Source: Bacteroidales bacterium
GTDB lineage: Bacteria > Bacteroidota > Bacteroidia > Bacteroidales > UBA7960
Direction: 5' to 3'
Length of the DNA stretch: 52,298 nucleotides
Assembly: GCA_003552075.1 (NCBI GenBank)
Contig: PUOJ01000050.1
Span: forward strand, 1-52,298
Shown here: positions 1 through 52,298 of the stretch, piece by piece
Layout: each line of letters opens with the position of its first letter
How positions within the stretch are numbered: position 1 is the first letter of the stretch
The notes under the pieces: model-generated
What the model saw: only the letters and a program-made list of their open reading frames with translations
Told to the model about the DNA's origin: nothing
Databases searched by the model: none
Translations under genes and position numbers: made by a program

Positions 1-4
1 AGGG

Positions 5-1015
5 GTGCGCGACATCGGCATCAGCCGTGGTGCCGAACGTCCGGAGCTGCAGATCATCCCCGACCAGGAGAAGATGTCGGCATTCGGCCTGAACGCCAGT
101 ACCGTGGCCCAAGCCATCCGCAACAGGGTGGAAGGGATGACCGCCTCGCTATACCGCGAAGACGGCTATGAATATGACGTGGTCGTGCGGCATAAAGAAG
201 AATTCCGGAACAGCATCGAACACGTAGAGAACATCTCGGTGCAAAACCCGATGGGCATGATGGTGCGTGTGAAAGAGTTTGCCGACGTACAGGAGTTTCA
301 CGCCCCGCCCAACATCGAAAGGAAAAACCGGGTACGCTACCTGACGGTTTCCAGTGGACTGCACGAGCGCTCCCTGGGCGACGTCACGGCAGACATCCGC
401 GCTGAGCTGGACGAAATGGAGCTGCCAGACGACGTATATGTCGAATTTGGCGGCCAGATCCAGGATCAGCAGGAAGCCTTTGCCGACCTGGGGCTGCTGC
501 TCATCTTAAGCATCTTCCTGGTCTATGTGGTGATGGCTGCCCAGTTTGAGTCATTCCGGATGCCCTTCATCATCATGCTGGCCGTGCCCTTTGCCTTTAC
601 AGGGGTGCTCCTGGCACTGTTCCTTACAGGCACAGAGCTGTCGGTGATTTCGATGATCGGCGGCATCATCCTCGTGGGCATCGTGGTGAAGAACTCCATC
701 GTATTGATAGACTTCACCAACCTGATGTACGCCCGGGGGATGAGCGTAGTACAGTCAGTAGTCACTGCTGGCAAATCGCGTCTGCGCCCCGTGCTGATGA
801 CCAGCCTGACCACCCTGCTGGCGATGATCCCGATGGTACTTGCTACTGGCGAAGGATCGGAGATCTGGGCCCCGATGGCGATTGCCGTGATCGGCGGACT
901 TGCGTTTTCCACCCTCGTGACCCTGGTGTTTGTGCCCGTGGTGTATACGGTGTTCGGCGCTAGGAAGGTGAAGAAGGCACGCAGGCGGGTACATAGGCAG
1001 GTGAATGGCAGTTGA
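5..1015 (+). CDS. RND efflux transporter permease subunit (AcrB/HAE family), C-terminal part, truncated at window edge
   Basis: Typical RND C-terminal half: FGGQIQDQQEAFADLGLLLILSIFLVYVVMAAQFESFRMPFIIMLAVPFAFTGV ... GIVVKNSIVLIDF ... LRPVLMTSLTTLLAMIPM. Confidence 0.93.
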   Translation: MRDIGISRGAERPELQIIPDQEKMSAFGLNASTVAQAIRNRVEGMTASLYREDGYEYDVVVRHKEEFRNSIEHVENISVQNPMGMMVRVKEFADVQEFHAPPNIERKNRVRYLTVSSGLHERSLGDVTADIRAELDEMELPDDVYVEFGGQIQDQQEAFADLGLLLILSIFLVYVVMAAQFESFRMPFIIMLAVPFAFTGVLLALFLTGTELSVISMIGGIILVGIVVKNSIVLIDFTNLMYARGMSVVQSVVTAGKSRLRPVLMTSLTTLLAMIPMVLATGEGSEIWAPMAIAVIGGLAFSTLVTLVFVPVVYTVFGARKVKKARRRVHRQVNGS

Positions 1016-1202
1016 TGACTTGGGGGATGTTGGGAGTAAGAAGTAAGCAGTAAGCAGTAAGAAGGTTAAGGATGAGAATGAGGCAATTTGAGGTTTGAAG
1101 TTACCCGGGGCATTTGTGTGCATTTGTGAAAACCATTTGTGTCAATTTGTGGATAACTTAAAACCTCCTTGCCCTGGCACAAAACACGGCAGACCGGGAC
1201 TT

Positions 1203-1284
1203 TCAGACCTTTTGACTTTTAGACATTTTGTCCTTTTGTCCTTTTGTCCTTTTGTCCTTTTGTCATTTTGTCATTTTGTCATTT
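1203..1284 (+). repeat. Octamer-period intergenic repeat (GACNTTTT / GTCCTTTT / GTCATTTT), word family A
   Basis: gacctttt gactttta gacatttt gtcctttt (x4) gtcatttt (x2) read directly; ends ~20 bp before the downstream ATG. Confidence 0.85.
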
Positions 1285-1304
1285 CACACATTAACAGAGA
1301 GATT

Positions 1305-1598
1305 ATGAAAGCCATATTCATTGTATACAACCAGGCGCTGACTGAGCGTGTGGCGGAGTTGCTGGACAAGGCCGGCGCCCGCGGCTTTACCCAGTGGGAG
1401 GACGTGATGGGGCGCGGCACCAAGACCGGTGAGCCCCACATGGGCACCCACACCTGGCCGGCGATGAACTCCGCCGTCCTCTCGGTGGTGGACGAAGAAA
1501 AAGCGAAAAAGCTGCTCGCCGGGGTGAAGGCCATTGAAGAAAAAGCCAGCCGGCAGGGAATCAGGGCCTTTCAGTGGCCTGTCGAAGAAATGGTCTGA
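1305..1598 (+). CDS. PII-like small regulatory protein (97 aa)
   Basis: MKAIFIVYNQALTERVAELLDKAGARGFTQWEDVMGRG... PII-like fold pattern; ATG at 1305, shorter than the 1095 ORF start. Confidence 0.7.
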   Translation: MKAIFIVYNQALTERVAELLDKAGARGFTQWEDVMGRGTKTGEPHMGTHTWPAMNSAVLSVVDEEKAKKLLAGVKAIEEKASRQGIRAFQWPVEEMV

Positions 1599-1641
1599 AC
1601 GACCAGCTCTTAAATACGCCCTGCCAAAAGCCATTTTTTTA

Positions 1642-1649
1642 TACCTTTG
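1642..1649 (+). promoter_or_regulatory. Bacteroidota -7 element TACCTTTG
   Basis: Exact TAnnTTTG match in ttttttTACCTTTGcacc upstream of the lipid kinase gene. Confidence 0.5.
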
Positions 1650-1850
1650 CACCTTCTTAACCAAGGTGGGCCCATGCATGCCCTGGCGCCGGTGAGGTCG
1701 CAGAGATCTTTCCGCAACGCACAAAAGAGCCGGGCATGGGCTTAACCAGGCAAATACCTGCTTTGCAAAGGTGAGAGAAGGTCCGGAACCGGGTCGGCTA
1801 AAGCCTCCCTGACAGCACACCGGGAAGACCAATTGGTAAAAAAACAGCTG

Positions 1851-2828
1851 ATGGCCAGGCAAGCAAATGAATGGCTGGTAATTGTAAATCCCAATGCCGG
1901 CATTGGAAAGGTAAGCAGAGACTGGGGAAGGATCTCCCAGATGCTCGACAAGCATGGCTTTGATTATAAGGCCCTGTTTACCGATGGACCGCTCCATGCC
2001 ATCACCCTGGTAGCTGAAAACATCCGCTCAGGATACCGCAAGTTCATTGCCGTGGGAGGTGATGGAACCATGAATGAGGTGGTCAACGGCATCTTTTCCC
2101 AAGAAGAAATCCCCACCACAGACATCAAAGCAGGCATGATCCCTGTGGGCACTGGCAATGACTGGGTGCGGACCTGGGGCATCCCAACAGATTACGAACA
2201 GGCCATACAACTGCTCCGGAAGGAATTTACGATGCTGCAGGATGCGGGTCTTGTGAGCTATTACAATAGCAAACGGCAAGGCACCAGGTATTTTGTCAAC
2301 ATGGCCGGACTCGGATTTGACGGCCTGGTGGCACAGAAAACCAATGCCGACAAGCGCAGGGGTAAAGGCAACCCCCTCTTGTACTTCAAGCATCTGCTCG
2401 GCTCTCTTTTCTCTTACAAATCGTGCAACACCACCATCCGGGTGGACGGCAGGGAGGTGAAAGACCTCTATTTCAGCATTGGTGTAGGAATCGGACAATA
2501 TAACGGGGGCGGGATGAGACAGGCTCCGGATGCCATTCCGAATGACGGTCTCTTCGACCTGACGCTGATCAGGGACCTCAGCAAACTGTCGATCGTAGCC
2601 AACGTGCGCCGCCTCTATGATGGGACCATCAAAAAATACCATAAGGTCGAAACCATGCTTGGGAAAAAGATCAGCGTGCACTGCAAGACACCCATTTTGC
2701 TGGAAGCCGACGGAGAGTCCCTGGGGCACTCCCCTTTCACCTTCGACATCATTCCGCAAAGCGTACAAGTGGTGGTGAATGAAAACAAGTGGAGCAAAGC
2801 GAACAAGACCGAGCCCCCGGCCGTTTAG
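1851..2828 (+). CDS. Diacylglycerol/lipid kinase family protein (YegS/BmrU-like)
   Basis: IVNPNAGIGKV, VGGDGTMNEVVNG, IPVGTGNDWVRTWGIP motifs; start may be 1833 or 1851. Confidence 0.88.
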   Translation: MARQANEWLVIVNPNAGIGKVSRDWGRISQMLDKHGFDYKALFTDGPLHAITLVAENIRSGYRKFIAVGGDGTMNEVVNGIFSQEEIPTTDIKAGMIPVGTGNDWVRTWGIPTDYEQAIQLLRKEFTMLQDAGLVSYYNSKRQGTRYFVNMAGLGFDGLVAQKTNADKRRGKGNPLLYFKHLLGSLFSYKSCNTTIRVDGREVKDLYFSIGVGIGQYNGGGMRQAPDAIPNDGLFDLTLIRDLSKLSIVANVRRLYDGTIKKYHKVETMLGKKISVHCKTPILLEADGESLGHSPFTFDIIPQSVQVVVNENKWSKANKTEPPAV

Positions 2829-2938
2829 AAAAAAGATCAAATTGCATCTTCACGAAAACAAAGCCCGAAGCCTTGGCTTTTCGAAGGGTTGACATTTCGA
2901 CATCCTGACAAAGACTAAAAACTGAAATCACATAACAT

Positions 2939-4468
2939 ATGAGCAAAGGCGAAGACACGTTCAAAAAAATTATCGCACATTGCAAGGAATACGGTTTTAT
3001 ATTCCAGTCGAGCGAGATCTATGACGGCCTCAGTGCGGTTTATGATTACGGACAGCAGGGTGTGGAGCTGAAAAACAACATCAAGGACTATTGGTGGAAG
3101 TCGATGGTTCAGCACCACGAGGAGATCGTGGGGCTTGATTCCGCCATTTTCATGCACCCCACGGTTTGGAAGGCTTCCGGACACGTGGATGCCTTCAACG
3201 ACCCGCTGATCGACAACAAGGATTCGAAGAAGCGCTATCGCGCCGACGTGCTGATCGAAGACCACATCGCCAAGTTGGAAGACAAGATCAACAAGGAGGT
3301 GAAGAAGGCGGCCAAACGATTCGGGGAGTCTTTCGACGAGGCGATGTTCCGCGAGACGAACCCCCGGGTGCAAGCGAACGTGAAAAAAATCGACGACATC
3401 AACGCGCGCTTTGTGCCAGCCATGGAAGACGGGCAGCTCAGTGACCTGAAGAAGCTCATCGAAGACCTGGAAATCGCATGTCCGGTATCCGGCTCCCGCA
3501 ACTGGACGGACGTCAGGCAGTTTAACCTGATGTTCAGCTCCCAGATGGGATCCACGGGAGAAACCGCATCGACCATCTATTTGCGCCCGGAAACAGCCCA
3601 GGGGATCTTCGTGAACTACCTGAATGTGCAAAAGACTGGCCGGAAAAAACTGCCTTTCGGCATCGCCCAGATCGGGAAAGCCTTCCGCAACGAGATTGTG
3701 GCACGGCAGTTCATCTTCCGTATGCGGGAGTTTGAACAGATGGAGATGCAGTATTTTGTGCGGCCGGGACAGGAAGCCGACTGGTTTGAATACTGGAAGG
3801 AGCAGCGGATGCAGTGGCACCTGGCCCTGGGCATCCCGGAAGAGCTTTTCCGCGTCCACAAGCACGAAAAACTCGCCCACTACGCCAATGCGGCCGTCGA
3901 CATCGAGTTTGACTTTCCCTTTGGCTTCAAGGAGATCGAAGGCGTGCATTCACGCACCGACTTCGACCTCGGCGCACATCAGAAGTTCAGCGGCAAGAAG
4001 CTACAATACTTCGACCCGGAAACCAACGACAGCTATGTGCCTTACGTGGTGGAAACCTCTATCGGTCTCGACAGGATGTTCCTGGCGGTGATCAGCCACG
4101 CCTACAGGGAAGAAAAGCTTGAGGATGGCAGCGAACGGGTGGTGATGAACATCCCCCCGGCTTTGGCACCGACCAAGGTGGCCGTGTTGCCACTTGTCAA
4201 GAAAGACGGCCTGCCCGAAAAGGGGAGGGAGATCTTCGACCGGCTCAAATACGACTTTATGTGCCAATACGAGGACAAGGATGCCATCGGGCGCCGCTAC
4301 CGCCGGCACGATGCCATCGGCACGCCCTATTGCATTACCATCGACCACGAGACCCTGGAGAATGATACCGTCACCATCCGGGAGCGGGATAGCATGAAGC
4401 AGGAGCGGATCCCGGCGGAACGGATTGCTGAAGTTGTACGCCAACGGGTTGTAGTAAGAAGTAAGTAG
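2939..4468 (+). CDS. glyS: Glycine--tRNA ligase (alpha2, eukaryote/archaeal-like type)
   Basis: Class II aaRS; FRETNPRVQANVKKIDDINARF, RPETAQGIFVNYLNVQKTGRKKLPFGIAQIGKAFRNEI, EMQYFVRPG. Confidence 0.95.
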   Translation: MSKGEDTFKKIIAHCKEYGFIFQSSEIYDGLSAVYDYGQQGVELKNNIKDYWWKSMVQHHEEIVGLDSAIFMHPTVWKASGHVDAFNDPLIDNKDSKKRYRADVLIEDHIAKLEDKINKEVKKAAKRFGESFDEAMFRETNPRVQANVKKIDDINARFVPAMEDGQLSDLKKLIEDLEIACPVSGSRNWTDVRQFNLMFSSQMGSTGETASTIYLRPETAQGIFVNYLNVQKTGRKKLPFGIAQIGKAFRNEIVARQFIFRMREFEQMEMQYFVRPGQEADWFEYWKEQRMQWHLALGIPEELFRVHKHEKLAHYANAAVDIEFDFPFGFKEIEGVHSRTDFDLGAHQKFSGKKLQYFDPETNDSYVPYVVETSIGLDRMFLAVISHAYREEKLEDGSERVVMNIPPALAPTKVAVLPLVKKDGLPEKGREIFDRLKYDFMCQYEDKDAIGRRYRRHDAIGTPYCITIDHETLENDTVTIRERDSMKQERIPAERIAEVVRQRVVVRSK

Positions 4469-4499
4469 TAAGCAGTAAGCAGTAGGAAGTAAAAAGTAG
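4454..4499 (+). repeat. AGTAAGCAGTAAG word repeat (family B) overlapping the glyS stop codon
   Basis: gtagtaagaagtaagtagtaagcagtaagcagtaggaagtaaaaagtag. Confidence 0.8.
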
Positions 4500-4534
4500 C
4501 CGCAACGCTTGGGCGGAGCATTGGGTCCTTGTCA

Positions 4535-4562
4535 GGGCCGGACTTGGCCGGCCCCCTTTTTT
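4535..4562 (+). terminator. Rho-independent terminator downstream of glyS
   Basis: GGGCCGG-ACTTGG-CCGGCCC followed by CCTTTTTT. Confidence 0.75.
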
Positions 4563-4647
4563 CCCCAGGAAGAGCCGTAGGGACAGCACTTGGGCTGTCC
4601 ATCAGGGTGCTGGTTTCCAACAGGACCCGCAAAAGGACATATACCTC

Positions 4648-4690
4648 TGCTGCTTACTGCTTACTGCCTACTTCCTACTTCGTACTTCCC
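4648..4690 (-). repeat. Family B word repeat (inverted copy) overlapping the asd stop codon
   Basis: ctgctgcttactgcttactgcctacttcctacttcgtacttcc; reverse complement matches the 4454 copy. Confidence 0.8.
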
Positions 4691-5660
4691 TGGCAATCTC
4701 CGCAATCTGTACCGCATTACCCGCCGCGCCCTTCCGCAGGTTGTCGGCGACAATCCACAAGTCTAGGCCATTGGGCACCGACGGATCCCGCCGGATGCGA
4801 CCCACGAAGACCTCATCCCGGCCTTCCACGAACCGGGGCATTGGGTAGGTGTTGTTTGCCGGGTCGTCCTGCACCACCACGCCCGGGGTTTGCTGCATCA
4901 GGTGACGCACCGCTTCCAATGAAAAATCCTTTTCAAGTTCCAGGTTGACCGCTTCCGAGTGGCCGCCCATTACGGGGATGCGCACCACCGTGGCCGTGAT
5001 GCGGATGTCCTCCGCCTCGAGGATTTTGCGGGTCTCATTCACCAGCTTCATTTCTTCTGCCGTATAGCCGTTGTCCTGGAAATCCCCGCCGTGCGGAAAG
5101 CAGTTCAGGTCGATGGGGTGCGGGTAGGCCTTTTCGCCCTCCTTGCCGGCACGCTCATCCTGCAACTGCTGCACCGCCTTGACGCCGGTACCCGTAACCG
5201 ACTGGTAGGTGGAAATGACCAGCCGGCGGATGCCATATGCCCGGTGGATGGGTGCCAGCGGCACCACCATCTGGATGGTGCTGCAATTGGGATTGGCAAT
5301 GATCCGGGTGTCTTTGGTCACCGTGTGCGGGTTCACCTCCGGAACGACAAGCGGCACGGTCGGATCAGCCCGCCAGGCGGATGAATTATCAATCACCACA
5401 CAGCCTGCGTTGGCAAATGCCTCCGCGTATTTTTTCGAAGTGGCCGATCCGGCAGAAAATAATGCGACATCAGGTCTGGCGGCCAGGCCATCCTCCACCG
5501 ACCTCACCTTGTATGCCTTGTCCCTGAAAAACACCTCGCGCCCTACTGAGCGTGCAGATGCACAAGGGATAAAATCCTTCACCGGGAACTTGCGCTCCTC
5601 CAGGACACGCATCATCACCTCGCCCACCAAACCCGTGGCGCCTATCAATGCTATTACCAT
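4668..5660 (-). CDS. asd: Aspartate-semialdehyde dehydrogenase
   Basis: MVIALIGATGLVGEVMMRVLEER..., NPNCSTIQMV, catalytic Cys context and HSEAVN. Confidence 0.95.
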   Translation of the reverse strand: MVIALIGATGLVGEVMMRVLEERKFPVKDFIPCASARSVGREVFFRDKAYKVRSVEDGLAARPDVALFSAGSATSKKYAEAFANAGCVVIDNSSAWRADPTVPLVVPEVNPHTVTKDTRIIANPNCSTIQMVVPLAPIHRAYGIRRLVISTYQSVTGTGVKAVQQLQDERAGKEGEKAYPHPIDLNCFPHGGDFQDNGYTAEEMKLVNETRKILEAEDIRITATVVRIPVMGGHSEAVNLELEKDFSLEAVRHLMQQTPGVVVQDDPANNTYPMPRFVEGRDEVFVGRIRRDPSVPNGLDLWIVADNLRKGAAGNAVQIAEIAREVRSRK

Positions 5661-5756
5661 ACAACTTGTTTTTTATACCCAAAAGCAAATTTCGTCAAAA
5701 AAAATGAATGTGTTTTAAAAGCGTTTTTGTAATTTTATGTCTAAATTTATAATGCC

Positions 5757-8363
5757 ATGGTTCGTTTTTTGTTGTTTTTTGTCTTTGTTTTTGTGTGTTT
5801 TGCGCTATTTGCGCAGTTTACAGATGATTTCAGCAATGGCAACTTCACGGAGGGTCCATCCTGGATTGGAGACCGCGAAAAATTCATTGTAGATAACGGC
5901 CAGCTTCGCCTGTATGACGATGAAGCCGGGATGGCCTGGCTGTCAACGCAAAGCCAGGTTGTGGCGGACACACAGTGGGATTTCTGGTTGCGCATTGGCT
6001 TCACGCCTTCTGACAATAATCATCCGCGCATTTATCTGGTCAGCGACAAGGCCGACCTGGGCGCACCCCTGAACGGCTACTTTATTCAGGTCGGGAAAAC
6101 CGGTGGCGACATGAAACGCGTATTCCTGTGCCGCCAGGATGGCACGGAAGAGACGGTCCTGGTGGAAGGCCACATGCAGGTGGCAGAGGGAAGCAACAAC
6201 ATCATGCGGATCAGGGTTTTACGCGACGGGGCAGGTACCTGGAGCGTACTGGTGGCACCGGGGGGTGGGGAGCTGTTCATCCCCCAGGGACAGATATTTG
6301 ACAATACCTATACGTCCAGCCATTGGTTTGGCATACGTTGTACATATACCGTCAGCAACAGCAGGCGTTTTTATTTTGATGATTTCCGTGTGGGAGACAT
6401 CTTGCCGGGGGCAGCACCGGAGGTGACGCGGGTCAGGGTGGTGTCGCCGGAGGTCCTCGATGTCTATTTTAATGGGGTATTGCACGCACCTTCGGCACAA
6501 ACAACCGGCAATTATCATGCAGACGGTGGTATGGGAAACCCCCTTATTGCCGCCTTTGACCCCGGAAAGCCCTATGTGGTGCGCTTACAGTTTGCGGATG
6601 CTTTCGCTGAAAACCACGCCTATTCCCTCACGGTGGATAACATCCTCGGCGCTGACGGCCAAGTCATGGTGCCCTACGCCGGGCAGTTTGCCAACCATGT
6701 GCCAGAGATGTTCGATGTGGTCTTCAACGAGGTCATGGCCAACAGCAGGCCGGAGGTCGGCCTGCCACCATACGACTGGGTGGAACTTTATAATACCACC
6801 GACCTGCCCATTGACCTGGAGGGTTGGGTGTTGCAGCACGGAGACACCCGCCGGGAATTGCCATATGCCACCATCTTGCCGAAAGGATACCTGGTGCTTT
6901 GCACAGAAGAAGCCTGTCCGGAGCTGAAGGCCTTTGGTCCTGTGCTGGCTGTGCCTGGCTTATCTGCCACTGCTTTTACCATTGGTGGCAATACGCTCGC
7001 CCTTTGGGACAATGCTGGTCAGCTGCTGTCTTTTGTAGAATACTCCGGCCGGTGGTACCGGGATGCAGCAAAATCAGAGGGTGGATGGTCGCTGGAAAAG
7101 ATCGACCCCTACAATTACGGGCAGGGTGCAGAAAACTGGAAGGCCTCCCGAGATCCGCGAGGCGGAACACCCGGCGAAACCAACTCCAGGAGGGCCGACA
7201 ATCCAAACACCACGCACCCGCGGCTGGTACGCGCAGGGTATGTAGACTCCCTCTCGGTCAGACTGCATTTTTCCGAGCCCATGCATAAGGAATCCCTGCT
7301 GTACGCCGAACATTATCACATCAAAAGTGGACCGGGAAGTCCGCTCGCCGTAACAGCAAACCTGCCGGACCTCACCCGTGCTGAGCTTTCTTTGGAACAG
7401 CCTCTGCAGCCAGGTAAGGTACACGTCATTGAAGTCTGCGGAGACCTGTATGACTGCGACGGCAACATCCTGCTTCAAAACCAGGCCAGGGTTGCCATTC
7501 CTGATGAAGCGCTGCATAATGGCATCGTGATCAACGAGGTACTCTTCAACCCCCCTGCCGGGGGAGCCCGCTACATTGAAATTTACAACCGGTCGGACCA
7601 GGTTTTTGACTTGCAGCAGATGATCCTGGCCTCAAAAGACGCCTTTGACCACAACTTGTCCACGTTGCAGGAGATCAGCGAGGAGAGCTTATTGTTCTTT
7701 CCCGGCGACTACCTGGTGCTGAGCCAGGACACGGGTGCGGTCAGCAGCACATACCACATTCCTGTGCAGGACGTACTATGGGAGCTGGCAGGAATGCCCC
7801 GCATGACAAACACCATGGGTGTGGTCGTGCTGGCGACCAAGGGGCATGTACTCATCGACGAGCTCGCATATGAAGAGGAGATGCACCTCTCGTTGATTGC
7901 CAACCCATCTGGCGTAGCGCTTGAGCGGACACACCCGGACAGGCCGTCAGATGAGGCCTCCTCCTGGCATTCGGCGGCAGCGGCAGCCGGCTATGGCACG
8001 CCTGGTTACCAAAACAGCCAGTATCTTCCACCCCATGCCGAGCCCTTGGGTCACTGGGAGATATATCCACAGGTGTTTTTACCCGATGGCAGTGGGCATC
8101 AGGATCTGCTGCAAATCCATTATTCGTTGGACTCTCCGGGTTGCGTGGCACATATCAGGATCTTTGACCGCCGTGGCCGGAAGGTGCGTACCCTGACTCC
8201 GGGCAAGCTGCTGGCCACGAGTGGCGTCGTCTCCTGGGATGGCACTACCGATGAAGGCGAAAAAGCATCCATTGGCATCTATGTCATCCACGTGGAAATG
8301 ATACACGACAGTGGCAGGGTGCAAACGGAAAAGTTGTGGGCGGTGCTGGGAGGCAGGCTGTAA
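5757..8363 (+). CDS. Secreted lamin-tail-domain (LTD) protein, N-terminal LamG-like region and FlgD-like C-terminus
   Basis: Signal peptide; two LTD-like segments (VVFNEVMANSRPE...DWVELYNTTDLPIDLEGWVL; IVINEVLFNPPAGGARYIEIYNRSDQVFDLQQM); C-term FDRRGRKVRTL...WDGTTDEGEKASIGIYVI. Confidence 0.8.
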   Translation: MVRFLLFFVFVFVCFALFAQFTDDFSNGNFTEGPSWIGDREKFIVDNGQLRLYDDEAGMAWLSTQSQVVADTQWDFWLRIGFTPSDNNHPRIYLVSDKADLGAPLNGYFIQVGKTGGDMKRVFLCRQDGTEETVLVEGHMQVAEGSNNIMRIRVLRDGAGTWSVLVAPGGGELFIPQGQIFDNTYTSSHWFGIRCTYTVSNSRRFYFDDFRVGDILPGAAPEVTRVRVVSPEVLDVYFNGVLHAPSAQTTGNYHADGGMGNPLIAAFDPGKPYVVRLQFADAFAENHAYSLTVDNILGADGQVMVPYAGQFANHVPEMFDVVFNEVMANSRPEVGLPPYDWVELYNTTDLPIDLEGWVLQHGDTRRELPYATILPKGYLVLCTEEACPELKAFGPVLAVPGLSATAFTIGGNTLALWDNAGQLLSFVEYSGRWYRDAAKSEGGWSLEKIDPYNYGQGAENWKASRDPRGGTPGETNSRRADNPNTTHPRLVRAGYVDSLSVRLHFSEPMHKESLLYAEHYHIKSGPGSPLAVTANLPDLTRAELSLEQPLQPGKVHVIEVCGDLYDCDGNILLQNQARVAIPDEALHNGIVINEVLFNPPAGGARYIEIYNRSDQVFDLQQMILASKDAFDHNLSTLQEISEESLLFFPGDYLVLSQDTGAVSSTYHIPVQDVLWELAGMPRMTNTMGVVVLATKGHVLIDELAYEEEMHLSLIANPSGVALERTHPDRPSDEASSWHSAAAAAGYGTPGYQNSQYLPPHAEPLGHWEIYPQVFLPDGSGHQDLLQIHYSLDSPGCVAHIRIFDRRGRKVRTLTPGKLLATSGVVSWDGTTDEGEKASIGIYVIHVEMIHDSGRVQTEKLWAVLGGRL

Positions 8364-8460
8364 CGTGCCGGTCAAGATACACATGCGGGTCTTTGCAGCA
8401 CGTATGTGCTGTGAACACCACGCTGCTTGCTGCCAGGCAACTGTTTAGGCATCGTCGTTC

Positions 8461-8521
8461 TTGCACGGATATTGAGCTATTTGCCGGCTGAATTGCACGG
8501 ATGGTGAGCTATTTGCCTGCC
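8461..8521. repeat. 32-bp-period direct tandem repeat (2 copies)
   Basis: ttgcacggatattgagctatttgccggc / ttgcacggatggtgagctatttgcctgcc. Confidence 0.85.
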
Positions 8522-8607
8522 GACGCTGCGTTACCATGTGTTGTACCAAAGCCCGGACTGCTTCGCGCTTTAACCCTGGCAGGCGGTTTTTTCAACCCCC
8601 TGCTGCA

Positions 8608-9060
8608 TTAACCGCGATCACTTTGCTGGGTTGTGCGCATGATATAGACATCATAATCGCCGAGATAAGCAAACCCCAGTTTTCGGTAAAGGGCGATGGC
8701 TTCTTTATTGGTCTGGTGCACTTCCAGCTTGACCTGCGTGTTTCGTTCGCGGGCATAATGGATTGATTTTTCGCTGAGCAGCAGGCCAATGCCCTGACGC
8801 TGGTATTCGGGCAGCACCCCCAGGTGATGCAGGTGCATGCGCCTTCCATCGTAGGTCATCCAGCTGGTTCCAACAACCCGGCCTTCCGCGGTGCAGGCCA
8901 CCAGCATTTTCCCGCCAAGCTTTATGCTGCGCAGGATGGTCTGCAGGTCATCACCACGGTGCGCACCTCCCAGGTCCGTCGCATTCCATACCTCCATCAC
9001 CTGGGGATAATCCTCTCCGGCGAAATCGCGAATTTTCAGTTGTTGATTGTGGGCGTTCAT
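8608..9060 (-). CDS. GNAT family N-acetyltransferase
   Basis: LHHLGVLPEYQRQGIGLLLSEKSIHYARE...LEVHQTNKEAIALYRKLGFAYLGDYDVYIM. Confidence 0.9.
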   Translation of the reverse strand: MNAHNQQLKIRDFAGEDYPQVMEVWNATDLGGAHRGDDLQTILRSIKLGGKMLVACTAEGRVVGTSWMTYDGRRMHLHHLGVLPEYQRQGIGLLLSEKSIHYARERNTQVKLEVHQTNKEAIALYRKLGFAYLGDYDVYIMRTTQQSDRG

Positions 9061-9606
9061 ATGTTTTTGCTTTTACAAAACTCTGTTATTCTACGTTTTG
9101 TGGTTTTGATTTCTCGCAGAGGTTCACTGATGGTTTCGCGGAGGCTCCCGGAGATAAAAACCCATCGGCAATAACCATTCTCCTGTTTGTCAAAGTCCTG
9201 TTCCCAAATGGCCGGGGTTAGCAACTTGGGCCGTTGGCTTTGCGAAGGCAAAAAATACCCGGCTTATCTGTTTGTGGTTTTTAAGCTTGCTGATTTGCCC
9301 GTGTTTAAGTTCCTGGCAAAAGTTCAATGCATGCATTATAGCGGTTTGGGGCTTGATGTTTGACGTTATTCGCGGCCGCGCCACAGCTGTCCAAAGCCTG
9401 AAGTTGCTGCGGGGGGGCGCGATATTGCATACGAAGTTACGGAATTCATCCTGACCAGCAATTACCGCCCGGATGATGTTGCAAGCATTTGTGGCAATGG
9501 CGCAGCATTCGAACGGGCATCCTTGATGGAGGCAACGTTCATAGGAGTAATCCTGGTGGGGTGCAGGGTTCAGCTGGCAGAGCCTGACACTGCTCAGGGG
9601 TGGCAA

Positions 9607-10302
9607 TCAGTCTGTAATGGCCAGTGTGGCAATCCACACTTTTACGCCCGGCACTTGCAGCAGGCTATTGGCGCAGGCCTCCAGGGTGGCACCGGTGGTG
9701 ACCACGTCATCAACAAGCAGCACATGCTGGTTTGCAAGTGCTGCTTCGTCTGTCACTCGGAAGCCCTGGGACACGTTCTCCCAACGGTGGAAGCGGTCCT
9801 TTTTTGTTTGTGTGGCGGTTTCTTCCATCCGCACGAGGAGGTCGCTGCGGGAGGGGATTTGCAGCACGTCTGTCAGACCTCTGCAAATGATTTCGCTCTG
9901 ATTGAATCCGCGGGCACGCGCCTTTGCAGGATGCAGGGGTACGGGGATCATCATGTGGAGGTCCTTATAGTGTGGCGATTTTTTCAGCGACAAGCCAAGC
10001 AGGCCGCCCAAGTATTCGCCAAGTTTGAGGTTTCCGCGGTATTTGAACTGGTGTATGGCTTGCTGCACCAGTCCACCTTTCTGAAAATAATACAATGCCG
10101 TGCCGGTCTCCAGCTGCAAGCGCCCCCAGAATCTGCGGACCAGGGGGTTGTCGGCTTGCATGCAAAAGCCCGTTCGTGGCATGGCCACACGGCAAAAACC
10201 ACAAAGGTGCTTTTCGCCACCGAAAAGCACACACCGGCAGGCGCAACAGGTCTGCGGATAGATCAGCGAAAAAAAAGCATGTAGCGTGTCGCGAAAGCCC
10301 AT
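9607..10302 (-). CDS. comF: ComF family amidophosphoribosyltransferase-like protein
   Basis: CxxC zinc region CCACRCVLFGGEKHLCGFC; PRTase motif VLLVDDVVTTGATLEACANSLL; start chosen at MGFRDTL rather than 10380. Confidence 0.85.
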   Translation of the reverse strand: MGFRDTLHAFFSLIYPQTCCACRCVLFGGEKHLCGFCRVAMPRTGFCMQADNPLVRRFWGRLQLETGTALYYFQKGGLVQQAIHQFKYRGNLKLGEYLGGLLGLSLKKSPHYKDLHMMIPVPLHPAKARARGFNQSEIICRGLTDVLQIPSRSDLLVRMEETATQTKKDRFHRWENVSQGFRVTDEAALANQHVLLVDDVVTTGATLEACANSLLQVPGVKVWIATLAITD

Positions 10303-10575
10303 GGAAAAAAGCAAAAAGAATCCGTGAATTTTGTATAAATTTGCATGGCTTTTTATGTTCCGGCAATAAAAACCGGGCAAAAAACAGCACCAGCGACCCT
10401 AATTGCAAATTTAGCAAAAAAATTTGTTTTTTTGTCTTAATTTTGCAAGGGCGACCACCGGGCATCGCCACAGCCATCGTACAAAACAAACGGCGTGGCG
10501 GCCGGTACGATACCAGTAAAACTGGTTACGGACTTGTTTTTATCATTGTATTCACCCTTAATTTTTTAAATCAAT

Positions 10576-11502
10576 ATGGACAATAATCAGGTTCAGGGCC
10601 AGCAGGGCACTGACAAAAAACAGAAGAACGACAAGATCGTCCGCACAGTCGTTTGGATCCTTGGGGCGCTGGTGATCCTTTTTGGAGTGCTATGGTTCAC
10701 CACGCACCGATCATTGCAGGAAGTCCGCCACGAGCGCGAGGTCATGGTGGAACGCAATTACGGCCTTCAGCTGGAGCTGGACTCCATTCTCGACGATTAT
10801 CACAACACCAGAATGGAGTATGACAGCATTCTAACTGAACAAGACAGCATCATACAGGCCAACGCAGATGAAATACAGAACCTGATTGCCCGCCAGGCAG
10901 ACTATTATCGTATCCGGAGGCAGTTGTCTCAGCTTCAGGAGATTACACAGCAGTACGTGCAGGAGATGGATAGCTTGTATGCGGAAAACAAGGTGCTGCG
11001 TGAAGAAAACGTGCAGATGCGCGAGGAGATACAGCAGGTACAGCGCCGCACCACCGAGCTTACAGAAGACAAGCAACAGCTGGAGTCCCAGGTAGAAATG
11101 GCTTCCGGCTTGCGTGCCTATGAGATTGAAACAACCCCGTTCCGCATCCGTGGCAGGGGCCGGGAGACGGAAACAGACCGGGCCCGCAGGGTTGAACAGC
11201 TGCGCGTATGTTTCGTGATTGGAGAAAACCCCATTACCCCTGCGGGAGAATACAATGCCTACATGCGCATTGCAGACCCGGCTGGTAACATTTTAAGGCT
11301 CAGTGATGGCATGTCTCATGCATTCATTCACCATGGCGACACCCTGCAGTTTTCTGTAAAAGAGCCGTTTACATACGAAAACAGGGCAAAGAGACAATGC
11401 CTTACCTGGGAACGCACAGCAGAGTTTGAGCCTGGCACCTACTCCATTGCCCTGTTTACCGAAGAGTATCGCCTTGGCGAAACAGCCCTGACATTGCGCT
11501 AG
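10576..11502 (+). CDS. Hypothetical protein: N-terminal TM helix, coiled coil, C-terminal beta-rich domain
   Basis: IVRTVVWILGALVILFGVLWF TM; long E/Q/R heptad region; C-term globular. Confidence 0.8.
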   Translation: MDNNQVQGQQGTDKKQKNDKIVRTVVWILGALVILFGVLWFTTHRSLQEVRHEREVMVERNYGLQLELDSILDDYHNTRMEYDSILTEQDSIIQANADEIQNLIARQADYYRIRRQLSQLQEITQQYVQEMDSLYAENKVLREENVQMREEIQQVQRRTTELTEDKQQLESQVEMASGLRAYEIETTPFRIRGRGRETETDRARRVEQLRVCFVIGENPITPAGEYNAYMRIADPAGNILRLSDGMSHAFIHHGDTLQFSVKEPFTYENRAKRQCLTWERTAEFEPGTYSIALFTEEYRLGETALTLR

Positions 11503-11503
11503 T

Positions 11504-11823
11504 GTCGTGTCAGTGCTGCTGTGACGCATAAGTCGCAGCGTTTTTTTCTCAGCTCGCAAAAGAAAAGCCATACATGGCATGAGCTATCTAAGCGAGTTGT
11601 TTTGCAGCGCTGAGAAAAAAGATAAAGCCCTGGGCTGGCTAAATCAGCGTTGACATGACACCAGTGTCGCGCCAATGCTACGGTGTTGGTTTTTTTCACA
11701 GAGGTTGATCTCCGCTTCATACAGAGAGGCGCGCATGGCATTGGCCATGTAAGGCTTTTATTCTTCTGGGATGAGGGAAAAGATCAAGCCCTGGGCCGGC
11801 TAAGGCAGCGTTGACATGACACG
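11504..11823 (+). repeat. ~160 bp imperfect tandem duplication of a structured intergenic element
   Basis: Both units end in GAT(A/C)AAGCCCTGGGC(T/C)GGCTAA..CAGCGTTGACATGACAC (ending ~11663 and ~11822). Confidence 0.7.
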
Positions 11824-11869
11824 AGCCAAAAACCAACAGCCAACAATTTGACATTTAGACGTTTTTGAT

Positions 11870-12979
11870 ATGAAGGATACCATGAGAAAAAGAGTGTTGA
11901 TCGCCACCGGCGGTGGTGATTGCCCCGGACTAAACGCCGTGATACGCGCCGTAGTGATGCGCGCCTCACAGGAACGTGACTGGGAGGTCGTAGGCAGCAT
12001 CAATGCCTTCGACGGGGTGTTGAATGAACCCAACGAGATCGTCATCCTCGACGAAAAGGAGGTTGCCGGTGTACATATACGCGGAGGTACAATCATTGGC
12101 ACCACCAACAAAGGAGGCCCGTTTGCCTGGCCCATCAAGAACAAGGATGGATCCTGGGGCTCTGCAGACCGCTCAGACGAAATGATGCGCCGATTGCAGT
12201 ATCTTGGTGTAGACGCCGTGATCAATATTGGTGGAGATGGCTCTCAACAAATCTCACAAAAGCTTTTTGAAAAAGGCTGCAACATCATTGGGGTACCGAA
12301 AACCATCGACAATGACCTGTCGGCCACGGATTTTACCTTCGGGTTTCAGACGGCCGTGCAGGAGGCCACCACCGCTGTTGACAAGCTGGTGACTACTGCG
12401 GCCAGCCATAACAGGGTGTTTGTCCTGGAGGTCATGGGACGCTACGCCGGCTGGATCGGCCTGCACGCCGCCGTGGCGGGTGGTGCCGATGTGTGCCTGA
12501 TCCCCGAGATCCCTTATGACCTTGAAGCGGTGAAAGAAAAGATCTATTCCCGGTTCAATCGCGGCCGGGGATATGCCATCATTGTGATCGCAGAGGGTGC
12601 CAAGCCCAAGGATGGCGACCTGCATTATAAGGAGAGCGAGGAGATCGGCTACGACAAGGTGCGTCTTGGCGGCGTGGCTTCCAAGCTGATTGCAGAGCTG
12701 AAAAATGCCGGTCTCGAGACCGACATGCGCGAAACCGTGCTGGGTCACCTCCAGCGTGGGGGCACCCCCATCGCTTACGACAGGATCCTGGCCACCCAGT
12801 TTGGTGTAGAAGCCTTCGAGATGGTCCTTCGCGAAGAGTTCGGCAAGATGGTCGCCTACAGGCACCCAAATATCGTCAGCGTGCCGTTCAGCGAAGCCAT
12901 CAGCCATTATAACTTCGTAAACCCCGACTCTGACCTGATCAAGTCGGCCCGGGGCGTGGGTATCTGCATGGGCGACTAA
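11870..12979 (+). CDS. pfkA: 6-phosphofructokinase
   Basis: GGGDCPGLNAVIRA, GGDGSQ, PKTIDNDL, GRYAGWIGLHAAVAGGAD. Confidence 0.93.
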   Translation: MKDTMRKRVLIATGGGDCPGLNAVIRAVVMRASQERDWEVVGSINAFDGVLNEPNEIVILDEKEVAGVHIRGGTIIGTTNKGGPFAWPIKNKDGSWGSADRSDEMMRRLQYLGVDAVINIGGDGSQQISQKLFEKGCNIIGVPKTIDNDLSATDFTFGFQTAVQEATTAVDKLVTTAASHNRVFVLEVMGRYAGWIGLHAAVAGGADVCLIPEIPYDLEAVKEKIYSRFNRGRGYAIIVIAEGAKPKDGDLHYKESEEIGYDKVRLGGVASKLIAELKNAGLETDMRETVLGHLQRGGTPIAYDRILATQFGVEAFEMVLREEFGKMVAYRHPNIVSVPFSEAISHYNFVNPDSDLIKSARGVGICMGD

Positions 12980-13138
12980 TGGCCTTGCCCCCTTTTCCAA
13001 TGCTCCGGAACAGCCTTTTGCCTCCCCGGGCGGATGCCTGAAGCGGAAAGTCCGGAACCCGGAAATGGCTCAATGACAAGCGGAAGCCTCCCCCTTTGGC
13101 GGCGTTCCTGCATTTTCTTAACGTAAAAGTGGGATTTT

Positions 13139-15631
13139 GTGTCGACACGCCTGACCCGATATGCGGATGTTCTGCTGCCTTTGCCGCTGAAGGGCTGCTT
13201 TACCTATCGTGTGCCCTTTGAGCTGAATGACAGGATTCGGCCAGGCCAGCGAGCTGTTGTGCCGTTTGGGCGCAACAAGGTGTATGCTGCCCTTGTTCGC
13301 CGGTTGCATGAAGACCCTCCAGGCTCCGTCCGCACCAAATATATCCACCAGCTGCTCGACGACGCACCAGTCGTCACGGAGCAACAGTTTGCCTTCTGGG
13401 ATTGGGTTGCTGAATACTATATGTGTACGGCCGGGGACGTGATGTCTGCTGCGCTGCCGCCTGCGATGAAGCTGGCCGGAGAAACCCGCATCACCCTCAA
13501 CCCGGCGGCAAGGCCCGAACTGCACACGCTCAATGAAAAAGAGCAGTCCCTGATGGAAGCGCTCGCTAAAAAGGGGCAGGTCACCCTTTCAGAAGCAGCC
13601 AAAACGGCTTCTTTGCCCAAGGTGCTCCCGCTCATCAAGGCGATGATGGAAAAAGGGCTGATCATCACCAAAGAGGAGCTTGAAAACCCCTGGCGCCCGC
13701 GGCTTGTGAAACACGTCCGCCTGACAAAAGCCTGGGCCAGCGAACCAAAGATAGAGGAGCTTTTCAATTACGCGGAGCAAAAGGCCCCGCGCCAGCTTGA
13801 GGTCTTGATGCGCTATATCAGCCAGGCCAAAAGCCTTGAAAAACGACCTGAAATCAGCCAGCAGTCCCTCACCAACAAGGTCAAGGGAGGGCATGCCGCC
13901 CTGCAGGCGCTGGTGAAAAAAGGGGTTTTTGACATTACTGAAAAGGAACTCAGCTACTTCGACCACCTGCAGGTGCAGGACAAGGAGGTTACCCTGAACA
14001 TACACCAGGAAAAAGCCATGGCTGAGGTGAGGAAGGGCCTTGAGGACAAGCAGGTGGTGCTGTTGCACGGGGTGACCTCAAGCGGGAAAACAGAGCTTTA
14101 CATCAAGCTGATCCGGGAAACATTGGCGCGGGGCGAGCAGGTGCTTTACCTGCTTCCTGAGATTGCGCTAACCACCCAGATCATCCGCAAGCTGCAGCAT
14201 CACTTTGGCACCAGGGCCGGAATCTACCACTCGCGGTTCAACCCCATGGAGCGCGTGGAAGTGTGGAATAACCTCTTGCAGGGTGGCATCCAAAGTGGCG
14301 GAGAGCTTATTCGATATGATCTCGTCCTGGGGCCTCGTTCAGCGGTCTTTCTGCCATTCCGCAAGCTGGGTCTGATCATCGTGGATGAAGAACACGAGTC
14401 GGGGTACAAGCAGCATGACCCGGCGCCCCGTTATCACGCGCGGGATGCGGCCATTTACCTGGCCTCGATGCACGGCGCCAGGGTCTTGCTGGGGTCTGCC
14501 ACGCCTTCGCTGGAGGTGTTCTCCAACGCCCAAAGCGGCAAGTTCGGGTATGCCGGTATTGAAAAAAGGCATGGCGAGGTGATGATGCCCGAGGTGCACG
14601 TAGCCAACCTGCGGCACGATAAGCGGGGCAAGGCGATGAAGTCCCACTTTTCGCACCTGTTGTTCAAAAGCATGGAAGAGGCCTTGCAGGATGGGGAACA
14701 GGTGATCCTTTTCCAAAACCGTCGCGGGTTCTCCCCCCGGCTGGAGTGCAATGTCTGCCAGTGGCTTCCGGAGTGCCACCAGTGCGATGTCACGCTGGTA
14801 TATCATAAAAAGATCAACAGGCTCAAATGTCACTATTGTGGACATACCACGGCACCACCAGCCACCTGTCCGTCGTGCACCTCGCCAGCCATCAGGATGA
14901 TTGGCTTTGGTACGGAAAAGATCGAAGAAGAGTTGCCCCTGTTCTTTCCTGATGCCCACATTGCCAGGATGGACCTTGACACCACGCGGTCCAGACACGC
15001 CTGGCGCCGGATCATAGAGGACTTTGAGGCAGGCCGTACCGACATCCTGGTGGGCACGCAGATGGTGAGTAAGGGCCTGGATTTTGACAATGTGGGCGTG
15101 GTTGGCATCCTGAATGCGGACAACATGCTCAACTTTCCTGATTTTCGTGCCCACGAAAGGGCTTTTCAGCTGATGGCGCAGGTCAGCGGCCGTGCCGGTA
15201 GGCACAAAAAACGGGGCAAGGTCATCATCCAGTCGCACAACCCCGGCCATCCCATCATCAAACAGGTACAGGAAAACGATTATGCCGGCATGTACCGGCA
15301 GCAGGTCGCAGAGCGCAGGGAGTTTAACTACCCGCCTTACACCCGCCTCATCAAAGTAAGCCTGATGCATTCGCGCGAAGACTACCTCGACGATGCAGCC
15401 AGGGAGCTCACCACGCGCTTTAGCAAGGCCTTCCCCGGGAAGGTCCTGGGGCCGGAGTACCCCCTGGTGTCGCGGGTACGCAACCAGTACATCAAGAACA
15501 CGCTGATCAAACTGCGCCGCAGTCCCTCCTTGCCTTCCGAAAAACAAAAACTTCGCGACCTGGCCGATCGCTTCCAGGAAGAAAGCAGGTGGAAAGCCAT
15601 CAAGGTGGTATTTCACGTGGACCCTTTGTAG
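13139..15631 (+). CDS. priA: Primosomal protein N' (replication restart helicase PriA)
   Basis: GVTSSGKTELYIKLI, DEEHESGYKQ, zinc-binding CNVCQWLPECHQCDVTLVYHKK..LKCHYCG..CPSC, helicase C motifs; GTG start. Confidence 0.95.
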   Translation: MSTRLTRYADVLLPLPLKGCFTYRVPFELNDRIRPGQRAVVPFGRNKVYAALVRRLHEDPPGSVRTKYIHQLLDDAPVVTEQQFAFWDWVAEYYMCTAGDVMSAALPPAMKLAGETRITLNPAARPELHTLNEKEQSLMEALAKKGQVTLSEAAKTASLPKVLPLIKAMMEKGLIITKEELENPWRPRLVKHVRLTKAWASEPKIEELFNYAEQKAPRQLEVLMRYISQAKSLEKRPEISQQSLTNKVKGGHAALQALVKKGVFDITEKELSYFDHLQVQDKEVTLNIHQEKAMAEVRKGLEDKQVVLLHGVTSSGKTELYIKLIRETLARGEQVLYLLPEIALTTQIIRKLQHHFGTRAGIYHSRFNPMERVEVWNNLLQGGIQSGGELIRYDLVLGPRSAVFLPFRKLGLIIVDEEHESGYKQHDPAPRYHARDAAIYLASMHGARVLLGSATPSLEVFSNAQSGKFGYAGIEKRHGEVMMPEVHVANLRHDKRGKAMKSHFSHLLFKSMEEALQDGEQVILFQNRRGFSPRLECNVCQWLPECHQCDVTLVYHKKINRLKCHYCGHTTAPPATCPSCTSPAIRMIGFGTEKIEEELPLFFPDAHIARMDLDTTRSRHAWRRIIEDFEAGRTDILVGTQMVSKGLDFDNVGVVGILNADNMLNFPDFRAHERAFQLMAQVSGRAGRHKKRGKVIIQSHNPGHPIIKQVQENDYAGMYRQQVAERREFNYPPYTRLIKVSLMHSREDYLDDAARELTTRFSKAFPGKVLGPEYPLVSRVRNQYIKNTLIKLRRSPSLPSEKQKLRDLADRFQEESRWKAIKVVFHVDPL

Positions 15632-15803
15632 GGGTCTGCATACGGCAAGGAGACCGAAGCCCCCCCTGCCATTTCGCCCAACCGGAGCTGGGAATCAACA
15701 CAGGCGCGGCGTCATCCAGCCTGAACAAAAAGCATGTAACGTACATGCCAAAGAACTGGTAAACAGAAAGGTAATTGTTGTCAGTGGGCGCACAGCGCAA
15801 GAA

Positions 15804-15849
15804 GGCTTTTGGCTATTGCCATTGATCATTCATAAGAAAGCCAAAAGCC
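15804..15849. terminator. Candidate bidirectional terminator/hairpin between convergent priA and divIC
   Basis: Perfect 11-bp arms GGCTTTTGGCT ... AGCCAAAAGCC (15804-15814 / 15839-15849). Confidence 0.5.
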
Positions 15850-15922
15850 ATCCTGTTGAAAACAGCACAAATTTCGTAAAACCGGGGGGTTGCGAAAACA
15901 CAAACAAGCGGTCATGCCGGGG

Positions 15923-16216
15923 TCAGTGTTCTTCCGTGATGATGTAGACGTCTTCTCCTTCTCTTTTCATCAGGTATTTTTCCCGGGCATAGCGTTCGAG
16001 GGCGTCGGGGTCGCTCTGCAGCCGGTCGATCGCCATGCTGTCGCGGCGGATCTCTTCCAGGTAAAACTCCTGTTGTCGCCGAAGGTCGTAGATCTCCCGC
16101 TGCAGGCGCCAATGCTGAATAAGGCTGTAGTTGTCGAAGAAAAGTAACCACACGAACACCACGATCAGGGCGATCACGTATTTGTTGCGCAAGATGGGGG
16201 GGATTCCTGACCACAT
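15923..16216 (-). CDS. Septum formation initiator family protein (DivIC/FtsB-like)
   Basis: Short TM + coiled coil: NKYVIALIVVFVWLLFFDNYSLIQHWRLQREIYDLRRQQEFYLEEI...ERYAREKYLMKREGEDVYII. Confidence 0.9.
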   Translation of the reverse strand: MWSGIPPILRNKYVIALIVVFVWLLFFDNYSLIQHWRLQREIYDLRRQQEFYLEEIRRDSMAIDRLQSDPDALERYAREKYLMKREGEDVYIITEEH

Positions 16217-16247
16217 AGGCTTCCGGGCTTTTTACAAAGGTAAGGAA

Positions 16248-16976
16248 TTAAGAATAGAGTCCCTTTACCCTGGGTTTGCCTGCCACAAAATTTTTTAGGT
16301 AAAACGGTTCAAAGTAGGCCAGGTCTTCAAACTGCCGGGTGGCAAAGCGCTTTTCTGCTTCCGGCGCCATGCCGCGAACGCTGGCGTGCACGCCATCGAC
16401 ATGCTGCAGATTTGGAGACATCAGCACGTCGCGGCATTTTGCGGCACCATCCCCAAAATAAATGATCTTCGCCTCACGGAGGGCCTCTTCATGCAGGCTC
16501 TTTTCATCCATCACTTCTGCCCGGGTTGCTCTCACCGGATGCAAGGCCCTGTCGAAAAGGGCATAATAGACCTCCATACGGCGCGCATCAATCATCGGAC
16601 AAAACAAGGTTTTTCCGGGTGCCGGGGGAATCACGCCATGGGTGTCGGAAAGGTGCGCAATGCCGGTGGCTGCCAGCGCCTTCATCGTGTCTATGGCCAG
16701 GAGGGGAATGTCCTGTCCGAAACAGATACCTTTGGCCACAGATACGCCAATGCGGAGGCCGGTATAAGAGCCGGGGCCCTGGCTTACCGCCACGGCATCC
16801 AGGTCTCCGGCCTTCATCCCTGCTTCCTTTAAGGCTTCTTCAATAAAGACGGTTAATAATGCCGAGTGCGAATAGTCGGTGCTGACCTCCTCGCGGGAGG
16901 CAACCAGGTCGCCTTGGATTGCAATGCCTGCAGAACAGGCTTTGGTGGTGGATTCAATCAGCAATATGTTCGCCAT
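16248..16976 (-). CDS. tsaB: tRNA threonylcarbamoyladenosine biosynthesis protein TsaB
   Basis: ILLIESTTKACSAGIA, AVSQGPGSYTGLRIGVSVAKGICF. Confidence 0.93.
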   Translation of the reverse strand: MANILLIESTTKACSAGIAIQGDLVASREEVSTDYSHSALLTVFIEEALKEAGMKAGDLDAVAVSQGPGSYTGLRIGVSVAKGICFGQDIPLLAIDTMKALAATGIAHLSDTHGVIPPAPGKTLFCPMIDARRMEVYYALFDRALHPVRATRAEVMDEKSLHEEALREAKIIYFGDGAAKCRDVLMSPNLQHVDGVHASVRGMAPEAEKRFATRQFEDLAYFEPFYLKNFVAGKPRVKGLYS

Positions 16977-16989
16977 ATGCGCATTGTGC

Positions 16990-18294
16990 TTATTGAAACA
17001 AATCCTGCCGGTCTACCCGTTTCACCTCGAGTCCTTCGCGCAGCTCCCTGGAAACCAACCGATAGGGGCCGGTTACCACCAGCTGGCCCTCTTCCAGGCC
17101 TTCCCTGATCTCGATATGCTGGTTGTCCTGAATGCCGGAGCGCACCCGTTTCATGCGCACCTTCCCGTCCTCATAGAGGAAGACCACTTCCCGCTGACGG
17201 GTTACGCTTGACCTACCTGAGTCACCCTCTTCATCCTGCGCCGCTCCTTCGCGCGTTGTGACAGCCTGGATGGGCAGGGCCAACACGTCGGTGGCCCGTT
17301 CAGTCTGAATGTCCACTGTGGCAGACATTCCCGGGCGGAATGGCGAAAGGTGCGGCCGGTCGGCACGCTGAAGGTGGCTGTAGGATTCGGGGAGCACGCG
17401 TATGCGCACCTCAAAGTTGGTCACCTGGTCGTCAGACAACATGGCGGCGTCCGCTGAGTTGGCAATAGAGGTGACCACGCCGCGGAACTCCTCCCCGAAG
17501 TAGGCGTCCACCTGGATGAATGCGGTGTCGCCTTCGTTCACCCGGATGATGTCGTTCTCATTGACATCCACCTTCACCTCCATCGCATTGAGGTTGGCAA
17601 TGCGGATGATCTCGGTGCCCGCGTATTGTTGTGTGCCCACGACCCGTTCACCGACCTCGGCGTCGAGGCGCGACACCGTGCCATCCATTGGCGCAAAAAG
17701 GTTGGTTTTGCTGAGGTTGTCGCGGGCCTCGCGGACCCCGGCCTCGGCGCTCATCATCTGATAGCGGGCGGCTTCCTCGCTCTGCTTGCTGGCTTCTACG
17801 TCAGCTTCGGCCACCCGGTATTGGGAGTAGGCGTTGTCATATTCTGATTCGGAGATGGCATTTTCGTCAAAGAGCTGCTTGTTTCGCAGATAGTTGGATC
17901 GGGCGTTGACATACTGGGCTTCGCTTTGCAGCACCCGGGCACGCGAGTTGGCCAGGTTGGCCCGTGCCTGGTTCAGGCTGGCCTCCGCACGATCGAGCAT
18001 AGACTCATAGATGTCCGGGTTGATCCTTGCCAGCAGCTGTCCCCGCTCTACGTATTCGCCTTCTTCCACGTGCAGTTCAATGATCTCTCCGGAGACATCG
18101 GGAGCCATCTTCACCTCGGTAACGGGCCGCACCCGTCCATTGGTGGTCACAATTTCGACAATTTCACGGCGTTCGGCGGCCTCCACGCTGACCCGGTAAC
18201 CATCCTGGTCGCCGCCGCAGCGACCTATGATGCTGATGAGCACCAGTACGCCAACAATGATCAGTGTGATTTTAAGCCATTTTCGTTTTTTCAT
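16990..18294 (-). CDS. Efflux periplasmic adaptor subunit (HlyD/MacA/RND-MFP family)
   Basis: VKMAPDVSGEIIELHVEEGEYVERGQLLARI; LFAPMDGTVSRLDAEVGERV. Confidence 0.92.
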   Translation of the reverse strand: MKKRKWLKITLIIVGVLVLISIIGRCGGDQDGYRVSVEAAERREIVEIVTTNGRVRPVTEVKMAPDVSGEIIELHVEEGEYVERGQLLARINPDIYESMLDRAEASLNQARANLANSRARVLQSEAQYVNARSNYLRNKQLFDENAISESEYDNAYSQYRVAEADVEASKQSEEAARYQMMSAEAGVREARDNLSKTNLFAPMDGTVSRLDAEVGERVVGTQQYAGTEIIRIANLNAMEVKVDVNENDIIRVNEGDTAFIQVDAYFGEEFRGVVTSIANSADAAMLSDDQVTNFEVRIRVLPESYSHLQRADRPHLSPFRPGMSATVDIQTERATDVLALPIQAVTTREGAAQDEEGDSGRSSVTRQREVVFLYEDGKVRMKRVRSGIQDNQHIEIREGLEEGQLVVTGPYRLVSRELREGLEVKRVDRQDLFQ

Positions 18295-18315
18295 GGTAAG
18301 CTGGGGTGTATCTTG

Positions 18316-19752
18316 TTAATCACGTAAGGTAATGGGGTTTCCTATGTAGAAGTCCAGGATCTGCACCCTGAAGACGTATTCGTATTTGGCCTGCAAAAGC
18401 TCCGACTGGGCTGTGGTGAGCCGGTTTTTCGCATCGTTGTACTCCAGGGTGTTGACCATGCCCACATTGAAGCGTTGCTCGGTGTACCGGAAGGACTCTT
18501 CCAGGGCCTCCACGTTTTTTTCGCTCGCCTTGTAGCGTTGAAGCGCGGCATGCGCATCCTGGTGCGCCTGTTCAATGGTTTTATAGAGTTCGTCACGCAC
18601 GATCTGCCTTTGCAGGCGGGCATTTTCCAGCGATATTGTCCTCTGGCTGATGTTGCTGCGCACCTGGAAGTTATTGAAAATGGGGATTTGCAGGTTTAAC
18701 CCGACGCTGCGGTTGAGGTTTTCGTCAATCTGGTCCATGAAGGGAATCACCTGAGATTCGTAATCAAAGGTGGGCGCAAACACGGCTTCACCAGACGCAG
18801 TCTGTCCGATTTGTTGCGGGTCGGTTTCGATCACCTCAGCGATCTCCAGGCGTGCTTCAGAATACCCGGTGCCCACGCTGCCGCTGAGTGACAGGGAGGG
18901 GTAGCGTCCGCCCCTGGCGATTTCCAATCCTTTTTCGGCGCTGGCTACCTGCATGTCGGCCGACCGGATGTCGGGCTGTATACGCACGGCAGTTTCGTAG
19001 AGCTGCAAGGGGGAATAGTCTACCGTTTCACTGGGTGCAATGCCGATGTCGGGCACTTCAATGGCAAACTCGATGTCTTCACGCAAGTCAAGCAATTGCA
19101 TCAGGTCAAGATAAGCCAGGCGCAATTGGTTTTCGGCATCCACCAGCTGCAGCTCTTCCGAAGCCATCTGCGCTTCGATGTTTAGCAGGCTGCCCCGTGC
19201 CAGGGTGCCGGCATCCACCAGCTTGGCGGTACGCTCCACTTGTTGCCTGGTGATGTCCAGCTGGTTGGCGGCCACCTCCACCAGCTCTTTGCTGAAGAGG
19301 ATCTGCAGATAGGCAGAGGCCACGGCCAGGGAAATGTCGTTTTCCATGGACTCCACATCATAGCGACTGGCCTCCAAGCTATAACGATCCTGTTCGATCA
19401 GGTTACGTATCCGGAAGCCATCAAAGAGGGTCACGCCGGTGCTCATGCTGAAATTGTTGGTTTGCACACGTTCAGTGACAAACTCATTGGTGATCGGGTC
19501 CAGCGTACGACCCCAGTTGTACCGGTGGGTAGCATTTGCGTTTAGTGACGGGTAGCGGTTGGCCCGGCTCTGGCGCAGGTTTTCTTCCGCTACGTCGACG
19601 CCAAGCCGCTGCTGCTGGATGCGCAGGTTGTTCTCTTTGGCGTGGTTTACGCAGTCTTCCAGGGTCCAGACCTCAGCCTGCTGCGCGGTCAATGCCAGGG
19701 GCAGCAAGAAGGTCAAGAAGACAGTGAGGATTAGGATGTTGGATCTTTTCAT
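18316..19752 (-). CDS. TolC family outer membrane efflux protein
   Basis: Signal peptide then WTLEDCVNHAKENNLRIQQQRL; repeated OEP helices; start at MKRSNIL. Confidence 0.92.
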   Translation of the reverse strand: MKRSNILILTVFLTFLLPLALTAQQAEVWTLEDCVNHAKENNLRIQQQRLGVDVAEENLRQSRANRYPSLNANATHRYNWGRTLDPITNEFVTERVQTNNFSMSTGVTLFDGFRIRNLIEQDRYSLEASRYDVESMENDISLAVASAYLQILFSKELVEVAANQLDITRQQVERTAKLVDAGTLARGSLLNIEAQMASEELQLVDAENQLRLAYLDLMQLLDLREDIEFAIEVPDIGIAPSETVDYSPLQLYETAVRIQPDIRSADMQVASAEKGLEIARGGRYPSLSLSGSVGTGYSEARLEIAEVIETDPQQIGQTASGEAVFAPTFDYESQVIPFMDQIDENLNRSVGLNLQIPIFNNFQVRSNISQRTISLENARLQRQIVRDELYKTIEQAHQDAHAALQRYKASEKNVEALEESFRYTEQRFNVGMVNTLEYNDAKNRLTTAQSELLQAKYEYVFRVQILDFYIGNPITLRD

Positions 19753-20010
19753 AGGTGTATAATGTCGAAAGGTCTTAAGGGCCAAAGGTCATGGGCGCTT
19801 TATTTTGCTCTTATAGTGTGAAATAGCAACATGGGCGGGCTGGGCTACCACAACAAAACACAAAAGTAACAAAGAATTGCCGATTCCTGATTAAGTGAAC
19901 CATAAATTCATCTCTTTTGTTTATCTTTAGTGGACATAAAGATTCATATAGACAAACCGGCCCCAGGCTTCGACTTTATCCGCAGCACGATTGTCGCTTC
20001 TGGGCTATTT

Positions 20011-20050
20011 GACCTTTCGACATTCAGACATTTTGACCTTTAGACTTTTT
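20011..20050 (+). repeat. Family A word repeat immediately upstream of a gene start
   Basis: gacctttcgacattcagacattttgacctttagacttttt. Confidence 0.75.
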
Positions 20051-20054
20051 TCCC

Positions 20055-20933
20055 ATGAAAATTGCAATCAGTGGCACAACTGGGTTTTTGGGCGGCAAGG
20101 CTGCCAATTTGTTTCAACTGCAGGGACACGAGGTGATGGCCCTTACGCGGGCACATTTTCGAAAGGACGCGGCGGTGCTGGCAGACCTTTTGCACGACGT
20201 GGATGTGATCATTCATCTGGCGGGGGCCCCGATCATCAAGCGCTGGACGAAAAAGCACATGCGCAGGATTTACGACAGCAGGATACTGACCACCGCCAAG
20301 CTGACAGATGCCATGCACTTGATGGCCATCCCGCCGCATACGTTCATCTCCGCATCAGCCGTGGGGATCTACCCGGAAGCGGGGGTCCATGATGAGCGCA
20401 GCAAGGCGGTGGCCGACAATTTCCTGGGCAAGGTATGCCGCGACTGGGAAGAAGCGGCTTCGAATGTTCCTGCGGGCTGCCGGCCGGTAATGTTGCGCTT
20501 TGGCATCGTATTGGGCAAGGATGGAGGGGCACTGAAACAGATGGCACCGCCTTTTAAGCTGGGGCTGGGCGGACGGATCGGCAATGGCAGGCAGATGATG
20601 CCCTGGGTCCACGTGGAAGACGCCCTGGCTGCGATCGATTTTGCAAGCACAAAGAAACAGCTTAAAGGTCCGGTAAACGTGTGTGCTCCGGAGGCGGTCG
20701 ACAACAGGCACTTCACCAAAACGCTCGCAAAAAGCCTGAACCGTCCGGCATTTTTCCCGCTTCCAGCCTTCATGCTCAGGCTCGTCTTTGGCAAAGGGGC
20801 CATTGTGCTCACCAGGGGGCAACAGGTCACGCCGGCGCGACTCCAGGAAAACGACTTCAACTTTCGTTTTCCCACACTTGACGATGCCCTTGGAGACATC
20901 TTTGCCGGCTCAGACGGCACCAACAAGGCTTGA
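20055..20933 (+). CDS. TIGR01777-type NAD-dependent epimerase (SDR39U1/YfcH-like)
   Basis: MKIAISGTTGFLG, NLAGAPI-like HLAGAPIIKRW, ISASAVGIYP, LRFGIVLGKDGGAL. Confidence 0.92.
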   Translation: MKIAISGTTGFLGGKAANLFQLQGHEVMALTRAHFRKDAAVLADLLHDVDVIIHLAGAPIIKRWTKKHMRRIYDSRILTTAKLTDAMHLMAIPPHTFISASAVGIYPEAGVHDERSKAVADNFLGKVCRDWEEAASNVPAGCRPVMLRFGIVLGKDGGALKQMAPPFKLGLGGRIGNGRQMMPWVHVEDALAAIDFASTKKQLKGPVNVCAPEAVDNRHFTKTLAKSLNRPAFFPLPAFMLRLVFGKGAIVLTRGQQVTPARLQENDFNFRFPTLDDALGDIFAGSDGTNKA

Positions 20934-21136
20934 ATTGCCCGTATAAACCCTTGAAATGCCCGTATAAGCCCAAGAAACGTGCACAAGCTTGCAGGTGCTT
21001 TGACCAAGTGATCATAAGAGACTGGGAGGCAGTAACAAGGCTGCGGGTTCGCTTGCCACGTGTCCATATGAAACCCCCATGACAAGGTTTTTGACACAGA
21101 GTGGGGTGATTATTGTCATGGGGGGCATTCAGATTA

Positions 21137-21200
21137 AGTGGGCTATTGGCTATTGGCTATTGGCAATAAAGCCAAAAGCTAAAAGCCAACAGCCAATGGC
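21137..21200. repeat. TTGGCTATTGGC word repeat (family C) forming an imperfect hairpin
   Basis: gggctattggctattggctattggcaataaagccaaaagctaaaagccaacagccaatggc. Confidence 0.75.
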
Positions 21201-21688
21201 AGCCCTGCTGAAAACACAAGCGCCAGATAACCAATAAGTTGACCTTTTATAAACAGATGATAAGATGGATCTGGCCCTTCAGCAACAACCTATAGGGAAG
21301 TCTGCATTTTTTTATATCTTTACAGTCTTGTTTTCATGGTTGCAGAGGGAAAACCAACATACGTAACTGTTGCGGTTTTCCCTTTCTTTTTACACGGCCC
21401 TGGCACACCTGTTTTTTTGTTGCTGGCCGACAGCAGTACCCCGCAGCATCATGAAGCCCTGGGCCCCGGTGTCACAGAGGCAGCGCCCATCATGCTGTTC
21501 CGGTTAAGGCGAAGGGGAGCTGTACGGGAAGCGGGTTGCTCCCTGTGCAAAAAAGCGCGTCAGACATGGCCTGGGTTTTCTGGGGGTCTGTTTGGCCACG
21601 ACACGGGAAGGTCAATGTGCGGGCCTGCTAAAACGCAGCGTTGACATGAAAACAGCATGGCTTATACACTACAAAAAACACAGGATTT

Positions 21689-23059
21689 ATGACCAGGGTA
21701 AAGACCGCTTTTTTCTGCAGCAGTTGTGGCGCTCAGTCGCCCAAGTGGATGGGGCGCTGCACCTCTTGTGGCGAATGGAACACCTATGTGGAAGAGGTGC
21801 TACAGAAGGATGCAAAGGGTGGCCGTGCCTCATCGGGCGCTGCGGCACACCGGACCTCATCCCGTCCCACCCTCATCCACGAGGTGAAAAGCGACACGGT
21901 TGCGCGCAGCTTTTCGGGCAGCGGAGAGCTGGACCGGGTCCTGGGCGGCGGCATTGTTCCCGGTGCGCTAATGCTGATCGGCGGGGAGCCCGGCATCGGC
22001 AAGTCCACGCTGATGCTGCAAGTGGCCATGCAGATGAAGGATAAGAAGGTGCTGTACATCTCCGGCGAGGAAAGCGAGATGCAGCTGAGCATGCGGGCCC
22101 GGCGCCTGGGGCACGAACACCCGGCCTGTTATGTGCTCACCGCCACGGACACCGGCAGCATCTTCACCCATGTGGACAGCCTCAAGCCCGACATCGTGGT
22201 GATCGACTCCATCCAGACACTGACCACGCCGCACCTGGACTCTGCTGCCGGAAGCATCTCACAGATCCGGGAATGTGCCGCTGAATTTCAGCGCCACGCC
22301 AAGGAGTCTGGCACCCCGGTCTTTCTCATCGGGCACATCACCAAGGAAGGTGCACTCGCCGGGCCTAAGCTGCTGGAGCATATGGTAGACACGGTCCTGC
22401 AGTTTGAAGGTGACCACAACCACATGTACCGCATCCTGCGGGCCGCCAAAAACCGTTTTGGAAGCACGAGCGAACTGGGCATTTATGAGATGCACGAGAA
22501 AGGTCTGCGCGAAGTGACCAACCCCTCCGAGCTCCTGCTTTCCCAGCGCGAGGATTCCGTGAGCGGGGTGACCATCTCGGCTACCATCGAAGGGATGCGC
22601 CCCATGCTGATCGAAACGCAAGCCCTGGTCAGCTCCGCAGCATACGGCACGCCACAACGCTCTGCTACCGGCTTCGACCTCCGGCGGATGAATATGCTGC
22701 TGGCCGTGCTGGAAAAGCGATGCGGCTTCCGCATTGCCGCAAAGGATGTCTTCCTCAACGTCACCGGTGGACTCAAGGTGGATGATCCGGCCATTGACCT
22801 GGGGGTGATCTGTGCCGTGCTCTCTTCGAATGAAGACATCGCGATCAGCGAGAAGTGCTGCTTTGCCGCAGAGGTAGGGCTTACCGGTGAAATCAGGCCG
22901 GTAACGCGCATCGGACAACGCATCTCAGAGGCTAGCAAGCTTGGCTTCGAAGAAATCTTCATCTCCAAACACAACATGAAAGGCATCCCGGAGCACAACG
23001 ACATCAAGGTTCACCCGGTGACACGCATCGACCAGGTGTTCTCCCACCTGTTTGGATAA
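21689..23059 (+). CDS. radA: DNA repair protein RadA
   Basis: Zn finger CSSCGAQSPKWMGRCTSCGEWNT, Walker A GGEPGIGKSTLML, KNRFGS motif. Confidence 0.96.
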   Translation: MTRVKTAFFCSSCGAQSPKWMGRCTSCGEWNTYVEEVLQKDAKGGRASSGAAAHRTSSRPTLIHEVKSDTVARSFSGSGELDRVLGGGIVPGALMLIGGEPGIGKSTLMLQVAMQMKDKKVLYISGEESEMQLSMRARRLGHEHPACYVLTATDTGSIFTHVDSLKPDIVVIDSIQTLTTPHLDSAAGSISQIRECAAEFQRHAKESGTPVFLIGHITKEGALAGPKLLEHMVDTVLQFEGDHNHMYRILRAAKNRFGSTSELGIYEMHEKGLREVTNPSELLLSQREDSVSGVTISATIEGMRPMLIETQALVSSAAYGTPQRSATGFDLRRMNMLLAVLEKRCGFRIAAKDVFLNVTGGLKVDDPAIDLGVICAVLSSNEDIAISEKCCFAAEVGLTGEIRPVTRIGQRISEASKLGFEEIFISKHNMKGIPEHNDIKVHPVTRIDQVFSHLFG

Positions 23060-23065
23060 CCTAAT

Positions 23066-23158
23066 TTACATGTGTGTATTTCCCTGCAAGGAAAAAGGCT
23101 CGCTTTTTTGGGGCTGCCCCATACATGATGTGTTTCCCTGAAAGGAAAATGCTCGCAT
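23066..23158 (+). repeat. Two-copy hairpin-bearing direct repeat downstream of radA
   Basis: tgtgtatttccctgcaaggaaaaaggctcgctttttt / tgtgtttccctgaaaggaaaatgctcgcatttt. Confidence 0.75.
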
Positions 23159-23403
23159 TTTGAAGCAGTACATCATTAATGGATACCTGGCTAACCTGAA
23201 TTCTTCTACAGGCTAAAAACATCCTGATGGCAGATCGTACAATTACTTGCCACTGTGGCGATACTTCCCCAACTTGTGGCTGCCAGCCACAGCTGCCACG
23301 GCTTTTCTCCTCCCCAAAAGATCATTGAGCAGCTATAAACTGCTGACTATCAAAGGGAAAGTGGCGGATTTGTCGTGGGCGGGTGCTTTCTGGCACAAAT
23401 TTT

Positions 23404-23411
23404 TATCTTTG
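23404..23411 (+). promoter_or_regulatory. Bacteroidota -7 element TATCTTTG five bases before an in-frame ATG (23416)
   Basis: aaatttttTATCTTTGtgtgATGcgaaccc (exact TAnnTTTG). Confidence 0.55.
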
Positions 23412-23415
23412 TGTG

Positions 23416-24084
23416 ATGCGAACCCTAAACTTCAAGCTTATGAGACACACAATGAAATTTATCCCGGTATTGGGACTGTTATTTGTTTTTGCTGCCTGTC
23501 AGCCAGAGGTGCACCACGAGGCAGAGGTGGTTGACCCTATACATGTGGCCGTGCTCACAGGAGAGGGCTTCCACGATGGTGAGGCCTACATGCCCATTGG
23601 CTACCTTGTAAATCGTGGTGCTGTGGTGACCGTGATCGGATCCGAGACCGGTCTGGTAACCGCATACAATAGCGACTTCACCATTCAAGTCGAAAAAACC
23701 GTGGATGAGGTGGCTGTGGACGACTTTGACGCTTTGATTCTCCCTGGTGGACAGGCACCATCCGCCCTGCGTGAGCACGAGTCGGTGGTAAACTTTGCCC
23801 GTGACTTTTTTGATTCGGGCAAAACGGTGGCGGCCATCTGCCACGGACCGCAGATCCTGATCACGGCGGGCGTGATGGACGGACTGAATGCCACTGGTTT
23901 TGGTGGCATCCAGGAGGAAATGGAAGAAGCCGGAGTGAACTACCAGGATGAATCGGTGGTGATTCACGACAACCTGATCACTTCCCGCACTCCTCCGGAC
24001 CTGTATGATTTCTCCCTTGCGATCGAACAGGCCATCATGCTGGAGCCCACAATTGAAGACATTCCGGAGCAGCCTGGGGTTTAA
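23416..24084 (+). CDS. DJ-1/PfpI family lipoprotein
   Basis: Lipobox FVFAAC; HVAVLTGEGFHDGEAYMPIGYLVNRGAVVTVIG; nucleophile elbow AAICHGPQILI; start could also be 23452. Confidence 0.85.
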   Translation: MRTLNFKLMRHTMKFIPVLGLLFVFAACQPEVHHEAEVVDPIHVAVLTGEGFHDGEAYMPIGYLVNRGAVVTVIGSETGLVTAYNSDFTIQVEKTVDEVAVDDFDALILPGGQAPSALREHESVVNFARDFFDSGKTVAAICHGPQILITAGVMDGLNATGFGGIQEEMEEAGVNYQDESVVIHDNLITSRTPPDLYDFSLAIEQAIMLEPTIEDIPEQPGV

Positions 24085-24242
24085 TTGACGCACATTCCCG
24101 GCCCCGGCAGGCTTGTCAAAACAGGCAGGCTGCCGCCGGGAGTGGCCATCTTATAAACCCTCTGTTCTATCTTTTTCGATGACAACCCTGGTCCTGGCCA
24201 ATGATGCAGGTGCAGGTGTCATCGGTTAAAACGGTTATTGAC

Positions 24243-25388
24243 ATGCCATTAATGACGAGAAAGATTTTTCACGAACTTGCTGAAGTAAAACAACACCCTT
24301 GTGTTTCCATTTATATCCCCACCGAGCGCGTGGGTGAAAACAAAAAGGCCTGGATCCGTTTCAAGAACCTGGTGCAGGAAACAAGAAATGAGCTGCACGA
24401 GCGGGGCATGCAGGGGCAAAAGATTCTGGAGTTTACACAACCGCTGGATATGCTTCTTGATGATTCAGAGGTGTGGCGACACATGTCCGACGGGCTGGCC
24501 GTATTTCTCAGTCCGGGAAAGTTCGCCTATTCCACCTTCCCTATTCGCTTCAAGGATTATGCGGAGGTAAACGCCCACTTTTACCTGTTGCCGCTGATGC
24601 CGGTCTTCAACGGGGACGGTCGTTTTTTCATCCTGGCGCTCAGCCTTAACCAGGTGCGGCTGCTGGAGGGCACCCGGGACCACGTAATTGAGATCCCGGT
24701 TGATGACCTGGTGCCGCAGACCATGGAAGAAACCGTGGGTGCGGACTACGAGCAAAAGTCCATACAGTACCGGACGGGCCAGACCGGTGGCGAGCAGGGA
24801 CTTTACCACGGACAGGGGCGTGGCAAGGACTTTAAAAAGGAGGAGGTGGCCAAGCATCTTCGTGAGGTAGACAGGGGCCTGGCAGGCTTGCTACAGGGCC
24901 ATGACGCGCCCCTCGTGGTGGCCGGCGTGGACTACGTATTTGCGATTTACCGGGATCTGTGTGCATACAACCGCCTGTTTAAGAAGCATATTTCCGGCAA
25001 CCCTGATGAGATGCACATGCAGGAGCTGCACCAGAAGGCCTGGCCGCTGCTGGAGGATTATTTTATGAAGCATCGCCGCGACACGCTCAGGCAATACGAC
25101 TTTCTGGCGAGCAAGGGCCGGACGACCTCCATACTTGCCGACATCGTATTTGCCGCAGACGAAGGCCGGGTGGACTCCCTGTTCGTGGCAAAGGACCAGC
25201 GGGCATATGGTTTGGTGGACAGGGAAAGCCACGCGGTGCAGCTTCAGGAAGAAAAAACGAAGGAAAACCATTGCTTGCTCGACAGGGCAGCGAAGGCCAC
25301 GTTCATGCAGGGAGGCCGGGTTTACCTGCTTGACTGGGAGGAAATGCCGGAAAAAGAATCGGTGGCCACGGCCACCTTGCGGTATTAA
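24243..25388 (+). CDS. baeRF-type (bacterial eRF1-like) domain protein
   Basis: CVSIYIPTERVGENKKAWIRFKNLVQE..., LALSLNQVRLLEG, middle and C-terminal eRF1-like organisation; family recalled from sequence pattern. Confidence 0.6.
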   Translation: MPLMTRKIFHELAEVKQHPCVSIYIPTERVGENKKAWIRFKNLVQETRNELHERGMQGQKILEFTQPLDMLLDDSEVWRHMSDGLAVFLSPGKFAYSTFPIRFKDYAEVNAHFYLLPLMPVFNGDGRFFILALSLNQVRLLEGTRDHVIEIPVDDLVPQTMEETVGADYEQKSIQYRTGQTGGEQGLYHGQGRGKDFKKEEVAKHLREVDRGLAGLLQGHDAPLVVAGVDYVFAIYRDLCAYNRLFKKHISGNPDEMHMQELHQKAWPLLEDYFMKHRRDTLRQYDFLASKGRTTSILADIVFAADEGRVDSLFVAKDQRAYGLVDRESHAVQLQEEKTKENHCLLDRAAKATFMQGGRVYLLDWEEMPEKESVATATLRY

Positions 25389-26734
25389 TCGACCCTGATG
25401 CTGTATTCACGCATTTTGTTGTAAAGGGTCTTCCGGTCGACCTTTAAGAGCTGTGCAGCTTTCGACTTGTTGTAACCGGACTCATTCAGGGCTGTGATGA
25501 TGGCTTCCCTTTCGGCTATCATTGCGGCCTTTTTAAGTGACACTGGCTGTTTCAGCTTGCCCCTGAGGGTTTGTTCAAGGCCGGACTCGTCCGCATGTTG
25601 CAGGATCTCTTCGGGAAGGGTGTCCGCCCGCACATATTCCCCCTGCTCAAGCAACACACAGCGATGCACCACGTTTTCAAGCTCCCGGATATTCCCAGGC
25701 CAGGAATACCGGAGAAAGATGTCCTGTACATCCGCTGCAAACCCCTTCACTTGCTTCCCAAAGTCGTGGTTGGCCTGCTCGCGAAACCGGTCAGCAAAGG
25801 CAAGAATGTCTTCCTTACGCCGGCGCAAGGGGGGCAACATGATCTTAAAACCATTGATGCGGTGGTAGAGATCTTCCCGGAAACTGCCCTCGTGCACGTC
25901 CTTGATCAGGTCATCATTGGTGGCGGAAATGATGCGCACATCCACATCCCTCACCTTGTTATCACCCAGCCGGCTGATTGATTTTTCCTGTATGGTGCGC
26001 AACAGCCTGACCTGGTTCTCGTGTGTCAGGTTTCCGATCTCATCCAGGAAAAGGGTCCCTCCTTCAGCTTCTTCGAAGCACCCGGCCTTGTCCTGGATGG
26101 CGCCGGTAAATGCCCCTTTCACATGCCCGAAAAGCTCGCTGTTTGCAAGTTCGCCTGGCAACGCCCCGCAGTCGAGTGCAAGAAAGGGTTTCTCTTTGCG
26201 CGGACTGCGATAATGTATGGCCCGGGCGATGAATTCCTTGCCCGACCCCGTCTCTCCTTCTATAAGTACACTCAAGTCGGTTGGGGCCACCATGTCCACG
26301 TGCCTCATCACGTTTTGCATGGCAGGGTCTTCTCCCATAATAAAGCGGTGTTCAAAGCTGAGTATGTCTTCGGCCCTGACTTTAATCCCCTTGTTGATGG
26401 TTTTGATGATCACTTCAGGAAGGATGGGTTTCGTAATATAGTCAAAGGCTCCGGCACGGATCATCTTGACGGCCGTGCGGAGATCCGCATAGGCCGTCAA
26501 GATGACAACCGGCAAATGGGGCTCCCTTTTTTTAATGCGCCGGAAAACCTCCATTCCATCCGCATCAGGAAGCCGGTAATCGCAAAACACAAAGTCCACC
26601 CCGCCACGCTTGACCTCCTTGATGCCATTGTTGGCAGTATAAGCCAGACGCACGTGGTATCCATGCTTTTTCAGGAGGGTGTTCAGCTGTTTGCAGACAT
26701 AGGTGTCGTCATCAATGATCAGGATGGTGGACAT
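25385..26734 (-). CDS. Sigma-54-dependent NtrC-family response regulator
   Basis: Receiver IDDDTYVCKQL..DYRLPDADG..LTAYAD; AAA+ GETGSGKE, GAFTGA, GGTLFLDEIG; Fis-type HTH at C-term. Confidence 0.95.
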   Translation of the reverse strand: MSTILIIDDDTYVCKQLNTLLKKHGYHVRLAYTANNGIKEVKRGGVDFVFCDYRLPDADGMEVFRRIKKREPHLPVVILTAYADLRTAVKMIRAGAFDYITKPILPEVIIKTINKGIKVRAEDILSFEHRFIMGEDPAMQNVMRHVDMVAPTDLSVLIEGETGSGKEFIARAIHYRSPRKEKPFLALDCGALPGELANSELFGHVKGAFTGAIQDKAGCFEEAEGGTLFLDEIGNLTHENQVRLLRTIQEKSISRLGDNKVRDVDVRIISATNDDLIKDVHEGSFREDLYHRINGFKIMLPPLRRRKEDILAFADRFREQANHDFGKQVKGFAADVQDIFLRYSWPGNIRELENVVHRCVLLEQGEYVRADTLPEEILQHADESGLEQTLRGKLKQPVSLKKAAMIAEREAIITALNESGYNKSKAAQLLKVDRKTLYNKMREYSIRVD

Positions 26735-27000
26735 GGTTGGTTGTTTTGTGGAAAGAGTTCTACACTTTCAAAGATAGGAAAAAGAATTCAGTACCTGGCC
26801 GCAAACAGTTGTTTAAAAACTGTCCGTTGTCGCATGGGTGATGTACGCAAGCGAACACTTTTGTGGGTGTCAACGAGAAGTCATCCAGGCATAACTTTCT
26901 GTTATTTAGCTTTTTATTGGTTTTGGCACAGTAATGGATATATGTATGGCGAACACGCAAAAGCAAACAAGAACAGAAACCATAAAAAAACTTAAAGTCA

Positions 27001-27323
27001 TGACAACACGCATCCTCATCACCGCAGCCTTGATCATCACCATGGGAGCAGCCCATGCAGCCATGTCAACCTCACTGATCTTCACCACTTCCGATGGGAA
27101 GGAGCTTGTCCAGCCCACCATGCCAGAAGAAACGGAAGAAGTGCTTCCGTTTGAAGTCAGGCAGGAAATGGAAAAATCACAAACCAGCCCGGCCAGCTTC
27201 CAGTTTGACATCACAAGCTATAGCCAGCCAGAAGAAGAAGAGCCGTTGCCTTTTGACCTCCGCACAGAGTTTCTCAGGGCCAGGATGTACCAGGCTGACA
27301 GCCGCATACACATTCGCCGCTAA
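27001..27323 (+). CDS. Small secreted hypothetical protein
   Basis: Signal peptide MTTRILITAALIITMGAAHAA; two PFEVRQE/PFDLRTE repeats. Confidence 0.5.
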
Positions 27324-27341
27324 GCAGACAGCTTGCCACAT

Positions 27342-27357
27342 GCTGCGGTTGCGCAGC
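27342..27357 (+). terminator. Hairpin GCTGCG-GTTG-CGCAGC downstream of small secreted ORF
   Basis: Perfect 6-bp stem, extended imperfectly by flanking CACAT/ACATGG; no U-tract. Confidence 0.3.
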
Positions 27358-27481
27358 ACATGGCTTGCCGCACGCAGCAGTCAATATACACCCCTGCAAA
27401 AATACACGGCATCCACACCGCCACCGGCAAAACCGCCTAAGCCGTAACCGGACCCCGGCAACAAACAACCTTCTAACCCAC

Positions 27482-27510
27482 AAACCCGCCTGTATGAGGC
27501 GGGTTTTTTT
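27482..27510 (+). terminator. Rho-independent terminator
   Basis: AAACCCGCC-TGTATGA-GGCGGGTTT followed by T-run. Confidence 0.85.
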
Positions 27511-27792
27511 GTGCGTCTACTTTTTCCGCCCAAACGCACGCTAGCGCATTTAAAGATTATTTTTGTTCTTTTGTGTGTTTTTTAATGTTGTTTGTCTTAT
27601 TTTTGTGTTCACAAGCGCCCCCTGAGCCAAATCTTGTCATTGGCAAACAAGCGCATGTGCAAATCTGGGTTCATACCGGGTTAACCGCCCAAAGCCGGGG
27701 ATGTGAAAGCGAAAAACGGCATGAAAGAACAGAGTAGCATTTGTGGGAAAGTCCCTCAAATAAGGAGTCAAGGAATAAAAACATACAGTATC

Positions 27793-28452
27793 ATGGAAAA
27801 GTTGAGCAAACTGGTTGCGGTCGTCGTTGGCGCCCTCCTGGCCATGGCTTCCTGTCAGGACGACAAGGTGTTGTCGCCGGAAGCTGAACCTGCTGAAGAG
27901 GCGGTAACCTATGAAATCAAGTTGATCAGGTGGGCAGACAAGCAAGAGCTTGCACTTGCCGGCAGTTTTTTGTCCGAAAAAGTCCCAAACGGAAAAACAG
28001 CATTCCATTTTGGAGAGGACTATGACACGGTAGATGTGGTGGAATACACAAATGTTGAAGGAAAGGGGATTGTCATCACTTATGGCAGCGGAAGCAAAAA
28101 CAGGGATGAATTGTCGCTTATCCTGGCGGCCGACGAAAACAATAAGCTGATTACCTACTACGAACACGAAAGAAGGGACCTGGGGGATACTTATGCTGTA
28201 ACCGTTTACCACGAAGGAATTGCTTGGTTTGCTGCCGAGGTGGACGCTGAGGCTGAGGATGTCATAGATCATATTGTTTTTAATACAAAATCGGGCGGCA
28301 ACAATGAGTCAGAGGGGGTCAGTTTTTCAGAATGCCTGGGTATTGCCATTGGCGCCTGCCTGGATGATTCCCAATGCGCCTTTATGTGCGGAATCATGTG
28401 GAAGTATTGCCTGAGCAGCATTGCGCTGGCCTGCGCCCTGGTGGCCATGTAG
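27793..28452 (+). CDS. Hypothetical lipoprotein with a hydrophobic Cys-rich (bacteriocin-like) C-terminal tail
   Basis: Lipobox LAMASC; C-terminal ECLGIAIGACLDDSQCAFMCGIMWKYCLSSIALACALVAM. Confidence 0.65.
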   Translation: MEKLSKLVAVVVGALLAMASCQDDKVLSPEAEPAEEAVTYEIKLIRWADKQELALAGSFLSEKVPNGKTAFHFGEDYDTVDVVEYTNVEGKGIVITYGSGSKNRDELSLILAADENNKLITYYEHERRDLGDTYAVTVYHEGIAWFAAEVDAEAEDVIDHIVFNTKSGGNNESEGVSFSECLGIAIGACLDDSQCAFMCGIMWKYCLSSIALACALVAM

Positions 28453-28594
28453 TGCCACGCAAACCGAAAGCGGTGGCCAAGCCCGGTCATCATGCTACAC
28501 CCCTGGCAATGGTGACATGGGGCAGTCCCGGAAATGAAGCTGCCTTGCGCACGAAATACGTTGTTTTATGACCATTCACAAAAAAAATTAGCCA

Positions 28595-28777
28595 ATGAAC
28601 ATCACACATGTGTACTGTTTTTTTGCAATCCTGCTGATCTTGCTGGCCGCCACGCTGATGATCATGGCCATCAAGGACATTCTGCGGAACCAGCAGCGCA
28701 GGATATTGATTTTGCTGCTGTTGTTGGCCCCCATCGTGGGACCACTGATTTATTTTCAGACAAGGCAAAAGAGGTAA
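28595..28777 (+). CDS. Small membrane protein (PLDc_N-like, 60 aa)
   Basis: MNITHVYCFFAILLILLAATLMIMAIKDILRNQQRRILILLLLLAPIVGPLIYFQTRQKR. Confidence 0.6.
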   Translation: MNITHVYCFFAILLILLAATLMIMAIKDILRNQQRRILILLLLLAPIVGPLIYFQTRQKR

Positions 28778-28998
28778 AAACCTGTTTGGATGCTTACTGG
28801 AAGCAACCGGGGCCAGTTTTTTTCTGCACCGGTTGTTTCCTTTTCCACATTGCTGCGTTTCGGACACCGTTTAACCTGTATCATGCATTCAAACAAGCAT
28901 TTGTTGCATCTGGCAGGGTGGGTGATCCCAAGAACAGCTGCCTGACCTGCCTCCAATTGTTTGCCTGTGATGAATCATTCCGATTAACAATTTAATAC

Positions 28999-29006
28999 TA
29001 CTTTTG
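28999..29006 (+). promoter_or_regulatory. Bacteroidota -7 element TACTTTTG directly before trpS ATG
   Basis: tttaatacTACTTTTGtggtATG (exact TAnnTTTG). Confidence 0.5.
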
Positions 29007-29010
29007 TGGT

Positions 29011-30018
29011 ATGGAAACAGTTGTAAGCGGAATACGGTCTACAGGGCACCTGCACTTGGGCAATTACTTTGGTGCCATCAAGAACTTTGTAAAGATGCAG
29101 CATCAGCATCGCTGCTATTTTTTCATTGCAGACTATCATTCTTTGACCACCCACCCCACCCCGGATGACCTTTATCGAAATGTGCGGCAGGTACTCATCG
29201 AATACCTGGCCGCAGGCATCGACCCGGAGGTGGCCACCCTATACATACAGAGCGATGTGCCTGAGGTGGCGGAGCTTTATCTTTTGCTCAACATGAATGC
29301 CTATAAGGGGGAGCTGGAGCGGTGCACTTCCTTTAAGGACAAGGTGCGAACCCAGCCCGACAATGTGAATGCGGGCTTGCTGACCTACCCTGTGCTGATG
29401 GCAGCCGACATCATCATCCACAAGGCCACCAAAGTGCCTGTGGGCAAGGACCAGGAACAACACATGGAGATGGCGCGCACCTTTGCCAACCGTTTTAACA
29501 GGCTGTACAAGACGGAATGTTTTCCGCCGCCTTATGCATATAACTTCGATGAAGCGCTGGTGAAGGTTCCTGGCCTGGACGGCAGCACCAAGATGGGCAA
29601 GTCCGGGGCAGAGGGCAATGCCATCTTCCTGGCCGACGAACCCGCGGTGATCCGCAAAAAGGTCATGCGGGCCACGACCGACTCCGGGCCTTCGCAGCCC
29701 GGGGAGCCTGTCTCGCAACCCATACAGAACCTGTTTGACCTGATGGGCATCGTGAGCGACCAGGGCACCCTGACACACTACCAGGATGCATACAAGCAGG
29801 GGACCATTCGCTATGGTGACATGAAGAAACAGCTTGCCGAAGACATGATTGCCTTCACGGCACCGGTGCGCGAACGTATCCTGGCCATTGATGCAGATGA
29901 AAACTACCTCCGGAAGGTGGCCCGCATGGGAGCAGAAAAGGCAAGGGAAAGCGCGCGACAAACGATCAGGGAGGTGCGGGAGATCATTGGATTTGCCTCC
30001 GCACTACCGGTTAATTGA
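29011..30018 (+). CDS. trpS: Tryptophan--tRNA ligase
   Basis: VVSGIRSTGHLHLGNYFGAI, YPVLMAADIIIHKATKVPVGKDQEQHMEMAR, KMGKS motif. Confidence 0.95.
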   Translation: METVVSGIRSTGHLHLGNYFGAIKNFVKMQHQHRCYFFIADYHSLTTHPTPDDLYRNVRQVLIEYLAAGIDPEVATLYIQSDVPEVAELYLLLNMNAYKGELERCTSFKDKVRTQPDNVNAGLLTYPVLMAADIIIHKATKVPVGKDQEQHMEMARTFANRFNRLYKTECFPPPYAYNFDEALVKVPGLDGSTKMGKSGAEGNAIFLADEPAVIRKKVMRATTDSGPSQPGEPVSQPIQNLFDLMGIVSDQGTLTHYQDAYKQGTIRYGDMKKQLAEDMIAFTAPVRERILAIDADENYLRKVARMGAEKARESARQTIREVREIIGFASALPVN

Positions 30019-31235
30019 CAAGGAACGAAAAGCATTGCATGCAAAAACACATAGAAATCAAGAAAGAGAAGGAGCGGGCGGTGCTTGTTGGCGTGATCAC
30101 CCGCGATGAGCCCGAAGAGCGGGTGGCAGAATACCTGGATGAACTTGCTTTCCTGGTGGACACTGCCGGCGGGGTGGTCTTGAAGAAGTTTACGCAGAAG
30201 ATCGACAAGCCGGACCCGGCCACTTACATCGGCAAAGGAAAGGCAGAAGAGATTAAAGAATACATCAGGGAGGTCAAAGCTGACCTGGTGGTTTTTGATG
30301 ACGAGCTGACGGCTTCGCAGCAACGCAACTTAGACAGGGCCTTTAAAACCCGTGTGATTGACCGCAGCAACCTGATCCTGGACATCTTTGCCATGCGGGC
30401 CCGCACCGCGCATGCACGCACCCAGGTGGAGCTGGCCCAGTATCAGTACCTGCTGCCTCGCCTGGCCGGGATGTGGACCCACCTTGAGCGACAAAAGGGG
30501 GGCATCGGACTAAAAGGACCCGGGGAGAAAGAGATCGAGACAGACCGACGGATCGTTCGTGACAAAATCGCCCTGCTCAAAAAGAAGCTTCAGCAGATAG
30601 ACAAACAAAAGGCCACCCAGCGCTCCAACCGCGGCAACCTAGTCAGGGTAGCCCTTGTGGGCTATACCAACGTGGGCAAGTCGACCATCATGAACATGCT
30701 CAGCAAAACAGACGTGTTCGCTGAAGACAAGCTCTTTGCCACGCTAGACACGACCGTCAGAAAGATCGTGATCGGCAACCTGCCATTCCTGCTTTCCGAC
30801 ACCGTAGGCTTCATTCGCAAGCTCCCCCACCACCTCATCGAATCCTTTAAATCAACCCTGGACGAGGTGCGTGAGTCAGATGTGTTGCTGCACGTGGCAG
30901 ACATTTCGCACCCCAACTTTGAGGAGCAGCTCCGGGTGGTCAGGGACACGTTGGCAGAGATTACCGAAAATGAAGAAAAACAGACCATCGTGGTTTTCAA
31001 CAAGATGGATAAGTACAGCTGGGTGGAAAAGGAGGAGGACGACCTGACTCCTGCCACAGAGGAGAACATCAGCCTGGAGGAGATGAAGGAAACATGGATG
31101 GGAAAGATGAATGCCCCCTGTATCTTCATTTCGGCGAAAAAGAAAGAAAACATTGAAGCGTTCAGGCGGTTGCTATACGATACCGTGGTGGAAATCCACC
31201 AAAAGCGTTACCCTTACGATCATTTTTTGTATTGA
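30015..31235 (+). CDS. hflX: GTPase HflX
   Basis: YIGKGKAEEIKEYI, GLKGPGEKEIETDRR, GYTNVGKSTIMN, DTVGFIRKLPHHLIESFKSTL; start may be 30039. Confidence 0.95.
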   Translation: MTRNEKHCMQKHIEIKKEKERAVLVGVITRDEPEERVAEYLDELAFLVDTAGGVVLKKFTQKIDKPDPATYIGKGKAEEIKEYIREVKADLVVFDDELTASQQRNLDRAFKTRVIDRSNLILDIFAMRARTAHARTQVELAQYQYLLPRLAGMWTHLERQKGGIGLKGPGEKEIETDRRIVRDKIALLKKKLQQIDKQKATQRSNRGNLVRVALVGYTNVGKSTIMNMLSKTDVFAEDKLFATLDTTVRKIVIGNLPFLLSDTVGFIRKLPHHLIESFKSTLDEVRESDVLLHVADISHPNFEEQLRVVRDTLAEITENEEKQTIVVFNKMDKYSWVEKEEDDLTPATEENISLEEMKETWMGKMNAPCIFISAKKKENIEAFRRLLYDTVVEIHQKRYPYDHFLY

Positions 31236-31385
31236 TCCATATTGTTGCCGCCACGTGACAGGCCGCCCAGGGGCCACGAGGCGATCAGTGACGCACACAC
31301 CCCCCTGGGGTCGCGTCGGGGCAAATAACCGCTTAGGCGGCGCCCCAGGGCCCTTAAAACGGCCCCCGGAATTCATCAAAGACCC

Positions 31386-31393
31386 TATCTTTG
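31386..31393 (+). promoter_or_regulatory. Bacteroidota -7 element TATCTTTG four bases before the acyltransferase ATG
   Basis: gaccCTATCTTTGtcacATG (exact TAnnTTTG). Confidence 0.55.
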
Positions 31394-31397
31394 TCAC

Positions 31398-32282
31398 ATG
31401 CTCACACGAATCTTAACAGCTGTAGTCCGCTTGCTTGCCTATTTGCCTTTCTGGGCGCTGCATGGCATTGCTTCCATCCAGGCCTTCATGATGGCCCGGG
31501 TGTTAAGGTACCGCAGAAAGGTTATATTGACCAACCTGCGCAATGCCTTTCCGGAAAAGCAGGAAAGGGAGATCCGCCGGATTGCCATTGCCTTTTACCA
31601 TCACCTGTCAGATGTGTTGGTAGAGATGATCAAGCTTCGCACCATTTCTGAAAAAGAATTCCTGCGGCGTTGCAGCATGCCGGAGGAGGGTCGCCGGTTG
31701 TTGCTGGCGCATTACGAAAGGGGTGAACACCTGGTCGGCCTGCTGGGCCATACCGGCAACTGGGAGTGGGTGCCTCCTTTGGTTACGATGAACGTGCCGT
31801 ACCTGGTCGCGCCCGTATACAAGCCCCTGAAGGACAAGCACCTTGACCGCCTGATCCTGGAAACGCGAAGCCGGTTCGCGCACGAGCTGTTGCCCAAGAC
31901 ACAGGTCGGCCGTGCAATGGTTCGTTACATACATCAAGGCAGGCCATTCATCCTGGGCTTGATTGCTGACCAGACGCCCAGGCCGGAAGGGGCGCAGTGG
32001 CTCACTTTTTTGTCGCAGGACACCCCCGTGAATGCCGGACCAGAAAAGGTAGCCCGCAGCAGGAAGATGCCTGCCTATTTTGTTTCCCTTCGACGCGTAC
32101 GCCGTGGTCATTACAAGTTACACCTGGAGTTGTTGAGCGAACAGCCGTGGAAGCTTCAGGATGGGGCGCTGACAGCCCTTTTCATGGCGAAGCTGGAGGA
32201 GGAAATCCGCTCCAGGCCAGAGGCCTGGCTGTGGTCGCATCGCCGTTGGAAATATTCGCGGAACCGTGAAACATCAGTATAA
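31398..32282 (+). CDS. Lysophospholipid/lipid A acyltransferase (LpxL/HtrB family)
   Basis: LLGHTGNWEW (HX4D/E-like), GLIADQTPR, membrane N-terminus. Confidence 0.92.
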   Translation: MLTRILTAVVRLLAYLPFWALHGIASIQAFMMARVLRYRRKVILTNLRNAFPEKQEREIRRIAIAFYHHLSDVLVEMIKLRTISEKEFLRRCSMPEEGRRLLLAHYERGEHLVGLLGHTGNWEWVPPLVTMNVPYLVAPVYKPLKDKHLDRLILETRSRFAHELLPKTQVGRAMVRYIHQGRPFILGLIADQTPRPEGAQWLTFLSQDTPVNAGPEKVARSRKMPAYFVSLRRVRRGHYKLHLELLSEQPWKLQDGALTALFMAKLEEEIRSRPEAWLWSHRRWKYSRNRETSV

Positions 32283-32354
32283 ACAGGTCTTAGTAACAGA
32301 CCTTGGCTTTTCCTTCCTTTTGCGGCACATCCGACAGGCTTCCCTGTGCGCCGG

Positions 32355-32391
32355 GGCAAAGCGCTGAATCCGTCCGACGGCGCGCTTTGTC
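32355..32391. terminator. Hairpin between convergent acyltransferase and anti-sigma-like gene
   Basis: GGCAAAGCGC ... GCGCTTTGTC, 9/10 complementary (G-U at remaining position). Confidence 0.45.
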
Positions 32392-32399
32392 AATTTCCC

Positions 32400-33668
32400 T
32401 TACTTTCTGGACACCTCAAAAAAGTCGCCAATGGCGAAAGTAACCGTTCTGCCGTCAGACTTGGTTTCGCCATCTACCACAACGGGTTGGCCCAGGAGGT
32501 TGTTGATGCTGCCGAACCCACGGCGGGCATACCGGCCCAGCAGAGATGCGTCTGTATGCAACAGCTCTTCCGCCTGGTCAATGGGCAGCCCTGTTCGTTC
32601 TGTAAGCTCGTTCCGGGCTAGCTGGGCCAGTGTAAGGTCTTGCCTGTCGGCCGTTCGGGGATCGTCAGCATGCTCTGCGAATAAGTCTGCGCGGTCGCGG
32701 TAAGCAAGCCAGTAATATTCCTGTCGTTTGCGGAGAGGTTCCTGTGGTCTTTGTGTTGCGCCAACGGGAGTCTGTGGCATCACACGATGCATCTGCGATG
32801 CCAGGAGTGGTCTTAGCGCGGGGGTTTCGTAGCCAGGGTCTGCATAAGCTGCAGGCACACCAGGGTCCGCTGACTGGCGGTCAACTTGCAGGGAGGTCAG
32901 CCGGCTTGATGTGGTAGCAAGGTGGATGCCCGGCCGGGAGCTGGCAGGCAGCTGATTTGGAGGAATGGGGGTCATCGCCCGGGCTGACCTCTGCAGCAGA
33001 CCGGGAGCTTCCGCAACGGCCTCCGTCAGCTCCCGGTCGATGCCAGCAGGGGTGTCTTGTGTAAACTCCGGCGTCGTGTGGTCAGGCATGAAGTGCCACA
33101 TGATCACCGCCATCAGCACGGCAGCCGCAGCAGCTGCTGCCGTGTGGCTGTAACGACGCACAAAAGCTCCGATGGGATGTCGCTTCAGAGCTTGCTTTCC
33201 GGGGCACGTCGCTGCCGGTTCGGGGCGCAGACGGGCTGCACGCAACAATTCAAGGTCCTTTTGATACGCCGGGTTGGCTGACAAAAAGGCACGGGCCGCC
33301 TCTTCCTGTTCCTTGTCCAGGTCTCCTTCAGTGAAAGCAATAAGCACCGTGTCCACGCGTGCGGGCCGCACGCGAAGAACACCCTGGTCGTCAGGGGCAA
33401 AAAGATCCTCCGAAAGGATGGCCACTTCCGTCTCCGCATGTGCAGGTCCATGGGCAGCCGCCCAAAGGTCCTTTTTCAGGCTGTCCTTTCCGGGAAACTC
33501 AACCTGGTCCGCACCCTCCAGGCCCACCATCTCAAAGGCCTCAAACTCTGCCCGCAGGTCAGGATGGCTTTCAAGGAACACCAAAAGCTCTCGCCTGCCT
33601 TCGTCTGAAAGCCTGCCCTCAAAATGGTCGAGGAAATAGAGCGGATAGTTTTCCCGGTTGATCTTCAT
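32400..33668 (-). CDS. Anti-sigma-factor-like membrane protein encoded with an ECF sigma factor
   Basis: Cytoplasmic acidic N-term with repeated LxxFLExxPDLxxE / RAFLSANPAYQKDLELL segments, single Ala-rich TM (TAAAAAAAVLMAVIMWHF); adjacent to sigma factor. Confidence 0.7.
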   Translation of the reverse strand: MKINRENYPLYFLDHFEGRLSDEGRRELLVFLESHPDLRAEFEAFEMVGLEGADQVEFPGKDSLKKDLWAAAHGPAHAETEVAILSEDLFAPDDQGVLRVRPARVDTVLIAFTEGDLDKEQEEAARAFLSANPAYQKDLELLRAARLRPEPAATCPGKQALKRHPIGAFVRRYSHTAAAAAAAVLMAVIMWHFMPDHTTPEFTQDTPAGIDRELTEAVAEAPGLLQRSARAMTPIPPNQLPASSRPGIHLATTSSRLTSLQVDRQSADPGVPAAYADPGYETPALRPLLASQMHRVMPQTPVGATQRPQEPLRKRQEYYWLAYRDRADLFAEHADDPRTADRQDLTLAQLARNELTERTGLPIDQAEELLHTDASLLGRYARRGFGSINNLLGQPVVVDGETKSDGRTVTFAIGDFFEVSRK

Positions 33669-33761
33669 TGTCTCTTTGATGGTTTCAGGCCGAAAGCCAG
33701 GCTTCATGTGCATGGTGCATCCATTTGCCAAGATGCCGGGGCCGGGGGCCTTGATTGATTG

Positions 33762-34247
33762 TCATATGACCACGTCCATGCTTCCAATGTACTTTTTTAA
33801 AAACAGGCGCGCCCGGTAAATGTACACCTTTACCTGCGACTCGCTCAGGCCAGTAATTTGACCGATCTCGTGGTAGGAATACCCTTCATAATCGCGCAAC
33901 ATGATCACTGCACGTTGATCGGAAGGCAGGCGCGAAAGCCCTTCTTCCAGTATTTCCCCAAGCCCGGAGTATTCCTGCTGGTATCCTTCTGTCTGCATAG
34001 GAACTTCATCGCACAGGTCTTCCTTTTTTCCCTTTCTCAGGCTGTCGATCATCGCGTGATAGGCCGTGCTGAACAGGTAAGCGCGGGCTTTATCCACATG
34101 GACTTCACGATGGCGAAGCCAGAGCCTTTCAAAGCTGTCCTGCACCACATCCTGTGCCCGGGCATCGTCGCGCAGGTTTTTCAGGATAAAGCGATACACG
34201 CCATCCGCATAGCGGTCTACACACTGATTGTATTCGGCCGTTGTCAT
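33762..34247 (-). CDS. RNA polymerase ECF-type sigma-70 family sigma factor
   Basis: DVVQDSFERLWLRH, YHEIGQITGLSESQVKVYIYRARLFLKKYI. Confidence 0.93.
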   Translation of the reverse strand: MTTAEYNQCVDRYADGVYRFILKNLRDDARAQDVVQDSFERLWLRHREVHVDKARAYLFSTAYHAMIDSLRKGKKEDLCDEVPMQTEGYQQEYSGLGEILEEGLSRLPSDQRAVIMLRDYEGYSYHEIGQITGLSESQVKVYIYRARLFLKKYIGSMDVVI

Positions 34248-34578
34248 GTGTTCCGGTTAGCTCCTGTTTATCTGCCGCTTGCCTCCATTTGTAGCGGCTT
34301 TTTCAAGTCAGCATCCAATGCTTTGTCGTTGGTGGTTGGTTCAGCTGCACGTTCAGCGCCTGTTTATCAGTCACTGCAGGCCAACTCAGATTTTCAGCAA
34401 GTTCCATTTCCCCTGTCTCTCCTCACCTGCCTTTGGGCTCCGTGGCTTCATTGCCGTTGATCGTGCCTTCTCAAATCCGGTGCAGGCCCCTTTTATCTCA
34501 CCTGGGCGTATCCTTGCTGGACATTCCACCTGCATGCAACAGTAAGACGTACTTCAAGTGAAAAAAGTTACACCAAAG

Positions 34579-34586
34579 CAAAGGTA
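34579..34586 (-). promoter_or_regulatory. Bacteroidota -7 element TACCTTTG (minus strand) upstream of ECF sigma gene
   Basis: Reverse complement reads ccgTACCTTTGctttgg. Confidence 0.45.
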
Positions 34587-34815
34587 CGGATTGTTTTTAT
34601 ATCTTATCCGCTTATAGCGTGCAACTTACAGGCAGCTGTGTGCGCAGCCAATTTGGGTGTTTGAGGCAATATGGGCTACAGTACCCTCCGAATGTTATTC
34701 TCCGTAAAGCAGGCCTTCCTGGTGGCACATTATCCCCAGGGGCTTTACGCAGGCTGCACATTCGTTCAGTAGCGTAAAGAAGCTTGATGCAACAGCGCCC
34801 TCTTCGTTTTTGTAG

Positions 34816-36123
34816 TTATTTTTTTACCCAAGGCTTGCTTATGGAGGAATTGCCGCTTGTCAGGCGCACGACATATGCACCTGCGGGCAGGTTGGAGATG
34901 TCTATGGCCATTGTCTTTCCAGGAATGTAGCTGCGCTTTTCACTTATCACCAGGTGGCCGGCGGCAGAAAGCAGGTCGACATGCACGTGCTTTCCCGTCT
35001 CATCCGGACTGATCTCTTTTATCCTTACGTGCAGCATCTTATCGGCAGGGTTGGGGTAGAGCTTTAGTTTGGCCGGCTGCTTTTCAGGAAGCAGGACACC
35101 GGTCTCATCGTCCACTTCAGCAACCAGCAGCTCGCCATCGACCACGTACCAGTAATGCCATTCTCCGCCTTCGCCTTCATCCCAGTTGTCGATATCAAAC
35201 CACCCGCTGCCCTCAAAGTCTCCTTTCACTTGGTATACCAGGATGGCTTCCCCGCCCTGCTCCCAGTGGAGAGGCTCTCCTGGCACGCAAGTTTCGGGGG
35301 GTCCCCCATGTTTTTGAAGGAAGTAGGCATAGTCATCATAGGATGGATGTCCGAACACCCGGGCCTGCCCGGCTTGATCAACCGCAATGGCGGTATATTC
35401 ATTGGCGGCGATCCCACGGGCATCCATTTGCCAGTCGGCGATCATCCTGGCCATGAAGCCCACATGCCGCCCATGGCGATCCATTCCGTCATCATGGATG
35501 CGGTTGTAGTGGCTGTCGGTTACCGTTTGCTCCATGAAGGGCACCTGCAGGAAGTCCTTTTCCAGCTTCACCCGCCAGTGGTAGGGATCCGAGAGTGCTT
35601 CCGAAGACCATACCGTGCCGTTTTCTGCGCCGAAAACCACCTCTCCGAGTACCGCCATCCCGGCGCTGGTGCCGCCAATGGTGATTTTTTTGTTGGTGAT
35701 CAGCTCGTTAAGCATGTCCAGCATCTCGCTGTCGCGCCATTCGTCCACATAGTGCCACTGGTTGCCACCGGCAATGAATACCACCTCCGCTTCCGCGAGA
35801 ATGTCGAGCACCTCCGGGCTTTCGGTGTCTTCCGGACCGGTGATCACGATAGACGTTACCGAGTTGACCTCCACGCCCAATCCGCTGTAGAAGTAGTTGT
35901 TGTATCCGTCCGAGCCGGAGGCCCGTAATACCACCACGTCGCCTCCATCTGCGCGCTGCAGCATCCAGGCCATGGCATCGTCGTTGTCGGTCTCACCGCC
36001 AGCCAGCACAAGCCCTGGCAGATGATCTGTGTCCACGGACTCCTCATTGCCCGTGTGATAGATCTCCTGTGTCCATCCGAAGAGCACTGTCAAAACCAAT
36101 AAAATCGTCAATAAAATTTTCAT
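34816..36123 (-). CDS. Secreted cyanophycinase-like S51 peptidase with T9SS C-terminal sorting domain
   Basis: Signal peptide MKILLTILLVLTVLFGWTQ; VFIAGGNQWHY, IGGTSAGMAVLGE nucleophile elbow, TDSHYNRIH...DRHGRHVGFMARM; C-term LKLYPNPADKMLHVRI...LPAGAYVVRLTSG..ISKPWVKK. Confidence 0.88.
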   Translation of the reverse strand: MKILLTILLVLTVLFGWTQEIYHTGNEESVDTDHLPGLVLAGGETDNDDAMAWMLQRADGGDVVVLRASGSDGYNNYFYSGLGVEVNSVTSIVITGPEDTESPEVLDILAEAEVVFIAGGNQWHYVDEWRDSEMLDMLNELITNKKITIGGTSAGMAVLGEVVFGAENGTVWSSEALSDPYHWRVKLEKDFLQVPFMEQTVTDSHYNRIHDDGMDRHGRHVGFMARMIADWQMDARGIAANEYTAIAVDQAGQARVFGHPSYDDYAYFLQKHGGPPETCVPGEPLHWEQGGEAILVYQVKGDFEGSGWFDIDNWDEGEGGEWHYWYVVDGELLVAEVDDETGVLLPEKQPAKLKLYPNPADKMLHVRIKEISPDETGKHVHVDLLSAAGHLVISEKRSYIPGKTMAIDISNLPAGAYVVRLTSGNSSISKPWVKK

Positions 36124-36345
36124 ACGTCTCGTTTTTGTCAAAAACAGGGGGGCGTAATGCCTTAAAGCCTCATATCCAGGTGGCTTGGTAACACTCCGCC
36201 CCGACACGAACTTTCCAAAACACCTTCTTAGGGGTCAAAGCGCGAGCCTTTGCTAATCGTGCCGCCCCTCAATCTTCCAGGGCGGTCAGCACCTTCATCG
36301 CGTCCCGGGCCCTGGCTGAAGGCTAGCCTGTGTCATTCATGCAAC

Positions 36346-37959
36346 CTAAAACCCCGAAAGGTCCATTGTCACCGTCGGGATGAGCAGCAGGAAGCCCAGC
36401 AGGATCAGGATGGCGATGAGTGGGGTGACCCATTTGACCCATTTATGGTATGGGATGCGTGCAACGCCGAGCACGGCGATCAGCACGCCGGAGGTGGGGG
36501 TGATCATGTTGGTGAAGCCATCGCCAAACTGGAAGGCCATCACGGTGGCCTGCCGGGAGATGTCGATGAGGTCACTGAAGGGCGCCATGATGGGCATGGT
36601 GATGGCCGCTTTGGCTGAGCCGCTTGGGATTACTATGTTGACAATGGTCTGGATCACGTACATCACCCCGACGGAGGCCACGCTGCCAAACTGGCCGAGC
36701 GAACGACTCAGTCCGTAGAGGATGCTGTCGATGATGCCACCATCTTCGAGCACCACGATGATGCCCCCTGCGAGTCCGACGATGATGGCTGCCGACATGA
36801 TGTCCTTCACCCCGTCGAGGAAGGAGGTGGCGATGTCGTTGGCATCCTTTTGTACGGCAAGTCCTGCAGCGATCCCCATCCCCAGGAAGAGGGTGGCGAT
36901 CTCCATCACGTACCACTGGTATCCCATCACGCCCACGATAAGGAAAAGGATGGTGTAGGCCAGCAGGAGGAGGATAAAGAAGTGCACTGACTTGCGGAGG
37001 GTCCATATCCCGGCCAGGGCAAAGATCACGGTGGCCACGGGGATCACGGTGATGGTAGCCGATGAGGCGCCCACGGTCAGCGTGGACAGCGGGTACATCA
37101 CAGAAAAAATGGCGAGTACCAGCAAGACCGCCGCATATACGTACCAGGCCATCCTGGGCGTATAATAGGTGATGTTGTTCACGTCGCTGGCCTCTCGTTT
37201 TCGCCAGTAGCTGTCTTCTTCATACATGGTGGATCGCGTGGGGTCTTTTCGTATTCTGGACACATAGCGCAGCACAAAGGCAATGCCCACGATGTTGATC
37301 ACCACCCATGCAAAGAGGCGGTATTCGAGGCCTGAAAACAGGGGCAGGTCGGCCAGGCCCTGGGCGATTCCGATGGTGAAGGGGTTCAGGATGGCTCCGG
37401 CAAAGCCAAGATGGGCGCCGATGTATACCATGCAGACTCCCGTAATGCTGTCGTAGCCCATGGAGATCGCCAGCGGGATCAGGATGATCACGAAGGCGAT
37501 CGTCTCCTCGCTCATCCCGAAAATGGCACCAAAGGCACTGAAGAGCAGCATCACCATCACAATGATGATGTTGTCCACACCCAGCCGGCGCATGGTGGCA
37601 TTGCTTTCGAGTTTGCGTGCATAGCGCAGGAAGGACATGATTCCCACATCGATGGCCTTGGTCTGGTTCATGATCCAGAAGGCGCCGCCGATCATCAGGA
37701 TGAACACGATGATGTTGGACTGTCGTACAAAACCGTTGAAGAGCGCCGACAGCACCTGCCAGGTCTGCGGCTGGCTGTCGAGTGTGTGCCCCTCCGGAAG
37801 TTGGTCCTCGTAATAAAAGACCATGGTGCTTTGTTCTCTGCCGTCGATGACCACCGTCTCCTCAATGTATTTTCCCGGTGGGATGAACCAGGTGAGGACG
37901 GCTGCCAGGATGATGATGAAAAATACGATGACGTAGGTGTGGGGTATCTTCTTCAGCAT
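36346..37959 (-). CDS. YfcC family transporter (C4-dicarboxylate / arginine-ornithine-antiporter-like superfamily)
   Basis: MLKKIPHTYVIVFFIIILAAVLTWFIPPGKY; GMSEETIAFVIILIPLAISMGYDSITG; NIVIPSGSAKAAITMPIMAPFSDLI. Confidence 0.87.
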   Translation of the reverse strand: MLKKIPHTYVIVFFIIILAAVLTWFIPPGKYIEETVVIDGREQSTMVFYYEDQLPEGHTLDSQPQTWQVLSALFNGFVRQSNIIVFILMIGGAFWIMNQTKAIDVGIMSFLRYARKLESNATMRRLGVDNIIIVMVMLLFSAFGAIFGMSEETIAFVIILIPLAISMGYDSITGVCMVYIGAHLGFAGAILNPFTIGIAQGLADLPLFSGLEYRLFAWVVINIVGIAFVLRYVSRIRKDPTRSTMYEEDSYWRKREASDVNNITYYTPRMAWYVYAAVLLVLAIFSVMYPLSTLTVGASSATITVIPVATVIFALAGIWTLRKSVHFFILLLLAYTILFLIVGVMGYQWYVMEIATLFLGMGIAAGLAVQKDANDIATSFLDGVKDIMSAAIIVGLAGGIIVVLEDGGIIDSILYGLSRSLGQFGSVASVGVMYVIQTIVNIVIPSGSAKAAITMPIMAPFSDLIDISRQATVMAFQFGDGFTNMITPTSGVLIAVLGVARIPYHKWVKWVTPLIAILILLGFLLLIPTVTMDLSGF

Positions 37960-38009
37960 GGGTCAACGATTTAAGACTTGCTTGTACACGGGTTAAACGG
38001 GGTTGCAGT

Positions 38010-38078
38010 GTTGCTGTTGGCCATTGGCTGTTGGCTATTCGCTGTTAGCGATCGGTTATCGGCTGTTGGCTGATGGCA
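38010..38078 (-). repeat. Family C word repeat overlapping the 3' end of the cyanophycinase lipoprotein gene
   Basis: ttgctgttggccattggctgttggctattcgctgttagcgatcggttatcggctgttggctgatggc. Confidence 0.75.
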
Positions 38079-38923
38079 AAGCGTTCGCCGGGCAGGAATA
38101 TGTCGAGCTGCAGGTTTCGGCCGCCCAGTTTGTGTTCGTATTGGGTTTTGGAGGCGTCGGGGTTTCTGTACACCAGCACCTGGGCTATTCCTATCACTTC
38201 TGCCTCATTTCCGTTGACCAGGATGGCGGTGGATTCGTCGATGCCGATTCCGGGCAGCTCCGGGTGTTCCAGCACGGAGGTGATCAGGCGGTTGTGGCGG
38301 CTTCTCCACACGAAGTGCTGGTCGATCACGGCGGTGGTCAGCAGGCCGAGTCCTTCGGCCAGTTCAAGGTTTTCTGATTCGATCACCGGGAAGGTGGGCC
38401 GGTATTCGGGGTAGCGCAGTTCATCGCCGGTGATCATCTTTTCGCTCATCACGGCGGCGCCGGCACTGGTCCCGGCGATCACGGCGCCACCGGCGTAGGC
38501 TTCGTGGATCGCCTCCATCACCGGACCGTCGTACACGATGTCCATGAAGCGGTTCTGGTCGCCGCCACTGATGTAGATCAGCGGGGCTTGTCTGAGGGAG
38601 TCGACCCATTCCTGGCGTGGTTCCTCGTCCGGAAGAAAGTTAAAACCGGCTATGCGGCTGATTCCTTGTTCCAGGAACTGTTCGCTGGCCCATATGATGG
38701 CCGAGTCGGGCTCGGAGCTGGACATCGGCAGGATGGCCACATAGCCCTCATCCCAGATGCCGGCCTCATCAATCATCCGCTCCACCATCTCGGCCGGGCG
38801 GCTGCCGCCACCGATGATGAAAAGCGAGCCTTCCGGATGATGCGCTTCTGTCCGCTCTGCCGCGGGCTGGCAAGCCCACAGGGTGGCCAATACAATGGCT
38901 AATACAAGAATGTGTGTCTTCAT
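38045..38923 (-). CDS. Cyanophycinase-like lipoprotein (peptidase S51)
   Basis: Lipobox ATLWAC; SLFIIGGG, IYISGGDQNRF, IAGTSAGAAVMSE, VIDQHFVWRSRHNRL, GIGIDESTAI. Confidence 0.92.
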   Translation of the reverse strand: MKTHILVLAIVLATLWACQPAAERTEAHHPEGSLFIIGGGSRPAEMVERMIDEAGIWDEGYVAILPMSSSEPDSAIIWASEQFLEQGISRIAGFNFLPDEEPRQEWVDSLRQAPLIYISGGDQNRFMDIVYDGPVMEAIHEAYAGGAVIAGTSAGAAVMSEKMITGDELRYPEYRPTFPVIESENLELAEGLGLLTTAVIDQHFVWRSRHNRLITSVLEHPELPGIGIDESTAILVNGNEAEVIGIAQVLVYRNPDASKTQYEHKLGGRNLQLDIFLPGERFAISQQPITDR

Positions 38924-39807
38924 TTGCTCCCGATAAAGAGGTGAATATCTGTCAGTACGATCGAATACAGGTCGGTGGAGTCGTGGTGGCGGAAGGCCAC
39001 GTGGATCTCTTCTCCTGCAAAGTCAGCGAGGTCAATGCTTCGAAGCTGCCACACCCAATTTTCCATTTCGGGGTCCAGCCGTTCGCTATAGATGGTTTCA
39101 AAGTCTTCCACATCGGTCCCGGTGGTTGACACCAGCACGCTGTACTTTTCCGTCCTGAACTCCGGTCCGGAGGCACGCGGGGTCACATAAAACTCAAGCA
39201 TTACCTCTTCCTGTTCGCTTAAGTCGATCTTTGGCGTGACGATCCAGTTGTCGGGCTCCAGTACTTCGCCTGTTGCTGCATCCCAGGAGTCGGACATGAT
39301 GTAATACTCTGTTTCGTCATCGCCCTCGAAGCTGTCCCAGTACCAGTTGCGGCCGTCGCCATTGAGGTCGATCAGCGTCCACCCTTCCGGCGGGAAGTCT
39401 TCCTCCAGTGCCGGGTCATCAAATCGTTCCCGGAAGAGTGTTGACACGAGGCTCAGTCGCTCCGTGGCCTCCAGCTTGTTGTAATGCAGCTCCCTTTCCG
39501 GCTCCACCCTCAGGGTCACTTCATACACGCCATCCTCTTCGTAAATTGCCACGGGGTGTTCCTCGTCAGAGGTGTTTCCATCGCCGAAGTCCCAGTGGTA
39601 GCCCACTGCATTCAGGGATTTGTTTTCAAAGGAGACCTCATAATAGATCTCCCCGGTCTCTGAGTCGGTCAGGACCTCAAACGCATAGTCAAATGCTGCC
39701 TGGGTGCTCGCTGCAGGCACCTCCATCTCATCCTCCGAGCAGGCCTGCAAGGCCACGATGAGTGCCGGAACGAGAAGCAGGCTCATTATTTTCAGCAAGG
39801 TTTTCAT
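38920..39807 (-). CDS. PKD + choice-of-anchor-J (adhesin-like) lipoprotein
   Basis: Lipobox IVALQAC; PKD motif YHWDFGDGNTSDEEHPVAIYEEDGVYEVTL; ERFDDPALEEDFPPEGWTLIDLNGDGRNWYW ... DNWIVTPKIDL; ATGA overlap with the next gene. Confidence 0.87.
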   Translation of the reverse strand: MKTLLKIMSLLLVPALIVALQACSEDEMEVPAASTQAAFDYAFEVLTDSETGEIYYEVSFENKSLNAVGYHWDFGDGNTSDEEHPVAIYEEDGVYEVTLRVEPERELHYNKLEATERLSLVSTLFRERFDDPALEEDFPPEGWTLIDLNGDGRNWYWDSFEGDDETEYYIMSDSWDAATGEVLEPDNWIVTPKIDLSEQEEVMLEFYVTPRASGPEFRTEKYSVLVSTTGTDVEDFETIYSERLDPEMENWVWQLRSIDLADFAGEEIHVAFRHHDSTDLYSIVLTDIHLFIGSK

Positions 39808-39914
39808 ATTGTGGTGTTGTTTTGTGAATATTTTCTAAAGGTGTGCATGTCAAACGGCAAAAGGTCTAAAAGGATGCTTTTGCTGCTGGCTTTTGGCCGT
39901 TTGTTCTTCGTTTT

Positions 39915-41258
39915 TTAGTAACAGTCGTTCTGGTACATCTCATCGTGGAAGTTGGTCAGCAGCTCACCCAGCGGGATGGGGAAGCGCGTATAACACTCCT
40001 CGTCAAGGCCGTCGAGCTCTTCCACTGCCCTGCCACTGCGCACAAGGTCAAACCAGCGGTGCCCTTCGAAGGCAAACTCTTTTTGCCTGGTTTCATGGAT
40101 GATGTCGAGCAGTTGTCCGGGGTCGGTGGTTTCAATGGGGTCCAGCCCGGCTCTTTCAAGCACCATGTTGACGTCGGCGCGTGCCTGGTCGAGTGATTCC
40201 CCGAGCAGGGCATAAGCTTCCGCACGGATGAGGTACATCTCTGCCAGTCGCATGACATAGACGTTGTCGGTTCCTGTTTCGATGTCATTGTATTTGATGG
40301 CATAATGGTTGTCTCCGTCGAGTGCGATGGAGAGGTCCCGGCGCACATCATGTTCAGCATACCTTTCGTAGAGCGTTTCGGTTGGCGAGAACTCCCTTCT
40401 TCCGCTCAGGGATGTCGGGAAGAAATACTCTGCCAGCCTGTTGCGGGCCTGCTCATAGAAGTCCACTTCGAAAATGCTTTCACTGTTGCCTCCATCGGCA
40501 AACAGGGTTTCGAAGGGCACCAGCTCCAGCCCGTAATCTTCGATGACGGCTGTAGCTTCGGCTGCAGCGGTGTTGAGTTGAACATCTTGCCCGGTGATGG
40601 CGTGTTCAAAGAGGCTGACCCTTGCTCTCAGTGCCTGTACGGCAGCCCTGGAGGCCAGGCCCTGTTCCACGCTGGTTCGCAGGTAGGCTTCAGCAAAGTC
40701 GAGGTCGTCGTGCACCTGCAGGTATACCTCGGCATAGGGCCTTCGTGGCACGTTGAGGTCGTCTTCATCTTCCGTGGCGGGCTCTGTGCGGATGGGCACG
40801 GGGCCAAACAAGCGCACCAGGTCGAAATGGGCCAGGGCGCGCAGGAACTTCAGCTCGGCGAGGTAGGCGTTGGCCTCCTCATCGCTTAGCTCATCCACCT
40901 GGGGAATTTTGGCGATGGTATGGTTTGCCCTGTTGATCATCCGATAGATGGCCGACCAGGTTCCTTCCACGATCACATTGTCGGCAAGGATGCTGTTGTT
41001 ATCCATCTGGTTATAGCCTGCCGTGGTCCCTGTCCAGGTCAGGTTGTCGGCCGACAGGTCGCCGGCCACGAGGAAGTTCCGGCCATAGTAGCCGGCTGCC
41101 TGCAGCGCAGAGTAAGTGCCGGTGATGGCACTTTCCACGTCGGCTCTGCTTTCAATGGCATCTTCGCCCGGAATGCTGTGATAGGGCTCCACGTCCAGCA
41201 CGTCGCATGCGGAGAGCACAAAAACCAGCATAATGGGCAGCAAAAATATTTTTTTCAT
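39915..41258 (-). CDS. SusD/RagB family nutrient-binding outer membrane lipoprotein
   Basis: Lipobox FVLSACDVLDVEP; NHTIAKIPQVDELSDEEANAYLAELKFLRALAHFDLVRLFGPVPI; RLAEMYLIRAEAYALLG; EFAFEGHRWFDLVRSGRA. Confidence 0.95.
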   Translation of the reverse strand: MKKIFLLPIMLVFVLSACDVLDVEPYHSIPGEDAIESRADVESAITGTYSALQAAGYYGRNFLVAGDLSADNLTWTGTTAGYNQMDNNSILADNVIVEGTWSAIYRMINRANHTIAKIPQVDELSDEEANAYLAELKFLRALAHFDLVRLFGPVPIRTEPATEDEDDLNVPRRPYAEVYLQVHDDLDFAEAYLRTSVEQGLASRAAVQALRARVSLFEHAITGQDVQLNTAAAEATAVIEDYGLELVPFETLFADGGNSESIFEVDFYEQARNRLAEYFFPTSLSGRREFSPTETLYERYAEHDVRRDLSIALDGDNHYAIKYNDIETGTDNVYVMRLAEMYLIRAEAYALLGESLDQARADVNMVLERAGLDPIETTDPGQLLDIIHETRQKEFAFEGHRWFDLVRSGRAVEELDGLDEECYTRFPIPLGELLTNFHDEMYQNDCY

Positions 41259-41374
41259 GATATGTCTTTGATTTACTTGTTTTTACAATGCGTCGGGTGC
41301 CTGTGCTTCCGGTTCATTGCCTTTGCTTTGTCGTTCAGGCAAAGGGCCCGGAGGCACCGCTTTTTCCTTTGGCT

Positions 41375-44314
41375 TTATATGTCGAGGCTGAGCCCGAGTG
41401 AAATGGTACGTACCTGCGGGTGGGTAAAGAAGTCGGTGCCCCTTCTGAGGTCATCGGCACCGGCATAGTTCACTTCCGGATCCATGCCGCTGTAGTTGGT
41501 AAAGGTGAGCAGGTTTTCGCCTGACACGAAGACCCGTGCACTCCTCATCCCCATCCTGGCCACCACGTCCGGGTCGAACCGGTAGGACAGCCGCAAGTTT
41601 TTCACCCGGAGGTAGGAGCCATCTTCAATGAAACGGCTGGATATCCTGTTGTTATTGTTCGGATCCAGCTCCGAAGCCCTGGGGACGTCGGTTTCGTCGC
41701 CAGGCTGCTGCCAGCGGTCAAGTACCGCAGTGGTCTGGTTGTCGCTGCCCTTCATGGACTCGATATAGATGCGGGTGCCATTGAAAATGTCGTTGCCATA
41801 AGAGAACTGCAGGAAGACACTCAGCTCGAAGTTCTGATACCTGAACCGGTTGGTAAGGCCTCCGGTGAAGTCTGGGTTAGGATCTCCAATTTTGGTCCGG
41901 TCTTCCGAGGTGACCTGTCCGTCGCCGGTGATGTCGGCAAATACGATGTCGCCGGTCGAGGGGTCCACGCCCAGGCTCTTGTATCCATAGAAGATCCCGA
42001 TGGGCTCTCCTTCTCGCACGCTGTTGCTTCCCCTGCCGAGGTTATCCAGGGGCTGGCCCTGGTACAGCTCGAGCACCTTGTTGCGGTTTCTGCTGATATT
42101 GAAGTCGGTAGACCAGGAGAACACCGTGTTGTCGATGTTGACGGTGCTCAGGGTGAGTTCGATGCCCCGGTTTTCCAGTTCGCCGATGTTGGAGGTGATG
42201 CTGCCATATCCTGTGGTATAGGATATGGGGCGGCTAAAGAGCAGGTCCTTGGTGTGGTTGTAGTAGTAGTCGACGCTCATTTCGATGCGGTCGTCATACA
42301 GGCCCACATCCACGCCTGCGTTGTACTGGTAGGTTGTTTCCCATTTGAGGTCTGGGTTGGCGATGCCACGTGGGAAGATCCCGGACTGCCCGAGGTAGTT
42401 TGCGCCTCCTCCGTAGAGTGAGAGGTAGGCAAAGTCGGGGATGCCGTCGTTACCGGTGATGCCATACCCGGCACGCCACCGCAGCTCGCTTATGGGGGTT
42501 CCCCAGGCGCGGAAGAAGTCTTCTTCTGACATGCGCCAGGCCACGGATGCGGCAGGGAAGAAGCCGTAACGGTTTTCATCCCAAAAGCGTGAAGAGCCGT
42601 CATAGCGTGCGGTAAAGGAGAGGATGTAGCGGTAGTCATAGTTATAGCGCAGCTGGCCAAAGAAGGAGTTCATCCCGCGGTCTGTAGCATTGGCGGAGGC
42701 TTCTGATATGGTGCCTGCCTCTGCCACATACTGAAAGTAGGCGTTGGGAAAGTCTACACCGCGGATGAAGGAGTTGCGGCGCTCAAACCGTTCAAACGAG
42801 TAGCCGCCAAGCACTTCCATGTTGTGCACTTCGTCGAAGGTGTTAAGGTAGCGCAGGGTATTGTTCGACACGATGTTGAGCACGTTGCTCAGACCTTCCA
42901 GGCCGATGCCGTTGGAGCGTGCGCCCTGGCGCGTGATGGCCGGGTCATAGCTGTGTTCGCGCAGGCTCAGGTAGTCAAAGCCCCAGGTGGTATTGAAGGT
43001 GAGGTTGTCGAGAATGCGGTAGTCGGCGAAGATGTTACCAATGGTCCTATAGTTATGTGCTTCATTGATGGCTTCCTTGCCGATGGCTACCGGGTTGGCG
43101 AAGGGGGCATCTTCGTTATACGTGCCATCTTCATTGTATACCGGATAGATGGAAGGGTTGGCGATGGCGTTGGCCAGCGGCGCATTTAGCGACTGGTCGC
43201 CTTCCACCCGGTTGTTCAGGGCATAGGACACCCCCACGTTCATCCCGATGTCGAGGCGTTCATTGACCGTGTGGTCAAGATTGAGCCGGCCGCTAAGCCG
43301 CTCGTATGAAGTGCCGATCAGCACCCCTTCCTGGTTCAGGTAGCTGCCCGACACATAAAACTGGGTTTGCTCCTCCCCGCCCCTGGCGGAGAGCTCGTAG
43401 TTCATCGTTGGGGCAGTCGACAGGACCTCGCTGAGCCAATCGGTGTCCACCATGGCTGCTGGATCACCGGGCTGTGTCCCTTTCAGTTCGTGCCATTGCT
43501 GCGCGTTGAGCATGTCCAGGCGATTTTCTATGTCTTGCATGCCGGTGGTGGCATTGAAGCTGATTTGCGTCTCTGCCTGGTCTCCTCGTTTGGTGGTGAT
43601 CAGGATAACGCCATTGGTGGCCCTTGCCCCGTATATGGCTGCCGCCGAGGCGTCTTTCAGGACGGTGACGGACTCGATGTCGTTGGGGTTGATGTCTGAC
43701 AGGGCGTCGATGCCTTGTCCGGAAAATCCAACCTGTCCGAAGTCACCGGTGGTCACCGGGATGCCGTCTACCACCACCAGCGGTTGGTTGCCGGCCGAGA
43801 TGGAGCTGCTTCCCCTGATCCGGATGGCGTTGGCGGCACCAGGGGTGCCGGAGCTCTGGGTGATCTGTAAGCCCGCCGAGCGCCCTTGCAGCACACCGTC
43901 GATGGTACGCATGTTTGACTCTTCCAGGTCTTCGGAGCTCACTACGCCGACAGATCCGGATATCAGGCGCCGGGACTCTGTGCCGTAGCCGGTGACGATC
44001 ACTTCGCCCAGCTCAGCCACATCGAGCTCCATCCCGACGTTAATCACGCTGCGGCCTTCGACCGGGATGGTTTCTGGACGCATGCCCACGAAGGTGAAGC
44101 GCAGGGTGTCTTCTGGCGAAACGGCGATCTCATAGCGTCCGTCGCCATCGGTGATGGTGCCACGGGTGGTTCCCTGCACCGTCACGGTAACCCCGGGAAG
44201 GGTAATATCGCCTTCGTCGACCGAGGTCACCACGCCGCTCACCGTCATGCGGTCGGCTTTCACCACAAGGGTGGCCATCAATAAGATGAGCATGGAAAGA
44301 AAGATGTTCTTCAT
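41375..44314 (-). CDS. SusC/RagA family TonB-linked outer membrane protein
   Basis: Carboxypeptidase-regulatory-like N-domain VSGVVTSVDEGDITLPGVTVTVQGTTRGTITDGDGRYEI; plug VLKDASAAAIYGARATNGVILITTKRG. Confidence 0.96.
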   Translation of the reverse strand: MKNIFLSMLILLMATLVVKADRMTVSGVVTSVDEGDITLPGVTVTVQGTTRGTITDGDGRYEIAVSPEDTLRFTFVGMRPETIPVEGRSVINVGMELDVAELGEVIVTGYGTESRRLISGSVGVVSSEDLEESNMRTIDGVLQGRSAGLQITQSSGTPGAANAIRIRGSSSISAGNQPLVVVDGIPVTTGDFGQVGFSGQGIDALSDINPNDIESVTVLKDASAAAIYGARATNGVILITTKRGDQAETQISFNATTGMQDIENRLDMLNAQQWHELKGTQPGDPAAMVDTDWLSEVLSTAPTMNYELSARGGEEQTQFYVSGSYLNQEGVLIGTSYERLSGRLNLDHTVNERLDIGMNVGVSYALNNRVEGDQSLNAPLANAIANPSIYPVYNEDGTYNEDAPFANPVAIGKEAINEAHNYRTIGNIFADYRILDNLTFNTTWGFDYLSLREHSYDPAITRQGARSNGIGLEGLSNVLNIVSNNTLRYLNTFDEVHNMEVLGGYSFERFERRNSFIRGVDFPNAYFQYVAEAGTISEASANATDRGMNSFFGQLRYNYDYRYILSFTARYDGSSRFWDENRYGFFPAASVAWRMSEEDFFRAWGTPISELRWRAGYGITGNDGIPDFAYLSLYGGGANYLGQSGIFPRGIANPDLKWETTYQYNAGVDVGLYDDRIEMSVDYYYNHTKDLLFSRPISYTTGYGSITSNIGELENRGIELTLSTVNIDNTVFSWSTDFNISRNRNKVLELYQGQPLDNLGRGSNSVREGEPIGIFYGYKSLGVDPSTGDIVFADITGDGQVTSEDRTKIGDPNPDFTGGLTNRFRYQNFELSVFLQFSYGNDIFNGTRIYIESMKGSDNQTTAVLDRWQQPGDETDVPRASELDPNNNNRISSRFIEDGSYLRVKNLRLSYRFDPDVVARMGMRSARVFVSGENLLTFTNYSGMDPEVNYAGADDLRRGTDFFTHPQVRTISLGLSLDI

Positions 44315-44398
44315 AGTGATTGCGTATTTGGTTTATTGATTATGATGTGATGTACACGGGTTAAAGGGCTACTGAGGGGTGCGGTTTGGTGTGTCTGG

Positions 44399-45556
44399 TT
44401 ATTCATACGTGCCTTTCCGCAACATTTTTCCGTCCTTCACCATCATCTTGCCCCTGGCACAGAGGTGAACGATGCGAAAGTCCTTGTCCACCAACAGGAG
44501 GTCGGCATCTTTTCCCGGGGCGACACGGCCTTTGCCTTGCAGCTTGAGGATGTCAGCCACGTTGGAGGTGACGGGCTGCAGTGCTTTTTCCAGGGGCAGG
44601 TCTTCTTCCAGGACACAATCCCGCAGCTCATCCATCATCGATTTCAGTCCGCCGGATTCCAGCCTCACCAGCTCTCCCTTTTCGTTGAACTGTGGCAGGG
44701 AGCCTGCGCCGTCGCTGCTCATCGTGACATGTGCCAGGGGCACGCCGGCTTTTAATAGTGCCACAATGCCTTTAGACGGTTTAATTTCCTCGTCAGGAAA
44801 GATGGGATATGCACTTGTGGTGAAGTCCACGTAGCCGTGTTTGCCGTATTCTTTGGCGTCTTCAAAAATATATTCATTGCGGTTACAGTGCGTTGGCAGA
44901 AACTGTGTCAGCTTGAGTTCACTGAAGTTGACGGCATCATAGAGCGGCTGAAATGGGTTTTCCGCATCGCCCATATGGATGTTTACGATGCCCGACTTGC
45001 CGCCCAGCATTGCGCCTACGCGCGAATGTGCGGCCAGCCGGATAAGCTCCGACACCGTGGGCGTCGAAGACCGGTGGTCCGACAAGGCGATCTCCCCGGT
45101 ACCGATCACCTCTTCGATCATGCTGATGTCTTTGCCGACATCTCCCAGGATGGTGGGAGTTGGCACCTGGTAGGCCCCAGTATACATATACGCACTGACG
45201 CCTTCTGCGCGCAGGCCTTTGGCTTTCATGAGCACGGAGCGCAGGTCGCGGGTGAGGCCGTCGGTGCCGAGGCAGCCCACAACGGTAGTCACGCCGGCTT
45301 CTAGCATCCTGCTTAAGGGCATCTCTGGCGTCCGGCTGGCCGGGCCACCCTCTCCGCCCGCGCCGGCGATGTGCACGTGTGAGTCGATGAGTCCGGGAAA
45401 CAGGCGGAGCCCCGTCCCGTCAATGACGTCCACATCCAGGTTTTCAGGTGGTGTAATCTTTTTGCCGACGGCCACGACCTGGGTGGCAGCCACCAGGACA
45501 TCCATTGGCCCGAGGTGATCCGGTGCATACACCTCGCAGTTGGTGAACAGTATCAT
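44399..45556 (-). CDS. iadA: Isoaspartyl dipeptidase (beta-aspartyl-peptidase)
   Basis: FPGLIDSHVHIAGAGGEGGPASRTPE, GVTTVVGCLGTDGLTRDLRSVLMKAKGLRAEG, HMGDAENPFQPLYDAV, THCNRNEYIFEDAKEYGKHGYVDFTTS, MSSDGAGSLPQFNEKG; start at MILFTNC. Confidence 0.93.
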   Translation of the reverse strand: MILFTNCEVYAPDHLGPMDVLVAATQVVAVGKKITPPENLDVDVIDGTGLRLFPGLIDSHVHIAGAGGEGGPASRTPEMPLSRMLEAGVTTVVGCLGTDGLTRDLRSVLMKAKGLRAEGVSAYMYTGAYQVPTPTILGDVGKDISMIEEVIGTGEIALSDHRSSTPTVSELIRLAAHSRVGAMLGGKSGIVNIHMGDAENPFQPLYDAVNFSELKLTQFLPTHCNRNEYIFEDAKEYGKHGYVDFTTSAYPIFPDEEIKPSKGIVALLKAGVPLAHVTMSSDGAGSLPQFNEKGELVRLESGGLKSMMDELRDCVLEEDLPLEKALQPVTSNVADILKLQGKGRVAPGKDADLLLVDKDFRIVHLCARGKMMVKDGKMLRKGTYE

Positions 45557-45820
45557 TATGTGTGTATTTAAGGTCAGCACTAATAAAGTCGAAAAGCACT
45601 GGCTTGCCAGGCATGATGGGTTTTGGCAACCCCATGACAGTTATTGGCCTTCAGGCTCCTCATTGCAACAAAGACAAATTTAGTAAGTTTTTTAAAATAT
45701 TTATTAATTCGGCTCTTATTTCTTTCGCGGTCATCAAATACACCTTTGCTGTATCCATTTTAAAAATATATTACCTTTACAGGTCGAAAATTGTGGCACA
45801 CAAATTAAAAATCGTGACCT

Positions 45821-46681
45821 ATGACGGATTTTACCAACACACCTGAGATTGCTGATGAGGACATCCGGCAACGTACGGAAACAATATTGCAGGATGCGCG
45901 TGAAACTTCCGATATGGGAAAGGTTTATCGTGAATTGCTTGGGGTGATCGACCTGACCACCCTGGAGGGCACCGACACGAAGAGGCGGGTGGAAGAGCTT
46001 TGCAACCAGGCGGTGTCATTTTCGGCTTTGCCTGATGGGTTGCCTGATGTGGCGGCGGTTTGTGTCTATCCGCCTTTTGTGGCGCAGGCCCGCAAGTTGT
46101 TGGAAAACACAGGCATCAGTGTGGCGTCCGTAGCCGGTGCCTTCCCTTCCGGTCAGTCGCCGCTTTTTGTAAAGATGGCGGAGGTACGGTATGCTGTGGA
46201 CGAGGGTGCACAGGAGATCGACATGGTCATCTCACGCGGGAAGTTCCTGGAGGGCGAATACAGTGAGGTTTTTGATGAGATCGCCGCCATCAGGGAAGCC
46301 TGTAAGGATGCGCACCTGAAGGTTATTTTGGAGACTGGGGAGTTGAAGACGGCCACCAACATTCGTCGTGCCAGCGAGATCGCCTTGGAGGCAGGGTGTC
46401 ATTTCCTCAAGACTTCCACGGGGAAGGTCAAGCCGGCGGCCACGCCGGAGGCCATGCTGGTGATGCTGGAGGCGATCCGCGACCACCACAAAAAAACCGG
46501 CCTGATGACCGGTATCAAGCCTGCCGGGGGCATTTCTGACCCCGAGACGGCCCTTGCTTATTATCGTCTCACCCGCGAGGTGCTTGGCTCCAAGCGGCTG
46601 AGCAAAAAGTGGTTCCGCATAGGAGCCAGCCGCCTGGCCGGCTCCCTGGTGGAGGCTATCCGCAATGCAAAAAACGCCTGA
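45821..46681 (+). CDS. deoC: Deoxyribose-phosphate aldolase
   Basis: IDLTTLEGTDTKRRVEELC, EIDMVISRGKFLEGEY, KVILETGELKT, FLKTSTGK, GIKPAGGIS. Confidence 0.94.
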   Translation: MTDFTNTPEIADEDIRQRTETILQDARETSDMGKVYRELLGVIDLTTLEGTDTKRRVEELCNQAVSFSALPDGLPDVAAVCVYPPFVAQARKLLENTGISVASVAGAFPSGQSPLFVKMAEVRYAVDEGAQEIDMVISRGKFLEGEYSEVFDEIAAIREACKDAHLKVILETGELKTATNIRRASEIALEAGCHFLKTSTGKVKPAATPEAMLVMLEAIRDHHKKTGLMTGIKPAGGISDPETALAYYRLTREVLGSKRLSKKWFRIGASRLAGSLVEAIRNAKNA

Positions 46682-48161
46682 CCAGCTTCATGGTCTCTTC
46701 GGTGTTTCCGCTTAGCTTTTCCCTCAAGTTCTCGTCATCGTAAGCTTCCAGCGTGTTGATCACGCCATCCAGCAAGGTGTCGGGGAACACGTCATACTTT
46801 TTGTACACCTCGGCCTGTTCCCTAAGGTAGGATGCGGCCTTCCTGCAGGAATAGGGCAGCTGGGCCAACTGTTGCTGGCGTTCCTTGTGTTTTTCATCAA
46901 AGATGTTGACATCCACATAGGTCTTTTCGGCCAGCTCGAGGGCGTTGGGCATCTCCAGTCCGTGGCGTGCGCCCACGCAGAGGCCTGCGATCAGCAGGTA
47001 GATGTCTGCGGAGCCATCAGGGCAACGGAACTCAAAGGTCTGCTTGTCTCGCAGGTCTTTATCCTGTGGACATTCATTCGGGTTTTCCCTGGCGACCATG
47101 TCGCCCGATCCGACCCAGCCGAGGGGTACGCGCACGAGGGTGGAACGGTTACGTTCACCCCAACATACGTTGGTAGGCGCTTCCTGGTGGGGTACCAGGC
47201 GAAAATAGCTGGTAGGAATGGTGTTGCCAAAGGCAGAGAGCGAAGGTGCGAGGTCGAGGATCCCGGCGATGACCTTGCGTGCGGGGTCGCTGATGCGGTC
47301 ATTCTCAAGGGTCACATTCTCCCCGTCTTTCATGATGCGCATGTGGATGTGCATGCCGCTTCCGGCCTTGCCTGCCGTGATCTTGGGTGCGAGACTCATG
47401 GTCACGCCGTACTGGTAAGCCACCTGGCGCAGGATCCACTTGGCAATGATCAGTTGGTCGGCAGCAGACTCCACGTCTGTAGGCAGAAATTCGATCTCGT
47501 TTTGCTCATAATCAAATTCATCATCAGAAAAATTGCCCACCTCCGAATGGGAATATTTGATCTGCGCCCCGGTTTGTGCCATGGCCATCATCGCATCCAT
47601 CCGAAGCTGCTCCCACTTCACGAAAGGCACCGACTCGTGGTAGGCACGCTGGTCAGTCGCCCGGTACAGCGGGTCTTTCTCACTGATCACATAGTATTCG
47701 ATCTCTCCCATCACCTCCATTCCATAACCGGTCTGTTCCAGGAGCTCCTGGTGTGCCTTGCGCATGATGTTCTCCGGTGCACTCGCCAGGGGCTTGCCAT
47801 CCTTGTCGTAATAGGAACAGAGGATGTCCAGCGTCGGGATCTCCGTGAACGGGTTCATGAAGGCCGTGCGAAAGCGGGGGACGACATACAGGTCGGAAGA
47901 CCCGGCCTCCAGAAAGGAGAACAAGCTGCTGCCATCTACGCGCTCTCCCGTCGACAGGATGGTGTCCAGGTGTTCCCTGCTCTGGATCACAAAGTTCAGG
48001 GCCTTGAGGCGGCCATCGCCGCCCACATAACGAAAGTTTACTACCTCGATTTCGTTTTCCTGCACAAAGCGGATGATGTCCTCCTTGGTAAAATCAGCAG
48101 GGGATTTGTGCAAATAACGAACCAGTGGGTTGGGGTTTAACAGATATTGATTTTCTTCCAT
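46656..48161 (-). CDS. Glutamine synthetase (GSI-like)
   Basis: VDGSSLFSFLEAGSSDLYVVP, GEIEYYVI, GSGMHIHMRI, NRSTLVRVPLGW, FEFRCPDGSADIYLLIAGL. Confidence 0.9.
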   Translation of the reverse strand: MEENQYLLNPNPLVRYLHKSPADFTKEDIIRFVQENEIEVVNFRYVGGDGRLKALNFVIQSREHLDTILSTGERVDGSSLFSFLEAGSSDLYVVPRFRTAFMNPFTEIPTLDILCSYYDKDGKPLASAPENIMRKAHQELLEQTGYGMEVMGEIEYYVISEKDPLYRATDQRAYHESVPFVKWEQLRMDAMMAMAQTGAQIKYSHSEVGNFSDDEFDYEQNEIEFLPTDVESAADQLIIAKWILRQVAYQYGVTMSLAPKITAGKAGSGMHIHMRIMKDGENVTLENDRISDPARKVIAGILDLAPSLSAFGNTIPTSYFRLVPHQEAPTNVCWGERNRSTLVRVPLGWVGSGDMVARENPNECPQDKDLRDKQTFEFRCPDGSADIYLLIAGLCVGARHGLEMPNALELAEKTYVDVNIFDEKHKERQQQLAQLPYSCRKAASYLREQAEVYKKYDVFPDTLLDGVINTLEAYDDENLREKLSGNTEETMKLVRRFLHCG

Positions 48162-48406
48162 GGTAGATGAGATTTTATATGGTTAATACTCGCTTTTTGC
48201 CTGTATGTTTGAAAGGAGCGCCAAACATAAGGAAAAAAAACAAACCGGCGAAAATCAAGCCAAAATGGCTGGTTTTTTGCGGGGCAACGTGATTTTGACC
48301 TGCTATTCGCGCCAAATTGTCTGGTTTTGCCTTTGGATTTACAACGGAACGGCTTTTGTTCCATGTTGGACAGCAAAAATGATGTATCACAAAAAAGGAA
48401 AGAATC

Positions 48407-48814
48407 ATGACTATTATCAGATGGCATAAGCGTCCCCTGATGGACAACAGGTTTGAAAGGGATTTTGACACCGGCTTTGAAAGAAGCTGCGGTTGCGTTC
48501 CCGCCACCAACATCCTGGAAAACGAGCAGGCATTTGACATTCAGCTGGCTGTTCCGGGCATGAACAAAGAGGACTTCAAGATGGAGATGGAAGAGAACAT
48601 CCTGACGGTTACCTTTGAAAAGAAGGAAGAAGAAAAGCCTGCGGGCGAATATTTGCGCCGTGAGTTTGAGTTGGATGATTTCACCCGCTCCTTCTCCATC
48701 CCCAAAACTGCTGATGCAGAAAATATCAGGGCAAAATACGACAATGGAATCCTGCACATCACCGTGCCCAAGATCGACAAGGCAAGGTTGAGCAAGCAGA
48801 TCAAGGTTTCCTAA
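48407..48814 (+). CDS. Hsp20/alpha-crystallin family small heat shock protein
   Basis: FDIQLAVPGMNKEDFKMEMEENILTVTFEKKEEE..FSIPKTADAENIRAKYDNGILHITVPKI; start may be 48440. Confidence 0.93.
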   Translation: MTIIRWHKRPLMDNRFERDFDTGFERSCGCVPATNILENEQAFDIQLAVPGMNKEDFKMEMEENILTVTFEKKEEEKPAGEYLRREFELDDFTRSFSIPKTADAENIRAKYDNGILHITVPKIDKARLSKQIKVS

Positions 48815-48878
48815 AGGCAAAGGTCCGCCAGCGCATCATCACGCACAAAGGACGTGTCCTTCCAGATTAACCAACACA

Positions 48879-48909
48879 GGGTGTCTCAATTTTGAGGCGC
48901 CCTTTTTTT
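48879..48909 (+). terminator. Rho-independent terminator of hsp20, overlapping the 3' end of the opposing epimerase gene
   Basis: GGGTGTCTCAA-TT-TTGAGGCGCCC stem (two G-U pairs) followed by TTTTTTT. Confidence 0.75.
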
Positions 48910-50166
48910 ATAATATGCTTTATACCAGTCGACAAAGGCTTCAATGCCTTTTTGCACCGGGGTGCCGGGTTTATGTCCGGTGGTGTCTTCGAGGGCTTTG
49001 GTATCAGCCCAGGTGGCTGGCACGTCTCCTGGCTGCATGGGCATCATGTTCTTTGACGCGGTTTTGCCCAGGGCGTTTTCGAGTGCTTCTATGAAGTCCA
49101 TCAGTTTCACCGGGTTGCCATTGCCTATGTTGTACACGCAATGGGGCACATTGCTGGTTCCCGGGTCGGGCACTTTCCCATCCCACTGGGGGTTCGGCCT
49201 TGCAGGGTGTTCCGTCACCCTGATGACGCCTTCGACAATATCATCCACGTAAGTGAAATCCCGCATCATGTGGCCATTGTTAAAGACCTGTATGGGTTGA
49301 CCTTCCAGGATGGCTTTTGTAAAGAGGAACAGGGCCATGTCGGGGCGCCCCCAGGGGCCGTAAACGGTAAAAAAGCGCAACCCGGTGGCGGGGATGTCAA
49401 AAAGGTGGCTATAGGTATGTGCCATCAGCTCATTGCTTTTCTTGCTGGCGGCATATAGCGACACGGGATGGTCCACGTTGTCGTTTACGGAAAAGGGCAT
49501 GTCGGTGTTCTTGCCGTAAACAGAGCTGGAGGAGGCGTACACCAGGTGCTTTACGGGATGCGCCCTGCAGGCTTCAAGGATGTTGAGGAAGCCGGTGATG
49601 TTGGCATCCACGTAAGCCTGCGGGTGGGTCAGCGAATAGCGCACACCGGCCTGTGCGGCCAGGTGGATCACGTAGTCGAAGCGCTCTTCGGCAAACAATG
49701 CCATCAGGGCGTCCCGGTCGGCCAAGTCCAGCTTATGGAAGGTGTAAGGCTTGTTGGGATGCGAGGCCCGGGGGTGATGGCGAGGTGCCAGTTTGGCACC
49801 GTGTGGCTCTTCCGCTTGTGGGCTTGCGTTTTCCGGACCTGTGGCACTGTGCGATTGCGTGTGCGGCTTATGTGTTGGGTGTGGCGTTGGCTGCGGATTC
49901 CTTTGTGTATGCGGGCTTGTGCCTGGTGCTGCGTGTCTTTCTGTTGGATGTGGGTCTTCGGATGGTTCCGCGCGCTCTTGCTGCGGATTTTCTTCCACGG
50001 CGGAAGGGTCTATCCCGGCCTGCCTGAGGCGGTCGTATTTCAGGCGGACATCGTAATAGTCGTTGATACTGTCCAGGCCCACAACCTGGTAACCCCTGTC
50101 AAGCATGGCATTGGCGACATGAAACCCAATAAATCCGGCCGTTCCGGTGATGAGAACTTTCTTCAT
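48886..50166 (-). CDS. UDP-glucuronate 4-epimerase-like NAD-dependent epimerase with a Pro/His-rich insertion
   Basis: [111 protein letters not shown]. Confidence 0.93.
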
Positions 50167-50201
50167 GGGTGTGATTTATTTCTATATGTTCGTCTATATA
50201 C

Positions 50202-50262
50202 GGTCGAAAGGACAAAATAATAAAACGACAAAAGGTCGAAAAGTCAAAAGGTCGAAAAGTCC
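50202..50262 (-). repeat. Family A word repeat upstream of epimerase gene start
   Basis: ggtcgaaaggacaaaataataaaacgacaaaaggtcgaaaagtcaaaaggtcgaaaagtcc. Confidence 0.75.
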
Positions 50263-50565
50263 GGGGATGCGGTGTTTTGTGCCTGTGCGAAGGAAAACCC
50301 TTTCCTCTGCAAACCCCCTGCGAAAACCTCTGCATTCTTCTGCGAGCAACATCCCCCAAAAACCCGCTTCGGGCAACTCCAGGTAGTCCAGGTGCTTTCC
50401 CCGCAAACTTCCAACCCAACGCTTCAAGCCCAGCTCGTCATCATTCCAAAAACCAGTGCAAACGCGAACCCAGTGATCCCTTAACCCAGCAACAGCCTGC
50501 TTTCATCCAGGCCATCATAAATGCCGCGGGCAACTTCAGCCACCCGACGGTCCAAGCGCTCTCCC

Positions 50566-51471
50566 CTACCGGCTTGCCATTCTGATTTGTTGTGCGATCT
50601 CCACGCTTGGGCGGGCGGCTTCCACGCGGAAACCCCGGCCGGCAAATATTTCCCGGTAGCTTTCAGTGTGCAGGTCGGTAAATCCGTCGCTAAATTCCAC
50701 TTCTTCCTTGTCCACGGTAATGCTGCGGTATGTTCTTTTACCTTGCTCAATGGCTTTTCGGGGCAAGTCTTTTTCATTGACACTCAGGAACCAGTTTACC
50801 TTTGCCTTTTCGAATTCCAGCAGGCCTTTGGCTTTTTCCGGCCGGCTTTCGTGCACCTCCAGGGCTTTCATGTCGCCGAACACCCAACTGAGCATATCAA
50901 AAAAGTGGATCCCGATATTGGTGGCCACCCCGCCGGATTTCTGCATGTCGCCTTTCCAAGAGAAGAAGTACCACCTCCCGCGTCCCGTAATATACTGAAG
51001 ATCAATGTCATATACTTTATCTGCAGGTCCTTCAGTGATTTTTTGCTTAAGTTTTTTGATGCTTGGATGCAGTCTTAGTTGCAGAATCGTATAGATATGC
51101 TTGCCTGACTCGGCTTCCAGTTCGCACAAGGATTCAAGGTTCCAGGGGTTTAGCACGATGGGTTTTTCGCAAATGGCGTGGGCATGGTTGCGCACGGCCA
51201 TCCGGATATGGGCGTCGTGCAAATAGTTTGGCGAACAGATGCTCACATAGTCGACGCTTCCTTTGCCTTGCCTATGCAGTTTATCGAGGTGGCGGTCAAA
51301 ACGTTCGGGTTCGGTAAAGAAGTCGGCATGTGGGAAGAAGCTGTCAATGATGCCCACGCCGTCATAGGGGTCAAGCGCACATACCAGTTCGTGGCCTGTG
51401 TCCTTGATGGCCCGCATATGTCTTGGTGCGATGTAGCCTGCTGCTCCGATCAGTGCAAAGTTTTTCTGCAT
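50566..51471 (-). CDS. Gfo/Idh/MocA oxidoreductase, WlbA/WbpB-like (UDP-GlcNAc uronate 3-dehydrogenase type)
   Basis: KNFALIGAAGYIAPRHMRAIKDTGHELVCALDPYDGVGIIDSFFPHADFF..DYVSICSPNYLHDAHIRMAVRNHAHAICEKPIVLNPWN. Confidence 0.88.
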   Translation of the reverse strand: MQKNFALIGAAGYIAPRHMRAIKDTGHELVCALDPYDGVGIIDSFFPHADFFTEPERFDRHLDKLHRQGKGSVDYVSICSPNYLHDAHIRMAVRNHAHAICEKPIVLNPWNLESLCELEAESGKHIYTILQLRLHPSIKKLKQKITEGPADKVYDIDLQYITGRGRWYFFSWKGDMQKSGGVATNIGIHFFDMLSWVFGDMKALEVHESRPEKAKGLLEFEKAKVNWFLSVNEKDLPRKAIEQGKRTYRSITVDKEEVEFSDGFTDLHTESYREIFAGRGFRVEAARPSVEIAQQIRMASR

Positions 51472-52102
51472 ATTTCTATGGTATTATTCAGGGCTTGTTG
51501 TGTGTAAAAGGTGCCCATATAGGTCTGTTTATTCGTTGCACCTGCATAATTATTCATGCGCAAACCCCATCGCGCGAACAGATGGATCAATGAACTTGCG
51601 CCGTTTCTTTTTGCTTGACACCAAATGTCTTTTCTTCGCGGTGATTTACTGTTGGGACTTTACCCCCGGGGGTTCTGTGTGTAAAACTGCGTTGCAAAGC
51701 AAAAACCAGGGTGATAGCCAAGCACGTATGGTGGTGGACAGCCCGGTCTGCGAAATTTTTCATGCGCGTTTGCTGCCAGGTGCAAACCTGGATTTAATTG
51801 CTTAAACCCAAAGCCTTTGCTTTTTTCAATTGTTTGTTTGACAAAAAATTAAACGCATTAATCATGCTTAATGCCGGTGTCATATGTTTTTGACTACAAA
51901 GATAAAATAAAGCTGGACATGGGCGCATGGATGTTGGATTGCTCCTGCATCCTTTATTATCGTGAGGGTTACAACGCTTTTACATGAACAATTCGGTGAT
52001 GCATTGCTTCTGGGTGTTTTTCATCCCTGTTTGCTGGCCAATCAAGCGTGTAACTTGCCAGGCTCCATTGCTGGTAAGTGTGTAGTGAAGGCACTTTCTT
52101 TA

Positions 52103-52298
52103 GTTTAACTTGGAAACCCACTGTCAAAGACGGTGGTAATGTTCTTTTTTGCTTTGCATTTACAATTCTTTGCTCATTTACTGGATAAGCGGCTGGTTGG
52201 AGCGGCTTGTGCGACACAGAAGGCTTTGCCTTCTGGCTTAGCAGTCCACCTTCTAAGAAGGTAGTCGTTTAATTTGACTTGGAAACCCACCGTCTTTG
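52103..52298. repeat. Repeat/hairpin-rich intergenic element at right window edge
   Basis: Direct copies gtttaa..cttggaaacccac(t/c)gtc at 52103 and 52267; hairpins CCACTGTC-AAA-GACGGTGG, CAGAAGGC-TTT-GCCTTCTG, ACCTTCT-A-AGAAGGT. Confidence 0.65.

Follow-up and report, generated by a model that had tools for sequence, protein, structure and literature searches.

Bacteroidetes strain L21-Spi-D4 carries what has been called a "cyanophycin utilization locus", which, as described by Ben Hania et al. (2017, doi 10.1111/1462-2920.13639) in the form cited by Sharon and Schmeing (2023, PMC10206079), consists of cyanophycinases, iadA and a transporter. Salinivirga encodes two S51 proteins, one of them plain and the other Por-tailed (PMC6243061). 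The intracellular degradation of cyanophycin, in which CphB or CphI acts together with IaaA or IadA and the genes lie beside cphA1, comprises the same two enzymatic steps as the locus that we describe here. The abstract of the 2017 study reportedly also mentions a transport complex homologous to those of polysaccharide utilization loci. By description, our locus can further be likened to the extracellular cyanophycinase CphE of Pseudomonas (PMC10206079) and to RagAB and Bt2261-64, which are SusCD complexes that bind peptides and not glycans (PMC7782687). Its overall plan is that of a polysaccharide utilization locus, with SusC, SusD, a surface lipoprotein and outer and periplasmic enzymes in a single operon, but the carbohydrate-active enzyme is absent and the predicted substrate is a polypeptide. 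To our knowledge, no SusCD operon has been associated with Pseudomonas CphE, and we know of no coupling of RagAB or Bt2261-64 to a cyanophycinase or an isoaspartyl dipeptidase.

The window, that is, the whole stretch of 52,298 nucleotides that was analysed, comprises positions 1 to 52,298 of contig PUOJ01000050.1 from a Bacteroidales bacterium (GCA_003552075.1; 198 contigs that total 2.39 Mb, with a completeness of 86.5%). Its minus strand carries, at 34816-45556, seven adjacent open genes that were assigned to families with curated Pfam and NCBIfam models and that read, 5' to 3', iadA-susC-susD-PKD/choice-of-anchor-J lipoprotein-S51a-yfcC-S51b, in agreement with the order and families proposed by the initial annotation. 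Very probably, these seven genes form an operon by which a soda-lake type bacterium scavenges cyanophycin, or a close isoaspartyl polymer, from other cells. This type of locus is already known, since one of the same kind was published in 2017 for Salinivirga cyanobacteriivorans, to the extent of the description cited above. By the descriptions above, the S. cyanobacteriivorans L21-Spi-D4 locus is also from the Bacteroidetes and also pairs a plain S51 with a Por-tailed S51, and the features reported for it recur here as a clustered cyanophycinase, iadA and transporters (SusC, SusD and YfcC/DcuC), in a genome with no synthetase over the cut-off. The present locus departs from the Salinivirga locus in the short form of S51b (436 residues) and in the location of yfcC inside the operon. 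It departs from the intracellular pathway in having no synthetase, in the predicted export of both S51a and S51b, in the addition of SusCD and YfcC, and in the placement of S51a in a separate clade.

The first gene, iadA (44399..45556, with its start at 45556; minus strand, as for all seven genes), encodes an isoaspartyl (beta-aspartyl) dipeptidase that scores 476.8 bits against TIGR01975 (cut-off 331) and, lacking a signal peptide, is predicted to be cytoplasmic. Its best solved relative is E. coli IadA (1ONW, 362 bits), with which its metal ligands and substrate residues align, except that the bridging K162 is replaced by E, as in the solved isoaspartyl dipeptidase 7cf6; the roles of these residues are those given in the E. 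coli IadA literature. Downstream of iadA are genes for a SusC/RagA-type TonB-dependent outer-membrane transporter (41375..44314; TIGR04056, 874.5 bits, cut-off 368), a SusD-family surface lipoprotein, or lid (39915..41258; PF07980 and PF14322, with a lipobox and then C-DVLD), and a PKD and choice-of-anchor-J lipoprotein (38920..39807; PF18911, PF07675 (Cleaved_Adhesin) and NF038128 (choice_anch_J), with C-SEDE at the N-terminus). The last three genes encode the cyanophycinase-family lipoprotein S51a (38045..38923), a YfcC/DcuC-family inner-membrane transporter (36346..37959; PF03606, 347 bits) and S51b (34816..36123), a divergent S51 peptidase with a T9SS type A sorting domain (PF03575 (Peptidase_S51), PF18962 (Por_Secre_tail) and TIGR04183). 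The initial annotation gave intergenic gaps of -4 to 138 bp. The 4-bp overlap of the S51a gene with the preceding PKD-lipoprotein gene stands, but the most likely start of S51b, judged from its signal peptide (MKILLTILL), is the ATG at 36123 and not the GTG at 36207, which puts about 222 bp, and not 138, between it and yfcC. As had also been noted from the outset, none of the ten proteins tested (the seven locus genes and three neighbours) proved to be a glycoside hydrolase or a polysaccharide lyase, and a canonical polysaccharide utilization locus was rejected because SusC and SusD are present with no carbohydrate-active enzyme in that set.

The leader or intergenic region at 45557..45820 (minus strand) likely holds the operon promoter, as suggested, weakly, by a TANNTTTG-like -7 element, TAAATTTG, about 120 bp upstream of iadA; a strict pattern search found no full -33/-7 Bacteroidetes promoter upstream of iadA and one chance-level match elsewhere. 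Next to iadA, beyond this region, lie deoC (45821-46681) and a glutamine synthetase family gene (46656-48161), a neighbourhood that is also seen beside iadA in the relatives L006 (553-3073) and L010 (1011-3462) and that has a possible link to nitrogen assimilation. About 570 bp downstream of S51b and on the same strand, the stretch at 32400-34247 encodes an ECF sigma factor followed by an unannotated protein, possibly an anti-sigma factor. We have considered this sigma factor as a candidate, if unproven, member of the locus; in the flavobacterial loci L017-L023 an ECF sigma/FecR pair lies upstream of susC.

S51a scores 151.2 bits against the cyanophycinase model TIGR02069, over the curated cut-off of 126.6, and 35 bits against PepE. 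In Synechocystis CphB, Gln101, Ser132, Asp172, Gln173, His174, Arg178, Arg180, Arg183 and Glu201 are reported to be the catalytic and substrate residues (Law et al. 2009). All nine (the Ser-His-Glu triad and the substrate residues Q, D, Q, R, R and R) align in S51a and are invariant in 14 homologues. An AF2 model of S51a (pLDDT 82) returned solved cyanophycinases as its first nine Foldseek matches (top E 3.6e-22), and it matches CphB structures that include the cyanophycin-bound 7uqw. Where the initial annotation had spoken of two cyanophycinase-like proteins, the description fits S51a, while S51b, at 45.1 bits against the same model and cut-off, is a distant and divergent homologue in which the triad appears to be kept: alignment shows GTSAG, the D-S/T-H motif and the acidic E/D, with Ser/Thr where CphB has Gln173. 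A profile-profile comparison matched S51b to S51a with a probability of 98.4%, and a low-confidence AF2 model of S51b (pLDDT 63, built from 7 sequences) had a cyanophycinase as its top Foldseek match (E 6.2e-10). Among the rows of the S51 tree, SusCD-linked proteins mostly have D-Q-H at this motif (41/51), as does cyanobacterial CphB, and D-T-H predominates (12/16) in the synthetase-linked S51 proteins of Bacteroidota. A longer second S51, of about 670-700 residues, occurs in loci of other families (L039, L042, L043, L045, L046 and L112), and the L043 copy is T9SS-tailed.

The probable locations of these proteins were read from their export signals. In Bacteroidota, an acidic signal at +2 to +6 after the lipoprotein cysteine tends to mark surface lipoproteins (PMC5080379). 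The residues that follow the cysteine are acidic, and fit this signal, in SusD (C-DVLD) and in the PKD lipoprotein (C-SEDE), and the latter is likely a surface binding protein. S51a (C-QPAAE) does not fit, in most of its relatives 0-2 residues of the same stretch are acidic, and among flavobacterial S51a proteins several carry a Sec signal but neither a lipobox nor a T9SS tail; for want of the acidic surface-export signal, S51a is probably periplasmic and not extracellular. S51b is probably extracellular, as its type A tail would be recognized by a T9SS for which the source genome has SprA (2617 bits) and 37 matches to the CTD, or T9SS tail. The probable placement of S51a refines the initial annotation.

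Computation gave the families of the genes, the residues that are conserved, the co-conservation of the locus and the failure to detect a synthetase. We infer the compartments from sequence signals, and the substrate, every transport step and the activity of S51b are proposed as follows. T9SS-secreted S51b would attack the polymer outside the cell, SusD and the PKD/choice-of-anchor-J lipoprotein would bind it at the surface, and the resulting oligomers would be imported by SusC with TonB. In the periplasm, S51a would trim the oligomers to beta-Asp-Arg (or Lys) dipeptides, which YfcC would move across the inner membrane and cytoplasmic IadA would split into Asp and Arg.

The arrangement of these genes recurs well beyond the source genome. 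A scan for relatives of S51a gave 23 loci, nearly all of them with adjoining SusC and SusD and most of them with the PKD protein where the contig was long enough; the closest are from Bacteroidales MAGs, mostly of sediment samples labelled CSSed. When the order and phylum were surveyed, blind to context, for matches to the cyanophycinase family, 98 loci were read, of which 23 had an adjacent SusCD pair, 16 of these 23 also having IadA or IaaA, so that the expectation that the association would be conserved elsewhere is borne out across the Bacteroidota. The operon is kept within the genus and occurs in permuted forms in many genera of the phylum, a recurrence that argues against a chance arrangement. 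In some relatives, however, YfcC or the dipeptidase is not linked, and at the threshold applied no S51 was matched in G633, a genome of the same genus. In the tree, S51a falls in a supported clade (SH-aLRT 99) that stands apart from the clades with synthetase-linked S51 proteins; of the 42 rows in the S51a clade, 31 are linked to SusCD within the stretch read. S51b falls in another clade, in which 13 of 14 rows are SusCD-linked. Order-wide, a cyanophycinase homologue was found in 35/37 IadA-bearing genomes as compared to 62/295 genomes overall. The single 4,812,386 bp contig of G606, from the same order, has at L043 an S51a-SusC-SusD-PKD series, an opposite-strand IadA and a T9SS-tailed S51, and fits the published description of Salinivirga.

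Cyanophycin synthetase (TIGR02068) had no match over the cut-off in the source genome (86.5% complete), and the storage of cyanophycin by the source organism was rejected on this ground. The synthetase was detected in 1/23 SusCD-linked genomes versus 29/57 others (Fisher p 7e-5); the 22 of 23 SusCD-linked genomes that have no synthetase thus look like scavengers. The score and residues of S51a, the conservation of the locus and the absence of the synthetase together support the earlier proposal of a polypeptide analogue of a polysaccharide utilization locus, built on SusCD architecture for the uptake of cyanophycin. Polypeptide SusCD loci for this cyanobacterial nitrogen store would then be widespread in the Bacteroidota, usually in non-producers, a distribution that would be consistent with trophic links being common between cyanobacteria and this phylum. 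Our search of the literature found no description of the phylum-wide split from producers, of dipeptidase swaps within SusCD loci, or of the relation of YfcC to compartment that is taken up below.

Other explanations can account for parts of this evidence. The material taken up could differ from canonical cyanophycin, being a related isoaspartyl polymer or some mixture (variant cyanophycin, for example, or cyanophycin that contains lysine), as might be suggested by the divergence of S51b and by S51a itself, which is somewhat closer to the Pseudobacteroides pseudo-CphB 7uqv (94.9 bits), an enzyme for which our literature search found no paper, than to Synechocystis CphB 3en0 (81.0 bits). We consider this unlikely, though it is the most serious of the alternatives, as S51a keeps all of the CphB substrate residues and the polymer of this type that is common in cyanobacteria is canonical cyanophycin. 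It is a good deal less probable that the locus is a general scavenger of the isoaspartyl or aspartyl peptides that damaged protein yields, with a PepE-like S51 and IadA acting on oligopeptides that SusCD imports in the manner of RagAB. The PepE family is homologous, SusCD-type peptide importers exist (PMC7782687) and the IadA enzymes of cyanophycin clusters are promiscuous (PMC10206079), but S51a favours the cyanophycinase model over PepE by 151 bits to 35 and retains the polymer-binding residues, the operon has two S51 paralogues but lacks a general protease, and IadA and cyanophycinase co-occur strongly in the order.

That a SusCD system for glycans or peptides merely happens to adjoin unrelated cyanophycinase and iadA genes is scarcely credible, even though Bacteroidota genomes often hold many SusCD pairs and 6/23 of the SusCD-linked surveyed loci are without a linked dipeptidase and YfcC. 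Such a chance neighbourhood is contradicted by the recurrence of the association, with rearranged order, in many genera, by the ties of both S51 clades to SusCD, and by the short gaps and the one 4-bp overlap.

The reading of the locus as a scavenger of cyanophycin or a close isoaspartyl polymer also gains from variation in its dipeptidase. The slot is filled by interchangeable DIPEPTIDASES. Bacteroidales have IadA there, and Christiangramia is among those that have an Asparaginase_2 of the IaaA type; in Psychroserpens, Aequorivita and their relatives the slot holds an M20 enzyme that bears a signal peptide. The swapping of unrelated beta-aspartyl dipeptidases (IadA and IaaA) in one slot supports a beta-aspartyl dipeptide as the intermediate. 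The M20 genomes also carry unlinked Asparaginase_2 genes, so the M20 enzyme may have other dipeptidases beside it, and the idea that it is the sole one was not supported. Whole-genome searches found a DcuC/YfcC gene in 16/17 genomes where the dipeptidase is cytoplasmic (and linked, except in five) versus 0/10 where it is exported (p 1.3e-6, a value that overstates the evidence because the genomes are related in groups and are a non-random sample), and the contrast holds within the Flavobacteriaceae as well. This tracking of the dipeptidase compartment points to YfcC as the dipeptide importer; its distant solved relatives are the AbgT transporters of aminobenzoyl-glutamate, a dipeptide-like substrate. 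We tentatively suggest, as a possibility about which we remain somewhat doubtful, that SusCD cyanophycin loci follow two wiring plans, one in which YfcC imports whole dipeptides that cytoplasmic IadA or IaaA cuts, and another in which an exported IaaA or M20 enzyme cuts them in the periplasm and YfcC is dispensed with. We know of no transporter to which the role of beta-aspartyl dipeptide permease has been assigned, and YfcC would be the first. If the two plans are real, the M20 enzyme with a signal peptide may be a new isoaspartyl dipeptidase; for many Bacteroidota, the enzyme with this activity is listed as undiscovered (PMC10206079). The compartment pattern yields a testable prediction for the transporter YfcC and names M20 candidates.

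Several minor observations concern individual S51 genes. The S51a gene of L014 (9974-10849) and the S51b gene of L026 (12214-13427) are each split into two open frames, which could reflect a pseudogene or a sequencing error. A third S51 protein in the source genome (G000:C187:14711-15154, L003) scores 33 bits against cyanophycinase and may be a PepE-type dipeptidase. An S51a that is 100% identical to the one described here is present on a 4.8 kb contig (L004, PWGU01000081.1) in the MAG of an archaeon, Halorubrum, into which this contig, almost certainly of Bacteroidota origin, has been misbinned.
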